Assembly (NCBI GenBank): GCA_014190235.1
Contig: BJGC01000002.1
Span: 62,001 to 126,000 of the forward strand
Direction of reading: 5' to 3'
Source: Actinomycetes bacterium
GTDB taxonomy: Bacteria; Actinomycetota; Acidimicrobiia; Acidimicrobiales; Ilumatobacteraceae
DNA: 64,000 nucleotides
Shown here: in pieces, positions 1 to 64,000 of the stretch
Numbering within the stretch: the first letter of the stretch is position 1
How the letters are laid out: each line of letters opens with the position of its first letter
Translations under genes and position numbers: made by a program
Notes under the pieces: generated by a model
Databases searched by the model: none
Seen by the model: the letters and a program-made list of their open reading frames with translations, nothing else
What the model was told of the DNA's origin: nothing

Positions 1-1785
1 TGTTTGCGTCGTCGTGACCGTCGTACCGAGCACGCCTTGTTGTGCTGCTAAGCCTGCAATACGACCTAGTACGCCATCGCGATTTATCCATTTGGCATAC
101 CTATCGGAGCGCTCTCGCACCATCGAGAAAGAACTTGCAATCTCCGTCGAGTTCTTTGTGGTGGTCACCTTGCGTTTTTCGCGCACGGGGCACGAATTAA
201 CCAGCGATGCTCCCTCCATCTCTACGCTCGTTGCCACGCCAGAGATTTCCATGATTGTGGGGAGCAGATCCAAATTAGTCACTGCGCAGTCATCGATAGC
301 ACCCAAAGATTGCTGTGGCATTTTGACGAACATAGGTATTGTAAATAGATCTGTCACCTGACCGGCATCCGTAAAATCTGTTGTTCTCTTCATGAGTCCT
401 GGCTCAAAAGAGATTCCGTGATCGGCAGTGATGACAATAAGCGATTTATCCCAAATACCTGCTTTTTCCATACGCCTCATCAGGCTAGAAATCATGGCAT
501 CGACTCCGCCTAATTGGTAGAGATACTTTTGATAATCAGTTCGTGCACTAATTCCTTCAGGTGGATTCAAATCCCCCAGGTATTCAGTCGCGGTATTTGC
601 CCGTAAATCTGGCAACATCACCCACGGCCGATGAGGAGTTAGTAGGTGCAAGATTGTTGCAGTGTTGCGCGGATCAGCAATCATGCGGTCAATTGCATCG
701 TTATACATTTTTAATTGAAAAAATGGTCCGCCCTCTTTGACCATGTTGAATTTGTCATTTGCTTTGACTTTGGGACCAGATGGCTCATCCATCGATGAGC
801 CATTGCCAACAGAGAACTTCCCCCATGATTGACCGATGACAGGCAATTTATTACGAGTCCCCTGCGGTAGTACCCGGTGCCCAAATACAACACTTGCGTC
901 CTTCAGAAAGGTTCTCAGTCGAGTTGCATTTAATCGTTCAAGATCTGTGGGATTTGCAGAAGCACACGTGTTGATCGGACAAAGAGACGTCACAGACTCA
1001 TAACCATTAATCGGATAAGTGCGTTGCAACATTGTAAAAATATTGTTCGGGTGTACGGATAAAAAGGGTTGATCTCCGCGTTTGGGAATTTTTGAAGCAA
1101 AAATAGCAGGAACAGCCTGAGTTGTATGTTGGCTTACGGCGAGTGCATTTCGGTGCCATGTGCTTTTGCTTGCGAGCCTTGCGAAACCGGGGAACCTTTG
1201 TGCATTGATATTGCCCTCTCCATCAAGTAGAGCAAAAAGTGGAGACTCGTCAAAGACGATGAGCACTATGGGTGTATTTGGATTATTTGAATTCGACGCC
1301 ACGACCTCACCGGTTGAGCCACTAAATACGGGACGGATTTGCACGACAAACACAGCCATGAGCAACGGCGCAAGTGCTGAAATATATGAAACAAAAGTCC
1401 GCACACCTCGCCATCGATGAAGAGCCGTTGTGATGCCGAATCCAATCCCAGCAGACACGATAAATGCCACTACGTCTATTGACAGGCCGATTTGACGAGT
1501 GATCGCAAGTCCAAAGATTGTGCCAAGCAGCCCCACAAGGCATCGATGCACCAGATCAAGAGCCCCGCGACGAATAAAACCAATCAGCACTTCAGTAGCG
1601 ACAGCAATTAGCGTCGGCAATACTGCGACCATAAAGAGAAAAATCGCAACTTCAATCTCGCTCACCTTTGCTGTAGCAAAAATCGGCAAATTTCTTCCGT
1701 ACAGATCAAGTATCGGCTGTGTGATGGCAACCGTTGCTAATGCCAGCAACTCAAGGGAGTTTTTGAGGATGCCCTTTAGTGTCAT
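1..1785 (-). CDS. Membrane-anchored sulfatase / phosphoglycerol-transferase-like enzyme (3' end off window)
   Basis: Reading leftward from an ATG at 1785 there is an open frame of 595 codons that runs off the left edge, so the C-terminus is missing. The first 110 or so residues form several hydrophobic segments (for example EVAIFLFMVAVLPTLIAV). After that comes an extracellular alkaline-phosphatase/sulfatase-superfamily domain: IVLIVFDESP (N-terminal metal and nucleophile region), LLTPHRPWVMLP and the metal-binding ITADHGISF. This layout, a membrane domain followed by a sulfatase fold, is that of LTA-synthase-like and surface phospho-group transferases. Substrate cannot be read from sequence. 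Its ATG overlaps the stop of the upstream methyltransferase (ATGA), so the two are translationally coupled. A cell-envelope modification role is inference. Confidence 0.85.
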   Translation of the reverse strand, partial: MTLKGILKNSLELLALATVAITQPILDLYGRNLPIFATAKVSEIEVAIFLFMVAVLPTLIAVATEVLIGFIRRGALDLVHRCLVGLLGTIFGLAITRQIGLSIDVVAFIVSAGIGFGITTALHRWRGVRTFVSYISALAPLLMAVFVVQIRPVFSGSTGEVVASNSNNPNTPIVLIVFDESPLFALLDGEGNINAQRFPGFARLASKSTWHRNALAVSQHTTQAVPAIFASKIPKRGDQPFLSVHPNNIFTMLQRTYPINGYESVTSLCPINTCASANPTDLERLNATRLRTFLKDASVVFGHRVLPQGTRNKLPVIGQSWGKFSVGNGSSMDEPSGPKVKANDKFNMVKEGGPFFQLKMYNDAIDRMIADPRNTATILHLLTPHRPWVMLPDLRANTATEYLGDLNPPEGISARTDYQKYLYQLGGVDAMISSLMRRMEKAGIWDKSLIVITADHGISFEPGLMKRTTDFTDAGQVTDLFTIPMFVKMPQQSLGAIDDCAVTNLDLLPTIMEISGVATSVEMEGASLVNSCPVREKRKVTTTKNSTEIASSFSMVRERSDRYAKWINRDGVLGRIAGLAAQQGVLGTTVTTTQT

Positions 1786-3182
1786 GTTCGTCGTGTGACG
1801 TGAAATATCGTTCGAGTTCCTCCGGCCAAGAGCATCTTCGTGCGCACATCAAATCGCTCGCCGAGCAACTTCTCAAAAGTCTCCAGATTGAAGTCATCGT
1901 GGATTCCATCGCGCTTGTTGCGCAGCAACGTCTTAACCATCGGATCATCAACATGAGGCATTTCGATGACTAGCTCTGGCGTGATGTCGCGCAATAAGTC
2001 AAGTTGAGCAGCGAGCGGTACGTTATATGTCAAAGCAAGGTGATGAATAACAGCCAGATAGAGAACCACTTCAGGTTTTCCTCGACTGAAGAGTCCTGTT
2101 CGTTCAGTACCTCTCCAGCCAATTCCGCCACCGGTATCTGCAAGATCGACATACAAAGGCAGTATCTTTTCGTTTTTCTCGTTGCGTAAAGTTTGATACA
2201 AGCGATCTATCACTAACGGATCTGCGTCCATCGCCAATACATAATCGGCATGAGCAGCAGCGATGCGACTGAAGCGTCCGTCGTTACATCCGATGTCCCA
2301 CACTTGTGAACGATGCTTGCTCGCAACTGCATCGCGTACGAATCGATCTTTTTCATCAAGACTGCTCTCAACATAGTGGGCGCGATCAGAATACTCAGAC
2401 CATGTGGATTCAGAATCTTTGAGAGTCAGACTTTGAACGAGTTTTGTGAGTTTGCGAAGAGTTGCGTCAAGCACAGACGCGTTCATTCCGGCACTTGCTG
2501 CTTCTTTTTTGACTTCTACTTTTGATGCTGAGAATCGGTCTTGCGCCATCGCGTGTAATACGACATGGGTCAGTCTTCCGGTACGCGGTTTCAATATTTT
2601 GCGCGGAAGCAATTTTCGCATGGTGTCAGGACTGACGCCATTGACCGAACCCCGTAGAAATGGCTGATATTGAACCCCAAGATAGGACTGCAGCATCAAC
2701 GGATAGAGGAACAACTCACAAAACTGGCGGTATCCGTACCACGGGTCCGATGACTTGCGCACTTCAAACGAACCTGCATCAATAAATTGTGGCCGAGATC
2801 CGATGAATTGCACATTGTAGGGAGTTGCATCTTTGACCCCGACACCATCAGCAAGCGCAGTCCGCGTAAGATCAAGTTGTAGCAAAGCCGCTTCTTTGAG
2901 CATTGAAAAGGTCCACTCATACGGGTATGAGACCACCGGAATTTTCGGATGCTTCATGGCCGCCACCCATGGCTGACCAAGTCCGACATCTGTCGGATTC
3001 ACCATCTCGCATGAGATCAGTTTTCCGGACGCAAGTGCGTCTTGAATGGATTTCTTTGACCACACTGCATCGAGGTCCGCTTTTCCGAGAGCAGTGAATC
3101 CACGCAGGATGACATCGTCAGAGACGAACACCCGACTCAGCGGATCACGAAAAGACCCTGTGTCCTGGATTGCGTGACTCAT
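1782..3182 (-). CDS. Class I SAM-dependent methyltransferase (NoeA-like), 466 aa
   Basis: The C-terminal half has a Rossmann methyltransferase core with motif I VWDIGCNDGRFSRIA and the following acidic strand end LAMDAD (about residues 295-320). The N-terminal 200 residues resemble the extra domain of NoeA-type methyltransferases, with FIGSRPQFIDAGSF and PWYGYRQFCELFLYPLM. The acceptor is unknown. It sits between a 62-residue membrane peptide (5-nt gap) and a membrane sulfatase-family gene (4-nt overlap), so an envelope glycan or lipid is a reasonable guess for the substrate, but that rests only on neighbours. Confidence 0.8.
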   Translation of the reverse strand: MSHAIQDTGSFRDPLSRVFVSDDVILRGFTALGKADLDAVWSKKSIQDALASGKLISCEMVNPTDVGLGQPWVAAMKHPKIPVVSYPYEWTFSMLKEAALLQLDLTRTALADGVGVKDATPYNVQFIGSRPQFIDAGSFEVRKSSDPWYGYRQFCELFLYPLMLQSYLGVQYQPFLRGSVNGVSPDTMRKLLPRKILKPRTGRLTHVVLHAMAQDRFSASKVEVKKEAASAGMNASVLDATLRKLTKLVQSLTLKDSESTWSEYSDRAHYVESSLDEKDRFVRDAVASKHRSQVWDIGCNDGRFSRIAAAHADYVLAMDADPLVIDRLYQTLRNEKNEKILPLYVDLADTGGGIGWRGTERTGLFSRGKPEVVLYLAVIHHLALTYNVPLAAQLDLLRDITPELVIEMPHVDDPMVKTLLRNKRDGIHDDFNLETFEKLLGERFDVRTKMLLAGGTRTIFHVTRRT

Positions 3183-3187
3183 TGTGC

Positions 3188-3376
3188 CTAGTTCGTTGAA
3201 GACGAACTATCACCGTCGGACGCGTCGTCAGAAGGAGCGTCAGACGAACTTTTTGAAGAGAACTTTGCTTTGAACCGAGACATGCCCATTTTGAAGGCCA
3301 CTCCAATTCCAGCAATTCCTCCTGCAAGGGCGGTCACAATCATGCTTCCAGTTCCGGCGTCAAGATAATTCAACAT
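3188..3376 (-). CDS. Small DAGTGS-type membrane peptide, 62 aa
   Basis: The 62-residue product begins MLNYLDAGTGSMIVTALAGG, continues through one glycine/alanine-rich hydrophobic helix (about residues 10-32), then a short basic stretch and a Ser/Asp-rich acidic tail. Small proteins with a D-x-GTGS start and one membrane segment are known next to sulfatase-family genes in other bacteria, but no function has been assigned that I know of. It is the first gene of the leftward operon. An AAGG at 3386-3389 (read leftward) is its likely ribosome-binding site and lies inside the 3' arm of the inverted repeat at 3386-3419. Confidence 0.75.
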   Translation of the reverse strand: MLNYLDAGTGSMIVTALAGGIAGIGVAFKMGMSRFKAKFSSKSSSDAPSDDASDGDSSSSTN

Positions 3377-3385
3377 GCCTAAAAC

Positions 3386-3419
3386 CTTATCGCCTCACCC
3401 ACGAGTCGTGAGGGATAAG
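3386..3419. promoter_or_regulatory. Long inverted repeat in the divergent promoter region
   Basis: CTTATC, one unpaired G, then CCTCAC (3386-3398) is mirrored by GTGAGG-GATAAG (3408-3419) around a 9-nt centre, giving 12 paired positions. A second, overlapping palindrome, CACGA-G-TCGTG, lies in the middle at 3400-3410. The element starts 10 nt upstream of the small-peptide start codon and about 50 nt upstream of the divergent PLP gene. It could be a repressor operator for one or both genes, or an RNA hairpin hiding the AAGG ribosome-binding site of the leftward operon. No T-run follows, so an intrinsic terminator is less likely. Confidence 0.5.
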
Positions 3420-3469
3420 CCGCTATTAAGCAGTGCGTAGCAGGCTATGACGGTTGTTAGCCTTGTATC

Positions 3470-4627
3470 GTGCCTCAGAACCCAGACACCACTGCCATCA
3501 CGACCGGGCGGGATGGTTCCCATTCGTTGGCCACCCCCTTGCATACCTCTTCGGTCTGGGCTTCGGATGGCCTAGACGACACTGCTGCTCGTGCCACTGC
3601 GACGCGATCGTCTGCGTTTTACAGTCGCTACGCGAACCCCACGGTGACGCAATTCGAAAACGCGATCGCAGAACTCGAGGGAGCCGAATCAGCAATGGCT
3701 TTTGCATCAGGCATGGGCGCAATCGCTTCTGTTGTGTTGGCTTTTTGTCATTCGGGAAGTCACATCGTGGCTCAAAATACGTTGTATGGGGGGACACTTT
3801 CTTTTCTCGAAGGGCCGTGTCGTCGTCTCGGCATAGATGTCACGTATGTTGACGCCAACACTGCTGGTGCATTTGCCGCAGCAGTGCAGCCCGGTCGCAC
3901 GATGCTGGTGTTGGCAGAAACACCTTCTAATCCTCGACTCTCGATCAGTAATTTAACTGAACTTGGCGCGATCAAGGGTCCGTTTACAGTTGTTGACTCA
4001 ACGATGGCAACACCGCTCGCACAACGGCCACTTGAACATGGCGTTGATCTCGTGTTGCATTCAGCGACAAAAGGAATCGCTGGTCACAACGATGCAATGC
4101 TTGGAGTTGTCGCCGGTGAAAAAGATCTCATCGATGCGCTTTGGGCATATGGTGTGTTGCATGGTGCTACTGCGTCTCCATACGACGCTCTCAACGGGCT
4201 GCGTGGTATTCGCACTCTGCCTATTCGTTTGCGCCAACAGTCAACATCAGCTCTACAAATTGCTACCGCACTGCAAGACCATCCGCAAGTTTCTTGCGTG
4301 ATGTATCCCCATCTTTCATCACACCCTCAACACGAACTCGCCATGAAGCAAATGTCATGTGGTGGTTCACTGGTCGCATTCGAGATCGCAGGCGGAATTG
4401 ACGCAGTGCGACGAACATTTGCTGCACTGAAGATTGTCAGATCGGCAACTTCATTTGGTGGCCCAGAGACGCTCCTCTGTCATCCCCAGACCAGCACACA
4501 TGTTGGATTGCCTGCTGACATGCTTGCCGCTATGGGTGTCACCGACGGTCTCGTTCGGCTATCTGTTGGTCTTGAACACTCGGACGACATTATTGCCGAC
4601 GTCGTCGCTGCTCTCTCCGCACGCTAA
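3470..4627 (+). CDS. Cys/Met-metabolism PLP-dependent enzyme (trans-sulfuration family), 385 aa
   Basis: The protein belongs to the cystathionine gamma-synthase / gamma-lyase fold: YANPTVTQFENAIAELEGAE and AFASGMGAI near the N-terminus for cofactor binding, ETPSNPRL and VVDSTMATP in the middle, and HSATKGIAGHNDAMLG carrying the Schiff-base lysine. At 385 residues it has the normal family length. Which reaction it runs (cystathionine synthesis, methionine gamma-lysis or sulfhydrylation) cannot be decided by eye. The start is GTG at 3470. It is transcribed divergently from the 3376 operon and is not linked to metX, which lies 12 kb away. Confidence 0.85.
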   Translation: MPQNPDTTAITTGRDGSHSLATPLHTSSVWASDGLDDTAARATATRSSAFYSRYANPTVTQFENAIAELEGAESAMAFASGMGAIASVVLAFCHSGSHIVAQNTLYGGTLSFLEGPCRRLGIDVTYVDANTAGAFAAAVQPGRTMLVLAETPSNPRLSISNLTELGAIKGPFTVVDSTMATPLAQRPLEHGVDLVLHSATKGIAGHNDAMLGVVAGEKDLIDALWAYGVLHGATASPYDALNGLRGIRTLPIRLRQQSTSALQIATALQDHPQVSCVMYPHLSSHPQHELAMKQMSCGGSLVAFEIAGGIDAVRRTFAALKIVRSATSFGGPETLLCHPQTSTHVGLPADMLAAMGVTDGLVRLSVGLEHSDDIIADVVAALSAR

Positions 4628-4634
4628 AACGCTG

Positions 4635-5411
4635 CTACTTTTTGGGTGGTAGAGGAAAAAATCCACTCGTACGCTGCATGTACTCTGCATACCCTGGCTT
4701 GCGTTTTATCATCGAACGCTCCAACATTGGCACACCGCTTACTTTCATTAAGAAAAATGTCATTGCCACCGGACCAATCAATCCGATTGCGCCCGACCCT
4801 GTTTCGGCAGCGACAATGGCGATACCCCACCACACGAGTGAATCCCCAAAATAATTTGGATGCCGCGTGATGCTCCATAAACCCGTGTCGAGAACCTTGC
4901 CAGAACTTTGCGGGTCAGTGCGGAATCGAGAAAGTTGACGGTCTCCGATCACTTCAAAACTGATTCCGACACACCACACAACGATTCCGATCACTGCAAT
5001 GGGGCCGATGCCAGGGGTTGAGTCGGCGTTTCCGAGTTGCACAGGCAGAGAAACCAGCCACATCAGGGTTCCTTGTAGCCCAAAGACCGTCACCAGACTG
5101 AATATCGCAAACTGCGAGCCGCGCTTCTTGCGCATCGCGACATAGCGCCAATCCTCGCCCTTGCCGTGATTGCGGATATACAAATGAATCGCTAAACGTA
5201 ATCCCCATATTGTCACCATTGCTGTCAGCAGATTTCTGCGAGATGCATCTCCGTCAATGGTGAGCGCCACCACCCAGGCAACCACCACAAATCCTAAGCC
5301 CCATACAATATCAACTATTGATGCGTTCTTGAGAACAACACTGAGCGCCCAAGTACATAGCATCAAAACGCTTATTGCAATTGCGCTATATAGCAATGCA
5401 TCACCTGTCAT
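4635..5411 (-). CDS. DUF1295 / steroid 5-alpha-reductase-like membrane protein, 258 aa
   Basis: Six or so hydrophobic helices cover most of the 258 residues. The C-terminal block SRFRTDPQSSGKVLDTGLW, then RHPNYFGDSLVWWG, is the signature of the DUF1295 family, related to isoprenylcysteine methyltransferase and steroid 5-alpha reductases; the NY-G-D motif lies on the NADPH or SAM side. It overlaps the acyltransferase upstream by 4 nt (ATGA), suggesting a shared lipid role. Its stop is 7 nt from the convergent PLP gene. Confidence 0.85.
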   Translation of the reverse strand: MTGDALLYSAIAISVLMLCTWALSVVLKNASIVDIVWGLGFVVVAWVVALTIDGDASRRNLLTAMVTIWGLRLAIHLYIRNHGKGEDWRYVAMRKKRGSQFAIFSLVTVFGLQGTLMWLVSLPVQLGNADSTPGIGPIAVIGIVVWCVGISFEVIGDRQLSRFRTDPQSSGKVLDTGLWSITRHPNYFGDSLVWWGIAIVAAETGSGAIGLIGPVAMTFFLMKVSGVPMLERSMIKRKPGYAEYMQRTSGFFPLPPKK

Positions 5412-6406
5412 ATTTCTCCCCTTTTTGCTACAAGCATTATCTCACTCAGTTTTCTGTCCATCTCAATCCATTGTGCATCAAGCCACGCAACGAAGTCTGC
5501 ACCTGACGGAATGTTTTCCCTGGCATGGCGCGTGATGACGACGCGAGCGGCAGACTGCTTGGCGGCAACCTGTGAGAGCATTCCCCTAAAATTATTAAGC
5601 CCGTCAAAACCCACATGCGATACGGTGATGACATCGGCATTGGGAACTGCTGCAATGAGTGCGGCCGCTCCTGCAAACTTTGGAGGCAGCAAATATTTCA
5701 GACCGGCGAGCAATGCTCCGCGCTGCGGGTCTCGATCTTTTAGCTTTTGAAGTACTTGCGCCTGCTTTTTGGGATTAGTGCGTGTGCCCTCGGGAAAAAT
5801 GATAGCGACGTCACCATCGGTCATTCCGTTAGCCATCTCAGCGATACCATTTATTTCAGTTTGGGTATTGACAGCCCGTCGATCAACAAAGTAATTCGGC
5901 ACACGACGACCAACAACATCAAGACACGGATCAAAGGAGAGTTCTTTTTTTAGAACAAAGCGTGGCTTTCGATGCGCTTGAGCAGATAGCACCCATCCCA
6001 CAACCAATGCATCAGCAATACTGGCATGGCGACACAGCGCGACCATTGGCCCTGTCCCCAACGTGTCGAGACCTTCAATCTCGACACGCAATGCACACGT
6101 CACGCGCAATGCACCGACGAGTCGCGACGACCACCATCGCTGAATCGCATAATGAGCCGAACGCCGATGGGACTGTCCAGAGATCCACAGTGCACCTGCC
6201 ATCGCCACGCCAGCGATTTCTAGCCAGCACCAACATGTGCCAAACGTGAGCAATCTCACAATCGGTAGTCGCCACTTGCCCCGAATCAGATCGATGATGA
6301 ATCCCCCGACTAACCAGAGCGGTGCAAGCAACAGCAACAGAAGGGCGACGACGACAAGCCCACCGATTGAGACACTCCGACGCAAGAGAGCACGTTCCAC
6401 GACCAA
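5408..6406 (-). CDS. 1-acyl-glycerol-3-phosphate acyltransferase-like (PlsC family), 332 aa
   Basis: After two N-terminal hydrophobic segments the protein shows the acyltransferase catalytic block RHASIADALVV (H-x4-D) and, further on, IIFPEGTRTNP (the glycerophosphate-binding motif). PlsC-family enzymes transfer acyl chains to lysophospholipids or glycolipids at the membrane. Of the possible starts, TTG at 6406 and a GTG two codons later are both plausible; the ATG at 6410 is in another frame. It is coupled to the DUF1295 gene by an ATGA overlap and diverges from the molybdenum hydroxylase across 84 nt. Confidence 0.85.
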   Translation of the reverse strand: MVVERALLRRSVSIGGLVVVALLLLLLAPLWLVGGFIIDLIRGKWRLPIVRLLTFGTCWCWLEIAGVAMAGALWISGQSHRRSAHYAIQRWWSSRLVGALRVTCALRVEIEGLDTLGTGPMVALCRHASIADALVVGWVLSAQAHRKPRFVLKKELSFDPCLDVVGRRVPNYFVDRRAVNTQTEINGIAEMANGMTDGDVAIIFPEGTRTNPKKQAQVLQKLKDRDPQRGALLAGLKYLLPPKFAGAAALIAAVPNADVITVSHVGFDGLNNFRGMLSQVAAKQSAARVVITRHARENIPSGADFVAWLDAQWIEMDRKLSEIMLVAKRGEI

Positions 6407-6422
6407 ACATTAGCCAAAAATA

Positions 6423-6435
6423 CGTAATGATTACG
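6423..6435. promoter_or_regulatory. 13-bp palindrome between divergent genes
   Basis: CGTAAT-G-ATTACG is a perfect 6-1-6 palindrome placed 12 nt upstream of the acyltransferase start and 17 nt upstream of the putative -35 box of the molybdenum hydroxylase. The size and position fit a dimeric regulator's operator acting on either gene. No regulator gene is adjacent, so this is inference from symmetry alone. Confidence 0.35.
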
Positions 6436-6452
6436 AAGGAAGCCTCATTTTA

Positions 6453-6481
6453 TTGAGTTTCAGGTTGACAAATAGTATAAA
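6453..6481 (+). promoter_or_regulatory. Putative sigma70-type promoter, near-leaderless
   Basis: TTGAGT (6453-6458) and TATAAA (6476-6481) are separated by exactly 17 nt. A start 7-9 nt after the -10 box would fall at 6488-6490, immediately before the ATG at 6491. There is no Shine-Dalgarno sequence before that ATG, which agrees with a leaderless transcript, common in actinobacteria. Confidence 0.5.
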
Positions 6482-6490
6482 TTTAATGCC

Positions 6491-9103
6491 ATGACTGATG
6501 CCCTGATCACATCGCCACAGATGTCTGGCGACACGGTGTCCTTTATTGTCAACGGTCGCGCCGTCACCGTTGCTGGCGATCATCCTCATTTGCTGTCGGC
6601 ACTGCGAGAAGAACTCAATATCACATCTGCAAAAGACGGATGTTCACCATCGGGGCAATGCGGATGTTGCACCGTCATGATCGATGGCAAAGTACAAGTG
6701 TCGTGTCAGTACTCGCTCGCCAAAGTGGCTGGCAAAACTGTCACAACACTTGAGGGTGTTGACGAATCTGAGCGCCAGAAATACGCCGAGGCTTTTGCGG
6801 CATGCGGAGGACTTCAGTGTGGGTTCTGTATTCCCGGAATCGTGATGCGAGCAAAAGCCCAAGTTGACAAAAAGGGAGCAGATCTACAACGACACGATAT
6901 GGCTCGACATCTTGGGGCTCATCTTTGTCGCTGTACTGGATATGTCAAGATTCTTGACGCGATTGAAGCAGTTGCGCAAGGAACGCCCGTGCAGGTGGAA
7001 AAGCCAGGCGGCATCGGATCACGGGGCATGAAATACGAAGCGCTCGAATTAGCACTGGGTGATCGTGACTATGTCGATGATATTCGGATCGACGCAATGC
7101 TTCATGGTGCCGTGCATCTCACAGCCCACACTCGCGCCCAGATTATTGACATTGACACATCTCTTGCATTGGCCGCGCCTGGAGTGGTCGCAGTTTTTAC
7201 TGCTGCAGATGTTCCGGGTGACTTATATGTCGGAATCATTCACAAGGACTGGCCTGTTTTCATTCCGATCGGTGGACAAACTGCTTTTGGTGGGGATGTG
7301 CTTGCATTTGTTGTCGCCAATACTCTTCGTCAGGCTCGTTATGCAGCCACTCTTGTCAACGTGACATATAACGAGTTGTCTCCTGTTGTGCATGTTCTCG
7401 CTGCACTTGATGATTCTGAAATTGCAGTATGGAATACAGATACCAACATCTTGTCGCGTAGCGAATATGCACGTGGAGATGTTGAAGCAGCACTTGCAGC
7501 AAGTGCACATGTTGTGACACAAATTTTCCAAACTCAAAGGATCGAGCAAGCGTTCCTCGAACCAGAAAGCACTTTGGCGGTGCCCAATACCGAGACCGGA
7601 ACAATGCATGTGTACTCCGGCGGTCAAGGTGTCTGGGATGATCGTGATCAAATTTGCGCCGTACTCGCTCTTGATCCAACTCGTGTCACCGTTGAGTTGG
7701 TATCAAACGGTGGAGCATTTGGCGGCAAAGAAGACATGTCGAATCAAGCCCAGACTGCACTTGCTGCTTGGGTCTTGCAACGGCCTGTCAAGTGCACATT
7801 TTCACGCGAAGAAAGTCTGCTGGTGCATGCCAAGCGCCACCCCATCAGAATGGAATACACCGTTGGTTGTGACGACTCTGGTCTCCTCACCGCGGTGCGA
7901 GCTCGAATGGTGGGTGATTCTGGCGCCTATGCGAGTGTGGGCATGAAAGTTCTTGAGCGCGCAGCCGGTCATGCCACTGGTCCGTATCACACACCCACAG
8001 TTGATGTCTCGTCTGTTGCCGTGCGCACCAATAATCCCGTCTGCGGTGCGTTTCGCGGATTCGGCGCTAACCAAGCGCAATTTGCAATGGAAGGCTGTCT
8101 CGACCGTCTCGCCGAGAAATTGCACATCAGTGGATGGGATATTCGCAAACTCAATGTGATTCGACCAGGACAAGTGTGGGGACCCGGCCAAATAATGGAC
8201 GATGGTTGCATTGGTGCAGAACGCTGCCTTGATGAGATCAAGCCACGCTACGACGCTGAGCGTGCAGCGGGTAAAGCAATTGGTTTGGGTTTGGGTCTCA
8301 AAAACTCTGGACTTGGGAACGGCTTTCGTGAAGTGACTCGAGCGGTCGTGAGATTTTGTAACGATGGAACCGTTGAAGTACGACATGGTTGGACCGAGAT
8401 GGGACAGGGTGTCCATACGGTTGCACTACAAGTTGCCGTCGAAGAACTTGGTATTTCTTGCGACAACATTCGCGTGATTGTCGACACCACTCGCCAACTT
8501 GGCTTTGGACAAACAACCGGAAGTCGTGGAACTCTTATGGCTGCAGCAAGTGTCCAACGCGCCTGCCATGCCGCAATCGCAGATAGTTGCAAGCCAGAGG
8601 TCGACTACATGGGTGAATATGTCATCGACTGGACACAGCATCTTGGAGAACCAGGGGTTGAGAATCCACTTATTCACTCCACGTTTGGATACGCAGCACA
8701 AATGGTGGTGATGGATCGCGAGACACAAAAAATCGAGACAGTTATTGCAGTCCACGATGTTGGTCGTGCGGTCAACCCACAACTCTGTGAAGGTCAAGTT
8801 GAAGGATCAGTACATATGGGTCTTGGATACGCACTCACTGAAGATTTCCCGTCGGATGAGCGTGGCTTCCCCACCAATATGACTTTGAAATCACTCGGAA
8901 TTTTGCGACCAAAAGATGTACCACCTATCGAGGTCACCCTTGTTGAATGTCCGCAACCAAATAGTCCCTATGGCATCAAGGGAGTCGGCGAAATAGGACT
9001 CGTTCCAACTGCTCCTGCCGTTGCGGCGGCGTTGCATGATGCCGACGGCGTCTGGCGCGACTCATTGCCAATGACGACCGCTAATTCTGGTTCAGACGAC
9101 TGA
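6491..9103 (+). CDS. Fused [2Fe-2S]-molybdopterin aldehyde oxidase / xanthine dehydrogenase-type oxidoreductase, 870 aa
   Basis: One chain carries both electron-transfer and catalytic parts of the xanthine oxidase family. Residues 1-160 hold the plant-type cluster ([13 protein letters not shown]) and the second cluster ([20 protein letters not shown]). The remainder is the molybdenum domain with [26 protein letters not shown] and the catalytic-Glu motif [10 protein letters not shown]. No FAD domain is present, as in Desulfovibrio aldehyde oxidoreductase (about 907 residues). It hydroxylates an aldehyde or N-heterocycle; the substrate is unknown. An LLM-type flavoprotein gene follows after 25 nt on the same strand. 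Confidence 0.9.
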
Positions 9104-9128
9104 AGAACTTGAACAAAAAGGAAAATCT

Positions 9129-10130
9129 ATGTCGACACCTGTTGCTATTTATCTACAAGATGCACATCCGATTCGTGAAGGAATGGAATACGTACAATAC
9201 GCAGAGAAAAAAGGTTTCGATGCTGTTTGGCAGGCCGACAGCCGCCTTGTGCGTGATGCGATAGTGCCGATGTCTGCCTTTGCAGCGGTGTCAGACACTA
9301 TAAAAATCGGCTCAGGTGTTGTTGATTGTTGGACTCGTAATCCTGCTCGATTGGCTGCAACATTTAGCACCCTTGATGACCTTGCGCCCGGGCGTGTGAT
9401 TTTGGGGATTGGCGCATGGTGGGATCCGCTCGCCCAAAAAGTTGGTGTCAGCAGGGACAAGCCACTGCGTGCAATGCGCGAGATCATTACATCTGTTCGA
9501 GCATTGCTTGCCAATGAGACAGTTACCTTTCAGGGTGAATTCGTTCATCTCGACGGAGTGGAGTTGGACTATGTATATCAAGATCGTCGGCCAAAAGAAG
9601 TTCCGATCTATCTTGGCGCAACAGGTATGCAGATGATGGAACTCGCTGGCGAGATTGCCGACGGTGTTGTACTGAACTATCTCGTGTCGCCCGATTACAA
9701 CCGAAAAGCAATTGAACATCTTGCTATTGGTGCACAAAAATCTGGACGCAATTGGCAAGACATTGATCGACCCCAACTCGTTGTCTGTTCTGTCCATGAA
9801 GATCGGGAAACCGCCGTTGACATGGCGCGCCTCATGGTGACGCAGTACTTAGGTCAACAGCCACACATTATGAAAGCGTCTGGTGTTCCACAGTCTTTAC
9901 TCGACAAGGTGGGCGAAGTACTGACATGGCCCGCAACGCATGATCAAGTAGTGGCAGCGTCACGACTGGTGCCAGATGAAATCGTGCATATGCTGACTGC
10001 CTCAGGAACTGCAGATGATGCTCGAAAAAAAGTGAGCGAATATATCGCTGACGGAGCGACGTGCCCGATTTTGTATCCACTTGGCGATGTGTACGCCACC
10101 ATTGACGCTTTTACAAACTGGAACGCCTAA
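9129..10130 (+). CDS. LLM-class, probably F420-dependent, oxidoreductase, 333 aa
   Basis: This is a TIM-barrel luciferase-like monooxygenase/Mer family protein: [20 protein letters not shown] near the start, the non-prolyl cis-peptide region [29 protein letters not shown], and [23 protein letters not shown] late in the barrel. The resemblance to methylene-tetrahydromethanopterin reductases favours F420 over FMN. The start ATG at 9129 follows an AAGGAA site 7 nt upstream. Being 25 nt downstream of the molybdenum hydroxylase suggests a shared catabolic route. Confidence 0.85.
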
Positions 10131-10140
10131 CGAGTTAGCG

Positions 10141-11571
10141 CTACGCCGATACAGTTGTAGTTGTAGTTGAGGTCGTAGTTGAAGTTGTCGAAGTTGTCGA
10201 AGTCGTTGTTGTAGTTGAAGTAGTCGTCGTAGGCGGAATTGTCGTCGTCGTCGTTGTAGTAGTTGTTGTGGTCGTCGCAGGCGGCACGTAGAACGGACCT
10301 CCCCAACCCCAGCGAATGTCCATTGGAGCACCAATTGGAGTGCCCGCCGTTGACACGATTGCGTCTAAGGCGTTACGTAACTGCGTCCATGCGTCCCATG
10401 CTGATACACCAGTTGTTGGACAGCCGCCTGCAGCTGTTGTGCAGGCTGCGGTTTGCACTGTCAAGGCTCCGATGCGAAGTGTCTTGCCCATCTCGATCGA
10501 GCGTGCCGCTAACACCGCCCATTGTCGGGCCTGTGATCCACTCTTCGTGTGGATTTGGGGCATCGCGATGACATTGGTCCCGGCATGAGAAGACATCCAC
10601 AGCACGTCGTCAATTGTCCAACCGTTATTGCATGTCAATTTGCCAACAGTTTGAGGGCATCCGTCTGCCGACCCAAAGTTCCAGAGTCGTGCGGATGTTG
10701 TTGCCACATATCCATCTACCCATGCGCGCGCCTGCCCAGGGGGTCCCCATCCAGGCTCAAGATCCATCGCCCCCGAGATCACCACTCGTGAGTCGGCCAA
10801 CTCGCGACTACGCCCTACCGCGGCAGCCATTGCGACACCACCGAGGTATCCGTTATAGCGAGACACGCCACCTGCGTTACTCGTGCCGACAGACACTTCC
10901 CACTGACCAGTGCCACACGTTGCTAATCCACTCGCCCACGCTGCTGCGACCTTGGCGATGTTTTCATACGAGATCGGGATTCCCCATCCGGATGTTCCCG
11001 TCGCTGTCTGAATGCCGAATGAAAGCACAACGACTCCGCTTGAGACCTTTTTGGCTTGCGAGCACGCCACCGCGGTTGCAGCGGGCAAAGTTTTATCAAG
11101 CGGGAACACATCTTTGCCCCGCACATAACTGCCAATTGCCACGTTCCATAGCGCTGAATCTTTGGCAGGAACCCCAACAACGTAGGTCAATGGTGTTGCT
11201 GGAACTGTTTGGGTGGGCGCTGTTGTGCTCGGGGCGACGATTGTCGCACTCTCGATCTTAAAACGTGATGAAAATGTTTTTGCTGATTTACCTCTTGCCT
11301 TGATCGTGACAGTTACTCGACAGAATCCTGAACTGCGTGTCGTCAGATTTAGTGAGTTCTTGTCACAGGCACCCGCAACTCTCCATGTTTTTGCACCAAT
11401 CAAAGTTGTGCGCAACAACGAGGGCAATATCACGGTGGTGTTTGGCAACAGAGTCTGTTTTTGCCAAGACGTCTCAGTGCCTGCCGTCAATTGAGAACGC
11501 GGCGCACCACTAACAAGCACAAACATCAAAAATGTACAGATTGCAGTCACTTTGGAGTAGCGGCTTAGCAT
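10141..11571 (-). CDS. Secreted protein with Thr/Ser-rich C-terminal tail, 476 aa
   Basis: The start is the ATG at 11571, which has an AAGGAG site 9 nt upstream and opens a signal peptide (MLSRYSKVTAICTFLMFVLV); longer starts further upstream would place 40 extra non-signal residues in front. The mature part (about 30-420) contains several cysteines and Trp-rich stretches such as MDLEPGWGPPGQARAWVDGY, which I do not recognise as a named family. The last 45 residues are almost only Thr and Ser with two prolines, with no LPxTG or membrane anchor. Such tails are often O-glycosylated. It converges on the LLM gene 10 nt away. Confidence 0.75.
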   Translation of the reverse strand: MLSRYSKVTAICTFLMFVLVSGAPRSQLTAGTETSWQKQTLLPNTTVILPSLLRTTLIGAKTWRVAGACDKNSLNLTTRSSGFCRVTVTIKARGKSAKTFSSRFKIESATIVAPSTTAPTQTVPATPLTYVVGVPAKDSALWNVAIGSYVRGKDVFPLDKTLPAATAVACSQAKKVSSGVVVLSFGIQTATGTSGWGIPISYENIAKVAAAWASGLATCGTGQWEVSVGTSNAGGVSRYNGYLGGVAMAAAVGRSRELADSRVVISGAMDLEPGWGPPGQARAWVDGYVATTSARLWNFGSADGCPQTVGKLTCNNGWTIDDVLWMSSHAGTNVIAMPQIHTKSGSQARQWAVLAARSIEMGKTLRIGALTVQTAACTTAAGGCPTTGVSAWDAWTQLRNALDAIVSTAGTPIGAPMDIRWGWGGPFYVPPATTTTTTTTTTTTIPPTTTTSTTTTTSTTSTTSTTTSTTTTTVSA

Positions 11572-11586
11572 GACATTTGCTCCTTG

Positions 11587-11620
11587 GGTATCAGGCACTG
11601 CGGGGGCACTACTTGATACC
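11587..11620. repeat. Inverted repeat between P450 and secreted-protein genes
   Basis: GGTATCA (11587-11593) is mirrored by TGATACC (11614-11620) with a 20-nt centre that itself holds a direct GGCACT repeat. It lies just behind the AAGGAG site of the secreted protein, in the only gap between two leftward genes. An operator or leader hairpin is possible; there is no following T-run, so a terminator is unlikely. Confidence 0.35.
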
Positions 11621-11638
11621 TGCAAGATTACCCAGTTT

Positions 11639-12904
11639 TTACGACGCAGACACCTGATAGCGAATAGGTAAGCGTTTGAGACCACCAACAAAGATAGTTT
11701 TCATAAATGCTGGTTCACCTGCGAGTTCAATACTTTTTAACCGCGGAATCAATTCGGCAAGAATTGCTTTGATCTCCATGCGAGCCAACATAGCGCCCAA
11801 GCAAAAATGCACTCCAAACCCAAACGCAAGTTGCTTGTTGGGGCTACGTCCGACATCGAAGACAAAAGGATTCCCAAACACTGATTCGTCTCTATTGGCA
11901 GAAGGATACGACAGCAACACACTTTCACCTTGTTTGATGAGAGTTCCACCAACTTCATAGTCCTCATTTGCCGTACGCATAAAATGTTTCACAGGAGTAG
12001 TCCAGCGAATGATTTCATCTGCTGCTGATGCAATCAATGTTGGATCTTTGCGTAAGCGCTCTAATTGATCGGGATTCTCAATCAGTGCAAGCAGGCCACC
12101 CGCAATAGCCGACGAGGTGGTGTCATGTCCGGCAGTTGCGGTAATGACATAGTACGAAATCGTTTGTATCATTGTGAGTGGCTCGCCATCAATGACCGCG
12201 TTTGCCACGACGGATGCCAAGTCATCTGTTGGATGAGCGCGACGATCCTCTGTGAGTTTTGTGAAATATGCAAAAAAATCCGCAATTACTTCCATGACAT
12301 TGAGGGGATCAGATCCGCGCTGCATGTCTTCGTCCTGAGCCCCAAACAATTGCTGTGTAAGAACAAGCATCTTTTCGTAATCTTGCTCGGGTAACCCCAA
12401 AATATCCAAGATAACTGTGAGTGGCAAAAACATGGCGATGTCACGCACGAAATCACACTCCCCTCCCATGTCTGCCATCTTGTCGACGTAACGCTTCGCT
12501 AACTCCGCTATTCGACTTTCGAGTTTTACAAGATTCTTTGGCAAAAACCATTCAGACGTAACGCCGCGTAGTTTGCGATGCTCCGGATCATCAACATGTA
12601 TCAGAGTTCGCAATAGATCTCCATCTCGCTTGCGGCGTTCATCATCTGCAGTGCCACCCAACACAGGACGTGGCTCATTGAGAAATATTGTGTTATGTGC
12701 CTCAATCTCTAAAACATCGGCATGCCTTGTCACTGCATAGAAAGGATTAAATAAACCCTCAAGACCTTCTGGAGCCTGCACCCAATGGATTGGGCTCTCG
12801 CGACGAAGCACCGTACACGCGTCGTGGAAACCTTTGTCGTCGGCATAGGCAGCGGGGTTTACAAAAACAAATCCCGCTTCTTGTGGTGTCATTGCTGTCG
12901 ACAT
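11639..12904 (-). CDS. Cytochrome P450, 421 aa
   Basis: All P450 landmarks are present: I-helix oxygen-binding AGHDTTS (258-264), K-helix DEIIR (E297/R300), and the heme-ligand loop FGFGVHFCLGAMLAR with Cys368. The length is normal for soluble bacterial class I P450s, which take electrons from a ferredoxin; no ferredoxin or reductase gene is adjacent. The AGHDTTS and late VKHFMRTA segments recall actinobacterial CYP families acting on steroids or fatty acyl groups, but the substrate is not determinable. It is divergent from alkB across 91 nt. Confidence 0.93.
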   Translation of the reverse strand: MSTAMTPQEAGFVFVNPAAYADDKGFHDACTVLRRESPIHWVQAPEGLEGLFNPFYAVTRHADVLEIEAHNTIFLNEPRPVLGGTADDERRKRDGDLLRTLIHVDDPEHRKLRGVTSEWFLPKNLVKLESRIAELAKRYVDKMADMGGECDFVRDIAMFLPLTVILDILGLPEQDYEKMLVLTQQLFGAQDEDMQRGSDPLNVMEVIADFFAYFTKLTEDRRAHPTDDLASVVANAVIDGEPLTMIQTISYYVITATAGHDTTSSAIAGGLLALIENPDQLERLRKDPTLIASAADEIIRWTTPVKHFMRTANEDYEVGGTLIKQGESVLLSYPSANRDESVFGNPFVFDVGRSPNKQLAFGFGVHFCLGAMLARMEIKAILAELIPRLKSIELAGEPAFMKTIFVGGLKRLPIRYQVSAS

Positions 12905-12995
12905 GGCCCCCCTAAATGTCTGACATCATCATAATCTTTGTCCTTCTCGTTGGATGTACTAGAAACCGCGGGAGAGTCCTGGATAACCTGCGGGT

Positions 12996-13601
12996 ATGCA
13001 AGGGAAAATCCAAGCCAAGACTGAATTACTCCCGTTTGATGGCAGCGCAATACTGATGACAAACTTTCTTGGCCCCGACTCTGCTACTTGTTACTTTGAA
13101 GAACTCCTGCGAAATAATCCATGGGAGCAACGCGCAATCACGATGTTTGGCAAAACTATTGACGAACCCAGACTTTCGACATGGCATAGCACTCAAAACC
13201 TGTCATATGCATATTCTGGATTATTGCGAACGCCTGCTTTATGGACACCAGTGCTCTCTGAATTGCTCGAACTATGTCAATCTGCGTCGGCGACAAAGTT
13301 CAACTCCGTCCTCATCAATTTATATCGCGACGGTAACGACAGCATGGGCTGGCATGCTGACAATGAAAAAGCAAATGGGCCTGAGCCTACGATTGCATCC
13401 ATCAGTCTCGGGGCAAGTCGCCGTTTTGATCTTCGCCACCGTGAATCAAAAGAAACGATCCGCACAGAACTGCCACACGGATCGCTCTTGGTGATGTCGG
13501 GAAAATCCCAGAATACGTGGCTTCACCAGATCCCAAAGTCAAAACGAGTGACAGAACCCCGAATAAACCTCACTTTTCGATGGGTGCACTCAGCGTTTTA
13601 G
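12996..13601 (+). CDS. alkB: AlkB-type 2-oxoglutarate/Fe(II) dioxygenase (DNA/RNA dealkylation repair), 201 aa
   Basis: The double-stranded beta-helix core is clear: NLYRDGNDSMGWHADNEK supplies the H-x-D iron ligands, TWLHQIPKS the distal His, and PRINLTFR the Arg that binds 2-oxoglutarate. ASISLGASRRFDLRH is the usual strand between them. Proteins of this family oxidatively remove methyl groups from N1-methyladenine and N3-methylcytosine. The length and the late-family motif order resemble ALKBH2/3-type more than E. coli AlkB. Its last 4 nt overlap a convergent hydrolase gene. Confidence 0.9.
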   Translation: MQGKIQAKTELLPFDGSAILMTNFLGPDSATCYFEELLRNNPWEQRAITMFGKTIDEPRLSTWHSTQNLSYAYSGLLRTPALWTPVLSELLELCQSASATKFNSVLINLYRDGNDSMGWHADNEKANGPEPTIASISLGASRRFDLRHRESKETIRTELPHGSLLVMSGKSQNTWLHQIPKSKRVTEPRINLTFRWVHSAF

Positions 13602-14371
13602 AGAGCACCCAAAAAACGATTAATTGCTGTATTTGTTTCGGTCGGATGCGTGAGGTTAGACGCGTGCGGTGCACCATCAAGAGCGACAAGTTGCACTGCA
13701 CCTCCTAAATGATCTCGTAAGTATTCAGCTTTCTCGAGCGGTATCGAGGCGTCAAGAGTTCCGTGCAATATCAATGTCGGCACGATTATTTCTGCGAGTC
13801 GAGTCGAGATGTCATCTCGATGCATCAGACAATGGAACGCTCGGCTGAACTGGGGTCGATCTAACTTGGCCCATTTACTCATCCACTCTGGCCACGCACC
13901 TGGCCCAAGAATAAGTCCAGCGACAATCTCTTGAACGGCTGCTGGTCCATGCTCCATCCATGCATCATGCAGACCGTTATAGCCCTCAACTAACGCGGGA
14001 TCTTCGGTTCCAGATTGTGTATCAATCAATATCAACGCACGAACTCGGTCGGGAGCCAGCAACGCCACTCGCAAACTGATAAATCCACCTTGTGACATTC
14101 CGCCAACGACGGCTTTATCAATGCCGAGATGATCCAGCAATCCAATTACATCCTTAGCCGAGTCCCAGTACGTAAAGTCGGCGAGCGCCTCGGTCTCGCC
14201 AAAGCCGCGCTCGTCCCATGTGATGACACGAAATTTCTCTTGCAGTGCTGGTAGTTGCTGATCAAACATCGAATGGTCCATCAAGAAACCATGACTAAGT
14301 AGCACTACCGGACCTGTGCCTCCGGAATCTTTAAAAGCGATAGATACTCCGTTAATGAAAGCGTGTTGCAT
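13598..14371 (-). CDS. Alpha/beta hydrolase, 257 aa
   Basis: The fold is shown by LLSHGFLMDHSMFD (oxyanion HG motif), VITWDERGFGETE, the nucleophile elbow GGMSQGGFISL with catalytic Ser, LHGTLDASIP carrying the acid, and DGAPHASNLTHP with the catalytic His near the end. It is most like soluble esterase / 3-oxoadipate enol-lactonase-type hydrolases. The ATG at 14371 is preceded by an AAGGTCGCG stretch. It is convergent with alkB. Confidence 0.9.
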   Translation of the reverse strand: MQHAFINGVSIAFKDSGGTGPVVLLSHGFLMDHSMFDQQLPALQEKFRVITWDERGFGETEALADFTYWDSAKDVIGLLDHLGIDKAVVGGMSQGGFISLRVALLAPDRVRALILIDTQSGTEDPALVEGYNGLHDAWMEHGPAAVQEIVAGLILGPGAWPEWMSKWAKLDRPQFSRAFHCLMHRDDISTRLAEIIVPTLILHGTLDASIPLEKAEYLRDHLGGAVQLVALDGAPHASNLTHPTETNTAINRFLGAL

Positions 14372-14479
14372 ATCGCGACCTTATCGCAAGGGCTCACACC
14401 ACTCACACCACTCACGCTATGCACATTTGAACTGACGTCTTAGTTGACTGGGTATCAAGCGCACTCTATGACGCACTCA

Positions 14480-14500
14480 AGTCGTTAGCCGCTAACGACT
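14480..14500. terminator. Perfect 10-bp stem hairpin downstream of tRNA-Gly
   Basis: AGTCGTTAGC and GCTAACGACT flank a single C, a perfect inverted repeat starting 13 nt beyond the 3' end of the leftward tRNA-Gly. No strong T-run follows on either strand. The 14372-14700 stretch has no protein gene: it holds this element, the tRNA, and an imperfect GTGAGTGGT tandem repeat (14391-14414) in front of the hydrolase. Confidence 0.45.
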
Positions 14501-14512
14501 AAGCCCCAAAAT

Positions 14513-14587
14513 TGGAGCGGATGACGAGATTCGAACTCGCGACCCTCACCTTGGCAAGGTGATGCTCTACCACTGAGCCACATCCGC
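14513..14587 (-). tRNA. tRNA-Gly (anticodon GCC)
   Basis: A full cloverleaf is readable: acceptor GCGGATG/CATCCGC, D arm GCTC-AGTGGTA-GAGC, anticodon arm TCACC-TTGCCAA-GGTGA with anticodon GCC, and T arm GCGAG-TTCGAAT-CTCGT. The CCA end appears to be encoded (14513-14515), unlike the other two tRNAs in the window. Confidence 0.97.
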
Positions 14588-14700
14588 GTGGAGATAACAG
14601 ACTAGCAAGAATTCCCGCAGAAAGGACCTAGTCGTGTTCTTGTCAGCGCGAGATTGCGACTATCTAGCGAAATTCAGGGCTATTTCGGCTTCAACAAGAC

Positions 14701-15651
14701 TCAGGAGAGCAACGGATCTACCGATGGTGTGATGGCGTCATTTTTAGCGATGCTAGAACCACCGTAACTGCGTAAGAGAGCAGCCAACGCACCCAAAACA
14801 ATGCAGGCTCCCACGATCTGCAGCGGACGAAGACGTTGGGCAAAGATAATCCAAGCACCGATTGTTGAAATCACTGGACTCGCAAGACCAAGAAGCGATG
14901 CAAGCGTGACATCGATATGTCTTTGTGCCCACGTCATGAGGCCGTGTCCGAGAATTCCTGGAATAAGCGACATCAAAATAACAAGAAACCAATCCTTGGC
15001 ATTCATCGCGCCCAGGTCACTGTGTGACAGTAATGCCCACGGAACGACCACTACTGATGCCCACGAAAAAACATACGCCAGCAGAGTCCAGGAATGGATG
15101 CCGCTATCACGCAGATGCTTGGCCATTAAAAAATATGTCGTCCAGATCACAACATTGGCTCCAGCCAACAGGTCTCCTTGGGCGCTGGCTCCACTCGTTG
15201 ACGCTGCAGCCAACACCACAATAGATACTCCTGCAAAAGCAACACCAGCGAGCGACACACGTTTGAGGCGCCATTGCTCTCCAAATAGTCGCGGAGCAAC
15301 AAGCAATACCAAGGCTGGCTGCAGAGTAGTAATCAACGTTGCGTTAGCGATACTCGTGAGTTTGACTGATGCGAAGCCTGTCAGCATTGAGAGTCCGAAT
15401 AAGATTCCAGGAATTGCTGTCTTTTTCGTTAATGCAAGAGTGCACTTACCCCCGGTTCTGTGGGCGATAACAATCATTAACGGAGCACCGATAGCGAGTC
15501 GATAAAACACCAGTGTCGGCGTTGGAACTGACATTGCGCGCGTCATTAGCGGTCCAGACCCCCACGCCAGCACAGCCACTACGGCCGCCAAAACGGGGAG
15601 ATCGTCGCGCGCTGATCCAGCGGCGCGCGCTCTCACGAGCACCGATGTCAT
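14701..15651 (-). CDS. EamA/DMT-family transporter, 316 aa
   Basis: About ten hydrophobic helices arranged as two EamA repeats (first ending near ATLITTLQPALVLLVAPRLFGE, second near VTLASLLGLASPVISTIGAW) mark a drug/metabolite transporter of the inner membrane, typically exporting amino acids or small metabolites. The ATG overlaps the stop of a 73-residue gene upstream (ATGA), so the pair is translated together. Confidence 0.88.
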   Translation of the reverse strand: MTSVLVRARAAGSARDDLPVLAAVVAVLAWGSGPLMTRAMSVPTPTLVFYRLAIGAPLMIVIAHRTGGKCTLALTKKTAIPGILFGLSMLTGFASVKLTSIANATLITTLQPALVLLVAPRLFGEQWRLKRVSLAGVAFAGVSIVVLAAASTSGASAQGDLLAGANVVIWTTYFLMAKHLRDSGIHSWTLLAYVFSWASVVVVPWALLSHSDLGAMNAKDWFLVILMSLIPGILGHGLMTWAQRHIDVTLASLLGLASPVISTIGAWIIFAQRLRPLQIVGACIVLGALAALLRSYGGSSIAKNDAITPSVDPLLS

Positions 15652-15869
15652 GCGCCTGTGGGGCGCATATCAATTCGAAGTACGAGTACACCATCCTCGA
15701 TCGTTGCCACTGAATCACCGATTATTGCAAAATCTTGAAAATCGGCTTCTGCTTGAGCGATGAAATGCTGACGCTCTTCACCTGCCACCGGCGGCAACGG
15801 CCTTTTGCGCACTGCTGCTGCTCGATCTCGATAACGAGCGATCATCTCGTCTGGATTAAATGCTGGCAT
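15648..15869 (-). CDS. Small hypothetical protein, 73 aa
   Basis: The product is soluble and unrecognised: an N-terminal charged helix (MPAFNPDEMIARYRDRAAAV), a middle acidic helix and a C-terminal beta-rich end (SVATIEDGVLVLRIDMRP). It is coupled by ATGA to the EamA transporter and begins 1 nt after the stop of the membrane protein upstream, so all three are probably one operon. Function unknown. Confidence 0.65.
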   Translation of the reverse strand: MPAFNPDEMIARYRDRAAAVRKRPLPPVAGEERQHFIAQAEADFQDFAIIGDSVATIEDGVLVLRIDMRPTGA

Positions 15870-15870
15870 T

Positions 15871-16281
15871 CTAGGAACCTCCGTCTTTGTGAAATTGGTG
15901 AATCAGTGGATCAATCAGATCAGGTACTGCTGAGGGGTTCTGGATCACATCAACAGCATCATCGTCATGTGAAAATGGATCAAGTATTTCTTTTGACGGC
16001 TCTGAATCAGGCTCACGGCTCAAGACCGCGGGTACCTCAGACTCGACAACTGGGTCGGCATCGATAGGACGGTATCGGTTGCGCATTGCAAGCCTTTCTT
16101 GCTCATCTGCCCGAGCAAATTTTCGGTCATACATGATTTCAAGCGGGCCAAGTAGTTCAGGATCAGGATGTGCACTGCGCCAAAAAATTATCGTCGCAGA
16201 TAAAAGACTCAGGCCAATGAGCACCAGACCCCCGGCAATTACATTCACAAGCAACTGAGATCCGATCATCGCCAAGGGCAT
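15871..16281 (-). CDS. Small single-pass membrane protein, 136 aa
   Basis: Residues 5-35 form one membrane helix (LLVNVIAGGLVLIGLSLLSA), followed by FWRSAHPDPELLGPLEIMYD and an acidic, disordered tail that ends in HQFHKDGGS. The ATG at 16281 is chosen; a GTG at 16305 would add 8 residues and neither has a clear ribosome-binding site. Function is not known. The family seems to be lineage-specific. Confidence 0.65.
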   Translation of the reverse strand: MPLAMIGSQLLVNVIAGGLVLIGLSLLSATIIFWRSAHPDPELLGPLEIMYDRKFARADEQERLAMRNRYRPIDADPVVESEVPAVLSREPDSEPSKEILDPFSHDDDAVDVIQNPSAVPDLIDPLIHQFHKDGGS

Positions 16282-16343
16282 ATTTATAGTCTCGCACGGC
16301 TCCACTTCAATTCAAGTGACAGTGCGTGGGAGAATGTATCCCT

Positions 16344-16742
16344 GTGGAAAACATTCTGTCGGCGATCGCCTTTCTTGGCGTACTCAGCGCATTGTCGTGG
16401 TATCTGCGCGTGCACGAAGCCCATTGGTCGTCTAAGGATGGCTCTCGATTTACGTGTCGAATTCATGTCGTCAACCAAAAGGATTCAACGCCAAGTCGAT
16501 GGCGAGAGGCTCGAGCGACTATCACTCCCGATGGTTTGGTGCGACTTCGAGTACGAGGCGTGGTCAAGAGCCATCATCAAGGTGACTGGAAAATGACAGG
16601 CGCCGTGCCAGATCCTCCAAAGGGTCGAAACTTGTACGTACTTCGCCAGACTGAGCAACTGCTACTCCGAGTGCCTACCAAGAGCGTCTGCGTGAGCAGG
16701 CTTGATGCACTATTGACAACACCTAGCGAGCCGCCTCACTGA
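16344..16742 (+). CDS. Membrane-anchored hypothetical protein (DUF2550-like layout), about 132 aa
   Basis: One N-terminal membrane helix (ILSAIAFLGVLSALSWYLRV) is followed by a compact basic beta-rich domain (FTCRIHVV, ARATITPDGLVRLRVRGVV). This architecture resembles the small actinobacterial DUF2550 proteins, but I cannot confirm membership. A GTG at 16344 follows a GGGAG site; another GTG at 16326 is possible. The 3' end overlaps the convergent metX gene by 20 nt. Confidence 0.6.
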   Translation: MENILSAIAFLGVLSALSWYLRVHEAHWSSKDGSRFTCRIHVVNQKDSTPSRWREARATITPDGLVRLRVRGVVKSHHQGDWKMTGAVPDPPKGRNLYVLRQTEQLLLRVPTKSVCVSRLDALLTTPSEPPH

Positions 16743-17922
16743 GTGCGGACAAAAACGCAGAAAGCTCCGCGCTGATTTTATTTGTCTCAATTAAAAATCC
16801 ATCGTGACCCTCGGGGCTCGAAATCTGTGCATACCGAGTAAGTGGATGCTTTTTGCTGACGCTTTCGTGTAGCAACTCTTGTTGATATTCCGGATACAAG
16901 ATGTCGCTATCAATACCAATTGTCAACGTTGGTGCTGTGATTCGATTCATTGCACGAGCAACTCCACCGCGTCCACGACCAACATCATGTAGGTCCATCG
17001 CTTTGCCGATATATAAATAACTATTTGCATCAAAGCGCCGAATGAGTTTGTCGCCGTGATAGTCGAGATAGTTTTCCACCTCAAATCGATCAAAAAGTTC
17101 GATGCCGTCGTTATGAAAGTTTGTGTCACATAATTCACGTCCGAATTTCTCATTGAATCGGTTGTCAGTTCGAAACGTGACTTGTGCAATCATTCGCGCC
17201 ACCGCAAGACCGTGCCATGGACCCTGATCTGGTGCGGCACCGTAGTAATCACCGCCGTTCCATAGGGGATCCATGAGTAATGCACGACGTCCAATCGCAC
17301 CCCATGCAATCTGTTGAGCACTTGACTCAATACATGTCGCTATGGGGACAATCGAATTCACTCTGTGCGGATATGTGATCGCCCATTCCAGCACTTGCAT
17401 GCCGCCCATTGAGCCACCGATGACGCTGTGCCACGCATCGATGCCAAGAAAATCTGTGAGTGACGCTTGAGCGCGCACCATGTCGCGAATCGTGACCGCA
17501 GGGAAGCGCAGCGCATATGGAGCGCCATCATCAGGATGAGGCGATGTCGGCCCGGTCGACCCTTGACATCCACCGAGAACATTGCTGCACACCACGAAAT
17601 ATTTATTCGTGTCAACGGCTTGTCCAGGACCAACAACACCTTCCCACCAACCTGGAGTGGGATGACCTTCTTCTGCTTCGCCCGCGACATGACTATCCCC
17701 TGTCCATGCATGGCAAATCAAGATCGCATTGGAGCGGTCTTGATTCAGCGTGCCCCAAGTTTCGTATGCCAGTGTCACATCTTGCAGGGCTGCACCACTA
17801 TCAAGCGTAAAAGGACGTTGAGTGGCAAATGTAAAAAAAGATCGATGGCCGACCGCATCGCCATCAAGCCATGCGCCAGTGGGTGCGTACGCAACGCCCG
17901 TGTGCTCATTTGCTTGACGCAT
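16723..17922 (-). CDS. metX: Homoserine O-acetyltransferase, 399 aa
   Basis: An alpha/beta-hydrolase-fold acyltransferase of the MetX family: VTLAYETWGTLN, LICHAWTGDSHVAG, the nucleophile elbow GGSMGGMQVLEWA, IGIDSDILYPEYQQ with the acid and EGHDGFLIE with the catalytic His. It acylates homoserine in the first committed step of methionine synthesis. The ATG at 17922 is chosen because AAGGAAGGA sits 3-11 nt upstream; a GTG at 17937 overlaps that site. Upstream lies an S-box-type leader (see next entry), so methionine/SAM feedback at the RNA level is expected. Confidence 0.95.
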   Translation of the reverse strand: MRQANEHTGVAYAPTGAWLDGDAVGHRSFFTFATQRPFTLDSGAALQDVTLAYETWGTLNQDRSNAILICHAWTGDSHVAGEAEEGHPTPGWWEGVVGPGQAVDTNKYFVVCSNVLGGCQGSTGPTSPHPDDGAPYALRFPAVTIRDMVRAQASLTDFLGIDAWHSVIGGSMGGMQVLEWAITYPHRVNSIVPIATCIESSAQQIAWGAIGRRALLMDPLWNGGDYYGAAPDQGPWHGLAVARMIAQVTFRTDNRFNEKFGRELCDTNFHNDGIELFDRFEVENYLDYHGDKLIRRFDANSYLYIGKAMDLHDVGRGRGGVARAMNRITAPTLTIGIDSDILYPEYQQELLHESVSKKHPLTRYAQISSPEGHDGFLIETNKISAELSAFLSALSEAAR

Positions 17923-17923
17923 G

Positions 17924-18080
17924 GATCCTTCCTTCACTGACGATTACAAATTTCTCGCATCAGGAAAGATCGACAGCCCGTTGTTGCGCCGAAACGCAAC
18001 CACATCCCCATCGTGAAATGGGCTGGCACCGTACGGCTTGCACCCCGGTTGCCGGACCTGTTGGCCTCTCTTAATGCGAC
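17924..18080 (-). promoter_or_regulatory. S-box-clan SAM riboswitch with SD-sequestering helix
   Basis: Reading leftward from 18080: TCGCAT (P1 5' strand, 18079-18074) pairs with ATGCGA (17960-17955); GAGAGG, GGCAACC and GGTGCCA, the conserved SAM-I/SAM-IV core strings, follow in order; two local hairpins lie at 18006-18022 (CCCAT/ATGGG) and 17983-18000 (GTTGCG/CGCAAC); CAGCCC (18025-18020) can pair with GGGCTG (17979-17974). The usual SAM-I string GATGAAACCC is missing, so the SAM-I/IV-variant class is the better guess. GATCTTTCCT (17971-17962) is complementary to AGGAAGGATC (17933-17924), the metX ribosome-binding site, with one G-U pair. The control is therefore probably translational. Confidence 0.8.
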
Positions 18081-18089
18081 TCCCCTACT

Positions 18090-18956
18090 TTAGCGGTAGT
18101 CGGCTTCATTGGCGAGGTGTTTATCAAGTCCAACGACCGCAGTGAACTCATCAAAGGGTGTCAGCCGATCTAGATGATCCCGCATGGTCCCGTTCGAGGC
18201 CAAAATTTGCATACTTTCAGAGATGGCCTTAGTCATTGAGAAGAGGCTCGTCAAAGGTGACACGATGAGGTGAAATCCGAGGGATGACAGTTCTGTGGGT
18301 GTCAGCAACGGAGTTTTGCCGGTCTCCACCATGTTGGCAACCAATGTGATACCTGGCAGCGCTGCTGCAATAGTTTCTAACTCCTCGATTGACTGAGGGG
18401 CTTCAACAAATACAGCATCAACACCTGTGTCGCGGGCCATCTTTGCTCGCTCTATTGCTTCAGACAGACCTTCTACTCCGCGCGCATCAGTGCGTGCAGT
18501 GATGTGCAGCGCATCTCGATGATCAACTGCCGCGCGTAATTTTGCCAGCCAATCCTGACGAGGCACGACCTGTTTGCCGTCCATGTGTCCGCACTTTTTT
18601 GGCCACACCTGATCTTCTAAAAACATTCCGGCAGCACCCGCTTGCTCCCAGAGATCTACCGTGCGGATTACGTTGCTCGGGTTTCCGTACCCAGTGTCTG
18701 CGTCAACAACGACATTGATGTCTGGAACTGCAGCGCACACTCTGCGCGCGACTTCAGCCATCTCTGCTTGTGTCACTAATCCGATATCTGGTTCACCAAG
18801 TAATGTTGCCGATACACAAAACCCGGACATGAACACTGTGGTGAACCCCGCATCTCGAGTCAGAAGTGCTGACAACGGATCCCATACACCTGGCATCAAC
18901 ACTGTCTCGCCCTGACTTAAGCGATGATGCAGATTGTGGGCGCGATCAGAACTCAT
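18090..18956 (-). CDS. Isocitrate lyase / PEP mutase superfamily enzyme, 288 aa
   Basis: A TIM-barrel lyase: GVWDPLSALLTRDAGF, VVVDADTGYGNPSNV (metal-binding Asp pair), MFLEDQVWPKKCGHMDGK (the K-x-CGH motif of this superfamily), ITARTDARG and FVEAPQSIEEL. Members include methylisocitrate lyase, PEP mutase and oxaloacetate hydrolases, so the reaction is not fixed. Its ATG overlaps the stop of an acyl-CoA synthetase (ATGA), which suggests a carboxylic-acid or 2-methylcitrate-type breakdown route. Its stop lies 10 nt before the metX riboswitch. Confidence 0.85.
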   Translation of the reverse strand: MSSDRAHNLHHRLSQGETVLMPGVWDPLSALLTRDAGFTTVFMSGFCVSATLLGEPDIGLVTQAEMAEVARRVCAAVPDINVVVDADTGYGNPSNVIRTVDLWEQAGAAGMFLEDQVWPKKCGHMDGKQVVPRQDWLAKLRAAVDHRDALHITARTDARGVEGLSEAIERAKMARDTGVDAVFVEAPQSIEELETIAAALPGITLVANMVETGKTPLLTPTELSSLGFHLIVSPLTSLFSMTKAISESMQILASNGTMRDHLDRLTPFDEFTAVVGLDKHLANEADYR

Positions 18957-20575
18957 GACGCACCAACAGTTTCGGCTGCTACTTCTTTGAGGCGTTTGTA
19001 GTCAACTTTGCCGTTTGCTGCTCGACCGATTGTGGGCACCACAACCATATTTCGAGGCGCCTTATAGGCCGCCAGTGTCTTTTTTACATGGGCATTGAGA
19101 TCTTCGAACGTCACTGATTGCTGCAGTTCAAACTCAACGACTCCGCAAATAGTTTCTCCGAAGCGTTTATCCGCTATGCCAACAGCCACTGCATCCCGGA
19201 TGGCGGGATGCGTTTTCATTGCTTCTTCTACTTCTTCAGGGAAAACTTTTTCTCCGCCGGTGTTAATGCAGACAGACCCACGTCCCAACAAGTGCACCGA
19301 GCCATCAGCGTTGACTTCTGCCCAGTCTCCCGGAACGCTCCAACGACGACCTTCAAAGATGCGAAATGTCTGAGCGCTTTTTGTTTCGTCTTTGTAGTAC
19401 CCGAGAGGTATTGCACCGCCAACAGCAACCACTCCTGTTTGACCGCTTCCGGGCTGCACTCGTTGCCCATCTTCGGTAAAAACAACACAGTTGGGACCGA
19501 GGTTGAACTGGGCTGTTTTTTGCGCAGCGCCTTTGACGCTCATTGACCCCCCAAGACCGACTGCTTCTGATGAGCCAAGGCTGTCAAACATAATCGCGGT
19601 TGGCATGTGCACAAGCAATGCTTCTTTGTTGTCGTGTTGCCACATCACTCCAGATGACGCCATCATCACGACGCTGCTGAGGTTGTATTTTCCTGGATGC
19701 GCATCCAGTTCTTCAAGCATCGGACCAGCAAACGCTTGACCAACGATCACCACAATGTTTGCAGCGCTGTCTTGCACTGTCTGCCACAACACAGGCACAT
19801 CAAAACTGCGATTCGGCAATGTCACCAAACAGCCTCCGCCCGCAAGAGTGTTCAACGCCATAAATTGACCGGTTCCGTGCATGAGGGGGCACGCAACAAG
19901 AGTTCGCAGGCCGGCGACTTCAGGGTTCAGCCTGTCAAGAAGTTCATCAAGGGTTTCGACAGGGGGGATTCCGGCTGGAGCATTGCCGCCTGACCCTAAA
20001 ACATTGTATAAATCGTCTTGTCGCCACATCACACCTTTTGGCATGCCTGTCGTTCCGCCCGTATAGAGCAGCAAAAGATTGTCACCAGATAATGGCGTCA
20101 CGGGCTCAACATCTGGAACCACTTGTGATGCAACATCGGCATAGTTCGTTGCCCACGAGGGAACGCTTGTCACTGAATCAGCAACCATGTACCACTTTTT
20201 TACTTTTGGAAGTCGATCGCGAATGCCATCAATCATCTCGGCAAATACTCCATGAAAAACAACTGCCTCAGCATCGGCATTGTCAAACAAATAGATTATT
20301 TCTTCGGCACCGTATCGATAATTGGTATTGATTGGAACACATCCGGCCAAGAAAGCGCCAAACACTGTCTCAAGATATTCGGGTGAGTTATACAAGTAAC
20401 ACGACACCTTGGATTGATGGCCAAGGCCAGCGGCCAACATGTCTGCGGCTAAAGCATTGGCACGTTGGTGAAACGTGCCCCAGTCCTGGGATTTTCCGCC
20501 GTGTATCTGGGCAGGTCGATGAGGTGCCTTCTTGGCATTCGCCTTGAAAATTAACCCAAAGTTCCAGTCGGTCAT
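18953..20575 (-). CDS. Acyl-CoA synthetase (AMP-forming), 540 aa
   Basis: The adenylate-forming fold is clear: P-loop-like LLLYTGGTTGMPKGVMW, the A5 region FDSLGSSEAVG, the A7 aspartate WSVPGDWAEVNADG, the hinge LLGRGSVCINTGGEKVFP and the A10 lysine block NGKVDYKRLK. It activates a carboxylic acid to an acyl-CoA; the chain type is unknown. It is first gene of a two-gene leftward operon with the superfamily lyase. Confidence 0.92.
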   Translation of the reverse strand: MTDWNFGLIFKANAKKAPHRPAQIHGGKSQDWGTFHQRANALAADMLAAGLGHQSKVSCYLYNSPEYLETVFGAFLAGCVPINTNYRYGAEEIIYLFDNADAEAVVFHGVFAEMIDGIRDRLPKVKKWYMVADSVTSVPSWATNYADVASQVVPDVEPVTPLSGDNLLLLYTGGTTGMPKGVMWRQDDLYNVLGSGGNAPAGIPPVETLDELLDRLNPEVAGLRTLVACPLMHGTGQFMALNTLAGGGCLVTLPNRSFDVPVLWQTVQDSAANIVVIVGQAFAGPMLEELDAHPGKYNLSSVVMMASSGVMWQHDNKEALLVHMPTAIMFDSLGSSEAVGLGGSMSVKGAAQKTAQFNLGPNCVVFTEDGQRVQPGSGQTGVVAVGGAIPLGYYKDETKSAQTFRIFEGRRWSVPGDWAEVNADGSVHLLGRGSVCINTGGEKVFPEEVEEAMKTHPAIRDAVAVGIADKRFGETICGVVEFELQQSVTFEDLNAHVKKTLAAYKAPRNMVVVPTIGRAANGKVDYKRLKEVAAETVGAS

Positions 20576-20691
20576 TGTGTCCCCTTTTTACAATTAACTC
20601 TGCATCACAACCGTAGCAAGGGATAACCAGATTTACCTGTCCAGATAAGCCGCCAAGGTGGGTCGACGCATTGCAGCCGATACCGTGTTGG

Positions 20692-20724
20692 CAACCTCAG
20701 CGGGCGGAGTTGAGGTTGGCCCGC
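20692..20724 (+). promoter_or_regulatory. Switch-like leader before the SET gene: two exclusive hairpins
   Basis: CAACCTCA (20692-20699) pairs perfectly with TGAGGTTG (20711-20718). GCGGGC (20700-20705) pairs perfectly with GCCCGC (20719-20724). The two helices interleave and cannot both form comfortably because the linkers are 0 nt. The likely ribosome-binding GAGG (20712-20715) is buried in the first hairpin and lies in the loop of the second, directly in front of the ATG at 20726. This gives a closed and an open state for translation. Found by eye only. Confidence 0.4.
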
Positions 20725-20725
20725 C

Positions 20726-21478
20726 ATGGCGTATCTGTGTCATCTACTCACTCCTCGTGCTGAAGCACGGCTGCTTGACGGCAACCAACTCGGTATCTTT
20801 GCTATTTCTCCCATCAGCGTCGGAACTGTTATCGCTGTATGTGGCTCAATGATCCACTCATCTGACGTTCTTGATCACATGCCCCAAGAACACATGCGGA
20901 CTGCTCTTCAGATTGAGGACAATCTTTTTGTCCAAACAATTGCTGACTCAGTTGATGCTTGCTTCGTCAATCACTCGTGTCATCCAAATAGCGGTTTTTT
21001 AAACGCAGTACAGATTGTTGCAATGCAAGATATCCCTGCTGGTCAAAAGATCACATACGACGATGCCATGACCAACGGAACTTCTCGTCGACGATTTGTC
21101 TGTGACTGCAATTCAATTGATTGCCGAGGCGAAATCACTGGCGACGATTGGCGCCAAAAGAACCTGCAAGAGCGGTATCGAGGTTATTTTTCCCCATATC
21201 TCTCGCGGCGCATAGCGGCGAGTGGTCTTGCTCGAAAACTTAAAAAGAAAGACGTTGAAAAACTTCTACTGGACTACGACAAGAACCCTATCTCGAGCAT
21301 CACAAACGTTTTACAAGTTGTATTAGGCAAGCCTTTTTGCCAGTGGCCTGACTTAATAGCAGCGCTACCCATTGATGCAGATCGTCAACGACTACTTTTG
21401 ATCAAAGATTCTCGACATCTTGACCACCTCGTGCAAGAACTCAATGAACTACGAGGGGCAAACTTTTTACCAAAGTAA
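20726..21478 (+). CDS. SET-domain protein lysine methyltransferase with post-SET motif, 250 aa
   Basis: The SET fold starts at GNQLGIFAISPISVGTVI and shows the SAM-binding/knot motif NHSCHPN (82-88) and the catalytic tyrosine in KITYDD (Tyr111). A post-SET zinc motif CDCNSIDC (Cys126, 128, 133; C-x-C-x4-C) follows and would combine with Cys85. Residues 150-250 form an extra domain rich in lysine and leucine that I do not recognise. Such proteins methylate lysines in eukaryotes; bacterial members are sparse, with mostly unknown targets. The ATG is the first after an in-frame TGA. It is divergent from the acyl-CoA synthetase and ends 2 nt before a convergent DCC gene. Confidence 0.9.
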   Translation: MAYLCHLLTPRAEARLLDGNQLGIFAISPISVGTVIAVCGSMIHSSDVLDHMPQEHMRTALQIEDNLFVQTIADSVDACFVNHSCHPNSGFLNAVQIVAMQDIPAGQKITYDDAMTNGTSRRRFVCDCNSIDCRGEITGDDWRQKNLQERYRGYFSPYLSRRIAASGLARKLKKKDVEKLLLDYDKNPISSITNVLQVVLGKPFCQWPDLIAALPIDADRQRLLLIKDSRHLDHLVQELNELRGANFLPK

Positions 21479-21480
21479 AG

Positions 21481-21843
21481 TTATTCAGGAAGTGGATCTC
21501 CGCGAAACCGATATCGATTATTCGCAACCCATCTATAACTGCGCTGCGCGATTGCGCGAATACCCGGCACAAACATGATTCGCCCTGCAAGGCTCCACGG
21601 TAAACCTGCAACAATTAATACTCTGGCCGCGGCATCTGAACCCGACGCCACGACTCCGTCTGGCCCAACCCACTGCACCGCCGTCGTGCACTGCTCTGGA
21701 GTCAGCCCAACCGCTTGAAGATCTGTTTCTTGCCAGGCAACTGATTCTGGATGGTGCTTGAAACGATTCATGTAACGGATCCACCGCCGACAGAATCCGC
21801 ACTGTCCATCAAAAATTAAGAGGCCTCGCGAATTTTTGTTCAT
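21481..21843 (-). CDS. DCC-family (DUF393) thiol-disulfide oxidoreductase-like protein, 120 aa
   Basis: The N-terminal LLIFDGQCGFCRRWIRYM carries the D-G-x-C-x-x-C motif that defines the DCC family, a thioredoxin-like fold with unknown partners. A late segment, SLAGRIMFVPGIRAIAQRSYRWVANNRYRF, is typical of the family. It is the third gene of a run coupled by ATGA overlaps with the alpha-mannosidase and a kinase-like protein. Confidence 0.88.
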   Translation of the reverse strand: MNKNSRGLLIFDGQCGFCRRWIRYMNRFKHHPESVAWQETDLQAVGLTPEQCTTAVQWVGPDGVVASGSDAAARVLIVAGLPWSLAGRIMFVPGIRAIAQRSYRWVANNRYRFRGDPLPE

Positions 21844-24800
21844 CGCTTAAATCGTAGAGTGCGAATCTCAAATGGTCGCATTGTGAGCATCATTGAACCG
21901 TTGAGAAGCGAGATCGCTTCTAATTGATCCTCTAAAATATTTGAGGCGTGTACCGTCGTGGCGTCAGACCAAACACCTGAGTTCTGCGTCATACGTAACT
22001 CTCCAGATACTCGATCGCCAGACGATTCCCAAAGCCTGACAACGATGTCACCAGAGCCATCCTGGGCGTGTTTGATTGCCTCTATAACAACTCCGTTGAG
22101 ATCGTGTGTCAGACAAGCGCTGATATGGGCTTCTCCCTGCAGGGTGTAGACAGGATCAGTCAGTCGATGTGCTTGAGCCTCTAGTCCCGCAGAAAATGCT
22201 TCACCTGCATTGATCCAAATGCTCCAGTGAAGAGTCTGTTCTCCTCGATCAGCGACAGGGTCCGGAAATCGTGGCGACCGCAATAGCGACATGGCAAGCG
22301 ATGTCCCACGAACATCAAAGCCATGCGGACCAGCGCTCATGAGTGCTGCACCAAAACTTGGTTCGCCCACATGTACATAGCGATGTGCACATACCTCAAA
22401 TTTTGCCGCGTCCCATGATGTATTGGCGTGTCGCGGACGTTCGATGTGGCCAAACTGAGTTCCGCAGGTCGCTACACCAGCGTGAATATCAAGAGGCACG
22501 TGCACCTGGAGACGTGTCTCGTCATGGTTCCAGAGAACATGCAACTCATTATTCACGGTCGACTCGCCAGCGCACACCCAGATGTCGTGTGAAAAATGAG
22601 ACGGACCTACGGCATTAGTTCGACGCAATGTCGCAACCAATGGCCCTTCATCAATCAGCTCAACAGACCAATCCTCAATGATGTCTCCGGTTCCGCGTGT
22701 ATCGGGCTCATCGATATCCCACGCGTCGTATTCGCCAGGTTGATCAGATCGCAATACAAGAGAATTCATTTCAGTCCCTCGGGCGACCACCTCACGATGC
22801 GTTGACTCCTCGATCAAGGAGTCAATATTGCCGTCTGGCGTAATGTGTGCGGCGATTCGACCATTGGCCACCAGTGTTCCTGTGTCGTCTTGTGTTGCTG
22901 TGACTGCATTCTCTGGTGGTGCTGCCACGCCCTTATCAATGTGAACCGAAACGACACTCAGTGCCGGCACGCTACACATGAATGCAATTCGTCCTGACGA
23001 CAAGCGTTGCACAGTTGATACTTGTTCGTCCTGATAAACGACGAGATCATCTGTCGTGCTCAGTCCTGCAAGACCAGCGGGCAGATCAGATACAACGACC
23101 CCGCAGTGATCAAACGATGATGCATTGACGACTGACAGTGAAAATATTTCGTTCTTTGTCTTGAGTGCTGATGCTGAAATCAGTCGTGCTCCAGAGATAA
23201 CTCCACTCAAAATACGCTCAGCATCTTGATGTACCCACGTAATTGAAGAACCAGGCAAGATGTCATGAAACTGTTGTGTCAAAAGATTTTGCCAATGCTC
23301 CGTGAGGTCGGTGCCCGAGTCACCTGCCGAGACGCTCCAGATCTCCGCCTCACGTAGAGCCCTTTCGGCGTCTTGGCTTGCCTGTTTTGTTTTCACCTGA
23401 GACGTTAAGGTGCCGCGATGTTTTTCGAGATACATCTCCCCCACCCATGTGGGAGCAATGTCTCCAGACGCTTCATGTACTTCTGCAAAAAAATCAGATG
23501 GCGATCCAAAACGCACTCGTGGAACTCCGCTGACATCAGCAAGGAGTTGAGTGCGTTGCACCATTTCATCCGTTGGACCACCACCACCATCGCCGTGACC
23601 AAAACACGACAACGATGTCTCAGATATCGCGTGATCAAGATAGTTTCTGGCAGCGAATCGCAACTGCGACGGAGAATTGATTGCGTTGTATGTGTCGATT
23701 GGGCTGAAATGAGTGAGCACTTTTGAGCCATCAAGACCTTCCCACCAGAACAAGTGATGCGGAAAAACATTGGTCTCATTCCATGACATTTTTTGAGTGA
23801 AAAAATATGAACATGCCGACTGGGACACAATTTGTGGCAACGCTGCGGGATAACCAAAATCATCCGGCAGAAATGCCACATCAGAACGCATACCGAACCA
23901 CTGCTCAAAAAATCTCTGACCATGCAAGAACTGGCGACACAAACTTTCTCCTCCGCTTAAATTGAGATCTGCCTCCACCCACATCCCGCCAACTGGACTC
24001 CACTGCCCATCCGTAACAAGGCGCTGAATTTGACGAAACATCTCGGGATGATCGAGTCGTACCCACTCATAGTGCTGAGCCTGAGAGGCACTAAAGACAT
24101 GATCTGGATGCCGTCGTGCCATCCCAACCGCATTCACAAAGGTTCGCGCAGCCTTGCGTCGTGTCTCTCGCAATGGCCACAACCAAGCAGTGTCAAGATG
24201 GGCGTGTCCTGTGGCCACAATCTGGTGAGCCACGTCACCATTTTGCAAACACAACAGGGTCTCAAGTATTTCAGTTGCCCCTTGTGCGTGTGGGGCGATG
24301 TGTGCAATGTCGATGCTTGCGATCGCATCTTCTAGAACACGAACACTTGTCGCACACATCGGATCTGTAGTTGCTAGGTCGGATGTCAGATCCAAAACAG
24401 TTTCAAATACGAGAGCGAATTTTTCCATCGAGATGAGGCGACGCTCAATTTGTGCAACACTCAAACGGTAAAGAGGTGCTATTGGTGACGTGGCCGGATC
24501 TGCATACGGAGTAATCACGGGGCCGCTTACTTCTTTGCCATGCGAGATGTTTGACACCATTGGAGTTGTCGCTACTTCTAAAAATAATTCAATATCCTCG
24601 CCTGAAGTCACTATTTCAAGCACGTACCGCCTGCGATCGGGCTGAATCGCTTGTACTGCGTGACCGTCGCGATACAGCATTGCCTCAACCTGAAAGCCGT
24701 CATAGTTGCCGATAAAACCCAAGTCAAGGTGCACCGCGATCGTGGTCGTTGCGACATCAATATCCCAATTTTTTGGAATATGTCCCCGCAAGACGAACCA

Positions 24801-25007
24801 CCGTGTGTGCCACGCTGGAGCAATCGCTGAACCGAGCACAAAAGGTTCATAAACAAATCGCTTTGCCTCAGCAAAAGTGACAGGCTCAAAATGTGGAGCC
24901 GCCGCCGATACTTCAAGATCGGCAACATTGGCAATAACCTGCGGACGGATTCGCTCGTTCAAAATTCGTCGGCAACGCACCAAGGCCGGACTGGACTTCT
25001 TACTCAT
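21840..25007 (-). CDS. GH38 alpha-mannosidase, 1055 aa
   Basis: The GH38 catalytic domain has the zinc site TGHAHLDTAWLWPL (His268, Asp272), SASQAQHYEW, GGMWVEADLNLSGGESL and the nucleophile loop FLPDDFGYPAALPQ (Asp382). A long beta-rich C-terminal part and an N-terminal 250-residue domain are as in bacterial family members of about 1000 residues. There is no signal peptide, so it should act in the cytoplasm on mannosylated oligosaccharides. It is coupled by ATGA to the kinase-like gene upstream and to DCC downstream. Confidence 0.95.
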   Translation of the reverse strand: MSKKSSPALVRCRRILNERIRPQVIANVADLEVSAAAPHFEPVTFAEAKRFVYEPFVLGSAIAPAWHTRWFVLRGHIPKNWDIDVATTTIAVHLDLGFIGNYDGFQVEAMLYRDGHAVQAIQPDRRRYVLEIVTSGEDIELFLEVATTPMVSNISHGKEVSGPVITPYADPATSPIAPLYRLSVAQIERRLISMEKFALVFETVLDLTSDLATTDPMCATSVRVLEDAIASIDIAHIAPHAQGATEILETLLCLQNGDVAHQIVATGHAHLDTAWLWPLRETRRKAARTFVNAVGMARRHPDHVFSASQAQHYEWVRLDHPEMFRQIQRLVTDGQWSPVGGMWVEADLNLSGGESLCRQFLHGQRFFEQWFGMRSDVAFLPDDFGYPAALPQIVSQSACSYFFTQKMSWNETNVFPHHLFWWEGLDGSKVLTHFSPIDTYNAINSPSQLRFAARNYLDHAISETSLSCFGHGDGGGGPTDEMVQRTQLLADVSGVPRVRFGSPSDFFAEVHEASGDIAPTWVGEMYLEKHRGTLTSQVKTKQASQDAERALREAEIWSVSAGDSGTDLTEHWQNLLTQQFHDILPGSSITWVHQDAERILSGVISGARLISASALKTKNEIFSLSVVNASSFDHCGVVVSDLPAGLAGLSTTDDLVVYQDEQVSTVQRLSSGRIAFMCSVPALSVVSVHIDKGVAAPPENAVTATQDDTGTLVANGRIAAHITPDGNIDSLIEESTHREVVARGTEMNSLVLRSDQPGEYDAWDIDEPDTRGTGDIIEDWSVELIDEGPLVATLRRTNAVGPSHFSHDIWVCAGESTVNNELHVLWNHDETRLQVHVPLDIHAGVATCGTQFGHIERPRHANTSWDAAKFEVCAHRYVHVGEPSFGAALMSAGPHGFDVRGTSLAMSLLRSPRFPDPVADRGEQTLHWSIWINAGEAFSAGLEAQAHRLTDPVYTLQGEAHISACLTHDLNGVVIEAIKHAQDGSGDIVVRLWESSGDRVSGELRMTQNSGVWSDATTVHASNILEDQLEAISLLNGSMMLTMRPFEIRTLRFKR

Positions 25008-26095
25008 GAGATCAACGACAATGTTTCGCTGTCTAGGGCGTGTTGAATGTGGCGAGTCGCCATGGCAGTGAACATCTGATCTCCGCGATCAGTGCGTTGT
25101 ACGATCTGAGAAGCCACCACGCTCATCAATACGCCGGCCGCTGCTTCTCGTCGATACAACTGATGCACCCAGTCTGCATCAACAACTACACCTTGTGATT
25201 GCAATCCGGCAATGTAGCGATCCACGAGTTGTTGCTCATGTGCCCGTCGATCTTGCAGCACAAGACCTGCTCCAATGAAATATGCAAGATCTGCGATGCC
25301 GTTACCGTGCCCAGGAGTTTGCCAATCAACAACAACGCATTTCGCTCCACCTTGGGCAGATGCAAAAAGCATGTTGTCTAAACGAAAATCACCATGAACT
25401 ACCGTAAATGGTTCTTCTCTTTCGCAGACATATTGCGTTAAAACTTTTTCGAGTTGATGAACGAAATCGACACCAGACTCACCACACGTTGCCGTAATTG
25501 CATCGCCAAAAGTATCTAAAAATGCACTCTTGACCCCGCTATACATCATCTGCAATATCGACGCATCTTCCGCAGTTGCACGTCGTTGCAAAAAATCAAC
25601 TTCCCAAAGCGCTGGGTCGTTCCATCGTGGTGCATGAAGTGCCACCAACTCATCAATAGCAGCCTCTGCATGACCAAGTTTGCATCCGGTGATTTGATTT
25701 CCCTGTTCGGCTGGAGACATGTCTTCAAGCACGATCACAAAATCTCCGGCGGTTTCGTGCCAATCTGCATAAAAACAGCGCGGTGTTCGAATATCCACTG
25801 TTGCTGCTAGGTTGTTATAAAATTTAACCTCGCGCTCATAGTTGCGTAGCGTGATTCCGGTGAAGCGACTTGTCGGATCGTTGGATGCCAACTTAACGAC
25901 AACTGATGATGGCACGTCTGCTGAGTCTGAACTCAATGGCACGCGTATGTTCATCCCTACGAGTCCATCGCCGATGGCTGCAGCAGTTCCGGCTTTGACT
26001 GATAGCCCAAAGATGGTTGACCACCATTCGTCTGTCAGATTTTCTTGGGTGTAGTTCTCAATTGCCACACCTTGACGGTAGTCCGATGCCCTCAC
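25004..26095 (-). CDS. Phosphotransferase of the CHK/APH kinase-like family, 363 aa
   Basis: The kinase-like fold shows VVKLASNDP (ATP-binding Lys), FVIVLEDMSPAEQGN (hinge), VVHGDFRLDNMLFA (catalytic Asp and Asn) and VVDWQTPGHGNGIADLAYFI (metal-binding Asp and CHK signature). Such proteins phosphorylate small hydroxylated compounds. The GTG at 26095 has an AAAGG site 7 nt upstream. Linkage to an alpha-mannosidase suggests a sugar or glycoside acceptor; that is inference. Confidence 0.85.
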   Translation of the reverse strand: MRASDYRQGVAIENYTQENLTDEWWSTIFGLSVKAGTAAAIGDGLVGMNIRVPLSSDSADVPSSVVVKLASNDPTSRFTGITLRNYEREVKFYNNLAATVDIRTPRCFYADWHETAGDFVIVLEDMSPAEQGNQITGCKLGHAEAAIDELVALHAPRWNDPALWEVDFLQRRATAEDASILQMMYSGVKSAFLDTFGDAITATCGESGVDFVHQLEKVLTQYVCEREEPFTVVHGDFRLDNMLFASAQGGAKCVVVDWQTPGHGNGIADLAYFIGAGLVLQDRRAHEQQLVDRYIAGLQSQGVVVDADWVHQLYRREAAAGVLMSVVASQIVQRTDRGDQMFTAMATRHIQHALDSETLSLIS

Positions 26096-26116
26096 CGCAC
26101 TACCTTTGGATTGACC

Positions 26117-26845
26117 ATGTATCGCTTTCTTCTTCGTCCACGTTGGCTACTGCTTCATCTTGTTGTCTGCAGCAGCCTTGTTTTGATGATAAATCTGGCG
26201 TTTTGGCAGCTTCATCGACTTGAGCAACGTCAGGCCTTCAACTCACTGGTGCGCTCAAATAGTTCGGCACCCGTTGCTCCGATGGAGTCCGTCTTGACTT
26301 CTGCAACAGACCCCGAATCGGTCGAATGGCGACCTGTGATTGTGACGGGTTCATACGTCACAAAGGACGCCATCACCATCGTCAATAAGTCCCAAAATGG
26401 CACTGCTGGTGTCAACTCCGTCGTGCCGTTGCGCACGACAACTGGAATCACTGTATTAATCAACAGAGGGTTCATCCCACTTGCTCAATCGGTGCCGACT
26501 CCATCTACCCAAGTTGTAAGCGTCACAGGTTTTTTGCGGAGATCTCAGACGCGATCATTTGGCGGTGCAATTGATTCGTCAACTGGCGCTGTTTTGGAGT
26601 GGCAACGCATCGATATTCCGCGCATTGATGCACAAATTGATGGCGACATTGCATCAATGTATATTCAACGACTTGATTCAACACCTGCCGAAGGCGACTG
26701 GCCCGCTCGAGTAATCAACCCGACACTTGACAATGGGCCACATCTCTCTTACGCGGGCCAGTGGTTCTTTTTTAGTGCATGTGTTATTGGTGGATGGATA
26801 TTTGTTGTTCGACGAAAAATCAAGGCCGAGCGCTCTCCGAAATAA
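26117..26845 (+). CDS. SURF1-family cytochrome oxidase assembly protein, 242 aa
   Basis: Two terminal membrane helices (WLLLHLVVCSSLVLMINLAFW at the start, FFFSACVIGGWIFVV near the end) bracket the SURF1 soluble domain, which has WQLHRLEQRQAFN, EWRPVIVTGSYV, VLINRGFIP and HLSYAGQWFFFS. SURF1 inserts heme into cytochrome c oxidase subunit I. The ATG at 26117 directly begins the first helix; the upstream TTG at 26045 would read through the divergent kinase start. The 3' end overlaps a convergent gene by 26 nt. Confidence 0.9.
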   Translation: MYRFLLRPRWLLLHLVVCSSLVLMINLAFWQLHRLEQRQAFNSLVRSNSSAPVAPMESVLTSATDPESVEWRPVIVTGSYVTKDAITIVNKSQNGTAGVNSVVPLRTTTGITVLINRGFIPLAQSVPTPSTQVVSVTGFLRRSQTRSFGGAIDSSTGAVLEWQRIDIPRIDAQIDGDIASMYIQRLDSTPAEGDWPARVINPTLDNGPHLSYAGQWFFFSACVIGGWIFVVRRKIKAERSPK

Positions 26846-28175
26846 AGTTCGCTATCCGGGCAGCCACCATCGTGACAGGCAGGTTTGTATTGGCTCGAGG
26901 GATGCGAGGGAACACAGATGCGTCAGCAACCCACAATGATGACACGCCGTGCACTTGTCCATGCGGCGACACCACTGCGTTTGGGTCTTGAGCGCTGCCC
27001 ATCCGGCAAGTGCCTACCGCGTGTGATTGATGCCCGAGGTGTGACGACACCCATGTATCGAGCTCGTCATCTGACAAATCGAGCAATTCAGAGCATGGTC
27101 TAGCGTTCTCATCGCACGTCCAGCCAGCACCAATAGCGCTCATTGCGTGAGTTGACGTGTGGGTGACGGCCAAACGCACCAACTCGCGCATCGCGTGTCT
27201 ATCGCGCGAGTCACTCAACATATTAAACTGCACTTGCATATTTGCCCCATTGACGCTGATGTGACCTCGCGACCACACATGAGTCAGTGCAACGCCAAGT
27301 CCACCTAGCGTGCGCGTTGGATCGCCAAGATGGTTGTACGCCATCATTTGTCCGGCATCAGGCACACCATCGAGTGCAATAGATACGTGCGATGTCACAA
27401 CAAATCCCTGCGCAGCAGGCTTATCAAGAGTTGTGCTGAACATAACGGCAGGATGATCTTGAAGGCCGCGACCAATTGCTGAATGTTGACATCCGCTCGC
27501 CCACAAAACATGTGGGGTTGCAAGAGCCCCACTGCAGAGCACCACATCATCAGCAACAATCACCGTTCCATCACTCAGTTCTACCCCGGTTGTCTTGCCA
27601 TCTTTAATACGAACTCGAGCCACAACGGCGCCAGTTCGCACGTCTAATGCGCCCAACTGCTGGGCTAAATCAAGAAAAATCCGCGCCGATTGTCGACCAT
27701 TGTTCCAAGCGAGTGCGCAACGTTGTGCACCTGGAATTGCCTGCAACAAAGCCTTTCCAACCACCCCAAGTTCATCTTCGTTTGGCTCATAGAGATTGAG
27801 AGGCAGAGCGTCAAATGCGCGAGACACGTGAGACCACGACCACTCAGTACATCCAAATTCTTGTGACCAATTGTTGTAGTCATCTTCGTGACCACGAACT
27901 GACACCATGGCGTTGATAGCGCTGCCGCCGCCTAGCCCGCGCGCTTGAAGGTAGTCGTCAGTTGAGGTTGTCTGGGTCAGTGAGACGCTTCGACGGGTAA
28001 CGGATGCATCTTGACTTTTCAATACGCCAAAGAAATCGCGCTCGTGGTCGTCGTTTATAGTCGGTCCTGCTTCAAGCAAAATCACTGAATAGTTTTTGTT
28101 CATCGCCAGCACACCAGCGACCGTGCATCCAGCGGTACCCCCACCCACCACAACAACGGTGCGCACGGCTGCCAT
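26820..28175 (-). CDS. GMC-family FAD oxidoreductase, 451 aa
   Basis: The Rossmann FAD motif VVVVGGGTAGCTVAGVL opens the protein, followed by VILLEAGPT, ARGLGGGSAINAMVSVRG and the C-terminal SHAVGTCRMGS plus HGVSSLWVADASVFPRI; the His of SHAVGTC is the catalytic base position of GMC enzymes. Members oxidise alcohols, choline or cholesterol-like compounds. It is the last gene of a leftward run, 4 nt downstream of a histidine phosphatase. Confidence 0.93.
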   Translation of the reverse strand: MAAVRTVVVVGGGTAGCTVAGVLAMNKNYSVILLEAGPTINDDHERDFFGVLKSQDASVTRRSVSLTQTTSTDDYLQARGLGGGSAINAMVSVRGHEDDYNNWSQEFGCTEWSWSHVSRAFDALPLNLYEPNEDELGVVGKALLQAIPGAQRCALAWNNGRQSARIFLDLAQQLGALDVRTGAVVARVRIKDGKTTGVELSDGTVIVADDVVLCSGALATPHVLWASGCQHSAIGRGLQDHPAVMFSTTLDKPAAQGFVVTSHVSIALDGVPDAGQMMAYNHLGDPTRTLGGLGVALTHVWSRGHISVNGANMQVQFNMLSDSRDRHAMRELVRLAVTHTSTHAMSAIGAGWTCDENARPCSELLDLSDDELDTWVSSHLGHQSHAVGTCRMGSAQDPNAVVSPHGQVHGVSSLWVADASVFPRIPRANTNLPVTMVAARIANFISESARP

Positions 28176-28179
28176 ACGG

Positions 28180-28851
28180 TTATTTTCCGGATGGTTCGTG
28201 ACTCGAAAGAGTCGACGAAGGTAGTCCTGCTAGATGCGCAGAGTCGTTATAGCGAAGCAATTGCCACTTGTTTGTTCCGGTGTGCACGAATTCTGTCACA
28301 GATGTATTGAGCGTATAGATATCGAATCCACCAACTACGGGCACATTGAGGGCGCGCCGTAAACTTGCATCAATAACTCCGCCGTGACAAAACACAACAA
28401 TAGTTTTTCCCTCGTACATATTGATCGCATTAAATACTGCTCCACGCACGCGTTGACTGAATTCGGCAACGGTCTCACCGCCCTGAAAAGTCACACCATC
28501 TGGATCACCGGACCAATCGACATGGCCAAAACGTGACACAAAATCTTCGTATTTCATTCCGTCACACTCAGGACCTGGATCATGTTCTCCCCACGCAGTG
28601 TCAACCTGCACGGGCAAACTGCCGAGCCCCGAGGACACGATGTTGGCGGTTTCAAGCGCTCGCGGGTAGCCACTTGAGATAATGACATCTGGCTGTATTT
28701 CTGCCGTTGATAAAAATCGATCCCTGAGTCTTTCGGCCTGTTGTCGGCCTAATGGTGATAGCCCCGTGCATGATCGGGGTCCACCCAGAATGCGCTTGAC
28801 GGTTACTTGAGACTCGCCGTGACGAATCAGTACTAATCGCGTGTTGCTCAT
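28180..28851 (-). CDS. Histidine phosphatase family protein (PGM-like), 223 aa
   Basis: The catalytic RHGES motif opens the protein (LVLIRHGESQVT), with GLSPLGRQQAERL, SSGYPRALETA and VVFCHGGVIDAS carrying the second catalytic His. Members range from phosphoglycerate mutases to broad phosphatases. The ATG at 28851 is fixed by an ATGA overlap with the VWA gene; an earlier start would cut deep into that gene. Confidence 0.9.
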   Translation of the reverse strand: MSNTRLVLIRHGESQVTVKRILGGPRSCTGLSPLGRQQAERLRDRFLSTAEIQPDVIISSGYPRALETANIVSSGLGSLPVQVDTAWGEHDPGPECDGMKYEDFVSRFGHVDWSGDPDGVTFQGGETVAEFSQRVRGAVFNAINMYEGKTIVVFCHGGVIDASLRRALNVPVVGGFDIYTLNTSVTEFVHTGTNKWQLLRYNDSAHLAGLPSSTLSSHEPSGK

Positions 28852-30278
28852 GCCAGTTTCTCTACAAAAGCTTCGAGTTGTCGCATGTTTCGGCATTCAT
28901 ACACACCGTCGGTGAAGGTTCCGTACTCGCCAACAATTGAATCACCAGTGTTCCAATACGACTTAGGTTCTGGGTTCAGCCAATACACGTGTCGCGCCTT
29001 TTGACGCATTTCTTTGATCACCCATGAACCAGAGGCGTGATAATTATTGCGGGCATCACCAAGCAATAAAACAGTTGTCTTGGGTCCGATTTCTTTGCCA
29101 AACTTATTCCAGAACACTTCAAATGCATGACCGTAATCACTGTGCCCGTCAACCCAGATGACATCTGCTTCTGTATTGACTCGATGAATCGCAACACTGA
29201 TGTCTTCTGTATTTTTAAAGTATTCGGTGACTTCGTCGAGGCCATCAATAAACACGAAAGATCGAACTTTTGAGAATTGTCCTTGAATCGCGTACACCAA
29301 CATCAACGTAAATCGTGCAAATGCAGCAACGCTGCCCGAAATATCAGCAACCACCATCAATTCGGGCTTTGCTGGACGTGGATATTTGAATTGGGGATCT
29401 GCTGGCACGCCGCCGTAGCTCAAACTATGTCGAACGGTGCTGCGAAAGTCTAATGGACCCTTGCGTCCGTGTCGACGCTTGCGGGCTAGTCGTGCCGCTA
29501 GTTTGCGTGTCAGCGGTTGGAGCGCTTTTTTAAGACTTTGCATTTCGTCACGGCTCGCATGCATGAACTCAACGTCTTCAGGCAAAGGTTTGCGTAGGGT
29601 TTTTGCCATTGCCTCGACACCTCTGTCCGCCACTAATCTTCGTCGAATCTCTGCTTCGATCTCTTGTTTAAACTTTTCGATTTGATCTTCATGTTCATCG
29701 CGTTCGAGACGCTCTTCGAGAGCGGTGAGTTCTCCACTGACTTCTTGGCGACTGATTTCCATCAATTTTTCTAACATCGCCTCAAGATCCAAGTTGCGCA
29801 ATGTTCGATAGAGGTAATAGGTGCCCCCAACAGGGCGTCCCGGCTCCATTCCGGCAAAGCGTTGCACTGCCTGACGCGCGAGAGCACGCATCATTGCTTG
29901 GTCACCTGCCATGAGAGCCTTCATTAAAATCTTCATGAGTTCTTCTGGCGACAAACCCTCCATTCCACCAGAACCACCATTGCCTTCACCTTGGCGTTGC
30001 TGCTCTTGCATCTCTCGCCAAAATTCATCTGCATCGGCGTCGCCATCAATTGCGTATTCCGGCCCACGCAAACTGAAATAGACCTCAAAAACTGTCTCAA
30101 ACGATCGCCAATGTGAATTATTTTTCACAAGAGTTGCCGCAAGAGCATATTTAAATGCATCGCGGTCTTCCATTGGGATGTGCTTGATTGCCTCCATGGC
30201 ATCAAGATTTTCGGTGAGGCTCACCGGTAGTCCTGCATTGCGCAGTTCTGTGATGAAGCCCGAAAGAAGATCGAGCAT
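28848..30278 (-). CDS. VWA-domain protein (CoxE-like), 476 aa
   Basis: The C-terminal third is a von Willebrand A domain with the MIDAS motif MVVADISGSVAAF (D-x-S-x-S), followed by LLLGDARNNYH. The N-terminal part has an all-helical region, a Gly-rich linker (GEGNGGSGGMEGLSP) and charged coiled-coil stretches. CoxE-like VWA proteins work with MoxR AAA+ ATPases as chaperones that load metals or cofactors. The ATG at 30278 follows a GGGAG site. The moxR gene is 13 nt upstream. Confidence 0.88.
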   Translation of the reverse strand: MLDLLSGFITELRNAGLPVSLTENLDAMEAIKHIPMEDRDAFKYALAATLVKNNSHWRSFETVFEVYFSLRGPEYAIDGDADADEFWREMQEQQRQGEGNGGSGGMEGLSPEELMKILMKALMAGDQAMMRALARQAVQRFAGMEPGRPVGGTYYLYRTLRNLDLEAMLEKLMEISRQEVSGELTALEERLERDEHEDQIEKFKQEIEAEIRRRLVADRGVEAMAKTLRKPLPEDVEFMHASRDEMQSLKKALQPLTRKLAARLARKRRHGRKGPLDFRSTVRHSLSYGGVPADPQFKYPRPAKPELMVVADISGSVAAFARFTLMLVYAIQGQFSKVRSFVFIDGLDEVTEYFKNTEDISVAIHRVNTEADVIWVDGHSDYGHAFEVFWNKFGKEIGPKTTVLLLGDARNNYHASGSWVIKEMRQKARHVYWLNPEPKSYWNTGDSIVGEYGTFTDGVYECRNMRQLEAFVEKLA

Positions 30279-30291
30279 GGGTCTCCCTAGT

Positions 30292-31158
30292 TCACTTTTC
30301 GATCGATAGTTCTTTAGCGGCCTTAGCAATATCGGTTTGGTACTTCAGCAAAATATGAAGGGTTTCTTTTGCCTGTTCTGCCTCTATGTGTTCGATCCCA
30401 AGCAATACGAGCGTGCGAGCCCAGTCGATGGTCTCACTGACTGATGGGGCCTTTTTTAGGTCTAACTGACGAATGCTGCGCACAATTCGGGCAATCTGGT
30501 CAGCAAGATTTTCTGTAATGCCTTCAACCCGCGTCAGCACGATTTCTTTTTCACGTTCCATGTCTGGATAATCCACATGCAAGAAGAGACAACGTCGCTT
30601 CAGGGCTTCTGATAGTTCACGGGTGTTGTTGGAAGTCAAAAAGACCAACGGAATTTGCTTGGCCTGAATTGTTCCGAGTTCTGGAATTGACACCTGATAC
30701 TCGGACAAAATCTCGAGCAATAATGCTTCGGTCTCAACCTCAACGCGATCGACTTCGTCGATCAACAACACAACAGGATCTTCACTTGTGATGGCCTCAA
30801 GTAATGGCCTGGTCAGCAGAAAGTCTTCGCCAAAAATGTCATCATGAACGTCTTCCCATGAGTCTGATTTTCGATCGGCCTGAATACGCAGCAACTGCTT
30901 TTTGTAGTTCCATTCATACAGCGCTTTTGACTCATCAAGGCCTTCATAACACTGCAGTCGAATCAGTCGAGCGCCCAAGAAATCTGCAACGCTCTTGGCG
31001 AGCTGAGTCTTGCCCGTGCCCGCTGGACCCTCGACGAGGATCGGCTTTGCCAGACGATCTGCCAAGAACACGACACCAGCAATGCCATCATCGGCCAAGT
31101 AATGCACATCTTTGAGGCCTTCACGGACAATCTGTACTGAGTCAAAGCGGTGCGTCAT
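30292..31158 (-). CDS. MoxR-family AAA+ ATPase, 288 aa
   Basis: Walker A GPAGTGKTQLAKS, Walker B VVLLIDEVDRVE, sensor 1 PLVFLTSNNTRELSEALKRRC (with the arginine finger) and the family's usual C-terminal helices are all seen. MoxR ATPases pair with VWA proteins to remodel client enzymes; the clients here are unknown. First gene of the leftward moxR-VWA-phosphatase-GMC run; diverges from murJ across 74 nt. Confidence 0.93.
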   Translation of the reverse strand: MTHRFDSVQIVREGLKDVHYLADDGIAGVVFLADRLAKPILVEGPAGTGKTQLAKSVADFLGARLIRLQCYEGLDESKALYEWNYKKQLLRIQADRKSDSWEDVHDDIFGEDFLLTRPLLEAITSEDPVVLLIDEVDRVEVETEALLLEILSEYQVSIPELGTIQAKQIPLVFLTSNNTRELSEALKRRCLFLHVDYPDMEREKEIVLTRVEGITENLADQIARIVRSIRQLDLKKAPSVSETIDWARTLVLLGIEHIEAEQAKETLHILLKYQTDIAKAAKELSIEK

Positions 31159-31232
31159 AAGTGCCCAACCGTACTAGGCAAGGCAGAACTGGCATCAATC
31201 GGGCGAAGCCTTTGCCCCTCTACGCTCTAGCT

Positions 31233-32849
31233 ATGTTTCGAGATACCGTGATCGTTGCCATCGGCACCGCCGTCTCGCGCATTACTGGGCTCCTGCGCAT
31301 CATTGTTTTTGGCGTCATCATCGGTCAAACCGCACTAGCAGACGCATTTGATGGGGCCAACAACTCCCCCAACTCGATTTATGAACTGCTCATTGGAGGC
31401 GTCCTTGCGGCTGGACTAGTGCCACTTTTCACACAACTAGTAGCGAGAGAAAAAGACACTGGGGATGACGAAGGAACGCAGTCGATTGTCACCGTCTCGC
31501 TCATTGCGCTCATCGTGGCCACTCTCATCGCGATAGCAGCAGCACCTCTTATTTTCCGAATGTTTTCCCTGCACCCGAGTGAGTCCGTCAGTGCATCACA
31601 GTTTCGCCATGTCGGAACTGTGATGACTCGAATTTTTTTGATTCAAATATTTTTCTATGGAATGACTGCTATCGCAACTGCTTTACTCAATGCACATCGA
31701 CGATTTATGGCCGCCGCATGGGCGCCAGTACTGTCAAACATCGTCATCATTTCGTCGCTGTTGGTGATTCCGTTCACTCGCGACGGAACACCTACTCTTG
31801 ATGATGTCCTCAATGACAAAACGTTCTTTTTGCTACTCACGCTCGGTTCGACCGCCGGTATAGCCACGATGGCGATCGTCCTTATTCCTGCACTTCGAGC
31901 AACAGGATTCAATTGGCGTTTCGCGCCGAACTTTAGACATCCGGCAGTTCGGTCACTTGCCCGGTTATCGGCTTGGACGTTTGGCTATGTCGTCACCAAT
32001 CAGATTGCTCTCATCGTTGTAAAAAACTTGGCAAGACCCGGAAGCGGAGACCAAGATGCGTACAGCAAAGCGTTCACCTTTTTTATGCTGCCCCACGGAC
32101 TACTCGTCATCTCAATTGCCACAACGTTTGTGCCTGAACTTGCACGTCGCGCTCACAACTTCGACCGTGATGGTTTTGCAACCTGGATGACCAATGGCCT
32201 GCGCTGGATCGGCTTACTCACATTGCCTGCATCCTTGGGAATGCTGATTTTGTCGCACCCCATCATCAGTGCCCTGCTTGAGCACGGACATTTCAACTCA
32301 ATTGCCGCCGATAACACGGCACGTGCACTTTCTGGGTTTGCAATAGGGCTCGTGGGTTTCTCGATATACATCTATGCATTGCGCGGGTTTTATGCACACC
32401 AAGACACTCGAACACCATTTTTTATCAACCTCTTCGAAAACATGCTTAATATCTTGTTCGCTATTTTTCTTGTTAATCGTCATGGGGTGCTGGGGCTTGG
32501 ATTGGCATTCGCACTTGCCTATTCCATCTCGGCAGTGCTTGCTCTGATCGTCTTGCACTATCGGTTCGGAGCCATCAAATGGTCCACCTTTGGATCACTC
32601 GTGTGGCGAGCGGCCATTGCCGCAGGCGTAATGGCGCTGATCGTGCAACTGATGCAGTTATCTCTGACGTCCGTCTCAACACTTGCGCGATTTGGCGAAG
32701 TTTTCTTGTGCATCACGGCTGGCCTTGTTGTATATTTTGCAGGCCTGTACGTATTACGTGTGCCGGAGATGCACCAACTTCAGACCCTCTTTGCTTCGCG
32801 TGTGCTGGCGTCGCGACCACGAGACAATTCCAACGAGCAGGACTTTTAG
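31233..32849 (+). CDS. murJ: Lipid II flippase MurJ, 538 aa
   Basis: About fourteen membrane helices; the N-terminal block TAVSRITGLLRI, DAFDGANNSPNSIYELLIGGVLAAGLVPLF and QIFFYGMTAIATALLNAHRRFMAAAWAP are MurJ/MviN signatures. MurJ moves lipid II across the membrane for peptidoglycan synthesis. The ATG at 31233 places the first helix at the N-terminus; an ATG at 31161 would add a 24-residue basic peptide. A GGGCGA/TTGCCC hairpin lies at 31201-31217. The end overlaps proB by 4 nt. Confidence 0.93.
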   Translation: MFRDTVIVAIGTAVSRITGLLRIIVFGVIIGQTALADAFDGANNSPNSIYELLIGGVLAAGLVPLFTQLVAREKDTGDDEGTQSIVTVSLIALIVATLIAIAAAPLIFRMFSLHPSESVSASQFRHVGTVMTRIFLIQIFFYGMTAIATALLNAHRRFMAAAWAPVLSNIVIISSLLVIPFTRDGTPTLDDVLNDKTFFLLLTLGSTAGIATMAIVLIPALRATGFNWRFAPNFRHPAVRSLARLSAWTFGYVVTNQIALIVVKNLARPGSGDQDAYSKAFTFFMLPHGLLVISIATTFVPELARRAHNFDRDGFATWMTNGLRWIGLLTLPASLGMLILSHPIISALLEHGHFNSIAADNTARALSGFAIGLVGFSIYIYALRGFYAHQDTRTPFFINLFENMLNILFAIFLVNRHGVLGLGLAFALAYSISAVLALIVLHYRFGAIKWSTFGSLVWRAAIAAGVMALIVQLMQLSLTSVSTLARFGEVFLCITAGLVVYFAGLYVLRVPEMHQLQTLFASRVLASRPRDNSNEQDF

Positions 32850-33937
32850 AGTTGCAAAATCACTAGGTCGTCGCGGTGCACTACTTCGATTGACCCATTG
32901 CTGCTGATGTCAGAACTACGCTTGCCTTGACTCTGCTCGATCTCAAGGCTTGACATTGCTGCCATGCCCCGGGCCACAACACGACTGGTTTCGTCACAAA
33001 TCTCGATCGTTGCTCCCGTTGCAAAATTGCCAACGACACTCACCACTCCTGCAGGCAACAATGAGGTGCCTCGAGAGATGAGTGCTTCGCATGCGCCAGC
33101 ATCAACAACGACAGATCCTTCTACTTCTGCGGCAAATGCGATCCACAACTTGCGAGCCGAAAGTTGGCGATCGTGGGTCAAGAACCGTGTTCCGACATTG
33201 CCCTCGTTGGCGATAATGCGTGCTAGTACGTCGGGAGTTTCGGCAGATGCAATGACAGCCACTACACCTGACCATGAGGCGATGCGTGCAGCAGCAATCT
33301 TGGATGCCATGCCGCCGCTCCCGCGATCTGTTCCGGATTGTCTTGCATCGACTTGCAAAAGTGGATCATCTGCGGTGACAACGGGGATGATCTGAGCAGT
33401 TGAATCAGTGTGTGGATTAGTTGTATACAAACCATCCGTGTCTGTCAGCAAGAGCAACACATCGGCTGAGACGAGATGCGATACCAATGCCGACAAATGA
33501 TCATTGTCGCCGTATCTTATTTCGTTATTGGCTATCGCATCATTTTCGTTGACAACTGGGATGCAACCAAATTCAAGAAGTTTGAGCATGGTGTCGCGTG
33601 CATGCAGGTATTGAGTGCGATCTACAAAGTCATGTGGCACGAGCAGCACTTGCGCCATCACATGCCCGTGTGACTCAAATGCTTTTGCATATGCAGCCAT
33701 CAACTGTGGTTGTCCAACTGCAGACAATGCCTGTAGTGAAAGCACGTCTGTGGGTCTGCGATCAAGACCAAGACCAGTGATCCCGAGTGCGACTGCCCCA
33801 GAAGTAACAAGCACAACGTCGTGACCCTGTGTCTTGGCGTGTGAAATCTGGTCCGCTATCGCAGCCACCACATCGTGACGCAATACGCCATCATCACTGG
33901 TCAGCGACGAAGTTCCGATTTTGACAACAATCTTCAT
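32846..33937 (-). CDS. proB: Glutamate 5-kinase, 363 aa
   Basis: The amino-acid kinase domain (VVKIGTSSLTSDDG, LVTSGAVALGI, VVNENDAIANNEIRYGDNDHLSA, LLTDTDGLYTTNP, GTDRGSGGMASKI) is followed by a C-terminal PUA domain (about 280-363). It phosphorylates glutamate in the first step of proline synthesis. The ATG at 33937 is chosen because MKIVVKIGTSS is the family's true start. It sits 10 nt downstream of obg, a conserved actinobacterial pairing; proA is not in the window. Confidence 0.95.
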   Translation of the reverse strand: MKIVVKIGTSSLTSDDGVLRHDVVAAIADQISHAKTQGHDVVLVTSGAVALGITGLGLDRRPTDVLSLQALSAVGQPQLMAAYAKAFESHGHVMAQVLLVPHDFVDRTQYLHARDTMLKLLEFGCIPVVNENDAIANNEIRYGDNDHLSALVSHLVSADVLLLLTDTDGLYTTNPHTDSTAQIIPVVTADDPLLQVDARQSGTDRGSGGMASKIAAARIASWSGVVAVIASAETPDVLARIIANEGNVGTRFLTHDRQLSARKLWIAFAAEVEGSVVVDAGACEALISRGTSLLPAGVVSVVGNFATGATIEICDETSRVVARGMAAMSSLEIEQSQGKRSSDISSNGSIEVVHRDDLVILQL

Positions 33938-33947
33938 CTCTACAGAC

Positions 33948-35198
33948 TCACATATCCGGAATGTATTCGAAACTGAATTCCGCGATCCACACCACGTCTC
34001 CGGCCTTTGCACCTGCGCGAGCAAGGAGTTTGGGCACGCCGAGCTTGCTCAGGCGGTCATCGATGTAGTTCAGGGATTCTGGGCTTGAGACGTCATTGAG
34101 GGCGACGGCACGCAACGCTGTTCGTCCAAAGACACGGAACTCTGCCTCTCCGATGCGCTCGACCCAACTGCCATCGGGCTCTGGGCGCATAATGACAGTC
34201 GCCTCAAAAACTGGTTCTTGACCACGAGCCTCTTGCACCAAAGTTGCAAGTTTCCCGACAATTCCTTGGACATTTGCGCGGGTGATGGCTGACATGTGGT
34301 CGTGTGGCCACTCAGCTATTGCGTCAGCACTGACGCTGTCATCTTTTGTGCCCACCACCAAAGATGGCCGATCAAGAAGTTCTGGTCGATACTGACCAAT
34401 CTCACGGCGCAAGGTTTCGAGTTGATCCTCGGGAGAGATGGCCTCCATCGAATCTAGGTCGATGAGATAGCACAGCACACGAGCACGCTCAACATGTCGT
34501 AAGAACTGATGCCCCAAACCGCGACCTTCGCTTGCACCCTCGATCAATCCTGGAATGTCCGCCATCACAAATTCAGTCGCACTATCTACGCGCACGACTC
34601 CAAGATGAGGCTCAAGAGTGGTGAACGGATAATTGGCGATCTTTGGCTTTGCCGCAGACACAACACTGATGAAAGTACTTTTCCCAGCATTTGGAAATCC
34701 AACAAGTGCAACATCTGCCATCAGTTTGAGTTCTAATCTCATCCACCGCTCGGCTCCGTGTTCTCCTTGTTCAGCAAAACTTGGTGCACGCCGACGGTTG
34801 GTCATGAATCGTGCATTGCCACGACCACCACGACCGCCAGATGCAGCGAGCCACTTGTCCCCGTGGTTCACGAGGTCCGCAAGTATTTCGCCGGTGTACA
34901 AATCCCGTGCGATAGTTCCCTCAGGAACAGCAATCATCAGATCGGCTCCACGTTTTCCGTGTAAATCTTTTCCTTTGCCGTGCACCCCGTCTGCACCGCT
35001 GCGATGAGGATGATCACGAAATGCCAGTAGTGACGCCACATTACGATCTGCGACAAGCCAAACGTCTCCGCCCTTGCCGCCATCTCCACCGTTGGGGCCG
35101 CCAAAGGCCTCTGGGCCTTCGCGCCGAAAACTCACGCAGCCAGCACCCCCGTCACCACCCTTGGCATTTAATTGCGCCTCGTCAACGAACACACTCAT
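33948..35198 (-). CDS. obg: Obg/CgtA GTPase, 416 aa
   Basis: Three Obg parts are visible: the Gly-rich N-terminal fold (MSVFVDEAQLNAKGGDGGAG ...), the G domain (VGFPNAGKST, FVMADIPGLIEGASEG) and a C-terminal OCT domain (RVFGRTALRAVALNDVSS). Obg acts in 50S ribosome assembly and stress control. The ATG at 35198 matches the family start. In most actinobacteria obg directly follows rpmA; here dgt stands between, on the other strand. Confidence 0.97.
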   Translation of the reverse strand: MSVFVDEAQLNAKGGDGGAGCVSFRREGPEAFGGPNGGDGGKGGDVWLVADRNVASLLAFRDHPHRSGADGVHGKGKDLHGKRGADLMIAVPEGTIARDLYTGEILADLVNHGDKWLAASGGRGGRGNARFMTNRRRAPSFAEQGEHGAERWMRLELKLMADVALVGFPNAGKSTFISVVSAAKPKIANYPFTTLEPHLGVVRVDSATEFVMADIPGLIEGASEGRGLGHQFLRHVERARVLCYLIDLDSMEAISPEDQLETLRREIGQYRPELLDRPSLVVGTKDDSVSADAIAEWPHDHMSAITRANVQGIVGKLATLVQEARGQEPVFEATVIMRPEPDGSWVERIGEAEFRVFGRTALRAVALNDVSSPESLNYIDDRLSKLGVPKLLARAGAKAGDVVWIAEFSFEYIPDM

Positions 35199-35245
35199 AC
35201 ATGTCAGGCTATCGGTGACATGCTCCGCGTATCTCTGATCCAGCC

Positions 35246-36421
35246 GTGACCTATCGTATTGATATGGCCGATGAAGATTCTGCGCAGTTCGATCACTCCA
35301 AGCGCTCTCGCGATTGGGCAGCCACAATGGCAGGTCACCTTACATCTGATATTCGTTTAGCGCATGCCGACTCGTGGGCTGGTCCGGGATCGACCGATAT
35401 CGCAGATCGCTTTGCCCGAGAAGACGCCGATGCGGGCATTCTTGCCCCACTCGCAACACGCGCCACCGCATCTGGGATGCGTGCGATAGACGAACAGCCC
35501 GACGAGTATCGAACTTGTTTCGAACGCGACCGCGACCGCATTTTGCATGCATCTGCCTTTCGTCGTCTCTCCGGAAAAACTCAAGTATTTGTTTTCCCTC
35601 ACGACCATCAGCGCACCCGACTTACCCACGCGCTCGAGGTTGCTCAAGTCGCGGTGTCGGTGGCGCGCGCTTTGCGACTCAATGTTGCTCTCACGGAGGC
35701 CATTGCTCTCGGGCATGATTGCGGACACGGACCAGGTGGGCACGCCAGCGAAGATGCATTATCTCCCTATATCGATGGTGGTTACGACCATGCCGTTTGG
35801 GGATCTGATGTTGTGTTGGTGTCGCTCAATCTGTGCACACAGACACTGGACGGAATCCGCAATCACAGTTGGTCACGGCCAGCACCAGGCACACCCGAAG
35901 GCGAAGTCGTCAGTTGGGCAGACCGTATTGCGTATGTCTGTCACGACTTTGAAGACGCCGTTGCTGCCGGAGTCGTCACTCCACAACAACTCCCCGATCT
36001 TGTGCGCACCCGTTGTGGCGTTAGTCGTGCCCAACAACTGCGCACCTTTATTCACTCAATGATTCAGGCAAGCGCAGCCACAGGTCGCATCGGGATGGTT
36101 CCTGACATCGCTGACGCGCTCGCGGCGTTTCGACAATTCAATTATGACCAAGTTTATTTGCGCCCAGAGTCCCAAGCGCAAGCGCAAGCAGTGATCGACT
36201 TGTTGCGTTCTTTGGTTGATCATTTTGCATCACACCCACGCGACTTGCCACTGGAATCTGACTTCGCACCTGCAGACCCGGGCAGCACCCTTGCAGTGCG
36301 CAACGCAGTCACATATGTCGGCGGAATGACAGATCGTTTTGCATGTCGCCAGGCAATTACTTTGCTTCAGTACGACACAGCCAAACTGCCGCAAGGTATT
36401 GATACATCTATCCAGCAGTAA
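35246..36421 (+). CDS. dgt: dGTPase-like dNTP triphosphohydrolase (HD domain), 391 aa
   Basis: The HD-domain metal ligands are seen in THALEVAQVAVSVARAL, IALGHDCGHGPGGHASED (HD pair) and WADRIAYVCHDFEDA, together with the nucleotide-binding FRRLSGKTQVF. The enzyme removes triphosphate from dNTPs, thereby controlling pools. Start is either GTG 35246 or ATG 35264. It is transcribed opposite to its neighbours, between rpmA and obg, and diverges from obg across 47 nt. Confidence 0.9.
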   Translation: MTYRIDMADEDSAQFDHSKRSRDWAATMAGHLTSDIRLAHADSWAGPGSTDIADRFAREDADAGILAPLATRATASGMRAIDEQPDEYRTCFERDRDRILHASAFRRLSGKTQVFVFPHDHQRTRLTHALEVAQVAVSVARALRLNVALTEAIALGHDCGHGPGGHASEDALSPYIDGGYDHAVWGSDVVLVSLNLCTQTLDGIRNHSWSRPAPGTPEGEVVSWADRIAYVCHDFEDAVAAGVVTPQQLPDLVRTRCGVSRAQQLRTFIHSMIQASAATGRIGMVPDIADALAAFRQFNYDQVYLRPESQAQAQAVIDLLRSLVDHFASHPRDLPLESDFAPADPGSTLAVRNAVTYVGGMTDRFACRQAITLLQYDTAKLPQGIDTSIQQ

Positions 36422-36432
36422 TCACTCGCGTC

Positions 36433-36446
36433 GGCTCTGAGGAGCC
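36433..36446. terminator. Short hairpin between convergent dgt and rpmA
   Basis: GGCTC-TGAG-GAGCC forms a 5-bp stem in the 34-nt gap between two convergent genes. There is no good T-run after it on either strand, so it is a weak candidate for a two-way terminator. Confidence 0.3.
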
Positions 36447-36455
36447 AATAAAAAC

Positions 36456-36710
36456 TTAGGCAGTCGGGAGCACGTCGACCACTTTGCGGCCACGACGTTC
36501 GCCCCACTTCACATTGCCAGCAACGAGAGCGAACAGTGTGTCGTCTTTGCCTTTGCCAACATTTTTTCCGGGATGCACGGTTGTTCCGCGCTGACGCACA
36601 AGGATTGTCCCGGCGTTGATGCTGGTGCCGTCAAAAACTTTGACCCCCAAACGCTGAGCATTTGAGTCACGTCCGTTTCGCGTAGAGCCGCCGCCTTTGG
36701 TCTTTGACAT
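36456..36710 (-). CDS. rpmA: Ribosomal protein bL27, 84 aa
   Basis: The start [20 protein letters not shown], followed by [20 protein letters not shown], is diagnostic of L27, whose N-terminal tail reaches the peptidyl transferase centre. It begins 6 nt after rplU. Confidence 0.98.
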
Positions 36711-36716
36711 CTGATG

Positions 36717-37028
36717 TCAGCCTTTCAGAATCGAAGTAATTTCGACGACAGAATATTGTTGACGATGCCCGTAGCGACGATGATGATTCGTGCGTCGCTT
36801 GTATGTATAGCCGTCAATTTTAGGACCCTTTGCAGTGCCGATCACACGACCAGTTACCGATGCACCTTTGAGTTGATCTGGTGTTGCCAAGATCGCATCA
36901 CCGTCGACGAGCATGATTGGTCGGAGTGACACTTCTGTCCCGTCCTCGACATGCAAAAGTTCAACCTGGACCTGTTGTCCTTGGGCTACTTTTTCTTGCT
37001 TGCCACCTGATGCGATTACTGCGTACAT
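36717..37028 (-). CDS. rplU: Ribosomal protein bL21, 103 aa
   Basis: MYAVIASGGKQEKVAQGQQV and the C-terminal YKRRTNHHRRYGHRQQY are L21 signatures. The ATG at 37028 is the family start; a longer frame upstream is leader sequence. The 92-nt leader holds a small ATGAC/GTCAT hairpin that might serve ribosomal autoregulation, but nothing decisive. Confidence 0.97.
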   Translation of the reverse strand: MYAVIASGGKQEKVAQGQQVQVELLHVEDGTEVSLRPIMLVDGDAILATPDQLKGASVTGRVIGTAKGPKIDGYTYKRRTNHHRRYGHRQQYSVVEITSILKG

Positions 37029-37120
37029 AACAGTCCTTGACTCTATCTCTCTCATTGATGAAATGACAATCGTCATCTCACTGGATTTGGGTATTTTCTT
37101 GCCGATCCTGGGGTCCAGAA

Positions 37121-38875
37121 CTAGTTCAGAAGCTCAAAATCGACCTTGACTCCGCGTCCTTCGCAGTCAGGGCACGTCTCAGTAAACGAATTCAACAGAC
37201 CCTCACCAATACGCTTACGGGTCATTTCGACAAGGCCAAGTTCAGAAATATCAAAGACTTGCGTCCGAGTCTTATCCCTGCTCAAGGCGGCTCGGAATGA
37301 CTCGAGAACTTTCTTGCGGTTGTCCTTGATCTCCATATCGATGAAGTCGATGACAATGATTCCGCCAATATCTCTTAAGCGCAATTGATGAGCCACCTCT
37401 TCGGCTGCTTCTAGATTATTGCGAAACACAGTTTCTTCGAGACTGGTTGAGCCAACGTTTTTGCCTGTGTTGACGTCAATGACAGTCAATGCCTCAGTGT
37501 GCTCGATAATTAGTGAGCCACCCGATGGCAGCCACACTTTGGGGTCAAGAGCCTTGTGTAATTGTTCGTGAACATGATGTGTCTCAAACAGTGACAGTGT
37601 TTCTGCCTCGGCATCGTAATACTCAATGCGGTCAGCAAGTTCTGGATTAAAAGCGCTCACGTAGTCTTTGACATCTTCGTACAACCGACGATCGTCAATA
37701 ATCACACCACGATGCTCAGCCGTGAACTCCTCACGTATGACACGCACTGCAAGTTCAGGCTCGCGATACAACAATGTTGGACCCTTGGCACTCTTGGCTT
37801 TGTCCTCAATGATTTTCCACTGCTCAACAAGACGCGTCATGTCGGCGGTTAGTTCTTGCTCTGTCGCAAATTCTGCTGCTGTACGCAAAATAACACCATG
37901 CTCTTCGGGCTTGACACGATCAAGAATCGATCGCAACCGGCGACGCTCTGCATCAGGAAGACGCTTTGAAATGCCATACGCCTTGCTGTTGGGAATCAAA
38001 ACGACAAACCGACCAGGCAAGGACACTTCTTGTGTTAATCGGGCACCTTTTGCAGCGATTGGATTTTTTGTCACCTGACATAAAATCATCTGACTCGAAC
38101 GCAGGATCTGTTCGATTCGTGCCTCGGGAGCACCCTCGACCTCTTCATGCTCAAACTGCACGTCTCCGCGATACAGGACTGCGTTCTTAGGTGTTGCGAT
38201 GTCAACAAAGGCCGCTTCCATTCCTGGCAAAACATTTTGAACTCGCCCGAGATAAATGTTTCCGTGAATCTGGGCAACGTCGTCGGCTGGTCGACTGACA
38301 TAGTGCTCAATCAAGCTTCGTCCCTCAAGTACTGCAACTTGACTGATGCCGCCACGCACCTGCACGCACATGAAATATCTGCCGACGGGACGACCATTAC
38401 GCTCTCGGCCACGACGTCTTTCGATGATGCTGGCATCAGTCTGAACAGCCGTCTTTCTGGGCGCTGAACCAGAATCGCTGCGGTTTCGATTTCGTCCGCC
38501 TCTGCGATTTCGTTTCTTTGCCGAATTTGTCTGCGCATTTTCAGAAGTGGCGCCAGAGTTACCCTGCCAAGCCCCGCTCTCAGGCTGCGTTGGCTGGCTG
38601 ACGGCCACCCGCGGCGCAGGCCTAGTGTCTCCAATTTGAGGCCGACGAACGAGAGCCTGTTGCGCCACCTCCGGGTCGCGTACACGACCTTCTTGAGGAG
38701 GATCGGGCAACTCGCTTGGGTTAACAGTCACGTGAAACATCTGATCTGAATCGTCAGAAACTTCGTCTTCGTGGGTCACGAGACCTTCAATGGCAGGTTT
38801 CTTATTGCGATTTTTGCCGCCACGTGATCCGCGACGACGCTTCTGTGCTGGTGTAGCACCGCTTCCGGTGTCCAT
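37121..38875 (-). CDS. rng: Ribonuclease E/G, 584 aa
   Basis: The catalytic part has an S1 domain (GNIYLGRVQNVLPGMEAAFVDI), the RNase-H-like region, the DNase-I-like metal site IDVNTGKNVG and IVIDFIDME, and the zinc-link TCPDCEGRG near the end. The first 170 residues are a basic, disordered extension with GGKNRNKK and RRGGRNRNRSDSG patches that probably bind RNA. The ATG at 38875 has a GGAAGGG site 7 nt before; the ATG at 38914 lacks one. A GCGCGC/GCGCG hairpin lies in the leader. Confidence 0.93.
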   Translation of the reverse strand: MDTGSGATPAQKRRRGSRGGKNRNKKPAIEGLVTHEDEVSDDSDQMFHVTVNPSELPDPPQEGRVRDPEVAQQALVRRPQIGDTRPAPRVAVSQPTQPESGAWQGNSGATSENAQTNSAKKRNRRGGRNRNRSDSGSAPRKTAVQTDASIIERRRGRERNGRPVGRYFMCVQVRGGISQVAVLEGRSLIEHYVSRPADDVAQIHGNIYLGRVQNVLPGMEAAFVDIATPKNAVLYRGDVQFEHEEVEGAPEARIEQILRSSQMILCQVTKNPIAAKGARLTQEVSLPGRFVVLIPNSKAYGISKRLPDAERRRLRSILDRVKPEEHGVILRTAAEFATEQELTADMTRLVEQWKIIEDKAKSAKGPTLLYREPELAVRVIREEFTAEHRGVIIDDRRLYEDVKDYVSAFNPELADRIEYYDAEAETLSLFETHHVHEQLHKALDPKVWLPSGGSLIIEHTEALTVIDVNTGKNVGSTSLEETVFRNNLEAAEEVAHQLRLRDIGGIIVIDFIDMEIKDNRKKVLESFRAALSRDKTRTQVFDISELGLVEMTRKRIGEGLLNSFTETCPDCEGRGVKVDFELLN

Positions 38876-39001
38876 GAAAAATCCCTTCCCACGTCGCGCC
38901 GAAAAGCGCGCCATGCTGGGCCAATGGCAGCCATTGCGGCGCCATCACCCGAACGATCGTGAGGACCTATTTGTCCTGTGCGTGAAGTTTACCTGACATT
39001 G

Positions 39002-40177
39002 CTACCGAAAACGGCGCATATGCACGTTCTGGACGATTCCGACCATGATTGCAAAGGCCACAGTGTGTGAGCCTCCATAACTGACGAATGGCAGCGGAAC
39101 CCCCGTTACAGGCATTAATCCCATCGTCATCCCAATATTTTGAAAGGATTGCCACAGAATCATCGTGAAGACGCCGGCACACAGAAATCGGCCGAATCGA
39201 TCTTTTGCCATTTGGGCAATCCGAAAAACTCTCCACAAAATGACCCCCAGGATTATCAATACGCTGAGACACCCCAGTAGTCCAAATTGCTCCCCGATGG
39301 CAGAAAAGACAAAGTCGGTGGACTGCACCGGAATAAACGCACCGTTAGTGAGTGGACCCTTGAGATACCCCTTCCCAAATAATCCTCCGTTGGCGACGGC
39401 TCGTTTAGCAAATCGAACTTGATACACAATTGTCTGCAATCGTGTCTCGTCTGAGTTCTGATTAAAAAAAGCAGTAATTCGGCGCAATTGGTAATTGCTC
39501 ACTACGCCAGCAACAACTGCTCCTGTTACCGACACAATTGCAAGGCTCGTTACAAAAATAATATTGCGCATTCGCGCTCCGGCTACCAGCATCACTCCCA
39601 TCGCACATGCAACTAATACAGATGCTGAACCCAAGTCGGGCTCGACCGTAATAAGCACCGCAGGAAGACCAACCAACATCAGACCTTGAATAAATCGCTC
39701 GTACAACACCGAGTCTGAATCGTCATCTGCCAGGAACCCTGCCAGCAGAAGCAGAGTTGTCACTTTGGCAAACTCAGATGGCTGCAATGAAACTGGTCCT
39801 AAATTGAATGCAAGTCGGGCTCCTCCTGTCGCGGCTCCTGCAACAAGGACGAGAACAAGCAAGATAATTGTCCCAACATAAAGCAGGCCTGCGTTACCAC
39901 GTAATTGTCCGCCATAGTCAAGCAACATGATGAAGGCCAAAATTGCCGCGGCGAAAATAACGAAAATAATCTGGCGTTGGAGAAAATAGAACGGATCCGC
40001 TCCTCTGTTTAAAAGGCGTGGGCGCGTCGCTGAATACACAATCACGGCACCAATCGTGGTTTGGACTGCGACCGCCACCATCAGCACCCAATCGATATTG
40101 CGACTGGGCTCGCCATAACTGCGGCGAATATTGCCAAGACCCGAGCTAGGCGAACGTTCGAAAAGTGAAAAAGCCAT
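39002..40177 (-). CDS. rodA: Rod-shape peptidoglycan glycosyltransferase RodA, 391 aa
   Basis: A SEDS-family protein with about ten membrane helices; the motifs NLGPVSLQPSEFAKV, VEPDLGSASVLVACAMGVM and GVPLPFVSYGGSH mark RodA/FtsW. Being fused by a 1-nt overlap to mrdA and linked to mreBCD identifies it as RodA rather than FtsW. It polymerises glycan strands for lateral wall growth. Confidence 0.95.
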   Translation of the reverse strand: MAFSLFERSPSSGLGNIRRSYGEPSRNIDWVLMVAVAVQTTIGAVIVYSATRPRLLNRGADPFYFLQRQIIFVIFAAAILAFIMLLDYGGQLRGNAGLLYVGTIILLVLVLVAGAATGGARLAFNLGPVSLQPSEFAKVTTLLLLAGFLADDDSDSVLYERFIQGLMLVGLPAVLITVEPDLGSASVLVACAMGVMLVAGARMRNIIFVTSLAIVSVTGAVVAGVVSNYQLRRITAFFNQNSDETRLQTIVYQVRFAKRAVANGGLFGKGYLKGPLTNGAFIPVQSTDFVFSAIGEQFGLLGCLSVLIILGVILWRVFRIAQMAKDRFGRFLCAGVFTMILWQSFQNIGMTMGLMPVTGVPLPFVSYGGSHTVAFAIMVGIVQNVHMRRFR

Positions 40178-42342
40178 TAGTCACGCACCGTTGAGCCACT
40201 GCCGACAAGACAAAGTGGATTGGTCAGCGATTGTGACGTTGCAGGAGCAACACTGCTGCGATCGAGTGGGTCTGCGGGCACAGCAGGGTCTACTCGTGTG
40301 CGTTCCGCAAGTGCTGTGAAAATACATTTTACGACGGGTGCAGCAGCCCGCGAGCCGAAGCCACTCTTCTCTAAATACGCATAGATCGTATATGGTTTTT
40401 CGGGATTTTTACTGAATGCGCCGAACGCCGATGAGTCATTCCACGGGAGGTTTCCAAAACCTTGTGCAGTGCCTGTTTTGCCTGCGATCGGAAGCACGTT
40501 CTTGGGATAACTCTTAAAGAGTCGCTCACCTGTTGTTGAATGATAAATATCTGAACGAACACCGGGGCCATTCACTACTCGAGTCAATCCTTCGACAATG
40601 GGATCTCGAATATCGGCTGCCATATTCATGTCCCTTGTCACGACGGCATCAGATAAATCTTTACTCAGTACTCCAGCACCAAAATTAAGTCGCCCAGATT
40701 TTGTCGTTGGAGTTCCGGGCGTCCAGATTGCTTGCACTACCTTGGGGCGAAGAACTAAACCGCCATTAGCCAATGCCCCGTACGCAACTGCCATTTGCAA
40801 GGGTGTTGCTGACATCAACCCCTGTCCAATTGCAAACTGTACGTTGTCGCCAACGTAATAACTGCGCCCTTCGTCGGCAGTAATTGCACCCGCTGCGGCT
40901 AAACGCTTTTTAAGGTCTTTGCCGGGTACTGTTCCGACGAATTCGTACGGCAGATCAATTTCGGTTGGTGCACCAAACCCAAATTGGCGAACTTCTTCTT
41001 CGAGCACAGGTCGGTTACCGCGTTCAGAAAAAATTTCTTCTCCAATTTTATAAAAAAACACGTCCGATGACACCGCTAATGCATCGACCACATTGACTCG
41101 GCCATAACGACATGGGGCGCCATTTCCGCACGTTGCATTTTTAAAAATACACTTAACGTTTAATTGACACCGTTCTTTTGGAATGCTCGTTAACTGGTAG
41201 TAGCCATCGTCTTTTAGGTAATACTTAGTACCGCCAACTAATTGTCCTGAATGCAAAGCCGCATAGGCAACAAATGGTTTAAAAGATGACCCCAAGTTGT
41301 ATCTGCCAGATATTGCTCGATTGACCAATATTGATTGGTCTGGGTCATCGGTCACTGGAAAAATTTGTCCAAACTTTTCGGCGGAAATGCCAGAATTAAA
41401 CCACCTATTATCAAAATTTGGATAACTCGCCATTGCCACTACCGCTCCAGTGTCATGGTTCAAGACAACTGCTGATCCAGCAGGAGCCTTGTAGTACGTC
41501 ACTGCTGGATACTTGGGGTCAGGTACGCCATCCAGCATTACGGTGGCAGCTTCGGTTCGACGCCGAACCGATATTTCTGTCTGTAATGCCTGCTCGGTGA
41601 ATTGTTGTATATCAAGGTCGATGCTGAGTTGGACATCATTTCCCGGAACTGGCTCTTTGCGGCCAAGTTCTCGCAATACATTGCCAAGTGAGTCAACTTC
41701 GTATTTTACAAAACCAGGGATTCCACGAAGAGCCCCCTCATAGGTCTGCTCAACCCCGAACTGCCCAACTCGCGCATTCGGGTCATACCCCAAATTTTTA
41801 TACATTGAGATTTCGTTTTCTTTGATGGCTCCCAAAAACCCGATGATATGACTTGCTATTGGGGCGTACGGATATTCTCGGCGCCAATCTTCGCGAACAT
41901 CAACTCCTGGAAAATCTTCAGATCGCTCTCGTAGAAAAATACCAATATCTTCTGCGACGTCTTCTTTGAGTGGGACTGGCTGCAGTGGGTCATAGCGTTT
42001 ACTCTGAAAACGATCTTCAAATTCTTGAACTGTCACATTAAGAACGCCTGACAATCTGTCCCACATTTGTTGTCGGGGCAGATCGCGTGCGATAACTAAG
42101 CGGTCAATCGTTATTGTCAAGATTCTTTGATTATCGGCAACAATTCGACCTCGCACATCGGTGATTCGACCTCGTTCAGGAGTGAGTTTTACCATGCGCG
42201 ACCGAACCTCTCGCACGCGCTCTTGTATTCCTTGCGCGTCGACGGTTTGCAAAAACCACAATCGGACGGTCAGAAGACCAATTAAAATAAGTGCAACAGA
42301 TCCGAGCACAGCCAACCGTGAACGCTCTGGTCTGTCAGTCAT
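40177..42342 (-). CDS. mrdA: Penicillin-binding protein 2 (elongation transpeptidase), 721 aa
   Basis: One N-terminal anchor helix is followed by the PBP dimerisation domain (TPERGRITDVRGRIVADN) and a transpeptidase domain with the S-x-x-K motif LGSSFKPF (Ser352), the SSD motif in AVSSDVFFYK and the KTGTAQG box. It cross-links lateral-wall peptidoglycan and partners RodA, whose gene overlaps the stop by 1 nt. Overlap with mreD is also 1 nt. Confidence 0.96.
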   Translation of the reverse strand: MTDRPERSRLAVLGSVALILIGLLTVRLWFLQTVDAQGIQERVREVRSRMVKLTPERGRITDVRGRIVADNQRILTITIDRLVIARDLPRQQMWDRLSGVLNVTVQEFEDRFQSKRYDPLQPVPLKEDVAEDIGIFLRERSEDFPGVDVREDWRREYPYAPIASHIIGFLGAIKENEISMYKNLGYDPNARVGQFGVEQTYEGALRGIPGFVKYEVDSLGNVLRELGRKEPVPGNDVQLSIDLDIQQFTEQALQTEISVRRRTEAATVMLDGVPDPKYPAVTYYKAPAGSAVVLNHDTGAVVAMASYPNFDNRWFNSGISAEKFGQIFPVTDDPDQSILVNRAISGRYNLGSSFKPFVAYAALHSGQLVGGTKYYLKDDGYYQLTSIPKERCQLNVKCIFKNATCGNGAPCRYGRVNVVDALAVSSDVFFYKIGEEIFSERGNRPVLEEEVRQFGFGAPTEIDLPYEFVGTVPGKDLKKRLAAAGAITADEGRSYYVGDNVQFAIGQGLMSATPLQMAVAYGALANGGLVLRPKVVQAIWTPGTPTTKSGRLNFGAGVLSKDLSDAVVTRDMNMAADIRDPIVEGLTRVVNGPGVRSDIYHSTTGERLFKSYPKNVLPIAGKTGTAQGFGNLPWNDSSAFGAFSKNPEKPYTIYAYLEKSGFGSRAAAPVVKCIFTALAERTRVDPAVPADPLDRSSVAPATSQSLTNPLCLVGSGSTVRD

Positions 42343-42860
42343 TATCGAGCCTGACCTGGTTCAGCGAGAACCCACCGACACAGACGCTCTGCCGGAATTG
42401 TGACGGCCGCATTAGTGACACCCACGACAAGCGCTACAACCAAAATATGTCGATTCATTACCCCTTCGCGACCCACGATCGTGAGCGCCAAAGGCATGAA
42501 GAGCATTCCCAGCCCAGATGCCGCACCTGCCAGCAACATCTTGGTCCACCATGTGGGTTGATGGACGAAGGAATTAGTCATTCCGGCCAAGTAGCCAACA
42601 AGTGCAAAAACCACTGCGCCGAGCCCGAGCGGAGTGCTGAGCACGAGGTCGTACATCATCCCGATGATAAATCCCGCAATCGCTCCGATTTCTGAACCGC
42701 GCGCTAAACCACTGCTAGTTGAGAGCAACAACATGACCTGCAAGCAGACACCAAAGGGACGCATGGTATTAAAAATCGTTGTCTGAAACGACAACACAAT
42801 TAATGCGACAAGAAACAACCGCGTTAACGGCTGTTGGGCAATGGCAAGAATCCTGTTCAT
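42342..42860 (-). CDS. mreD: Rod-shape-determining membrane protein MreD, 172 aa
   Basis: Five or so hydrophobic helices, with GEIGAIAGFIIGMMYDLVLSTPLGLGAV characteristic of MreD. It lies between mreC (4-nt ATGA overlap) and mrdA (1-nt overlap) and is part of the elongasome. Confidence 0.92.
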   Translation of the reverse strand: MNRILAIAQQPLTRLFLVALIVLSFQTTIFNTMRPFGVCLQVMLLLSTSSGLARGSEIGAIAGFIIGMMYDLVLSTPLGLGAVVFALVGYLAGMTNSFVHQPTWWTKMLLAGAASGLGMLFMPLALTIVGREGVMNRHILVVALVVGVTNAAVTIPAERLCRWVLAEPGQAR

Positions 42861-43966
42861 GGTGCACTAGGCCGTTCAGTCGTTGGCTGATACAACAACA
42901 CTCGAACAAAGTTCAGCGACTCAAGATTGGCAGCCACTTTGACTTCAAGTAATGGACCGAGTGTTCCAGATCGCGAGATGATGCGTGAGACAGTTCCGAC
43001 AACAATGTCTGGAGGAGCAAGCGATGTCGCTCCACCAGACGACACGATCGGAGAACCAATGTAGACCACGCCAAAGCGTGGCTGATTCTCGATAAAACGC
43101 ACGATTGGATTTCGTGATAGACCGCGACCCTCAAGAGCACCGGTTTCGCGTAATGGTAAATTCGCTCCTGGTGGCACTGTGATTTGAGAAACGTTTCCTT
43201 GTCCAGGTCGAATATCGCCTGCAACAGTGCTCTCAGATGACGGAGGGTTTTGCGATGCATTCGGCAGAGTCGCAATCGTGACACCAGGCGTAAAACCAGG
43301 GATCGTGCTTTTCGGAGCAATTGTTGTCGTGGTGGTTGTCGTGGAAGTAGTTGTTGTCGTTTGGTTTTCCGGAGACACCGAAACATTGTTCGGCACCGTT
43401 ACTTTAGGCGGTGGTTGATTGACAATCTTGACTGACAAAGAATATGCCGGGTCAGTAATGAGCATGACAACAGCACGATCGTCTAGAGACTCCGTCACTT
43501 TGCCAATTAGTCCTGCAGCATTGAGAACAGGCATGCCAACTCGAATTCCACAACGTCGACCTCTATTGATTTCTACTGTCTGTGAAAAATTTGACGGGGA
43601 TTGTCCCACTACCTGACCGGTGCATGAGTCAATCCCCGCAAGTGTGGGCAGTCCATTAAGCGCTAGCAATTCTTGTGCTTCGCGCACACCTGCGATATTG
43701 GCGATTGTTGCTCCTTCTTGACGGGCAATCAGATCTTTCAATCGTTTGTTGTCCTGAGAAACATCTCCATAATCCGTGATTCCATGCCAAATGTTGTTGA
43801 TTGGAGTTGTCAGGACGCGGGTCGCTCCTTCAATCGGATGGAAAATAGCTCCGAACAATCGCCGTGCACTTGAGACCGAGGAACTGTTGCGAAGATCCAT
43901 CGTGATGAGCAAGATTGAGGTCAGGGCAAGTATTGCAATGACTCGTCTTCGCGTTAGTCCGCCCAT
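42857..43966 (-). CDS. mreC: Rod-shape-determining protein MreC with Thr-rich insert, 369 aa
   Basis: After the N-terminal helix (ILALTSILLITMDL) and coiled-coil, the first beta-barrel domain is normal (GQVVGQSPSNFSQTVEINRG, LIGKVTESLDDRAVVMLITDP). Residues about 184-275 then form an extra Pro/Thr/Ser segment, including a run of twelve Thr with one Ser, inserted before LRETGALEGRG, where the domain resumes. MreC normally lacks this. MreC activates PBP2/RodA in the periplasm-like space. 4-nt overlap with mreD; 14 nt after mreB. Confidence 0.9.
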   Translation of the reverse strand: MGGLTRRRVIAILALTSILLITMDLRNSSSVSSARRLFGAIFHPIEGATRVLTTPINNIWHGITDYGDVSQDNKRLKDLIARQEGATIANIAGVREAQELLALNGLPTLAGIDSCTGQVVGQSPSNFSQTVEINRGRRCGIRVGMPVLNAAGLIGKVTESLDDRAVVMLITDPAYSLSVKIVNQPPPKVTVPNNVSVSPENQTTTTTSTTTTTTTIAPKSTIPGFTPGVTIATLPNASQNPPSSESTVAGDIRPGQGNVSQITVPPGANLPLRETGALEGRGLSRNPIVRFIENQPRFGVVYIGSPIVSSGGATSLAPPDIVVGTVSRIISRSGTLGPLLEVKVAANLESLNFVRVLLYQPTTERPSAP

Positions 43967-43980
43967 CAGAATGGTCTTGC

Positions 43981-45018
43981 CTAATACTCAAGGCTCGGTG
44001 AGGTCATCGTGCTACTCATTGCCTCAATGTTTTCAAGCGCCCTACCGGAACCAATGACTACTGCATACAGCGGATTCGTTGCGACATAACAGGGCATTCC
44101 AGTTTCTGTTGTTACCCGGTCAGTGAGTCCTGCGAGCAGTGCGCCTCCCCCTGACAAATAGATTCCGCGATCCATGATGTCGGCAGAAAGTTCTGGCGGC
44201 GTGCGATCCAGGGTTGCTTTTATAACGTCAACAATCGCTGATACTTGCTCGGCAATTGCTTCACGAACATTCTCTGATGAAATTTCAACTGTCTGAGGTA
44301 ATCCAGACACAGTATTTCTGCCACCAATATCAGCAGAGATTTCTTGTGCCATCAGAGTTGCAGAACCCATTTGAATCTTTATTTCTTCAGCAGTGTTCTC
44401 ACCAATGTCTAGCGAAAACTCGCGACGCACATAGGACACGATCGCCGCATCAATCTCATCACCCGCAACGCGAACACTTTGCGACACCACGATGCCCCCA
44501 AGAGACACCACAGCAACCTCTGTGGTTCCGCCACCAATATCAACAATCATGTTTCCGCTGGGTTCATGCACCGGAAGGTCCGCCCCGATCGCCGCCGCCA
44601 TTGGCTCTTCAATGATGTAGACCGGTTTTCGTGCCCCTGCGTACTCAGCCGCATCCTGGACTGCTCGTTGCTCGACGCCCGTGATTCCGGAGGGAACACA
44701 AATAATCATTCGTGGTTTGCTCCAACGACTATTTGAGACTTGCTGAATGAAATATCTCAGCATTTTTTCACAGACATCAAAGTCAGAGATCACGCCATCT
44801 CTTAAAGGCCTCACGACTTTGATGTTGGCGGGAGTTCTGCCCAGCATCCGCTTCGCCTCGAATCCCACGGCGACGGGCCTGCCATCGCGAATATCTATGG
44901 CCACGACTGAAGGCTCATTGAGCACTATCCCTTGCCCGCGTACATACACCAAGGTGTTGGCAGTTCCGAGATCTATGGCGATATCTCGACCAATGGATAA
45001 GGGATTTTTGCGGGTCAT
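43981..45018 (-). CDS. mreB: Rod-shape actin homologue MreB, 345 aa
   Basis: An actin fold with phosphate-binding AIDLGTANTLVYV, IICVPSGITGVEQRAV, IVDIGGGTTEVAVVSL and YLSGGGALLAGL. It forms filaments that position RodA/PBP2. It heads mreBCD-mrdA-rodA and follows ndk on the same strand after 65 nt. Confidence 0.98.
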   Translation of the reverse strand: MTRKNPLSIGRDIAIDLGTANTLVYVRGQGIVLNEPSVVAIDIRDGRPVAVGFEAKRMLGRTPANIKVVRPLRDGVISDFDVCEKMLRYFIQQVSNSRWSKPRMIICVPSGITGVEQRAVQDAAEYAGARKPVYIIEEPMAAAIGADLPVHEPSGNMIVDIGGGTTEVAVVSLGGIVVSQSVRVAGDEIDAAIVSYVRREFSLDIGENTAEEIKIQMGSATLMAQEISADIGGRNTVSGLPQTVEISSENVREAIAEQVSAIVDVIKATLDRTPPELSADIMDRGIYLSGGGALLAGLTDRVTTETGMPCYVATNPLYAVVIGSGRALENIEAMSSTMTSPSLEY

Positions 45019-45083
45019 AAGGTGTGATCTCGAGTGCGGGTCTTTACTCGCTTGAGTTACCTCACAGTGTAGTGACGAACCAA

Positions 45084-45494
45084 CTAGAGGTGAGGGAAGA
45101 AGATGCCCAGTTCTCGAGCCGCAGAGTCTGCTGAATCGCTACCGTGGACAAGGTTTTCCGTGAATTCTGTGCCGAGATCACCTCGAATTGTGCCAGATGC
45201 AGCACCGCGAGGATTTGTTGCTCCCATCATTTGGCGCACGATCTCCCATGTGTCATCTGGGCCTTCAAGCGCCATCGCCACAACAGGCCCTCTGGACATA
45301 AATGCCACAAGGTCGGCATAGAAAGCTTTTCCTTGGTGTTCTTCGTAGTGGCGTCCCAAGATCGCGCCGTCAAGAACTCGTAATTCCATCGCCACAATCG
45401 TGAGACCTTTTTTTTCAAAACGGCTAACGATGTCTCCGACGAGACCACGCTCGACAGCATCGGGTTTGAGTAATACAAGTGTGCGGTTCGACAT
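45084..45494 (-). CDS. ndk: Nucleoside-diphosphate kinase, 136 aa
   Basis: MSNRTLVLLKPDAVERGLVG, the phospho-accepting His in ENLVHGSDSADSA and ATNPRGAASGTIRGD are diagnostic of NDK, which transfers phosphate between NTPs and NDPs. The ATG at 45494 is the family start. The gene lies between folC and mreB. Confidence 0.97.
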   Translation of the reverse strand: MSNRTLVLLKPDAVERGLVGDIVSRFEKKGLTIVAMELRVLDGAILGRHYEEHQGKAFYADLVAFMSRGPVVAMALEGPDDTWEIVRQMMGATNPRGAASGTIRGDLGTEFTENLVHGSDSADSAARELGIFFPHL

Positions 45495-45534
45495 GAGCCA
45501 CAGGCTATTGGAAAATATCGTATTTTTGACAGCC

Positions 45535-46830
45535 TCAGGGAAGGATTCGACGTAGATACGGTCGTGCCGCACCAACGACATACAACGATCCTGCAATCAA
45601 AATGGCATCATCGGACGACGCATCTTGCACTGCCCGGTCGCATGCTTCTTCTACCGAACGTAAAGCCACTACTTCAGTGCAGCCAAGTTTCTGCGCCGCT
45701 TCAGCGATTTCTTGGCTATTTCGTGCTCTTGGCGAGGGAGCCGTACAACAGATGACAAGATCGAATTCGTCAGCACGAAGCGCAGACAGTGTGTCGTGTA
45801 CATCTCTGCCCTGCAGCGCACCAACTATCAGGATTCGTCTTCCGGGGGGATCAAAATCCTCGAAAAATACTTGGGCACAGACGTCAGCGCCAGCAGGGTT
45901 GTGCGCACCATCAAGAATGATGAGTGGCTGATATCCCACAATCTCAAAACGACCTGGCATTTTTACGTTGCCAAACGCTTCTTCTACAGTGTCAAAATAT
46001 AACGGAGCACGAAAAAACTCTTCTACTGCCATCAGTGCAACCGCAGCATTTTCACCCTGATGTGCTCCGTGTAAAGGCAAATACAGTTCTGCAAAATCAC
46101 CCCGCGGGGTTCGGAGATGCAGTAGTCGACCACCTAACGCCAATTGATTATCGACAACGCTAAAATCTTCACCCTTGAGGACTACTTGGTCGCTCGGTTC
46201 AGATCGAAAAATCTCAACAAGATGTGGCCGAGTCTCGCCAACAACCACGGATGAATTGCCCTTGATGATGCCTGCCTTCTCCCGAGCGATATCAGATAAT
46301 TCAGGACCAGCAAACTCTGTGTGGTCAAGAGCAATATTGGTAATAACCGCGACATCGGCATTCACTACGTTTGTGGCATCCCACCTACCGAGCATGCCAA
46401 CTTCAACAACAGCGACATCTACAGAATTATCAGCAAACCAACGAAAAGCCGCGGCAGTGACAATCTCGAAATAACTAGGCCGCACGCCTGCCAAAACCTC
46501 GGCGTCGGCTACGGCCGTTATCGCAATTCCAAATTCTTCATCAGATATTGGTTCGCCATCGATCATCAGACGTTCATTAATTTTTTCAAGATGTGGGCTT
46601 GAGTACGTTCCGACGCGCAAACCATGTGCGATTAATAATTGCGTAATTATCTGACTGGTTGACCCTTTGCCATTTGTACCAGTGACATGAACAACCCGAA
46701 ACAAATTCTGTGGATCATCTAGAACAGATAACAAACGTATCGTTTTGTCAAGAGATGGCGACTCAATTCGACCCGTCTTGTCATACGAAGCATGCTCATC
46801 CAGATAACGCAGCGCGTCAGCAAAAGTCAC
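45535..46830 (-). CDS. folC: Folylpolyglutamate / dihydrofolate synthase, 431 aa
   Basis: A Mur-ligase fold with the P-loop HVTGTNGKGSTSQ, NIALDHTEFAGP and, in the C-terminal domain, ILDGAHNPAGAD. The enzyme adds glutamate to folates and may also make dihydrofolate from dihydropteroate. It lies 2 nt after clpX; the valS gene often found between them in actinobacteria is absent. Confidence 0.94.
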   Translation of the reverse strand: MTFADALRYLDEHASYDKTGRIESPSLDKTIRLLSVLDDPQNLFRVVHVTGTNGKGSTSQIITQLLIAHGLRVGTYSSPHLEKINERLMIDGEPISDEEFGIAITAVADAEVLAGVRPSYFEIVTAAAFRWFADNSVDVAVVEVGMLGRWDATNVVNADVAVITNIALDHTEFAGPELSDIAREKAGIIKGNSSVVVGETRPHLVEIFRSEPSDQVVLKGEDFSVVDNQLALGGRLLHLRTPRGDFAELYLPLHGAHQGENAAVALMAVEEFFRAPLYFDTVEEAFGNVKMPGRFEIVGYQPLIILDGAHNPAGADVCAQVFFEDFDPPGRRILIVGALQGRDVHDTLSALRADEFDLVICCTAPSPRARNSQEIAEAAQKLGCTEVVALRSVEEACDRAVQDASSDDAILIAGSLYVVGAARPYLRRILP

Positions 46831-46832
46831 AG

Positions 46833-48116
46833 CTACGAAGCAGCACGCCGCGGACGCGCAACGCGATTCGGCGCTCGTGGAACTACTTGTGGCTTCGTTT
46901 TTTGAAGCACGTTCTCAACGTCCATAATAACTTTGGCGATGTCTGTGCGGCTTGGCAGTTCATACATCGTGTCAAGCAGTATTTCTTCTAAAATTGAACG
47001 CAGTCCCCGAGCACCGGTGCCTCGCTTCAGTGCCAAATCTGCAATTGCTCCCAGCGCCGCCGTGGTGAACTCGAGTTCGACATCTTCAAACTCAAAAAGC
47101 TTCTGGTACTGCTTCACAAGAGAGTTTTTTGGCTCGGTCAGGATTTGAATCAGAGACGAACGGTCTAGAGCATTGACCGCCCCGACCATCGGCAATCGAC
47201 CAACGAATTCTGGAATCATGCCAAACTTTAAAAGGTCTTCTGGAAGAACTTGGGCAAACAAATCACCTGGATCTTTTTCTGCTTTGGATTTTACTGTTCC
47301 GTGAAAACCGACACCTTTGTGACCGATTCGTTGCTCGATAATTTGTTCGAGACCAGCAAACGCTCCGCCGCAGATGAACAAGACATTCGTCGTGTCGATT
47401 TGAATGAATTCTTGATGGGGGTGCTTTCGTCCCCCTTGAGGCGGCACAGAGGCGACCGTTCCTTCAAGGATTTTTAGCAACGCTTGCTGCACGCCTTCTC
47501 CTGATACATCCCGCGTGATGCTCGGGTTCTCTGATTTACGCGCAACCTTGTCGATCTCATCAATGTAAACAATTCCGGCCTCAGCCTTTTTTACGTCAAA
47601 GTCGGCGGCCTGAAGCAACTTCAGCAAAATGTTCTCAACGTCTTCACCCACGTATCCGGCTTCAGTAAGAGCGGTTGCATCTGCAATCGCAAACGGCACA
47701 TTGAGAAGACGTGCCAATGTCTGAGCCATGTGCGTTTTACCGCAACCAGTTGGGCCTAGCAACAAGATATTGCTTTTTGCGAGTTCAACTTCGTCGCGGC
47801 GTACTCCACTGTTTTGTTGCTGATATTGCACGCGGCGATAATGATGAAAGACCGCAACTGCCAAAACTTTTTTTGCCTGATCTTGACCTACGACATATTG
47901 ATCAAGAAATTCACGGGTCTCTTGTGGGGTCGGAAGCACCTCAAAGCGCACATCACCTTTTTCGGCGAATTCTTCTTCGATGATTTCGTTGCAAAGATCA
48001 ACACACTCATCGCAGATATAGACACCAGGTCCAGCAATAAGTTTTTTGACTTGCTTCTGCGATTTACCGCAGAACGAGCACTTCAGAATCTCTCCTGAGT
48101 CTCCAAATTTTGCCAC
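46833..48116 (-). CDS. clpX: ATP-dependent protease ATPase subunit ClpX, 427 aa
   Basis: An N-terminal zinc finger (CSFCGKS then CDECVDLC) is followed by an AAA+ domain with Walker [15 protein letters not shown], Walker [13 protein letters not shown] and the ClpP-docking IGF-like loop ([11 protein letters not shown]). ClpX unfolds proteins into ClpP. Confidence 0.98.
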
Positions 48117-48136
48117 GAGGCGCCTCTCGGTTGTGG

Positions 48137-48759
48137 TCAGCGAATTGGGCCGGAACGGTCCGTTAACTGACGCGATGAAATCACATCATCGATAATGCCA
48201 TACGCGAGGGCCTCATTTGCTTCCATTACGAAATCTCGGTCAGTATCGGCATGAACCCGTTCTGTGGTCTGGCCCGTATGAAAGGCCAAAACCTCTTCCA
48301 GAAGGTCCCTCATGCGCATAATTTCACGAGCGGCGATCTCAAGATCGGTGACTTGGCCGTATCCGACTTGGCCGTAGGGCTGATGCAGCATCACTCGGCT
48401 GTGTGGCAACGCAAGGCGCTTACCTTTGGTTCCGGCTGCGAGCAGCACTGCTGCGGCTGAGGCTGCCTGTCCCAAACAAATCGTGGCAATGTCATTTTTA
48501 ATGAACTGCATGGTGTCATAGATAGCGAACAGCGCTGTGATGTCACCGCCTGGACTGTTGATGTAAATGTTGATATCACGATCTGGGTTTTCGCTCTCAA
48601 GATGGATGAGTTGCGCACACATCAGGTTGGCAATGGTGTCGTCGATGGGTGTTCCCAAAAAAATAATGTTTTCTTTGAGCAACTTGCTGTAGAGGTCATA
48701 GACACGCTCGCCACGACTGGTCTGTTCGGTCACACTTGGTACGTAATAGTTCTGAAAAT

Positions 48760-48763
<4 letters not shown>
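48137..48763 (-). CDS. clpP: ATP-dependent Clp protease proteolytic subunit ClpP, 208 aa
   Basis: The catalytic Ser lies in [16 protein letters not shown] and His in [13 protein letters not shown], with the Asp later; [12 protein letters not shown] is the oxyanion strand. Only one clpP gene lies between tig and clpX, whereas many actinobacteria carry a clpP1-clpP2 tandem. ATGA overlap with the tig stop. Confidence 0.97.
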
Positions 48764-50154
<1,391 letters not shown>

Positions 50155-50225
50155 AGGCTCCGAAGTGTATCGGCGTCACGCTCAGGGTGCGTACTTGTCC
50201 GATTGCTTCGCTGTTCGGGGGTGTC

Positions 50226-50513
50226 ATGAGCAAGACTAAGAACATGCCGCTCTGGAAACCCCATGCACTTGCCCATCCCCACGAAGGACAAATTGATCTC
50301 AAGCTCGGAGACACCGTGATGAGCACTGTTGACCTAGATGGTGTCGAACTCGGCACCCACGGAAAGGTGGTTCTTGCCAATGGCTTTAACTGGCAGCGCT
50401 ATCGAGTGCTGTTTGTGACGGGTCACGAACGTGGTGACCTTGATCACCGTCATCTCGCTCCAATCGGAAAAACTGCGCGTCGTCTTGCTCGCGAAGCAAA
50501 ACGTGCACTTTAA
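50226..50513 (+). CDS. Small conserved SH3/KOW-like hypothetical protein, 95 aa
   Basis: A beta-rich middle part (GDTVMSTVDLDGVELGTHGK, VVLANGFNWQRYRVLFV) resembles small SH3-barrel modules, and LDHRHLAPI is a conserved-looking end; the last 20 residues are basic. Function unknown. The ATG at 50226 is chosen because it starts the charged MSKTKNMPLWKPH region. Divergent from tig across 71 nt and 19 nt before tRNA-Pro. Confidence 0.7.
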   Translation: MSKTKNMPLWKPHALAHPHEGQIDLKLGDTVMSTVDLDGVELGTHGKVVLANGFNWQRYRVLFVTGHERGDLDHRHLAPIGKTARRLAREAKRAL

Positions 50514-50532
50514 ACGGTAGATTCTTTGCTAC

Positions 50533-50606
50533 CGGGGAGTGGCGCAGCTTGGTAGCGCGCCTGGTTTGGGACCAGGAGGCCGGGGGTTCGAGTCCCCCCT
50601 CCCCGA
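50533..50606 (+). tRNA. tRNA-Pro (anticodon TGG)
   Basis: A complete cloverleaf: acceptor CGGGGAG/CTCCCCG with A73, D arm GCGC-AGCTTGGTA-GCGC, anticodon arm CCTGG-TTTGGGA-CCAGG, T arm GGGGG-TTCGAGT-CCCCC. No CCA is encoded; the next gene's GTG starts 2 nt later. Confidence 0.97.
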
Positions 50607-50607
50607 C

Positions 50608-51003
50608 GTGATTAATGAAATAGATTCAGCGAAATACATTGCGTTTTCCTCGCTGAAGAGCAACGGAACACCAGTCTCAACCGCCGTGTGGGTGGTGCCG
50701 TTTGCAGACGGTTACGGCTTCACCACCAGTGCTTCATCATTTAAAATCAAACGCATCACCAAGAATCCCAACATCACTGTTTGCGTGTGCGACCGCAGTG
50801 GTGCAGTCAAACCCGATGCCACGATCTACCACGGAACATCCTGTGTGCTGGATGAAATATCATCCGAGCAAGTCGCCCGAGCAATTCGCTCCAAATATTT
50901 CGTATTAGGGCGCTTGCTTCATATATTCGGCTCTGTTTCAGGGGTGTTGAGACCATCCAAGCGAGTCGGCAATACGGCTATAAAATTTGTTCTTCAGAAT
51001 TAA
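50608..51003 (+). CDS. PPOX-class F420-dependent oxidoreductase-like protein, 131 aa
   Basis: The split-barrel flavin/F420-binding fold is seen in YIAFSSLKSNGTPVSTAVWV, GYGFTTSASSFKIKRITKNP and VCVCDRSG. Members reduce small substrates with F420H2 or are involved in nearby redox steps. The GTG at 50608 is chosen because an earlier in-frame ATG at 50539 lies inside the tRNA and would give a peptide translated from tRNA sequence. The start 2 nt after the tRNA implies processing from a shared transcript or a leaderless mRNA. Confidence 0.8.
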   Translation: MINEIDSAKYIAFSSLKSNGTPVSTAVWVVPFADGYGFTTSASSFKIKRITKNPNITVCVCDRSGAVKPDATIYHGTSCVLDEISSEQVARAIRSKYFVLGRLLHIFGSVSGVLRPSKRVGNTAIKFVLQN

Positions 51004-51028
51004 TCTCACTGTCTTTGAGTTTTTTGGA

Positions 51029-51106
51029 ATAAGGGGCGTTAGTGTTTTGGGGGCACTTCGGTGCGCCCATTGGTACACACCGGTATCTGTGGCTTTATCC
51101 CCTTAT
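51029..51106 (+). promoter_or_regulatory. Structured 5' leader of the DEAD-box gene
   Basis: ATAAGGGG (51029-51036) pairs perfectly with CCCCTTAT (51099-51106) and encloses a hairpin GGGGGCAC-TTCG-GTGCGCCC (51049-51068, one mismatch, UUCG loop). The outer helix ends 4 nt before the GGAG ribosome-binding site at 51111-51114. Together they form a stable leader that could respond to cold or to the helicase itself; this is inference. Confidence 0.45.
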
Positions 51107-51120
51107 CATTGGAGAATATT

Positions 51121-52554
51121 ATGGTGGACGAACGTCCCCTCACTTTTGCAGACCTCGGTTTGCCTGCGCCCCTAGTCGCCGTACTTGACGAACAAGGAAT
51201 CACAGCACCATTTCCCATCCAGATCGCGGCAATTCCTGACGCGCTTGCTGGTCGCGACACATTGGGTCGCGGACGTACAGGTTCAGGCAAAACGCTTTCT
51301 TTCGTTCTGCCGATGCTTGCCCGTCTTGACGAATCAAATTTTGAACGCCGTCCCAACTCGCCGCGCGCGGTGATCTTGGTCCCTACGCGTGAGTTAGCCA
51401 ATCAAGTGCGCGACGTACTTGCGCCATTTGCTCGTGCGTTACACATGCGTTTCACCACTGTCTATGGAGGCGTTGCTTACAACGGCCAAATTCAAGCCAT
51501 GCGTGACGGAGTTGACGTTGTCGTTGCTTGCCCAGGTCGACTTGTTGACCTCATGGAATCAGGGCATGTTCGCATGGATGATGCTGAAGTGACAGTGCTC
51601 GACGAAGCCGACCACATGGCTGACCTTGGATTCTTGCAACACGTCAAGCAGATTCTTGATGACACTCCAAAAGATTGCCAGCGACTGCTGTTCTCTGCCA
51701 CTCTTGATCGCGGAATCGCTGGACTTGTCAAGACGTACCTCAACAATCCAGTCACACACGAGGTTGACTCAGATCAGTATCAAGTTGACGAAATGGAGCA
51801 TCACGTATTGCATGTCAATACAGATACTCGCGTTGCTGTCATCGCAGATCTGTGTGCAGCACCCGGAAAATCACTCGTCTTCACTCGCACCAAGCATGGT
51901 GCCAAGCGCTTGACAGAACAGCTCATCAAAGCGGGCGTTCCTACTCTTGAACTGCACGGCAACTTGTCACAAGCAGTGCGTGCCAAGAACCTCGCTGCGT
52001 ATTCCTCCGGCAAAGTTGAGACACTTGTTGCCACGGACATCGCTGCACGCGGAATTCACGTTGACGACATCGCCATTGTTATTCATGCTGATCCACCAGA
52101 AGAACACAAGGCTTTCTTGCATCGCTCTGGTCGAACAGCGCGTGCTGGAGCATCAGGCACGGTCGTCACCATGATGACCGATCAGCAACGTCGCTCTGTA
52201 AAAAAACTCACACAAGAAGCCGGCATCACTGCGACAACAACAAAAGTTGCTCCAGACGATACGTTCTTGCAAACACTTGCTCCAGGTGAGCGAGTGTTCC
52301 GTGAAATGCCAAGCATTGAAGACCCACGCGGGCCTCGTCGCGAAGGCGGCGGTCGCTCAGGCGGCGGTCGCTCAGGCGGACGTTCAAGTGGACCACGTCG
52401 TGAAGGCGGCGGATACGGTGGCGGTCGTCGTCGTGAAGGCGGCGGCGGATACGGTGGCGGTCGTTCAAGTGGACGTTCTGATGGACGCTCTCATGGACCA
52501 CGTCGTGAAGGCGGCGGAGAACGATCTTCTCCCCGCCCAGCTCGCGTTCAATAG
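51121..52554 (+). CDS. DEAD-box RNA helicase with RGG-rich tail, 477 aa
   Basis: Q motif, Walker A RGRTGSGKT, PTRELA, the DEAD box VLDEADHMADLGF, SATLDRG, FTRTKHGAKRL, ATDIAARGIHVDD and HRSGRTARAG give both RecA lobes. Residues about 400-477 are Gly/Arg/Ser-rich repeats (RREGGG, YGGGR, RSGGR), an RNA-binding tail. The ATG at 51121 has GGAG 6 nt upstream. Such helicases help in ribosome assembly or cold growth. Confidence 0.95.
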   Translation: MVDERPLTFADLGLPAPLVAVLDEQGITAPFPIQIAAIPDALAGRDTLGRGRTGSGKTLSFVLPMLARLDESNFERRPNSPRAVILVPTRELANQVRDVLAPFARALHMRFTTVYGGVAYNGQIQAMRDGVDVVVACPGRLVDLMESGHVRMDDAEVTVLDEADHMADLGFLQHVKQILDDTPKDCQRLLFSATLDRGIAGLVKTYLNNPVTHEVDSDQYQVDEMEHHVLHVNTDTRVAVIADLCAAPGKSLVFTRTKHGAKRLTEQLIKAGVPTLELHGNLSQAVRAKNLAAYSSGKVETLVATDIAARGIHVDDIAIVIHADPPEEHKAFLHRSGRTARAGASGTVVTMMTDQQRRSVKKLTQEAGITATTTKVAPDDTFLQTLAPGERVFREMPSIEDPRGPRREGGGRSGGGRSGGRSSGPRREGGGYGGGRRREGGGGYGGGRSSGRSDGRSHGPRREGGGERSSPRPARVQ

Positions 52555-52562
52555 GTAAAGCC

Positions 52563-53585
52563 ATGCGCGTCGTCGCGGGCATGAGTGATCGAATACCCCT
52601 TAACGAGACAGCTCGCTACGCGCAACGAATCGAAGCACTTGGCTATGACGTATTGCATGTGCCTGAGACAATTCATGACTCCATGTCGGTGGCCTTGCTT
52701 GCACTCGAGCACACCACAACCCTGCGTGTACAAACAAGCCTGACGCTCGCGTTTCCGCGAAGCCCGATGCTCCTGGCGTTACAAGCGTGGGACTTGTCAC
52801 TGATGAGTGGTGGACGATTTGATCTTGGACTCGCTACGCAAATCAAACAAAATATCGAAGGCCGTTTTGGCGTGCCTTGGAGTTCTCCTGCAGAGCGCAT
52901 GGGTGATTACGTTGCCGCTGTGCACGCTTGTTGGAGTTCTTTTAGCACTGGCGAAACACTCAATGTGCACACCGACAACTACACGCTCACCCGTCTTCAA
53001 CCATTTTTTAATCCTGGACCACTACCCCATGATTCTCCCCGTATCTGGTTAGGCGGCGTCAATGACAAAGCGTGCGAATTGGGTGGCGCTATTGCCGATG
53101 GCTTTGTGACTCATCCGACAAATTCGCATCCGCGATACCTTCGAGAGCGATGTCTCCCTGCATTACGCAAGGGGCAGCAATCCGTTGGTCGCGCTATTGA
53201 CTCTGTCCCACTTGTTGGTGCAATTCCTATCGTGACGGGTCGCACACCTGATGATCTCGAAGACAGTCGTGGGCATCAACGCGCCGTACTCGCTTTTTTG
53301 TATTCGACACCCGCATACCGACGGACGCTTGAACTATTTGGCTGGCAAGAACTCGGCGAAAAACTTCAGCACATGACTCGAAAAAATGATTGGGCGCAAC
53401 TAAGCGAACTCATCACCGATGACATCTTTGAAACTTTGGTCCCTCACGCCACATGGGCTGACCTTCCATCTGTGCTTTCGTCGTGGTTCTCCGGTCTGCT
53501 CGACGGAGTTTTGGTGCAACCGCCATCTGACCCAGCACATGATGGCGAGTTTGCCTCAGTTGTCAAGGCGATTGCTGTCATCTAG
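52563..53585 (+). CDS. LLM-class F420-dependent oxidoreductase, 340 aa
   Basis: A luciferase-like barrel with RIEALGYDVLHVPE, VQTSLTLAFPRSPMLLALQAW, SGGRFDLGLATQ and ELGGAIADGFVTHPTNS. The order and the HVPETIHD start resemble the actinobacterial group assigned to F420. The start overlaps nothing; it follows the helicase by 8 nt. Substrate unknown. Confidence 0.85.
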   Translation: MRVVAGMSDRIPLNETARYAQRIEALGYDVLHVPETIHDSMSVALLALEHTTTLRVQTSLTLAFPRSPMLLALQAWDLSLMSGGRFDLGLATQIKQNIEGRFGVPWSSPAERMGDYVAAVHACWSSFSTGETLNVHTDNYTLTRLQPFFNPGPLPHDSPRIWLGGVNDKACELGGAIADGFVTHPTNSHPRYLRERCLPALRKGQQSVGRAIDSVPLVGAIPIVTGRTPDDLEDSRGHQRAVLAFLYSTPAYRRTLELFGWQELGEKLQHMTRKNDWAQLSELITDDIFETLVPHATWADLPSVLSSWFSGLLDGVLVQPPSDPAHDGEFASVVKAIAVI

Positions 53586-53618
53586 GGAATGAAAAGCGCA
53601 ATGCGATAGTTTCTCATT

Positions 53619-54836
53619 GTGGGAATTTTTCGCAATCTACAAAGCGTCATTCGCTTTCGAAAACCTGAATTCTCCCGTAGTCGGCGCAGATTTGATCGCG
53701 CTGCCAACATTGACGACCTAAGAGCAATCGCTCAAAGGCGCCTGCCTGGTGGAATATTTGACTACATCGACGGTGCAGCACAAGATGAGTGGTCCGCGCG
53801 CAACAACGTTGCGGCATATTCTCGTATCGAACTTCGTCCTCGGATCCTTCGCGATGTCAGCGTGATTGACACAAGCGCAATGCTTCTTGAAAAAAAGACA
53901 CCACTCCCTTTTATTCTTGCTCCAACTGGTTTTTCACGCATTGCTCACTCACAAGGAGAACTCGCAGTTGCAAGAACGGCAGACAAGTTTGGGTTGGTGT
54001 ATTGCCACTCAACACTGGCAACGCGATCAATCGAAGAAGTCGCTGCTGTCTCAAGTGGTGAACAATGGTTTCAGGTCTACATGTGGAGAGATCGAGGGAT
54101 GTTGCGAGACATCTTGCAACGTCTTCGTGCCTGCGGATATACCGCACTCGCACTCACCGTGGACACCGCAGTGCTTGGACGTCGCGAACGTGATGTGCGT
54201 CGAGGATTCACTCTGCCACCCAAGATAGGACTCGACACAATTGTTGACGGCATTCGTCATCCGTCATGGACATGGGACTTTATTCGCAATGAGCCCATTA
54301 CATTTGCAAATGTCGCTACGGACTCACGCGGATCTGGTGGCTCAGCAGTCTCGCTCTCCACATACATCAACGAACAGTTTGATCCATCAATCACGTGGGA
54401 TGCAGTTGAGTGGTTACAGGCCGAGTGGAACGGTCCCCTCTTTATCAAAGGTATACAAGACACGCAAGATGCTGTGATTGCAGCCAAGATGGGAGTCGCC
54501 GGAATCATGGTGTCAAATCACGGCGGACGCCAACTCGATGGTTCGCCTGCGCCAATAGATCTCATTGAACCAATCGCTCAACTCGTACAGGGTCAACTCA
54601 CAATTATCTGCGAAGGTGGCATTCGTCGGGGTTCTGATATTTTCAAAGCGCTTGCGCTCGGTGCAGATATCTGCGCAATCGGTCGAGCCCACTTTTACGG
54701 GCTCGGTGCTGCTGGCGAACAAGGAGTTGTGCGGGCAATCGAGATGCTCCAAGATGAACTGACGCGAACGATGGCACTCAGTGGCGTTCGCACTATTTCT
54801 GAAATTACGCGAGACCTAGTGCGTACTGCTCGCTAG
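53619..54836 (+). CDS. FMN-dependent alpha-hydroxy-acid oxidase / dehydrogenase, 405 aa
   Basis: A glycolate-oxidase-type TIM barrel: GGIFDYIDGAAQDEWSARNN, PFILAPTGFSRIAHSQGE, ALTVDTAVLGRRERDVR, and the catalytic His and Arg in VSNHGGRQLDGSPAP plus CEGGIRRGSDIFKALALGA. Enzymes of this family oxidise lactate, glycolate or mandelate. The start is GTG at 53619. No other mycofactocin gene is near, so a role like MftD is not supported. Confidence 0.9.
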   Translation: MGIFRNLQSVIRFRKPEFSRSRRRFDRAANIDDLRAIAQRRLPGGIFDYIDGAAQDEWSARNNVAAYSRIELRPRILRDVSVIDTSAMLLEKKTPLPFILAPTGFSRIAHSQGELAVARTADKFGLVYCHSTLATRSIEEVAAVSSGEQWFQVYMWRDRGMLRDILQRLRACGYTALALTVDTAVLGRRERDVRRGFTLPPKIGLDTIVDGIRHPSWTWDFIRNEPITFANVATDSRGSGGSAVSLSTYINEQFDPSITWDAVEWLQAEWNGPLFIKGIQDTQDAVIAAKMGVAGIMVSNHGGRQLDGSPAPIDLIEPIAQLVQGQLTIICEGGIRRGSDIFKALALGADICAIGRAHFYGLGAAGEQGVVRAIEMLQDELTRTMALSGVRTISEITRDLVRTAR

Positions 54837-54841
54837 CAGAA

Positions 54842-55591
54842 TTATTTTTGCCAGTGCTGCGTGAGCACATCAACAGCAAGAATTGGATCAGCAATCATCC
54901 ACCAGTGCCCAAGGCCTTGAAGCGTCACCGTTTTAGCACCACACGCGTCGGCCGTGTTGGCCGCCATCTGGGGAGTTCCGGGGAAATGGTCTTCTGTCGG
55001 AATAATGACAAGGCCACGGGGTTGTTGAGTGGTGCTGAGGCGTTCACCAAGAGATTTCATCGCGGGTTGTGCAGCGGAGCGATAGAGAGCCAAGATGCAA
55101 CGACCCATCTCAGCATTGAGGGCCGACCCGACATCGTGTGCAATGTCGTGTGTCATTCCCAGACTTATCAATACAGCCACCTTGTCCGATGCTGACATGT
55201 TGATGAAACCATCAATTGCTTCTTCTCCTGCTTCTGAGGTTTGCCACACGCGAGCGTTGTCATGCCAGATGTATTCGGGATCAAGCAATCCGCCGCAATC
55301 CGCCGCCCAACTGAGAACGAGATCTGGTCGCGTTGCTACCACGCCATAGGTATGGCCAGCACCCCAGTCATGTCCGACAAGATCGATGGAACCACCGATA
55401 TTTTCAAGTTGTTGGATGAGCCATTGGGTATAACTCGTTTGAGTTGCGTCCCAGCCTGTTGGTGTTGGCGCACCAAAGCCCGGTGGCGAAAGCAAAACAA
55501 CATCATGTATGTCGCGATGGACCAACTCAGCCACAACGAGGCTCCAGATTGCGCTGGTCTCAGGGTTGCCGTGTACAAAAACCTTGGTCAT
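54842..55591 (-). CDS. Alpha/beta hydrolase, epoxide-hydrolase/dehalogenase-like, 249 aa
   Basis: The nucleophile loop LVGHDWGAGHTYG has Asp in place of Ser, as in epoxide hydrolases and haloalkane dehalogenases; VHGNPETSAIW is the oxyanion HGNP motif and LQGLGHWWMIADP the catalytic His. Convergent with the hydroxy-acid oxidase (5 nt gap) and 12 nt after the ABC exporter. Confidence 0.88.
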   Translation of the reverse strand: MTKVFVHGNPETSAIWSLVVAELVHRDIHDVVLLSPPGFGAPTPTGWDATQTSYTQWLIQQLENIGGSIDLVGHDWGAGHTYGVVATRPDLVLSWAADCGGLLDPEYIWHDNARVWQTSEAGEEAIDGFINMSASDKVAVLISLGMTHDIAHDVGSALNAEMGRCILALYRSAAQPAMKSLGERLSTTQQPRGLVIIPTEDHFPGTPQMAANTADACGAKTVTLQGLGHWWMIADPILAVDVLTQHWQK

Positions 55592-55603
55592 TTTGATATT
55601 CCT

Positions 55604-57502
55604 CTACATAATCTCTTCTGCTGGAGCCAAGAACTGCGACTGATACAACTCATAATAAGGCCCCTTGCATTCGAGCAAGACCTCGTGAGAACCCTGCTCA
55701 ACGATGCGACCTTTTTCCATCATCAAAATAATATCCGCATCGCGAATAGTTGAAAGCCTATGTGCAATGACAAAACTGGTGCGCTTCGACCGTAGCGCCG
55801 ACATTGCTTTTTGGATCAGAACCTCAGTGCGCGTATCAACAGAGCTAGTCGCTTCATCAAGAATCAGAATTGTTGGATCTGCAAGAAAGGCTCGCGCAAT
55901 AGTGAGCAATTGCTTTTCTCCTGCGCTCACGCTTCCCCCTTCGTCGCTCAAGATCGTGTCGTATCCATCCGGAAGCGAGTGCACAAAACGATCGACATAG
56001 GTCGCTTTTGCCACTGCCATGATCTGATCTTCTGAGGCACTCGGATTACCGTATGCAATGTTTTCTCGTATGGTTCCGCCAAACAGCCACGTGTCTTGCA
56101 GCACCATCCCAATATTGGACCGCAGATCGCGTCTGGGCATCTTGGCAATATCGTGACCGTCCAACGTGATGCAGCCATTGTCCAACTCATAAAAACGCAT
56201 GAGCAAATTGACAAGCGTTGTTTTGCCGGCTCCCGTTGGTCCGACTATCGCCACCGTTGTTCCGGGTTCTGCAACGAGCGACAAGTCTTCAATTAGTGGC
56301 GTCTCTTTGCTGTACGAAAATCCAACGTTGATGAACTCGACGCGTCCGGTGACGAGAGCATCATCGAGATGAGACTCGACATCGGGTGACTGCTCTTGCG
56401 CATCGAGTAACTCAAAGACTCTTTCAGCAGACGCGATACCCGACTGCAAGACATTCATCATTGACGCAGTTTGCGTTAAAGGTGCGGTGAACAAGCGTGA
56501 GTACTGGATAAATGCCTGAATGTCTCCGAGTCCCAGTGATCCTGAAGCGACGCGAACTCCACCGACAACCGCAATTGCGACGTAGTTAAGATTGCCAATA
56601 AACATCATTGCTGGCTGAATCGCGCCAGACATAAATTGCGCACCAAAACTGGCGTCATGTAATTCTTCATTGATAGTGGCAAAGCGATCTTCAACTTCTC
56701 CTTGTCGACCAAATGCTTTGACGATTGCGTGGCCGGTAAACGCTTCTTCAACAAGGCCGTTGAGTTTTCCGGTGTGCATCCACTGGGCTATGAAGCGTTT
56801 TTTTGATCGTGAGGCAATCTGCTTCATGGTGATGAGAGAACTTGGCACCATAAGCATGGCAATCAAAGCCAAAATAGGTGAAATAAGAAACATCATCACA
56901 ATCACCCCAACGATTGTGAGCAAGGACGTCAGTAATCCGCTTAATGATTGCTGCAGGCTTTGAGCAATGTTGTCAATATCGTTCGTTACACGACTCAATA
57001 GATCTCCGCGCGAATTCTTGTCGACATAACTAAGCGGCAGACGATGCAACTTCGCTTCAACATCTTGGCGTAATTGATACATGGTTCGCTGCACCACACC
57101 AGACATGATGTAGGACTGCAGATACGCCAGACAAAACGACGAGACATAGAGCAAGAGCGCTAACCATAAAATACGATGAAGTTTTGAGAAATCTATTTCA
57201 TTGACACCGTTTCGGCGCAACAGTCCGTCGAACACAACGTCAGTTGCATGACCCAAGATCCGAGGCCCAAGAACGACGAGCGTCACACTGGTGACAGCCA
57301 GAACCAGGACTAACAAAACGAGAACGCTCTCTTGGGACATTCGGCGCATCAAACGTCGCGATGTTGTACCAAAGTCTTTCGAGCGTTCCATTGGCACGCC
57401 AACACTGGTCATCCTCCCTGTACCTGGGCCACCTCGAGTTTCAGATACAGGTGGTCGGTGCAGATCTTCTTGCGCTTGGGTTGAGTCGGGCGACTCTTTC
57501 AT
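55604..57502 (-). CDS. ABC exporter half, canonical Walker B (NBD2-type), 632 aa
   Basis: Six-helix ABC1 membrane domain followed by an ATPase with Walker A VGPTGAGKTTLVNLL, signature SVSAGEKQLL (degenerate against LSGGQ), Walker B ILILDEATSSVD with Glu intact and the H-loop IAHRLSTI. A 60-residue extra N-terminal region precedes the helices. Pairs by 4-nt overlap with the other half, so a heterodimeric exporter such as the TM287/288 or BmrCD type is expected. Substrate may be a drug or lipid. Confidence 0.92.
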   Translation of the reverse strand: MKESPDSTQAQEDLHRPPVSETRGGPGTGRMTSVGVPMERSKDFGTTSRRLMRRMSQESVLVLLVLVLAVTSVTLVVLGPRILGHATDVVFDGLLRRNGVNEIDFSKLHRILWLALLLYVSSFCLAYLQSYIMSGVVQRTMYQLRQDVEAKLHRLPLSYVDKNSRGDLLSRVTNDIDNIAQSLQQSLSGLLTSLLTIVGVIVMMFLISPILALIAMLMVPSSLITMKQIASRSKKRFIAQWMHTGKLNGLVEEAFTGHAIVKAFGRQGEVEDRFATINEELHDASFGAQFMSGAIQPAMMFIGNLNYVAIAVVGGVRVASGSLGLGDIQAFIQYSRLFTAPLTQTASMMNVLQSGIASAERVFELLDAQEQSPDVESHLDDALVTGRVEFINVGFSYSKETPLIEDLSLVAEPGTTVAIVGPTGAGKTTLVNLLMRFYELDNGCITLDGHDIAKMPRRDLRSNIGMVLQDTWLFGGTIRENIAYGNPSASEDQIMAVAKATYVDRFVHSLPDGYDTILSDEGGSVSAGEKQLLTIARAFLADPTILILDEATSSVDTRTEVLIQKAMSALRSKRTSFVIAHRLSTIRDADIILMMEKGRIVEQGSHEVLLECKGPYYELYQSQFLAPAEEIM

Positions 57503-59235
57503 GCTGCCCCCTCATCAATGCTTAGTTGGGACGCAACAATTTCTTGATAGGTCTGGCATGTGGCCATAAGTTCATCATGAGAGCCAAGCCCCATCACGAG
57601 ACCGTCTTCTAGAACCATGATCTGTTGTGCATTGCGAATTGTTGACACACGCTGCGCCACCACGACAACTATTGACTCAGAAACATAGGGAATCATGGCA
57701 GACCGCAAACGAGCATCAGTCGCTAGATCAAGAGCCGAAAATGAATCATCAAATAGATAGATTTCAGGTCGATGCACAAGGGCACGCGCTATTGCTAATC
57801 GCTGTCGCTGTCCTCCCGAGACGTTGGCCCCACCTTGAGAAATTGGTGCGTTCAGCCCACCTGGCATTTGTTCGACAAAATCCGCTGCCTGAGCAATGTG
57901 CAATGCCTCCCACATCTCTTCCTCCGTTGCATCGGGCTTGCCATAACGAAGGTTTGAGGCAACTGATCCGGAGAATAGATACGGCTTTTGCGGAATCACT
58001 CCGACTCGTGACCACAGTATGTGCGGCGCAAGTTTGCGCACATCAACTCCATCTACGTATACGACTCCTGTCGTGGCGTCTGTCAAACGGGGAATCAAGT
58101 TCATCAACGTTGTCTTACCTGACCCGGTGCTTCCGATAATTGCCAAAACTTCGCCAGCACGACACGTAACACTGACGTCATGCAACACTGGTTGAGCAGC
58201 CCCCGGATAACTAAATCCGACATGTTTGAGTTCAAGTGACGCGATATCTAACACTTGTGTAATGGGGTTTTTGGCTACCAGGATCGAGATCGGCGTGTTC
58301 AGGACTTCTTGAATTCGTTCGGCACTCACAGTCGCTCTTGGCAACAGTGCAGCCATAAAAGTTGCCATCATGACCGCCATCAAGATCTGAATGAGATATG
58401 TCAAAAAGGCAATCATTGAACCAACCGAAATCGAACCATCGGCAATTCTGTTGGAACCTATCCACAACACGGCGACACTAGAGATATTTACTACAACGTT
58501 GACGATCGGAAACATCAAGGCCATAAGACGACCTGATCGAAGTGCCGTGTCAGTTAGCAATTCATTACCGTGAGCAAAACGTTCAGACTCTTGTGGCTCG
58601 CGAACAAATGCGCGCACAACCCTTACTCCCGTGAGCTGTTCACGCAACATCTGATTTATGCGATCAATCCGCTCTTGCATCAAACGAAATTGGGGAACCA
58701 TTCGCACCAGCACTATTCCTAAAATGACAACGAGTAGCGGGATCGCCACAACAAGGATCCACGAGAGGCCGACATCTTGATTAAGGGCAAGAATAAAACC
58801 GCCGATAGCGGTGATTGGTGCGGCTACCAACATCGTGCATGTTGTCAGGACAAGCATTTGCACCTGTGCAACGTCATTGGTGATACGTGTGATGAGTGAT
58901 GGCGCTCCAAAATGAGTCATCTCTTGTGCGGAGAAGTCATTGACTTGATGGAAGAGTCCCGCTCGAACATCGCGTCCGAATCCCATCGACGCCCGTGATC
59001 CAAAATATACGGCGGCAATAGCGAAAACGACTTGCACACAAGTGATGCCGAGCATCACTGCCCCGACGCGCCAGATGTATCCCGTGTCACCGAGTGCAAC
59101 GCCTCGATTAATAATGTCGGCGTTTAATGTTGGCAAAAAAAGCGCAGCGAGCGTCTGCACTGTCTGAAACACGAGCACCCACGACAACAGCGACCAATAC
59201 CGTCCAAGATATGTCTTGAGAAGATCGCGCAGCAT
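57499..59235 (-). CDS. ABC exporter half, degenerate ATP site (NBD1-type), 578 aa
   Basis: The membrane domain and ATPase have Walker A IGSTGSGKTTLMNLI, canonical signature NVSGGQRQRLAIARA, but Walker B IYLFDDSFSALD with Asp where the catalytic Glu should be, and a Gln in the H-loop (VVAQRVSTI). This is the usual pattern of the non-hydrolysing half in heterodimeric exporters. First gene of the pair. Confidence 0.92.
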   Translation of the reverse strand: MLRDLLKTYLGRYWSLLSWVLVFQTVQTLAALFLPTLNADIINRGVALGDTGYIWRVGAVMLGITCVQVVFAIAAVYFGSRASMGFGRDVRAGLFHQVNDFSAQEMTHFGAPSLITRITNDVAQVQMLVLTTCTMLVAAPITAIGGFILALNQDVGLSWILVVAIPLLVVILGIVLVRMVPQFRLMQERIDRINQMLREQLTGVRVVRAFVREPQESERFAHGNELLTDTALRSGRLMALMFPIVNVVVNISSVAVLWIGSNRIADGSISVGSMIAFLTYLIQILMAVMMATFMAALLPRATVSAERIQEVLNTPISILVAKNPITQVLDIASLELKHVGFSYPGAAQPVLHDVSVTCRAGEVLAIIGSTGSGKTTLMNLIPRLTDATTGVVYVDGVDVRKLAPHILWSRVGVIPQKPYLFSGSVASNLRYGKPDATEEEMWEALHIAQAADFVEQMPGGLNAPISQGGANVSGGQRQRLAIARALVHRPEIYLFDDSFSALDLATDARLRSAMIPYVSESIVVVVAQRVSTIRNAQQIMVLEDGLVMGLGSHDELMATCQTYQEIVASQLSIDEGAA

Positions 59236-59245
59236 CCGAGGACTA

Positions 59246-60724
59246 CTACTCAGTTATCGCAAAAGCACGAGTGAACTGCATGACACCGTCATCTAAAGGA
59301 GCCTTTCGAAACATCTTTTTGTCCGCACCATAATTTTGTGGATTCACCCATGGTGCATGATCACCTTGCTTTGGCATCAGGTGCATTGTTCTTTCCATGT
59401 AGCCGGCTGAAAAACCATCGATCCATGATCGTGCTGACATCCCAAGATCTTGTTGGCGCAATTGTGGCGTGCACTGGTCGGTATTGGTTTTGGTCATATG
59501 GTTCAGCAAACGACACACATATTCACACGTCAAGTCAGAACGCAAAGTCCATGACGCATTGATATAGCCAAACGATGAAGCCATGTTGGGTACTCCGGAG
59601 TATGAGCAACCCTTGTATGTCCATGTTTGAGCGAAATCAATCGTTTCACCGTCGACGACAAAATCCATCTCGCCAAGTGTGACCATCTGTAGACCAGTCG
59701 CTGTCACAATGATGTCTGCGTCAAGATGCTGACCCGACGCAAGTTCGACTCCGGTTCGTGTAAATGTCGTAATCTGATCCGTCACGACAGAGGCTTTTCC
59801 GGTGCGAATTGACGTGAACAAATCGCTATTGGGAACCAGACACAGCCGTTGATCCCACGGGTTGTAACTGGGAGTGAAGTGCGTATCAACGTCATAATCA
59901 GGACCCAGTTCGGCACGAACTAATCCCAACAGCTGCTCTTTGATTTTTTCAGGTTCAGTACGAGTCTTTTTATAGACAATTTGTTGCATCGTGGTGTTTT
60001 TGAGGCGCGTCAATCGATACGCCATCTTTTGTGGCAAGAACTTGCGCAGTTTGTCAGCGATTGGGTCATTGTCCGGACGCGAAACGACATACGTGGGCGA
60101 ACGCTGCAGCATTGTTACATGACCTGCCGTGGCTGTCATCGCTGGCACCAATGTCATCGCCGTGGCTCCAGAACCAATCACTACAACTTTTTTTCCCGCG
60201 TACTCTAGGTTCTCTGGCCACTTTTGTGGATGAACAATGGTTCCTTCATACTTATCAATACCGGCGAACGCTGGTGTGTAGCCATTTTTGTAGCTGTAGT
60301 AGCCCGAGCACATAAAAAGAAAATTGCATGTCAATGCAACGTCTTGTCCTGTTGCGCTGTCTTGAGTGTGTACGGTCCATTGGGCATTGTTGCTCGACCA
60401 CTCCGCCCGAGAGACGAAATGACCAAAACGGATATGTCCACCAATGTTGTTCTCGCTCACCGTCTCACGCAGATACTCAAGAATTGCTGGCCCATCTGCA
60501 ATCGACTTTGCCGCCGTCCATGGTTTGAATCTGTAACCAAGCGTGTGCATATCGCTATCGGAGCGAACTCCGGGATACCGGAATAGATCCCATGTTCCGC
60601 CAAGATCTTGACGTCCTTCGAGAATCACGTATGTGCGATCAGGACACATCGTTTGTAAGTGGTATGCCGCCCCTATCCCCGATAGGCCCGCACCAACCAC
60701 TATCACATCAAAATCTTCGACCAT
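59246..60724 (-). CDS. Flavin-containing monooxygenase / Baeyer-Villiger-type, 492 aa
   Basis: FAD motif VVGAGLSGIGAAYHL, the BVMO-like fingerprint YEGTIVHPQKWPEN (first F is Y), NADPH motif VVIGSGATAMTLVPAM and the ATG motif IIVTATGL. The enzyme inserts oxygen into ketones or heteroatoms. ATG 60724 is preferred over TTG 60742. It lies 10 nt upstream of the ABC exporter on the same strand, so co-expression is probable. Confidence 0.9.
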   Translation of the reverse strand: MVEDFDVIVVGAGLSGIGAAYHLQTMCPDRTYVILEGRQDLGGTWDLFRYPGVRSDSDMHTLGYRFKPWTAAKSIADGPAILEYLRETVSENNIGGHIRFGHFVSRAEWSSNNAQWTVHTQDSATGQDVALTCNFLFMCSGYYSYKNGYTPAFAGIDKYEGTIVHPQKWPENLEYAGKKVVVIGSGATAMTLVPAMTATAGHVTMLQRSPTYVVSRPDNDPIADKLRKFLPQKMAYRLTRLKNTTMQQIVYKKTRTEPEKIKEQLLGLVRAELGPDYDVDTHFTPSYNPWDQRLCLVPNSDLFTSIRTGKASVVTDQITTFTRTGVELASGQHLDADIIVTATGLQMVTLGEMDFVVDGETIDFAQTWTYKGCSYSGVPNMASSFGYINASWTLRSDLTCEYVCRLLNHMTKTNTDQCTPQLRQQDLGMSARSWIDGFSAGYMERTMHLMPKQGDHAPWVNPQNYGADKKMFRKAPLDDGVMQFTRAFAITE

Positions 60725-60794
60725 ACACGTACTTTCTAACAAAAGAACACAACATGAATGACCTTAGTTGGCGCAAACAAAAAAGCACTTGTCG

Positions 60795-62534
60795 TCAGGC
60801 AACTGCTTGACCATGGCGAAGCAATTTGCCGGGTGTTGCCCCAGAACATTCACCGTCCTGGAAAGTAATTTCTCCGTTCACGATGGTCCATCGCCAACCT
60901 GTTGCCTTTTGAATCCGTCGCCATGCTCCGCCTGGCCAGTCATACACGCGCTCGGTAGGCAAAAGACCAAGTTCTTCGAGGTCGTAGACAACAATGTCTG
61001 CCGGTCGTCCGATTTCGATTGTTCCGCGATCCATGAGACCCGCCACTTGAGCCGTGTAGGCCGATAGTCGCCAGTGAGCCTCTTCAAGATCCATCACATT
61101 GTGGTCACGTACCCATGTGGCTAAGAACTCAGTGGGATAAGAACCAGTTGTCAAAAATTTCGTATGTGCTCCGCCATCTGAAAGCCCCGGAACAGAGTAC
61201 GGCGATGTCGCAATTTCTTTCATCACTGTTGGGTCGATATCCCTTGGTGTACTTTGCCACCCAGCGCGCAAGTCCGAAGCCAAAGAAATGTCCAACAGAG
61301 CATCAATCGGATGACATCCAAGACCCTCCGCAATTTCGGCGACCGAGTGGCCTTCCCATCGGCGTAACTCGGGATCGTCAACGGTCACATACGCAAGCAA
61401 AAGATCCGGCAATGAAACACCTAGCCGTTCTTCACGGTCTTCAGTGCCACCTCCAGCAAGTGGAGCCTTGCCACTCGCCCATTCTTCATGAAGTGCTGCA
61501 CGACGAATTGGATCACGCATCTTGTCCATTCGCTCTGGGATGGTTCCCATGGTGAGATCGCGCCATAGAGGTGACGAATCAAAAAGATTCCAGTCTTCAA
61601 GCGTGAACTCGTAGTTGATTGAACATGTCACTGCTTGTGCCACCACACGATTTCCGCGAGCGTTCGTTTGTGCCAACCACTCAATGACTTTTTTGTACGA
61701 CTGTGCTGGAGCACCATGTTGATCTGTCGTCGGGGCAAGCACATTGTAAATCACCGGGCGCCCGCTGTGAACAGCCAACATTTCAGCAGCGCCAGGATCA
61801 CCGATCATCTGGATACCACCTGTTCCGATTCGACCAAGCACCTCGGCCAAAAAGATCAGATCCTCTTGAGCCATCAGGTCTGTAATCATCGGCGTGCCAT
61901 CATGGTCGCGCTGAATAGAACCGCGTCCCAACAATTGTGCAGACCATCCACATGCCCCGGCACTCATCGCTTCTGTTAACAATCGCTCCACTTCGTTGCG
62001 TTCTGATGTCGTCATCGGTCGAGACTTTGCTTCTTCAACCGAGCCCATCACCCACACCAATAGTGGATTAATTCCGAGGAAGGACATGACGTTCACACCC
62101 TTTGGCGTGCGTGCAATCGAATCAAGAAACTCCGGATATGTCTCCCAGTCCCAGGGCATTCCTTGCGTCATGCATTCAATTGGAACAGCTTCGTTGCGCG
62201 CCATTGTCTGCATCGCGCGTACACGTTGCTCGGGTCGAACAGGAGCGAATCCAAACCCACAATTGCCTACCACAACACTTGTTACGCCGTGCCAACCAGA
62301 AATTGTGCACCACGGATCCCAAAAAATTTGCGAGTCATAGTGCGTGTGAAGGTCGACAACTCCGGGCGCCACCATTAGTCCATCTGCATCAATCTCGTGG
62401 AGCGCATCCCCCACGGCGATACGTCCAATGGAGACCACGACTCCGTCACGAATTGCGATATCGGCTCGATACCTTGGCGTTCGGCGACCATCAAGAATCG
62501 TCCCACCCCGAATAACAATGTCGTATTTCATCAT
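60795..62534 (-). CDS. D-aminoacylase-type amidohydrolase, 579 aa
   Basis: Opens with DIVIRGGTILDGRRTPRYRA and metal-binding VDLHTHYDSQIFWDP, then VGNCGFGFAPVRP, and ends with RPADIVVYDLEELG. This is the N-acyl-D-amino-acid deacylase family; members hydrolyse N-acyl D-amino acids or related cyclic amides. It follows, on the same strand, 70 nt upstream of the monooxygenase; divergent from tRNA-Gly. Confidence 0.9.
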   Translation of the reverse strand: MMKYDIVIRGGTILDGRRTPRYRADIAIRDGVVVSIGRIAVGDALHEIDADGLMVAPGVVDLHTHYDSQIFWDPWCTISGWHGVTSVVVGNCGFGFAPVRPEQRVRAMQTMARNEAVPIECMTQGMPWDWETYPEFLDSIARTPKGVNVMSFLGINPLLVWVMGSVEEAKSRPMTTSERNEVERLLTEAMSAGACGWSAQLLGRGSIQRDHDGTPMITDLMAQEDLIFLAEVLGRIGTGGIQMIGDPGAAEMLAVHSGRPVIYNVLAPTTDQHGAPAQSYKKVIEWLAQTNARGNRVVAQAVTCSINYEFTLEDWNLFDSSPLWRDLTMGTIPERMDKMRDPIRRAALHEEWASGKAPLAGGGTEDREERLGVSLPDLLLAYVTVDDPELRRWEGHSVAEIAEGLGCHPIDALLDISLASDLRAGWQSTPRDIDPTVMKEIATSPYSVPGLSDGGAHTKFLTTGSYPTEFLATWVRDHNVMDLEEAHWRLSAYTAQVAGLMDRGTIEIGRPADIVVYDLEELGLLPTERVYDWPGGAWRRIQKATGWRWTIVNGEITFQDGECSGATPGKLLRHGQAVA

Positions 62535-62578
62535 CGCACCCTACTCTTCATGGAACTTCGTCATAGAAAATTTAGACG

Positions 62579-62606
62579 TTGCGAGCTACGATCATCTTGC
62601 TAGAAT
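62579..62606 (+). promoter_or_regulatory. Putative promoter of tRNA-Gly(TCC)
   Basis: TTGCGA (62579-62584) and TAGAAT (62601-62606) are 16 nt apart; the -10 box differs from TATAAT at one base. The expected start is about 4 nt before the mature tRNA 5' end. Confidence 0.5.
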
Positions 62607-62616
62607 TACACCGTTC

Positions 62617-62688
62617 GCGGGTGTAGCTCAATGGCTAGAGTCCGAGTTTTCCAAACTCGTTATGAGGGTTCGATCCCCTTCACCCGCT
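62617..62688 (+). tRNA. tRNA-Gly (anticodon TCC)
   Basis: Acceptor GCGGGTG/CACCCGC with T73, D arm GCTC-AATGGCTA-GAGT, anticodon arm CGAGT-TTTCCAA-ACTCG, T arm GAGGG-TTCGATC-CCCTT. No CCA encoded. Confidence 0.95.
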
Positions 62689-62715
62689 CTCATTGAATTC
62701 ATCAACTTGTAGACG

Positions 62716-62741
62716 GCCAAGTCAGACGAGGCCTCGTTGGC
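62716..62741. terminator. Composite hairpin after tRNA-Gly
   Basis: A perfect 12-bp palindrome ACGAGGCCTCGT (62726-62737) is flanked by GCCA/TGGC (62716-62719, 62738-62741) with a one-sided 6-nt bulge. It sits in the 73 nt between the tRNA and a convergent gene. No T-run; a two-way terminator is the simplest guess. Confidence 0.4.
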
Positions 62742-62761
62742 AATGGCTTGCAACAAAAATG

Positions 62762-63739
62762 TTAGGTCGTGCGATACCGCATGATGTCATCAATTGTGAT
62801 GCTTGAGCCGGCGGCGATGCTGGCAGCCTGCACGGCCGGATCTGACAAGGGCGCCGTATCCATGTAGTCACATGCGTAGACCACTAGTCCATCAACTGTT
62901 CGACGCACGCTCGTGCCACGCGTGATCGCCACGCGAGTACCGTCGGGCTGCACTGCCATCTGCACCCATTCCTGCACCATTACTGAACCGTTATCTAACC
63001 GCGGACCAACTGGCACAAACTCCACGTTGCCGACTCGCGGCATAATGTCCAAGAGCCAATTGCTAATTTCTTCGCGACCGTGAAACACTCCAAAAATTGG
63101 ATCGTGATACACCGAGTCTGTGGGATGAAATGTGTTGGCATCGGCGGCAAAATCTGTCGTGCGCACAACCGTTGATGGCACTTCATGATTTATTGGCCAT
63201 TCAACAGTCGGATACGGGGGCAAGGGAGCCGCTTCAAGTCCTGAATCTGGAGGCGGCGGAATCCGAAACGGACCAGTGTCATACACATCGCACGCCCACG
63301 TGATCCATCCATTGCGATATCGACGCACGCTGACGCCTCGCGACAACGGAATCTTGTCATCGCCCATGTTGGCGAACATCTGCCATTCGTCCAACGTCGA
63401 AATGCCGTCTCCATCATCAAAAAAAACAGGTTCCGCTGTTGGAACAAAATCAATGAACTCAATCTCTGCCATCGTTGGAACGAGCCATGCGCGTATCTCA
63501 CGCTGCCCATGAAAGGCGCCGTAGATTGCATCAAAATAGAGTGATCCTGTTGGTGCCATAAAATCTGCCATCAGTTGAATACCGAGTCGTCCTATGTCGG
63601 GATGACCCAATGCAGCCAACATGCCCTCAGGACTGAGCCCACTCGCCTCAGGAACGAAACGCTCAATGTCGACCGACTTTCCAGCCATCTGCGAAACGTA
63701 TTCTTTGACAAATTTGTCGACATGCACTTCCATATCCAA
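62762..63739 (-). CDS. Tandem SnoaL/NTF2-like domain protein, 325 aa
   Basis: Two copies of an NTF2-like fold are seen: DFMAPTGSLYFDAIYGAFHG with GVSVRRYRNGWITWACDVYD in the first half, and NTFHPTDSVYHDPIFGVFHG with GTSVRRTVDGLVVYACDYMD in the second. Each half is roughly 140 residues. NTF2-like proteins are isomerases, hydratases or binders; function unknown here. It ends 73 nt from tRNA-Gly. Confidence 0.8.
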   Translation of the reverse strand: MDMEVHVDKFVKEYVSQMAGKSVDIERFVPEASGLSPEGMLAALGHPDIGRLGIQLMADFMAPTGSLYFDAIYGAFHGQREIRAWLVPTMAEIEFIDFVPTAEPVFFDDGDGISTLDEWQMFANMGDDKIPLSRGVSVRRYRNGWITWACDVYDTGPFRIPPPPDSGLEAAPLPPYPTVEWPINHEVPSTVVRTTDFAADANTFHPTDSVYHDPIFGVFHGREEISNWLLDIMPRVGNVEFVPVGPRLDNGSVMVQEWVQMAVQPDGTRVAITRGTSVRRTVDGLVVYACDYMDTAPLSDPAVQAASIAAGSSITIDDIMRYRTT

Positions 63740-63843
63740 TACCCCATTTCAGCTCGGACTCACTAAGAATAGCCATCGTCTCGTGTGAGAAGAACTCCTA
63801 CAAGCACTCACATCTGCGTTTGCCGAGTCTTTCATGCGTCACA

Positions 63844-64000
63844 ATGGTGTACATGGCCCTCGAAGATGACTTTCGCACCCCAGGAGATCTCGTCGTGCCC
63901 AATCCGTCTATGACATGGACATTTGCCCGCTCTGGCGGTGCGGGTGGACAACATGTCAACAAGACCTCGTCAAAGGCGATGTTGACAGTGGTCGTCAATG
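63844..64000 (+). CDS. arfB: ArfB-like peptidyl-tRNA hydrolase (partial)
   Basis: Only the first 52 codons are in the window. They include TFARSGGAGGQHVNKTSSKA, the GGQ loop and the following N-K-T-S-S-K of class I release factors and the rescue factor ArfB. The absence of long upstream domains points to ArfB rather than PrfA/B. Start either ATG 63844 or ATG 63853. Continues past the right edge. Confidence 0.8.
   Translation, partial: MVYMALEDDFRTPGDLVVPNPSMTWTFARSGGAGGQHVNKTSSKAMLTVVVN

Follow-up and report, generated by a model that had tools for sequence, protein, structure and literature searches.

The window, by which we mean the whole 64,000-nucleotide stretch of DNA analyzed here, harbors on its minus strand a metX gene preceded by a lyase gene, and the leader upstream of metX (minus strand, 18082-17920) carries an S-box core. 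The preliminary description had proposed an S-box-clan SAM riboswitch on metX, which agrees with both the covariance-model match and the NCBIfam identification of the gene. The core strings it listed, GAGAGG (18070-18065), GGCAACC (18053-18047), and GGTGCCA (18030-18024), were all located in this order on the minus strand, and its placement of the element 10 nt past the lyase stop is correct, the stop codon occupying 18092-18090, ten bases before 18080. The features of the locus are as follows.

16723..17922, minus strand: metX, homoserine O-acetyltransferase family, ATG at 17922 (NCBIfam NF001209.0, 483.9 bits, cut-off 331)
17924..17933, minus strand: strand C, AGGAAGGAUC, Shine-Dalgarno (SD) region of metX, with a 10-bp pairing to 17971-17962
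17955..17971, minus strand: strand B, GAUCUUUCCUGAUGCGA, of which 17971-17962 is the anti-SD and 17968-17955 pairs with strand A
17969..18082, minus strand: SAM-I/IV riboswitch aptamer match (RF01725, model positions 1-99, cmscan)
17974..17979, minus strand: position of the PK-2 3' strand, GGGCUG, with the candidate partner AGCC (18038-18035, P3 loop, 4 bp only)
17983..18000, minus strand: P5, GUUGCGU 18000-17994 with GCGCAAC 17989-17983 (both-side changes in 5 of 7 pairs)
18002..18077, minus strand: P1, GCAUU 18077-18073 with GAUGU 18006-18002 (cmscan alignment)
18007..18022, minus strand: P4, CCCAU 18022-18018 with AUGGG 18011-18007 (both-side changes in 5 of 5 pairs in relatives)
18025..18053, minus strand: P3, GGC-AA-CCG ... 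CGG-U-GCC with the S-box internal loop (invariant in 18 leaders)
18055..18066, minus strand: P2, a plain hairpin without internal loop, GGCC 18066-18063 with GGUC 18058-18055 (100% paired in 18 leaders)
18066..18079, minus strand: strand A, UCGCAUUAAGAGAG, comprising the P1 5' strand, J1/2, and the start of P2, which can pair with strand B too
18087..18092, minus strand: probable -10 box of the metX promoter, TAAAGT (TANNNT conserved upstream of P1)

A TANNNT motif lies 14-20 nt upstream of the P1 CAT in 34 of 39 leader clusters, against a mean of 2.3 and a maximum of 8 in shuffles and a count of 1 in the best other 7-nt window, the 14-20 nt interval having been picked after an earlier count was seen. 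The first three bases of TAAAGT are the lyase stop codon, and the same construction of a -10 box on this stop (CGC-TAA/TAG) was observed in several relatives. A sigma-70 consensus scan did not pair the metX -10 box with any -35 box. The conservation of a -10 box at the lyase stop indicates that metX probably has its own promoter, the box overlapping the stop codon, and that its transcript probably starts near 18080, which would place strand A at the extreme 5' end of the mRNA. metX could also be read through from the acyl-CoA synthetase-lyase genes, although nothing here calls for it.

The covariance search suggested in the preliminary description favored one S-box class. The SAM-I/IV model RF01725 aligned with the leader over its full length with an E-value of 2.1e-4, its 35.5 bits falling short of the gathering score of 41.1, and the genome-wide search returned the match at E 4e-4. 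It was the sole SAM-clan model reported for the leader by cmscan, in an output that omitted one overlapping lower-scoring match from the same clan. Searches of the whole genome with SAM-I (RF00162) left the metX leader unmatched even at E 10, and those with SAM-IV (RF00634) gave no match there. The cut-off that this leader misses is passed by many of its relatives in the family. The leader illustrates that real members can fall under an Rfam threshold.

The architecture points to the same class, for which a structure is available (PDB 4L81, sequence in PMC5393176). The leader follows the SAM-I/IV order P1-P2-P3-P4-P1'-P5-PK-2 strand, in which a P4 helix exists and P5 comes after P1 as the class requires, with a P2 devoid of internal loop and an S-box core (GGCAACC...GGUGC) upstream of metX, a methionine/SAM gene of the kind that class members control. 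It differs from the RF01725 consensus in its score below the cut-off, its PK-2 of only 4 bp, a P1 ending in wobble pairs, and the anti-SD/anti-anti-SD platform that follows; the switch of the solved member reportedly uses PK-2. With SAM-I it shares the ligand-binding core and translational repression via an anti-SD, as in the Xanthomonas SAM-I (PMC7270179), but it has P5 and lacks the P2 internal loop; membership was rejected since the segment GATGAAACCC (P2 kink-turn/PK-1), whose absence the preliminary description had noted and we confirmed, is missing and RF00162 does not match. This absence agrees with SAM-I/IV, whose members have a single-helix P2 with no internal loop (PMC2864571), lack PK-1, and retain P4 (PMC6890682). 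With SAM-IV (RF00634, PMC6890682) it shares P5 after P1 and the PK-2 position, whereas that class has no P4 and a P2a/P2b with PK-1; the plain P2, the covarying P4, and the lack of an RF00634 match led us to reject this membership as well.

In the window, P1 consists of the pairs G-U, C-G, A-U, U-A, and U-G, and P2 of 4 bp closing a 4-nt loop. The preliminary description had mentioned a closing P1 helix without specifying it; such a helix exists at 18077-18073 : 18006-18002, and the more conspicuous match TCGCAT/ATGCGA belongs instead to the competing helix A:B. Across 18 leaders of the genus, 95.5% of the pair cells were standard, and both-side changes were observed in 12 pairs against 5.0 in shuffles, none of 500 reaching as high. 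This covariation is carried by P4 and P5; P1 (98.9% of cells paired, mostly invariant), P2, and P3 are near-invariant, as expected for the ligand core. The single-sequence fold of the leader is unexceptional (z -1.4) and was dropped as proof of the element. Considering both the Rfam match and the covariation in relatives, the metX leader element is, on this comparative evidence, a real SAM-I/IV riboswitch of known class, and SAM is its predicted ligand given the conserved core nucleotides.

We compared 80 metX loci from the same actinobacterial group, the nearest records being named Acidimicrobiaceae or Ilumatobacteraceae, and the core precedes metX in nearly all of these relatives with upstream DNA. 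One metX relative of 61% identity (L095) has a leader without the riboswitch core. Of 298 genomes searched in the order, 108 carry an RF01725 match; for the family the figure is 153 of 201, with 69 of 79 among the near-complete genomes. Other SAM-I/IV elements of the order precede metX and proteins resembling other methionine-pathway enzymes, as expected of a SAM sensor; in other families the downstream proteins are MetX and, judged by eye without family models, proteins of O-acetylhomoserine sulfhydrylase/cystathionine lyase type and homocysteine methyltransferase.

The expression platform was examined through the pairing of three strands. The anti-SD proposed in the preliminary description, GATCTTTCCT, lies precisely at 17971-17962 and forms a 10-bp helix containing one G-U with AGGAAGGATC (17933-17924), just upstream of the metX ATG. 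All 10 pairs form in the window, and a helix of at least 10 bp between the same regions arose in 349 of 20,000 shuffles of the anti-SD strand; this chance level, in combination with the unexceptional fold, makes the window alone weak evidence. Stronger evidence came from the alignment of relatives that this description had also suggested. In 77 metX leaders of the family, grouped into 39 clusters at 80% identity, so that phylogeny is only partly removed from the permutation tests, native B:C pairing gave -17.0 kcal/mol against -14.8 for swapped partners (z -4.3, 0 of 5,000 permutations as good). B:C also beats swaps within the genus (180 of 10,000 as good), and in L033/L034 a change of GAUC to AAAAC in the anti-SD is matched by GAUC to GUUUU in the SD, preserving the helix. 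The helix 17971-17962 : 17933-17924 is thus, as far as sequence comparison can tell, real, and its covariation in both family and genus lends good support to the translational control of metX that had been suspected.

The preliminary description overlooked the partner with which the anti-SD would switch. Strand A (18079-18066) pairs with 17968-17955 of strand B in 13 of 14 ungapped positions, overlapping the anti-SD, a match reached in 10 of 20,000 shuffles. Across the 39 family clusters A:B covaries (-15.9 native against -12.8 kcal/mol swapped, z -6.5, 0 of 5,000), and in every one of the 39 it shares bases of B with B:C. As controls, A:C (z -0.5) and the P3 loop with A (z +2.7) showed no such covariation in the same clusters. 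Within the genus, A:B was no better than swapped (z 0.6), a test that is uninformative because A is near-constant there; for the same reason the A:B step relies on the family covariation and the match in the window. In other families of the order A:B is marginal (z -1.8, 199 of 5,000), which makes the platform look family-specific, and the signal became less distinct when the families were pooled across the order. The riboswitch class is already known, and the A:B/B:C expression platform appears to be particular to the family.

Folding agrees with a competition for strand B. In minimum free energy (MFE) folds of the growing transcript, which leave aside pseudoknots, kinetics, and the ribosome, P1 persists until the transcript reaches about 17981, A:B is formed beginning at about 17957, and B:C takes over when the whole SD has been made. 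Forcing either state in the window gave nearly equal energies (-60.1 kcal/mol for A:B, -60.5 for P1, a gap of about 0.5), and the unpaired fraction of the SD was 0.66 with A:B against 0.25 with P1. The corresponding medians over the 39 leaders were 0.66 and 0.32, the SD being freer in the A:B state in 31 of them. These observations suggest a mechanism in which, lacking SAM, strand A would leave P1 and J1/2 once B has been transcribed and pair with it, leaving the SD free and metX translated, and in which SAM, when present, would hold A in P1 and the ligand pocket, so that the left-over B could close on the SD and turn translation off. By analogy with the class, SAM binding would then tip the A:B/B:C balance. 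We consider it likely that this SAM-I/IV riboswitch represses metX translation when SAM is plentiful through competing A:B and B:C pairings; the aptamer, the anti-SD B on the SD C, and the competing A:B are each supported by the comparison.

A different account, which we hold to be unlikely, would have PK-2 and P1 formation alone make the anti-SD close, A never pairing with B and the SAM-free B engaging in other local structures. Across the 39 family clusters the P3 loop and the PK-2 strand covary (-11.7 native against -9.9 kcal/mol swapped, z -5.2, 0 of 5,000), and this account would also fit both the genus result for A:B and the full-leader MFE, which is the B:C fold whether or not P1 is formed. 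Against it, A:B covaries in the family and overlaps B:C in every cluster, and without A:B the folds leave nothing to free the SD (unpaired 0.08). Moreover, PK-2, although defining for SAM-I/IV, is weak in the window and its genus: 71% of its cells are paired in the 18 leaders, and in the window it reaches -8.6 kcal/mol, with 72% of swaps equally good. This weakness and the sub-threshold Rfam score also count against the main reading.

The preliminary description had further envisaged a second switching layer, in which CAGCCC (18025-18020) and GGGCTG (17979-17974, minus strand) would pair in competition with the P4 hairpin CCCAT/ATGGG. The four closest leaders carry both strings unchanged, but GGGCTG occupies the place of the PK-2 strand, the pairing shows no covariation over the 39 clusters (z -0.2), and the relatives next in line, L035-L040, no longer have it (L035 still having CAGCCC), P4 surviving there by both-side changes; we accordingly rejected this switch as very improbable. 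Equally implausible is transcriptional control by an intrinsic or Rho-dependent terminator, with the SD not hidden, since a scan found no terminator-like site in the metX leader and the platform helix, whose SD pairing is the conserved part, runs up to the SD and is followed by no U run; the weak terminator-like stem followed by TTTTTTT that could favor it (17854-17840, minus strand) lies inside the start of metX and is probably just Ser-Phe-Phe-Thr coding.

A second SAM-I/IV element was observed in the genus, at G000:C6:92051-92159 (minus strand, locus L112) and at G270:C4 (L113), as well as at L208, L214, L216, L217, L220, and L223. It precedes small proteins and no met gene: a 45-aa ORF in the genome of the window, a 67-aa ORF in G270, and, in five other genomes, proteins of 110-166 aa with CxxC pairs. 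These small proteins gave no Pfam match above the cut-off and no convincing PHROGs match. A 165-aa protein was found in only 5 of 201 family genomes, one of these matches being partial, and it always lies immediately downstream of a SAM-I/IV element. In the L113 leader, the strand CUUCUUGAUG forms a 10-bp helix with the SD strand CAUCAAGGAG, which resembles a copy of the aptamer 5' strand AUCAAGAG.

Returning to metX, we regard it as rather likely that the family uses a SAM-I/IV platform of its own, in which a single strand is contested by the metX SD and by the 5' terminus of the RNA, made up of the P1 5' strand and the SAM-pocket strand J1/2, and in which PK-2 is reduced in the genus of the window. 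A literature search of incomplete coverage found no account of this A:B/B:C platform. The compact three-strand model names the exact bases to mutate, and the second element of the genus places SAM-I/IV riboswitches on small proteins of uncharacterized function. The metX leader, in turn, reveals a possible translational mode of SAM-I/IV riboswitches in a large, mostly uncultured actinobacterial group.
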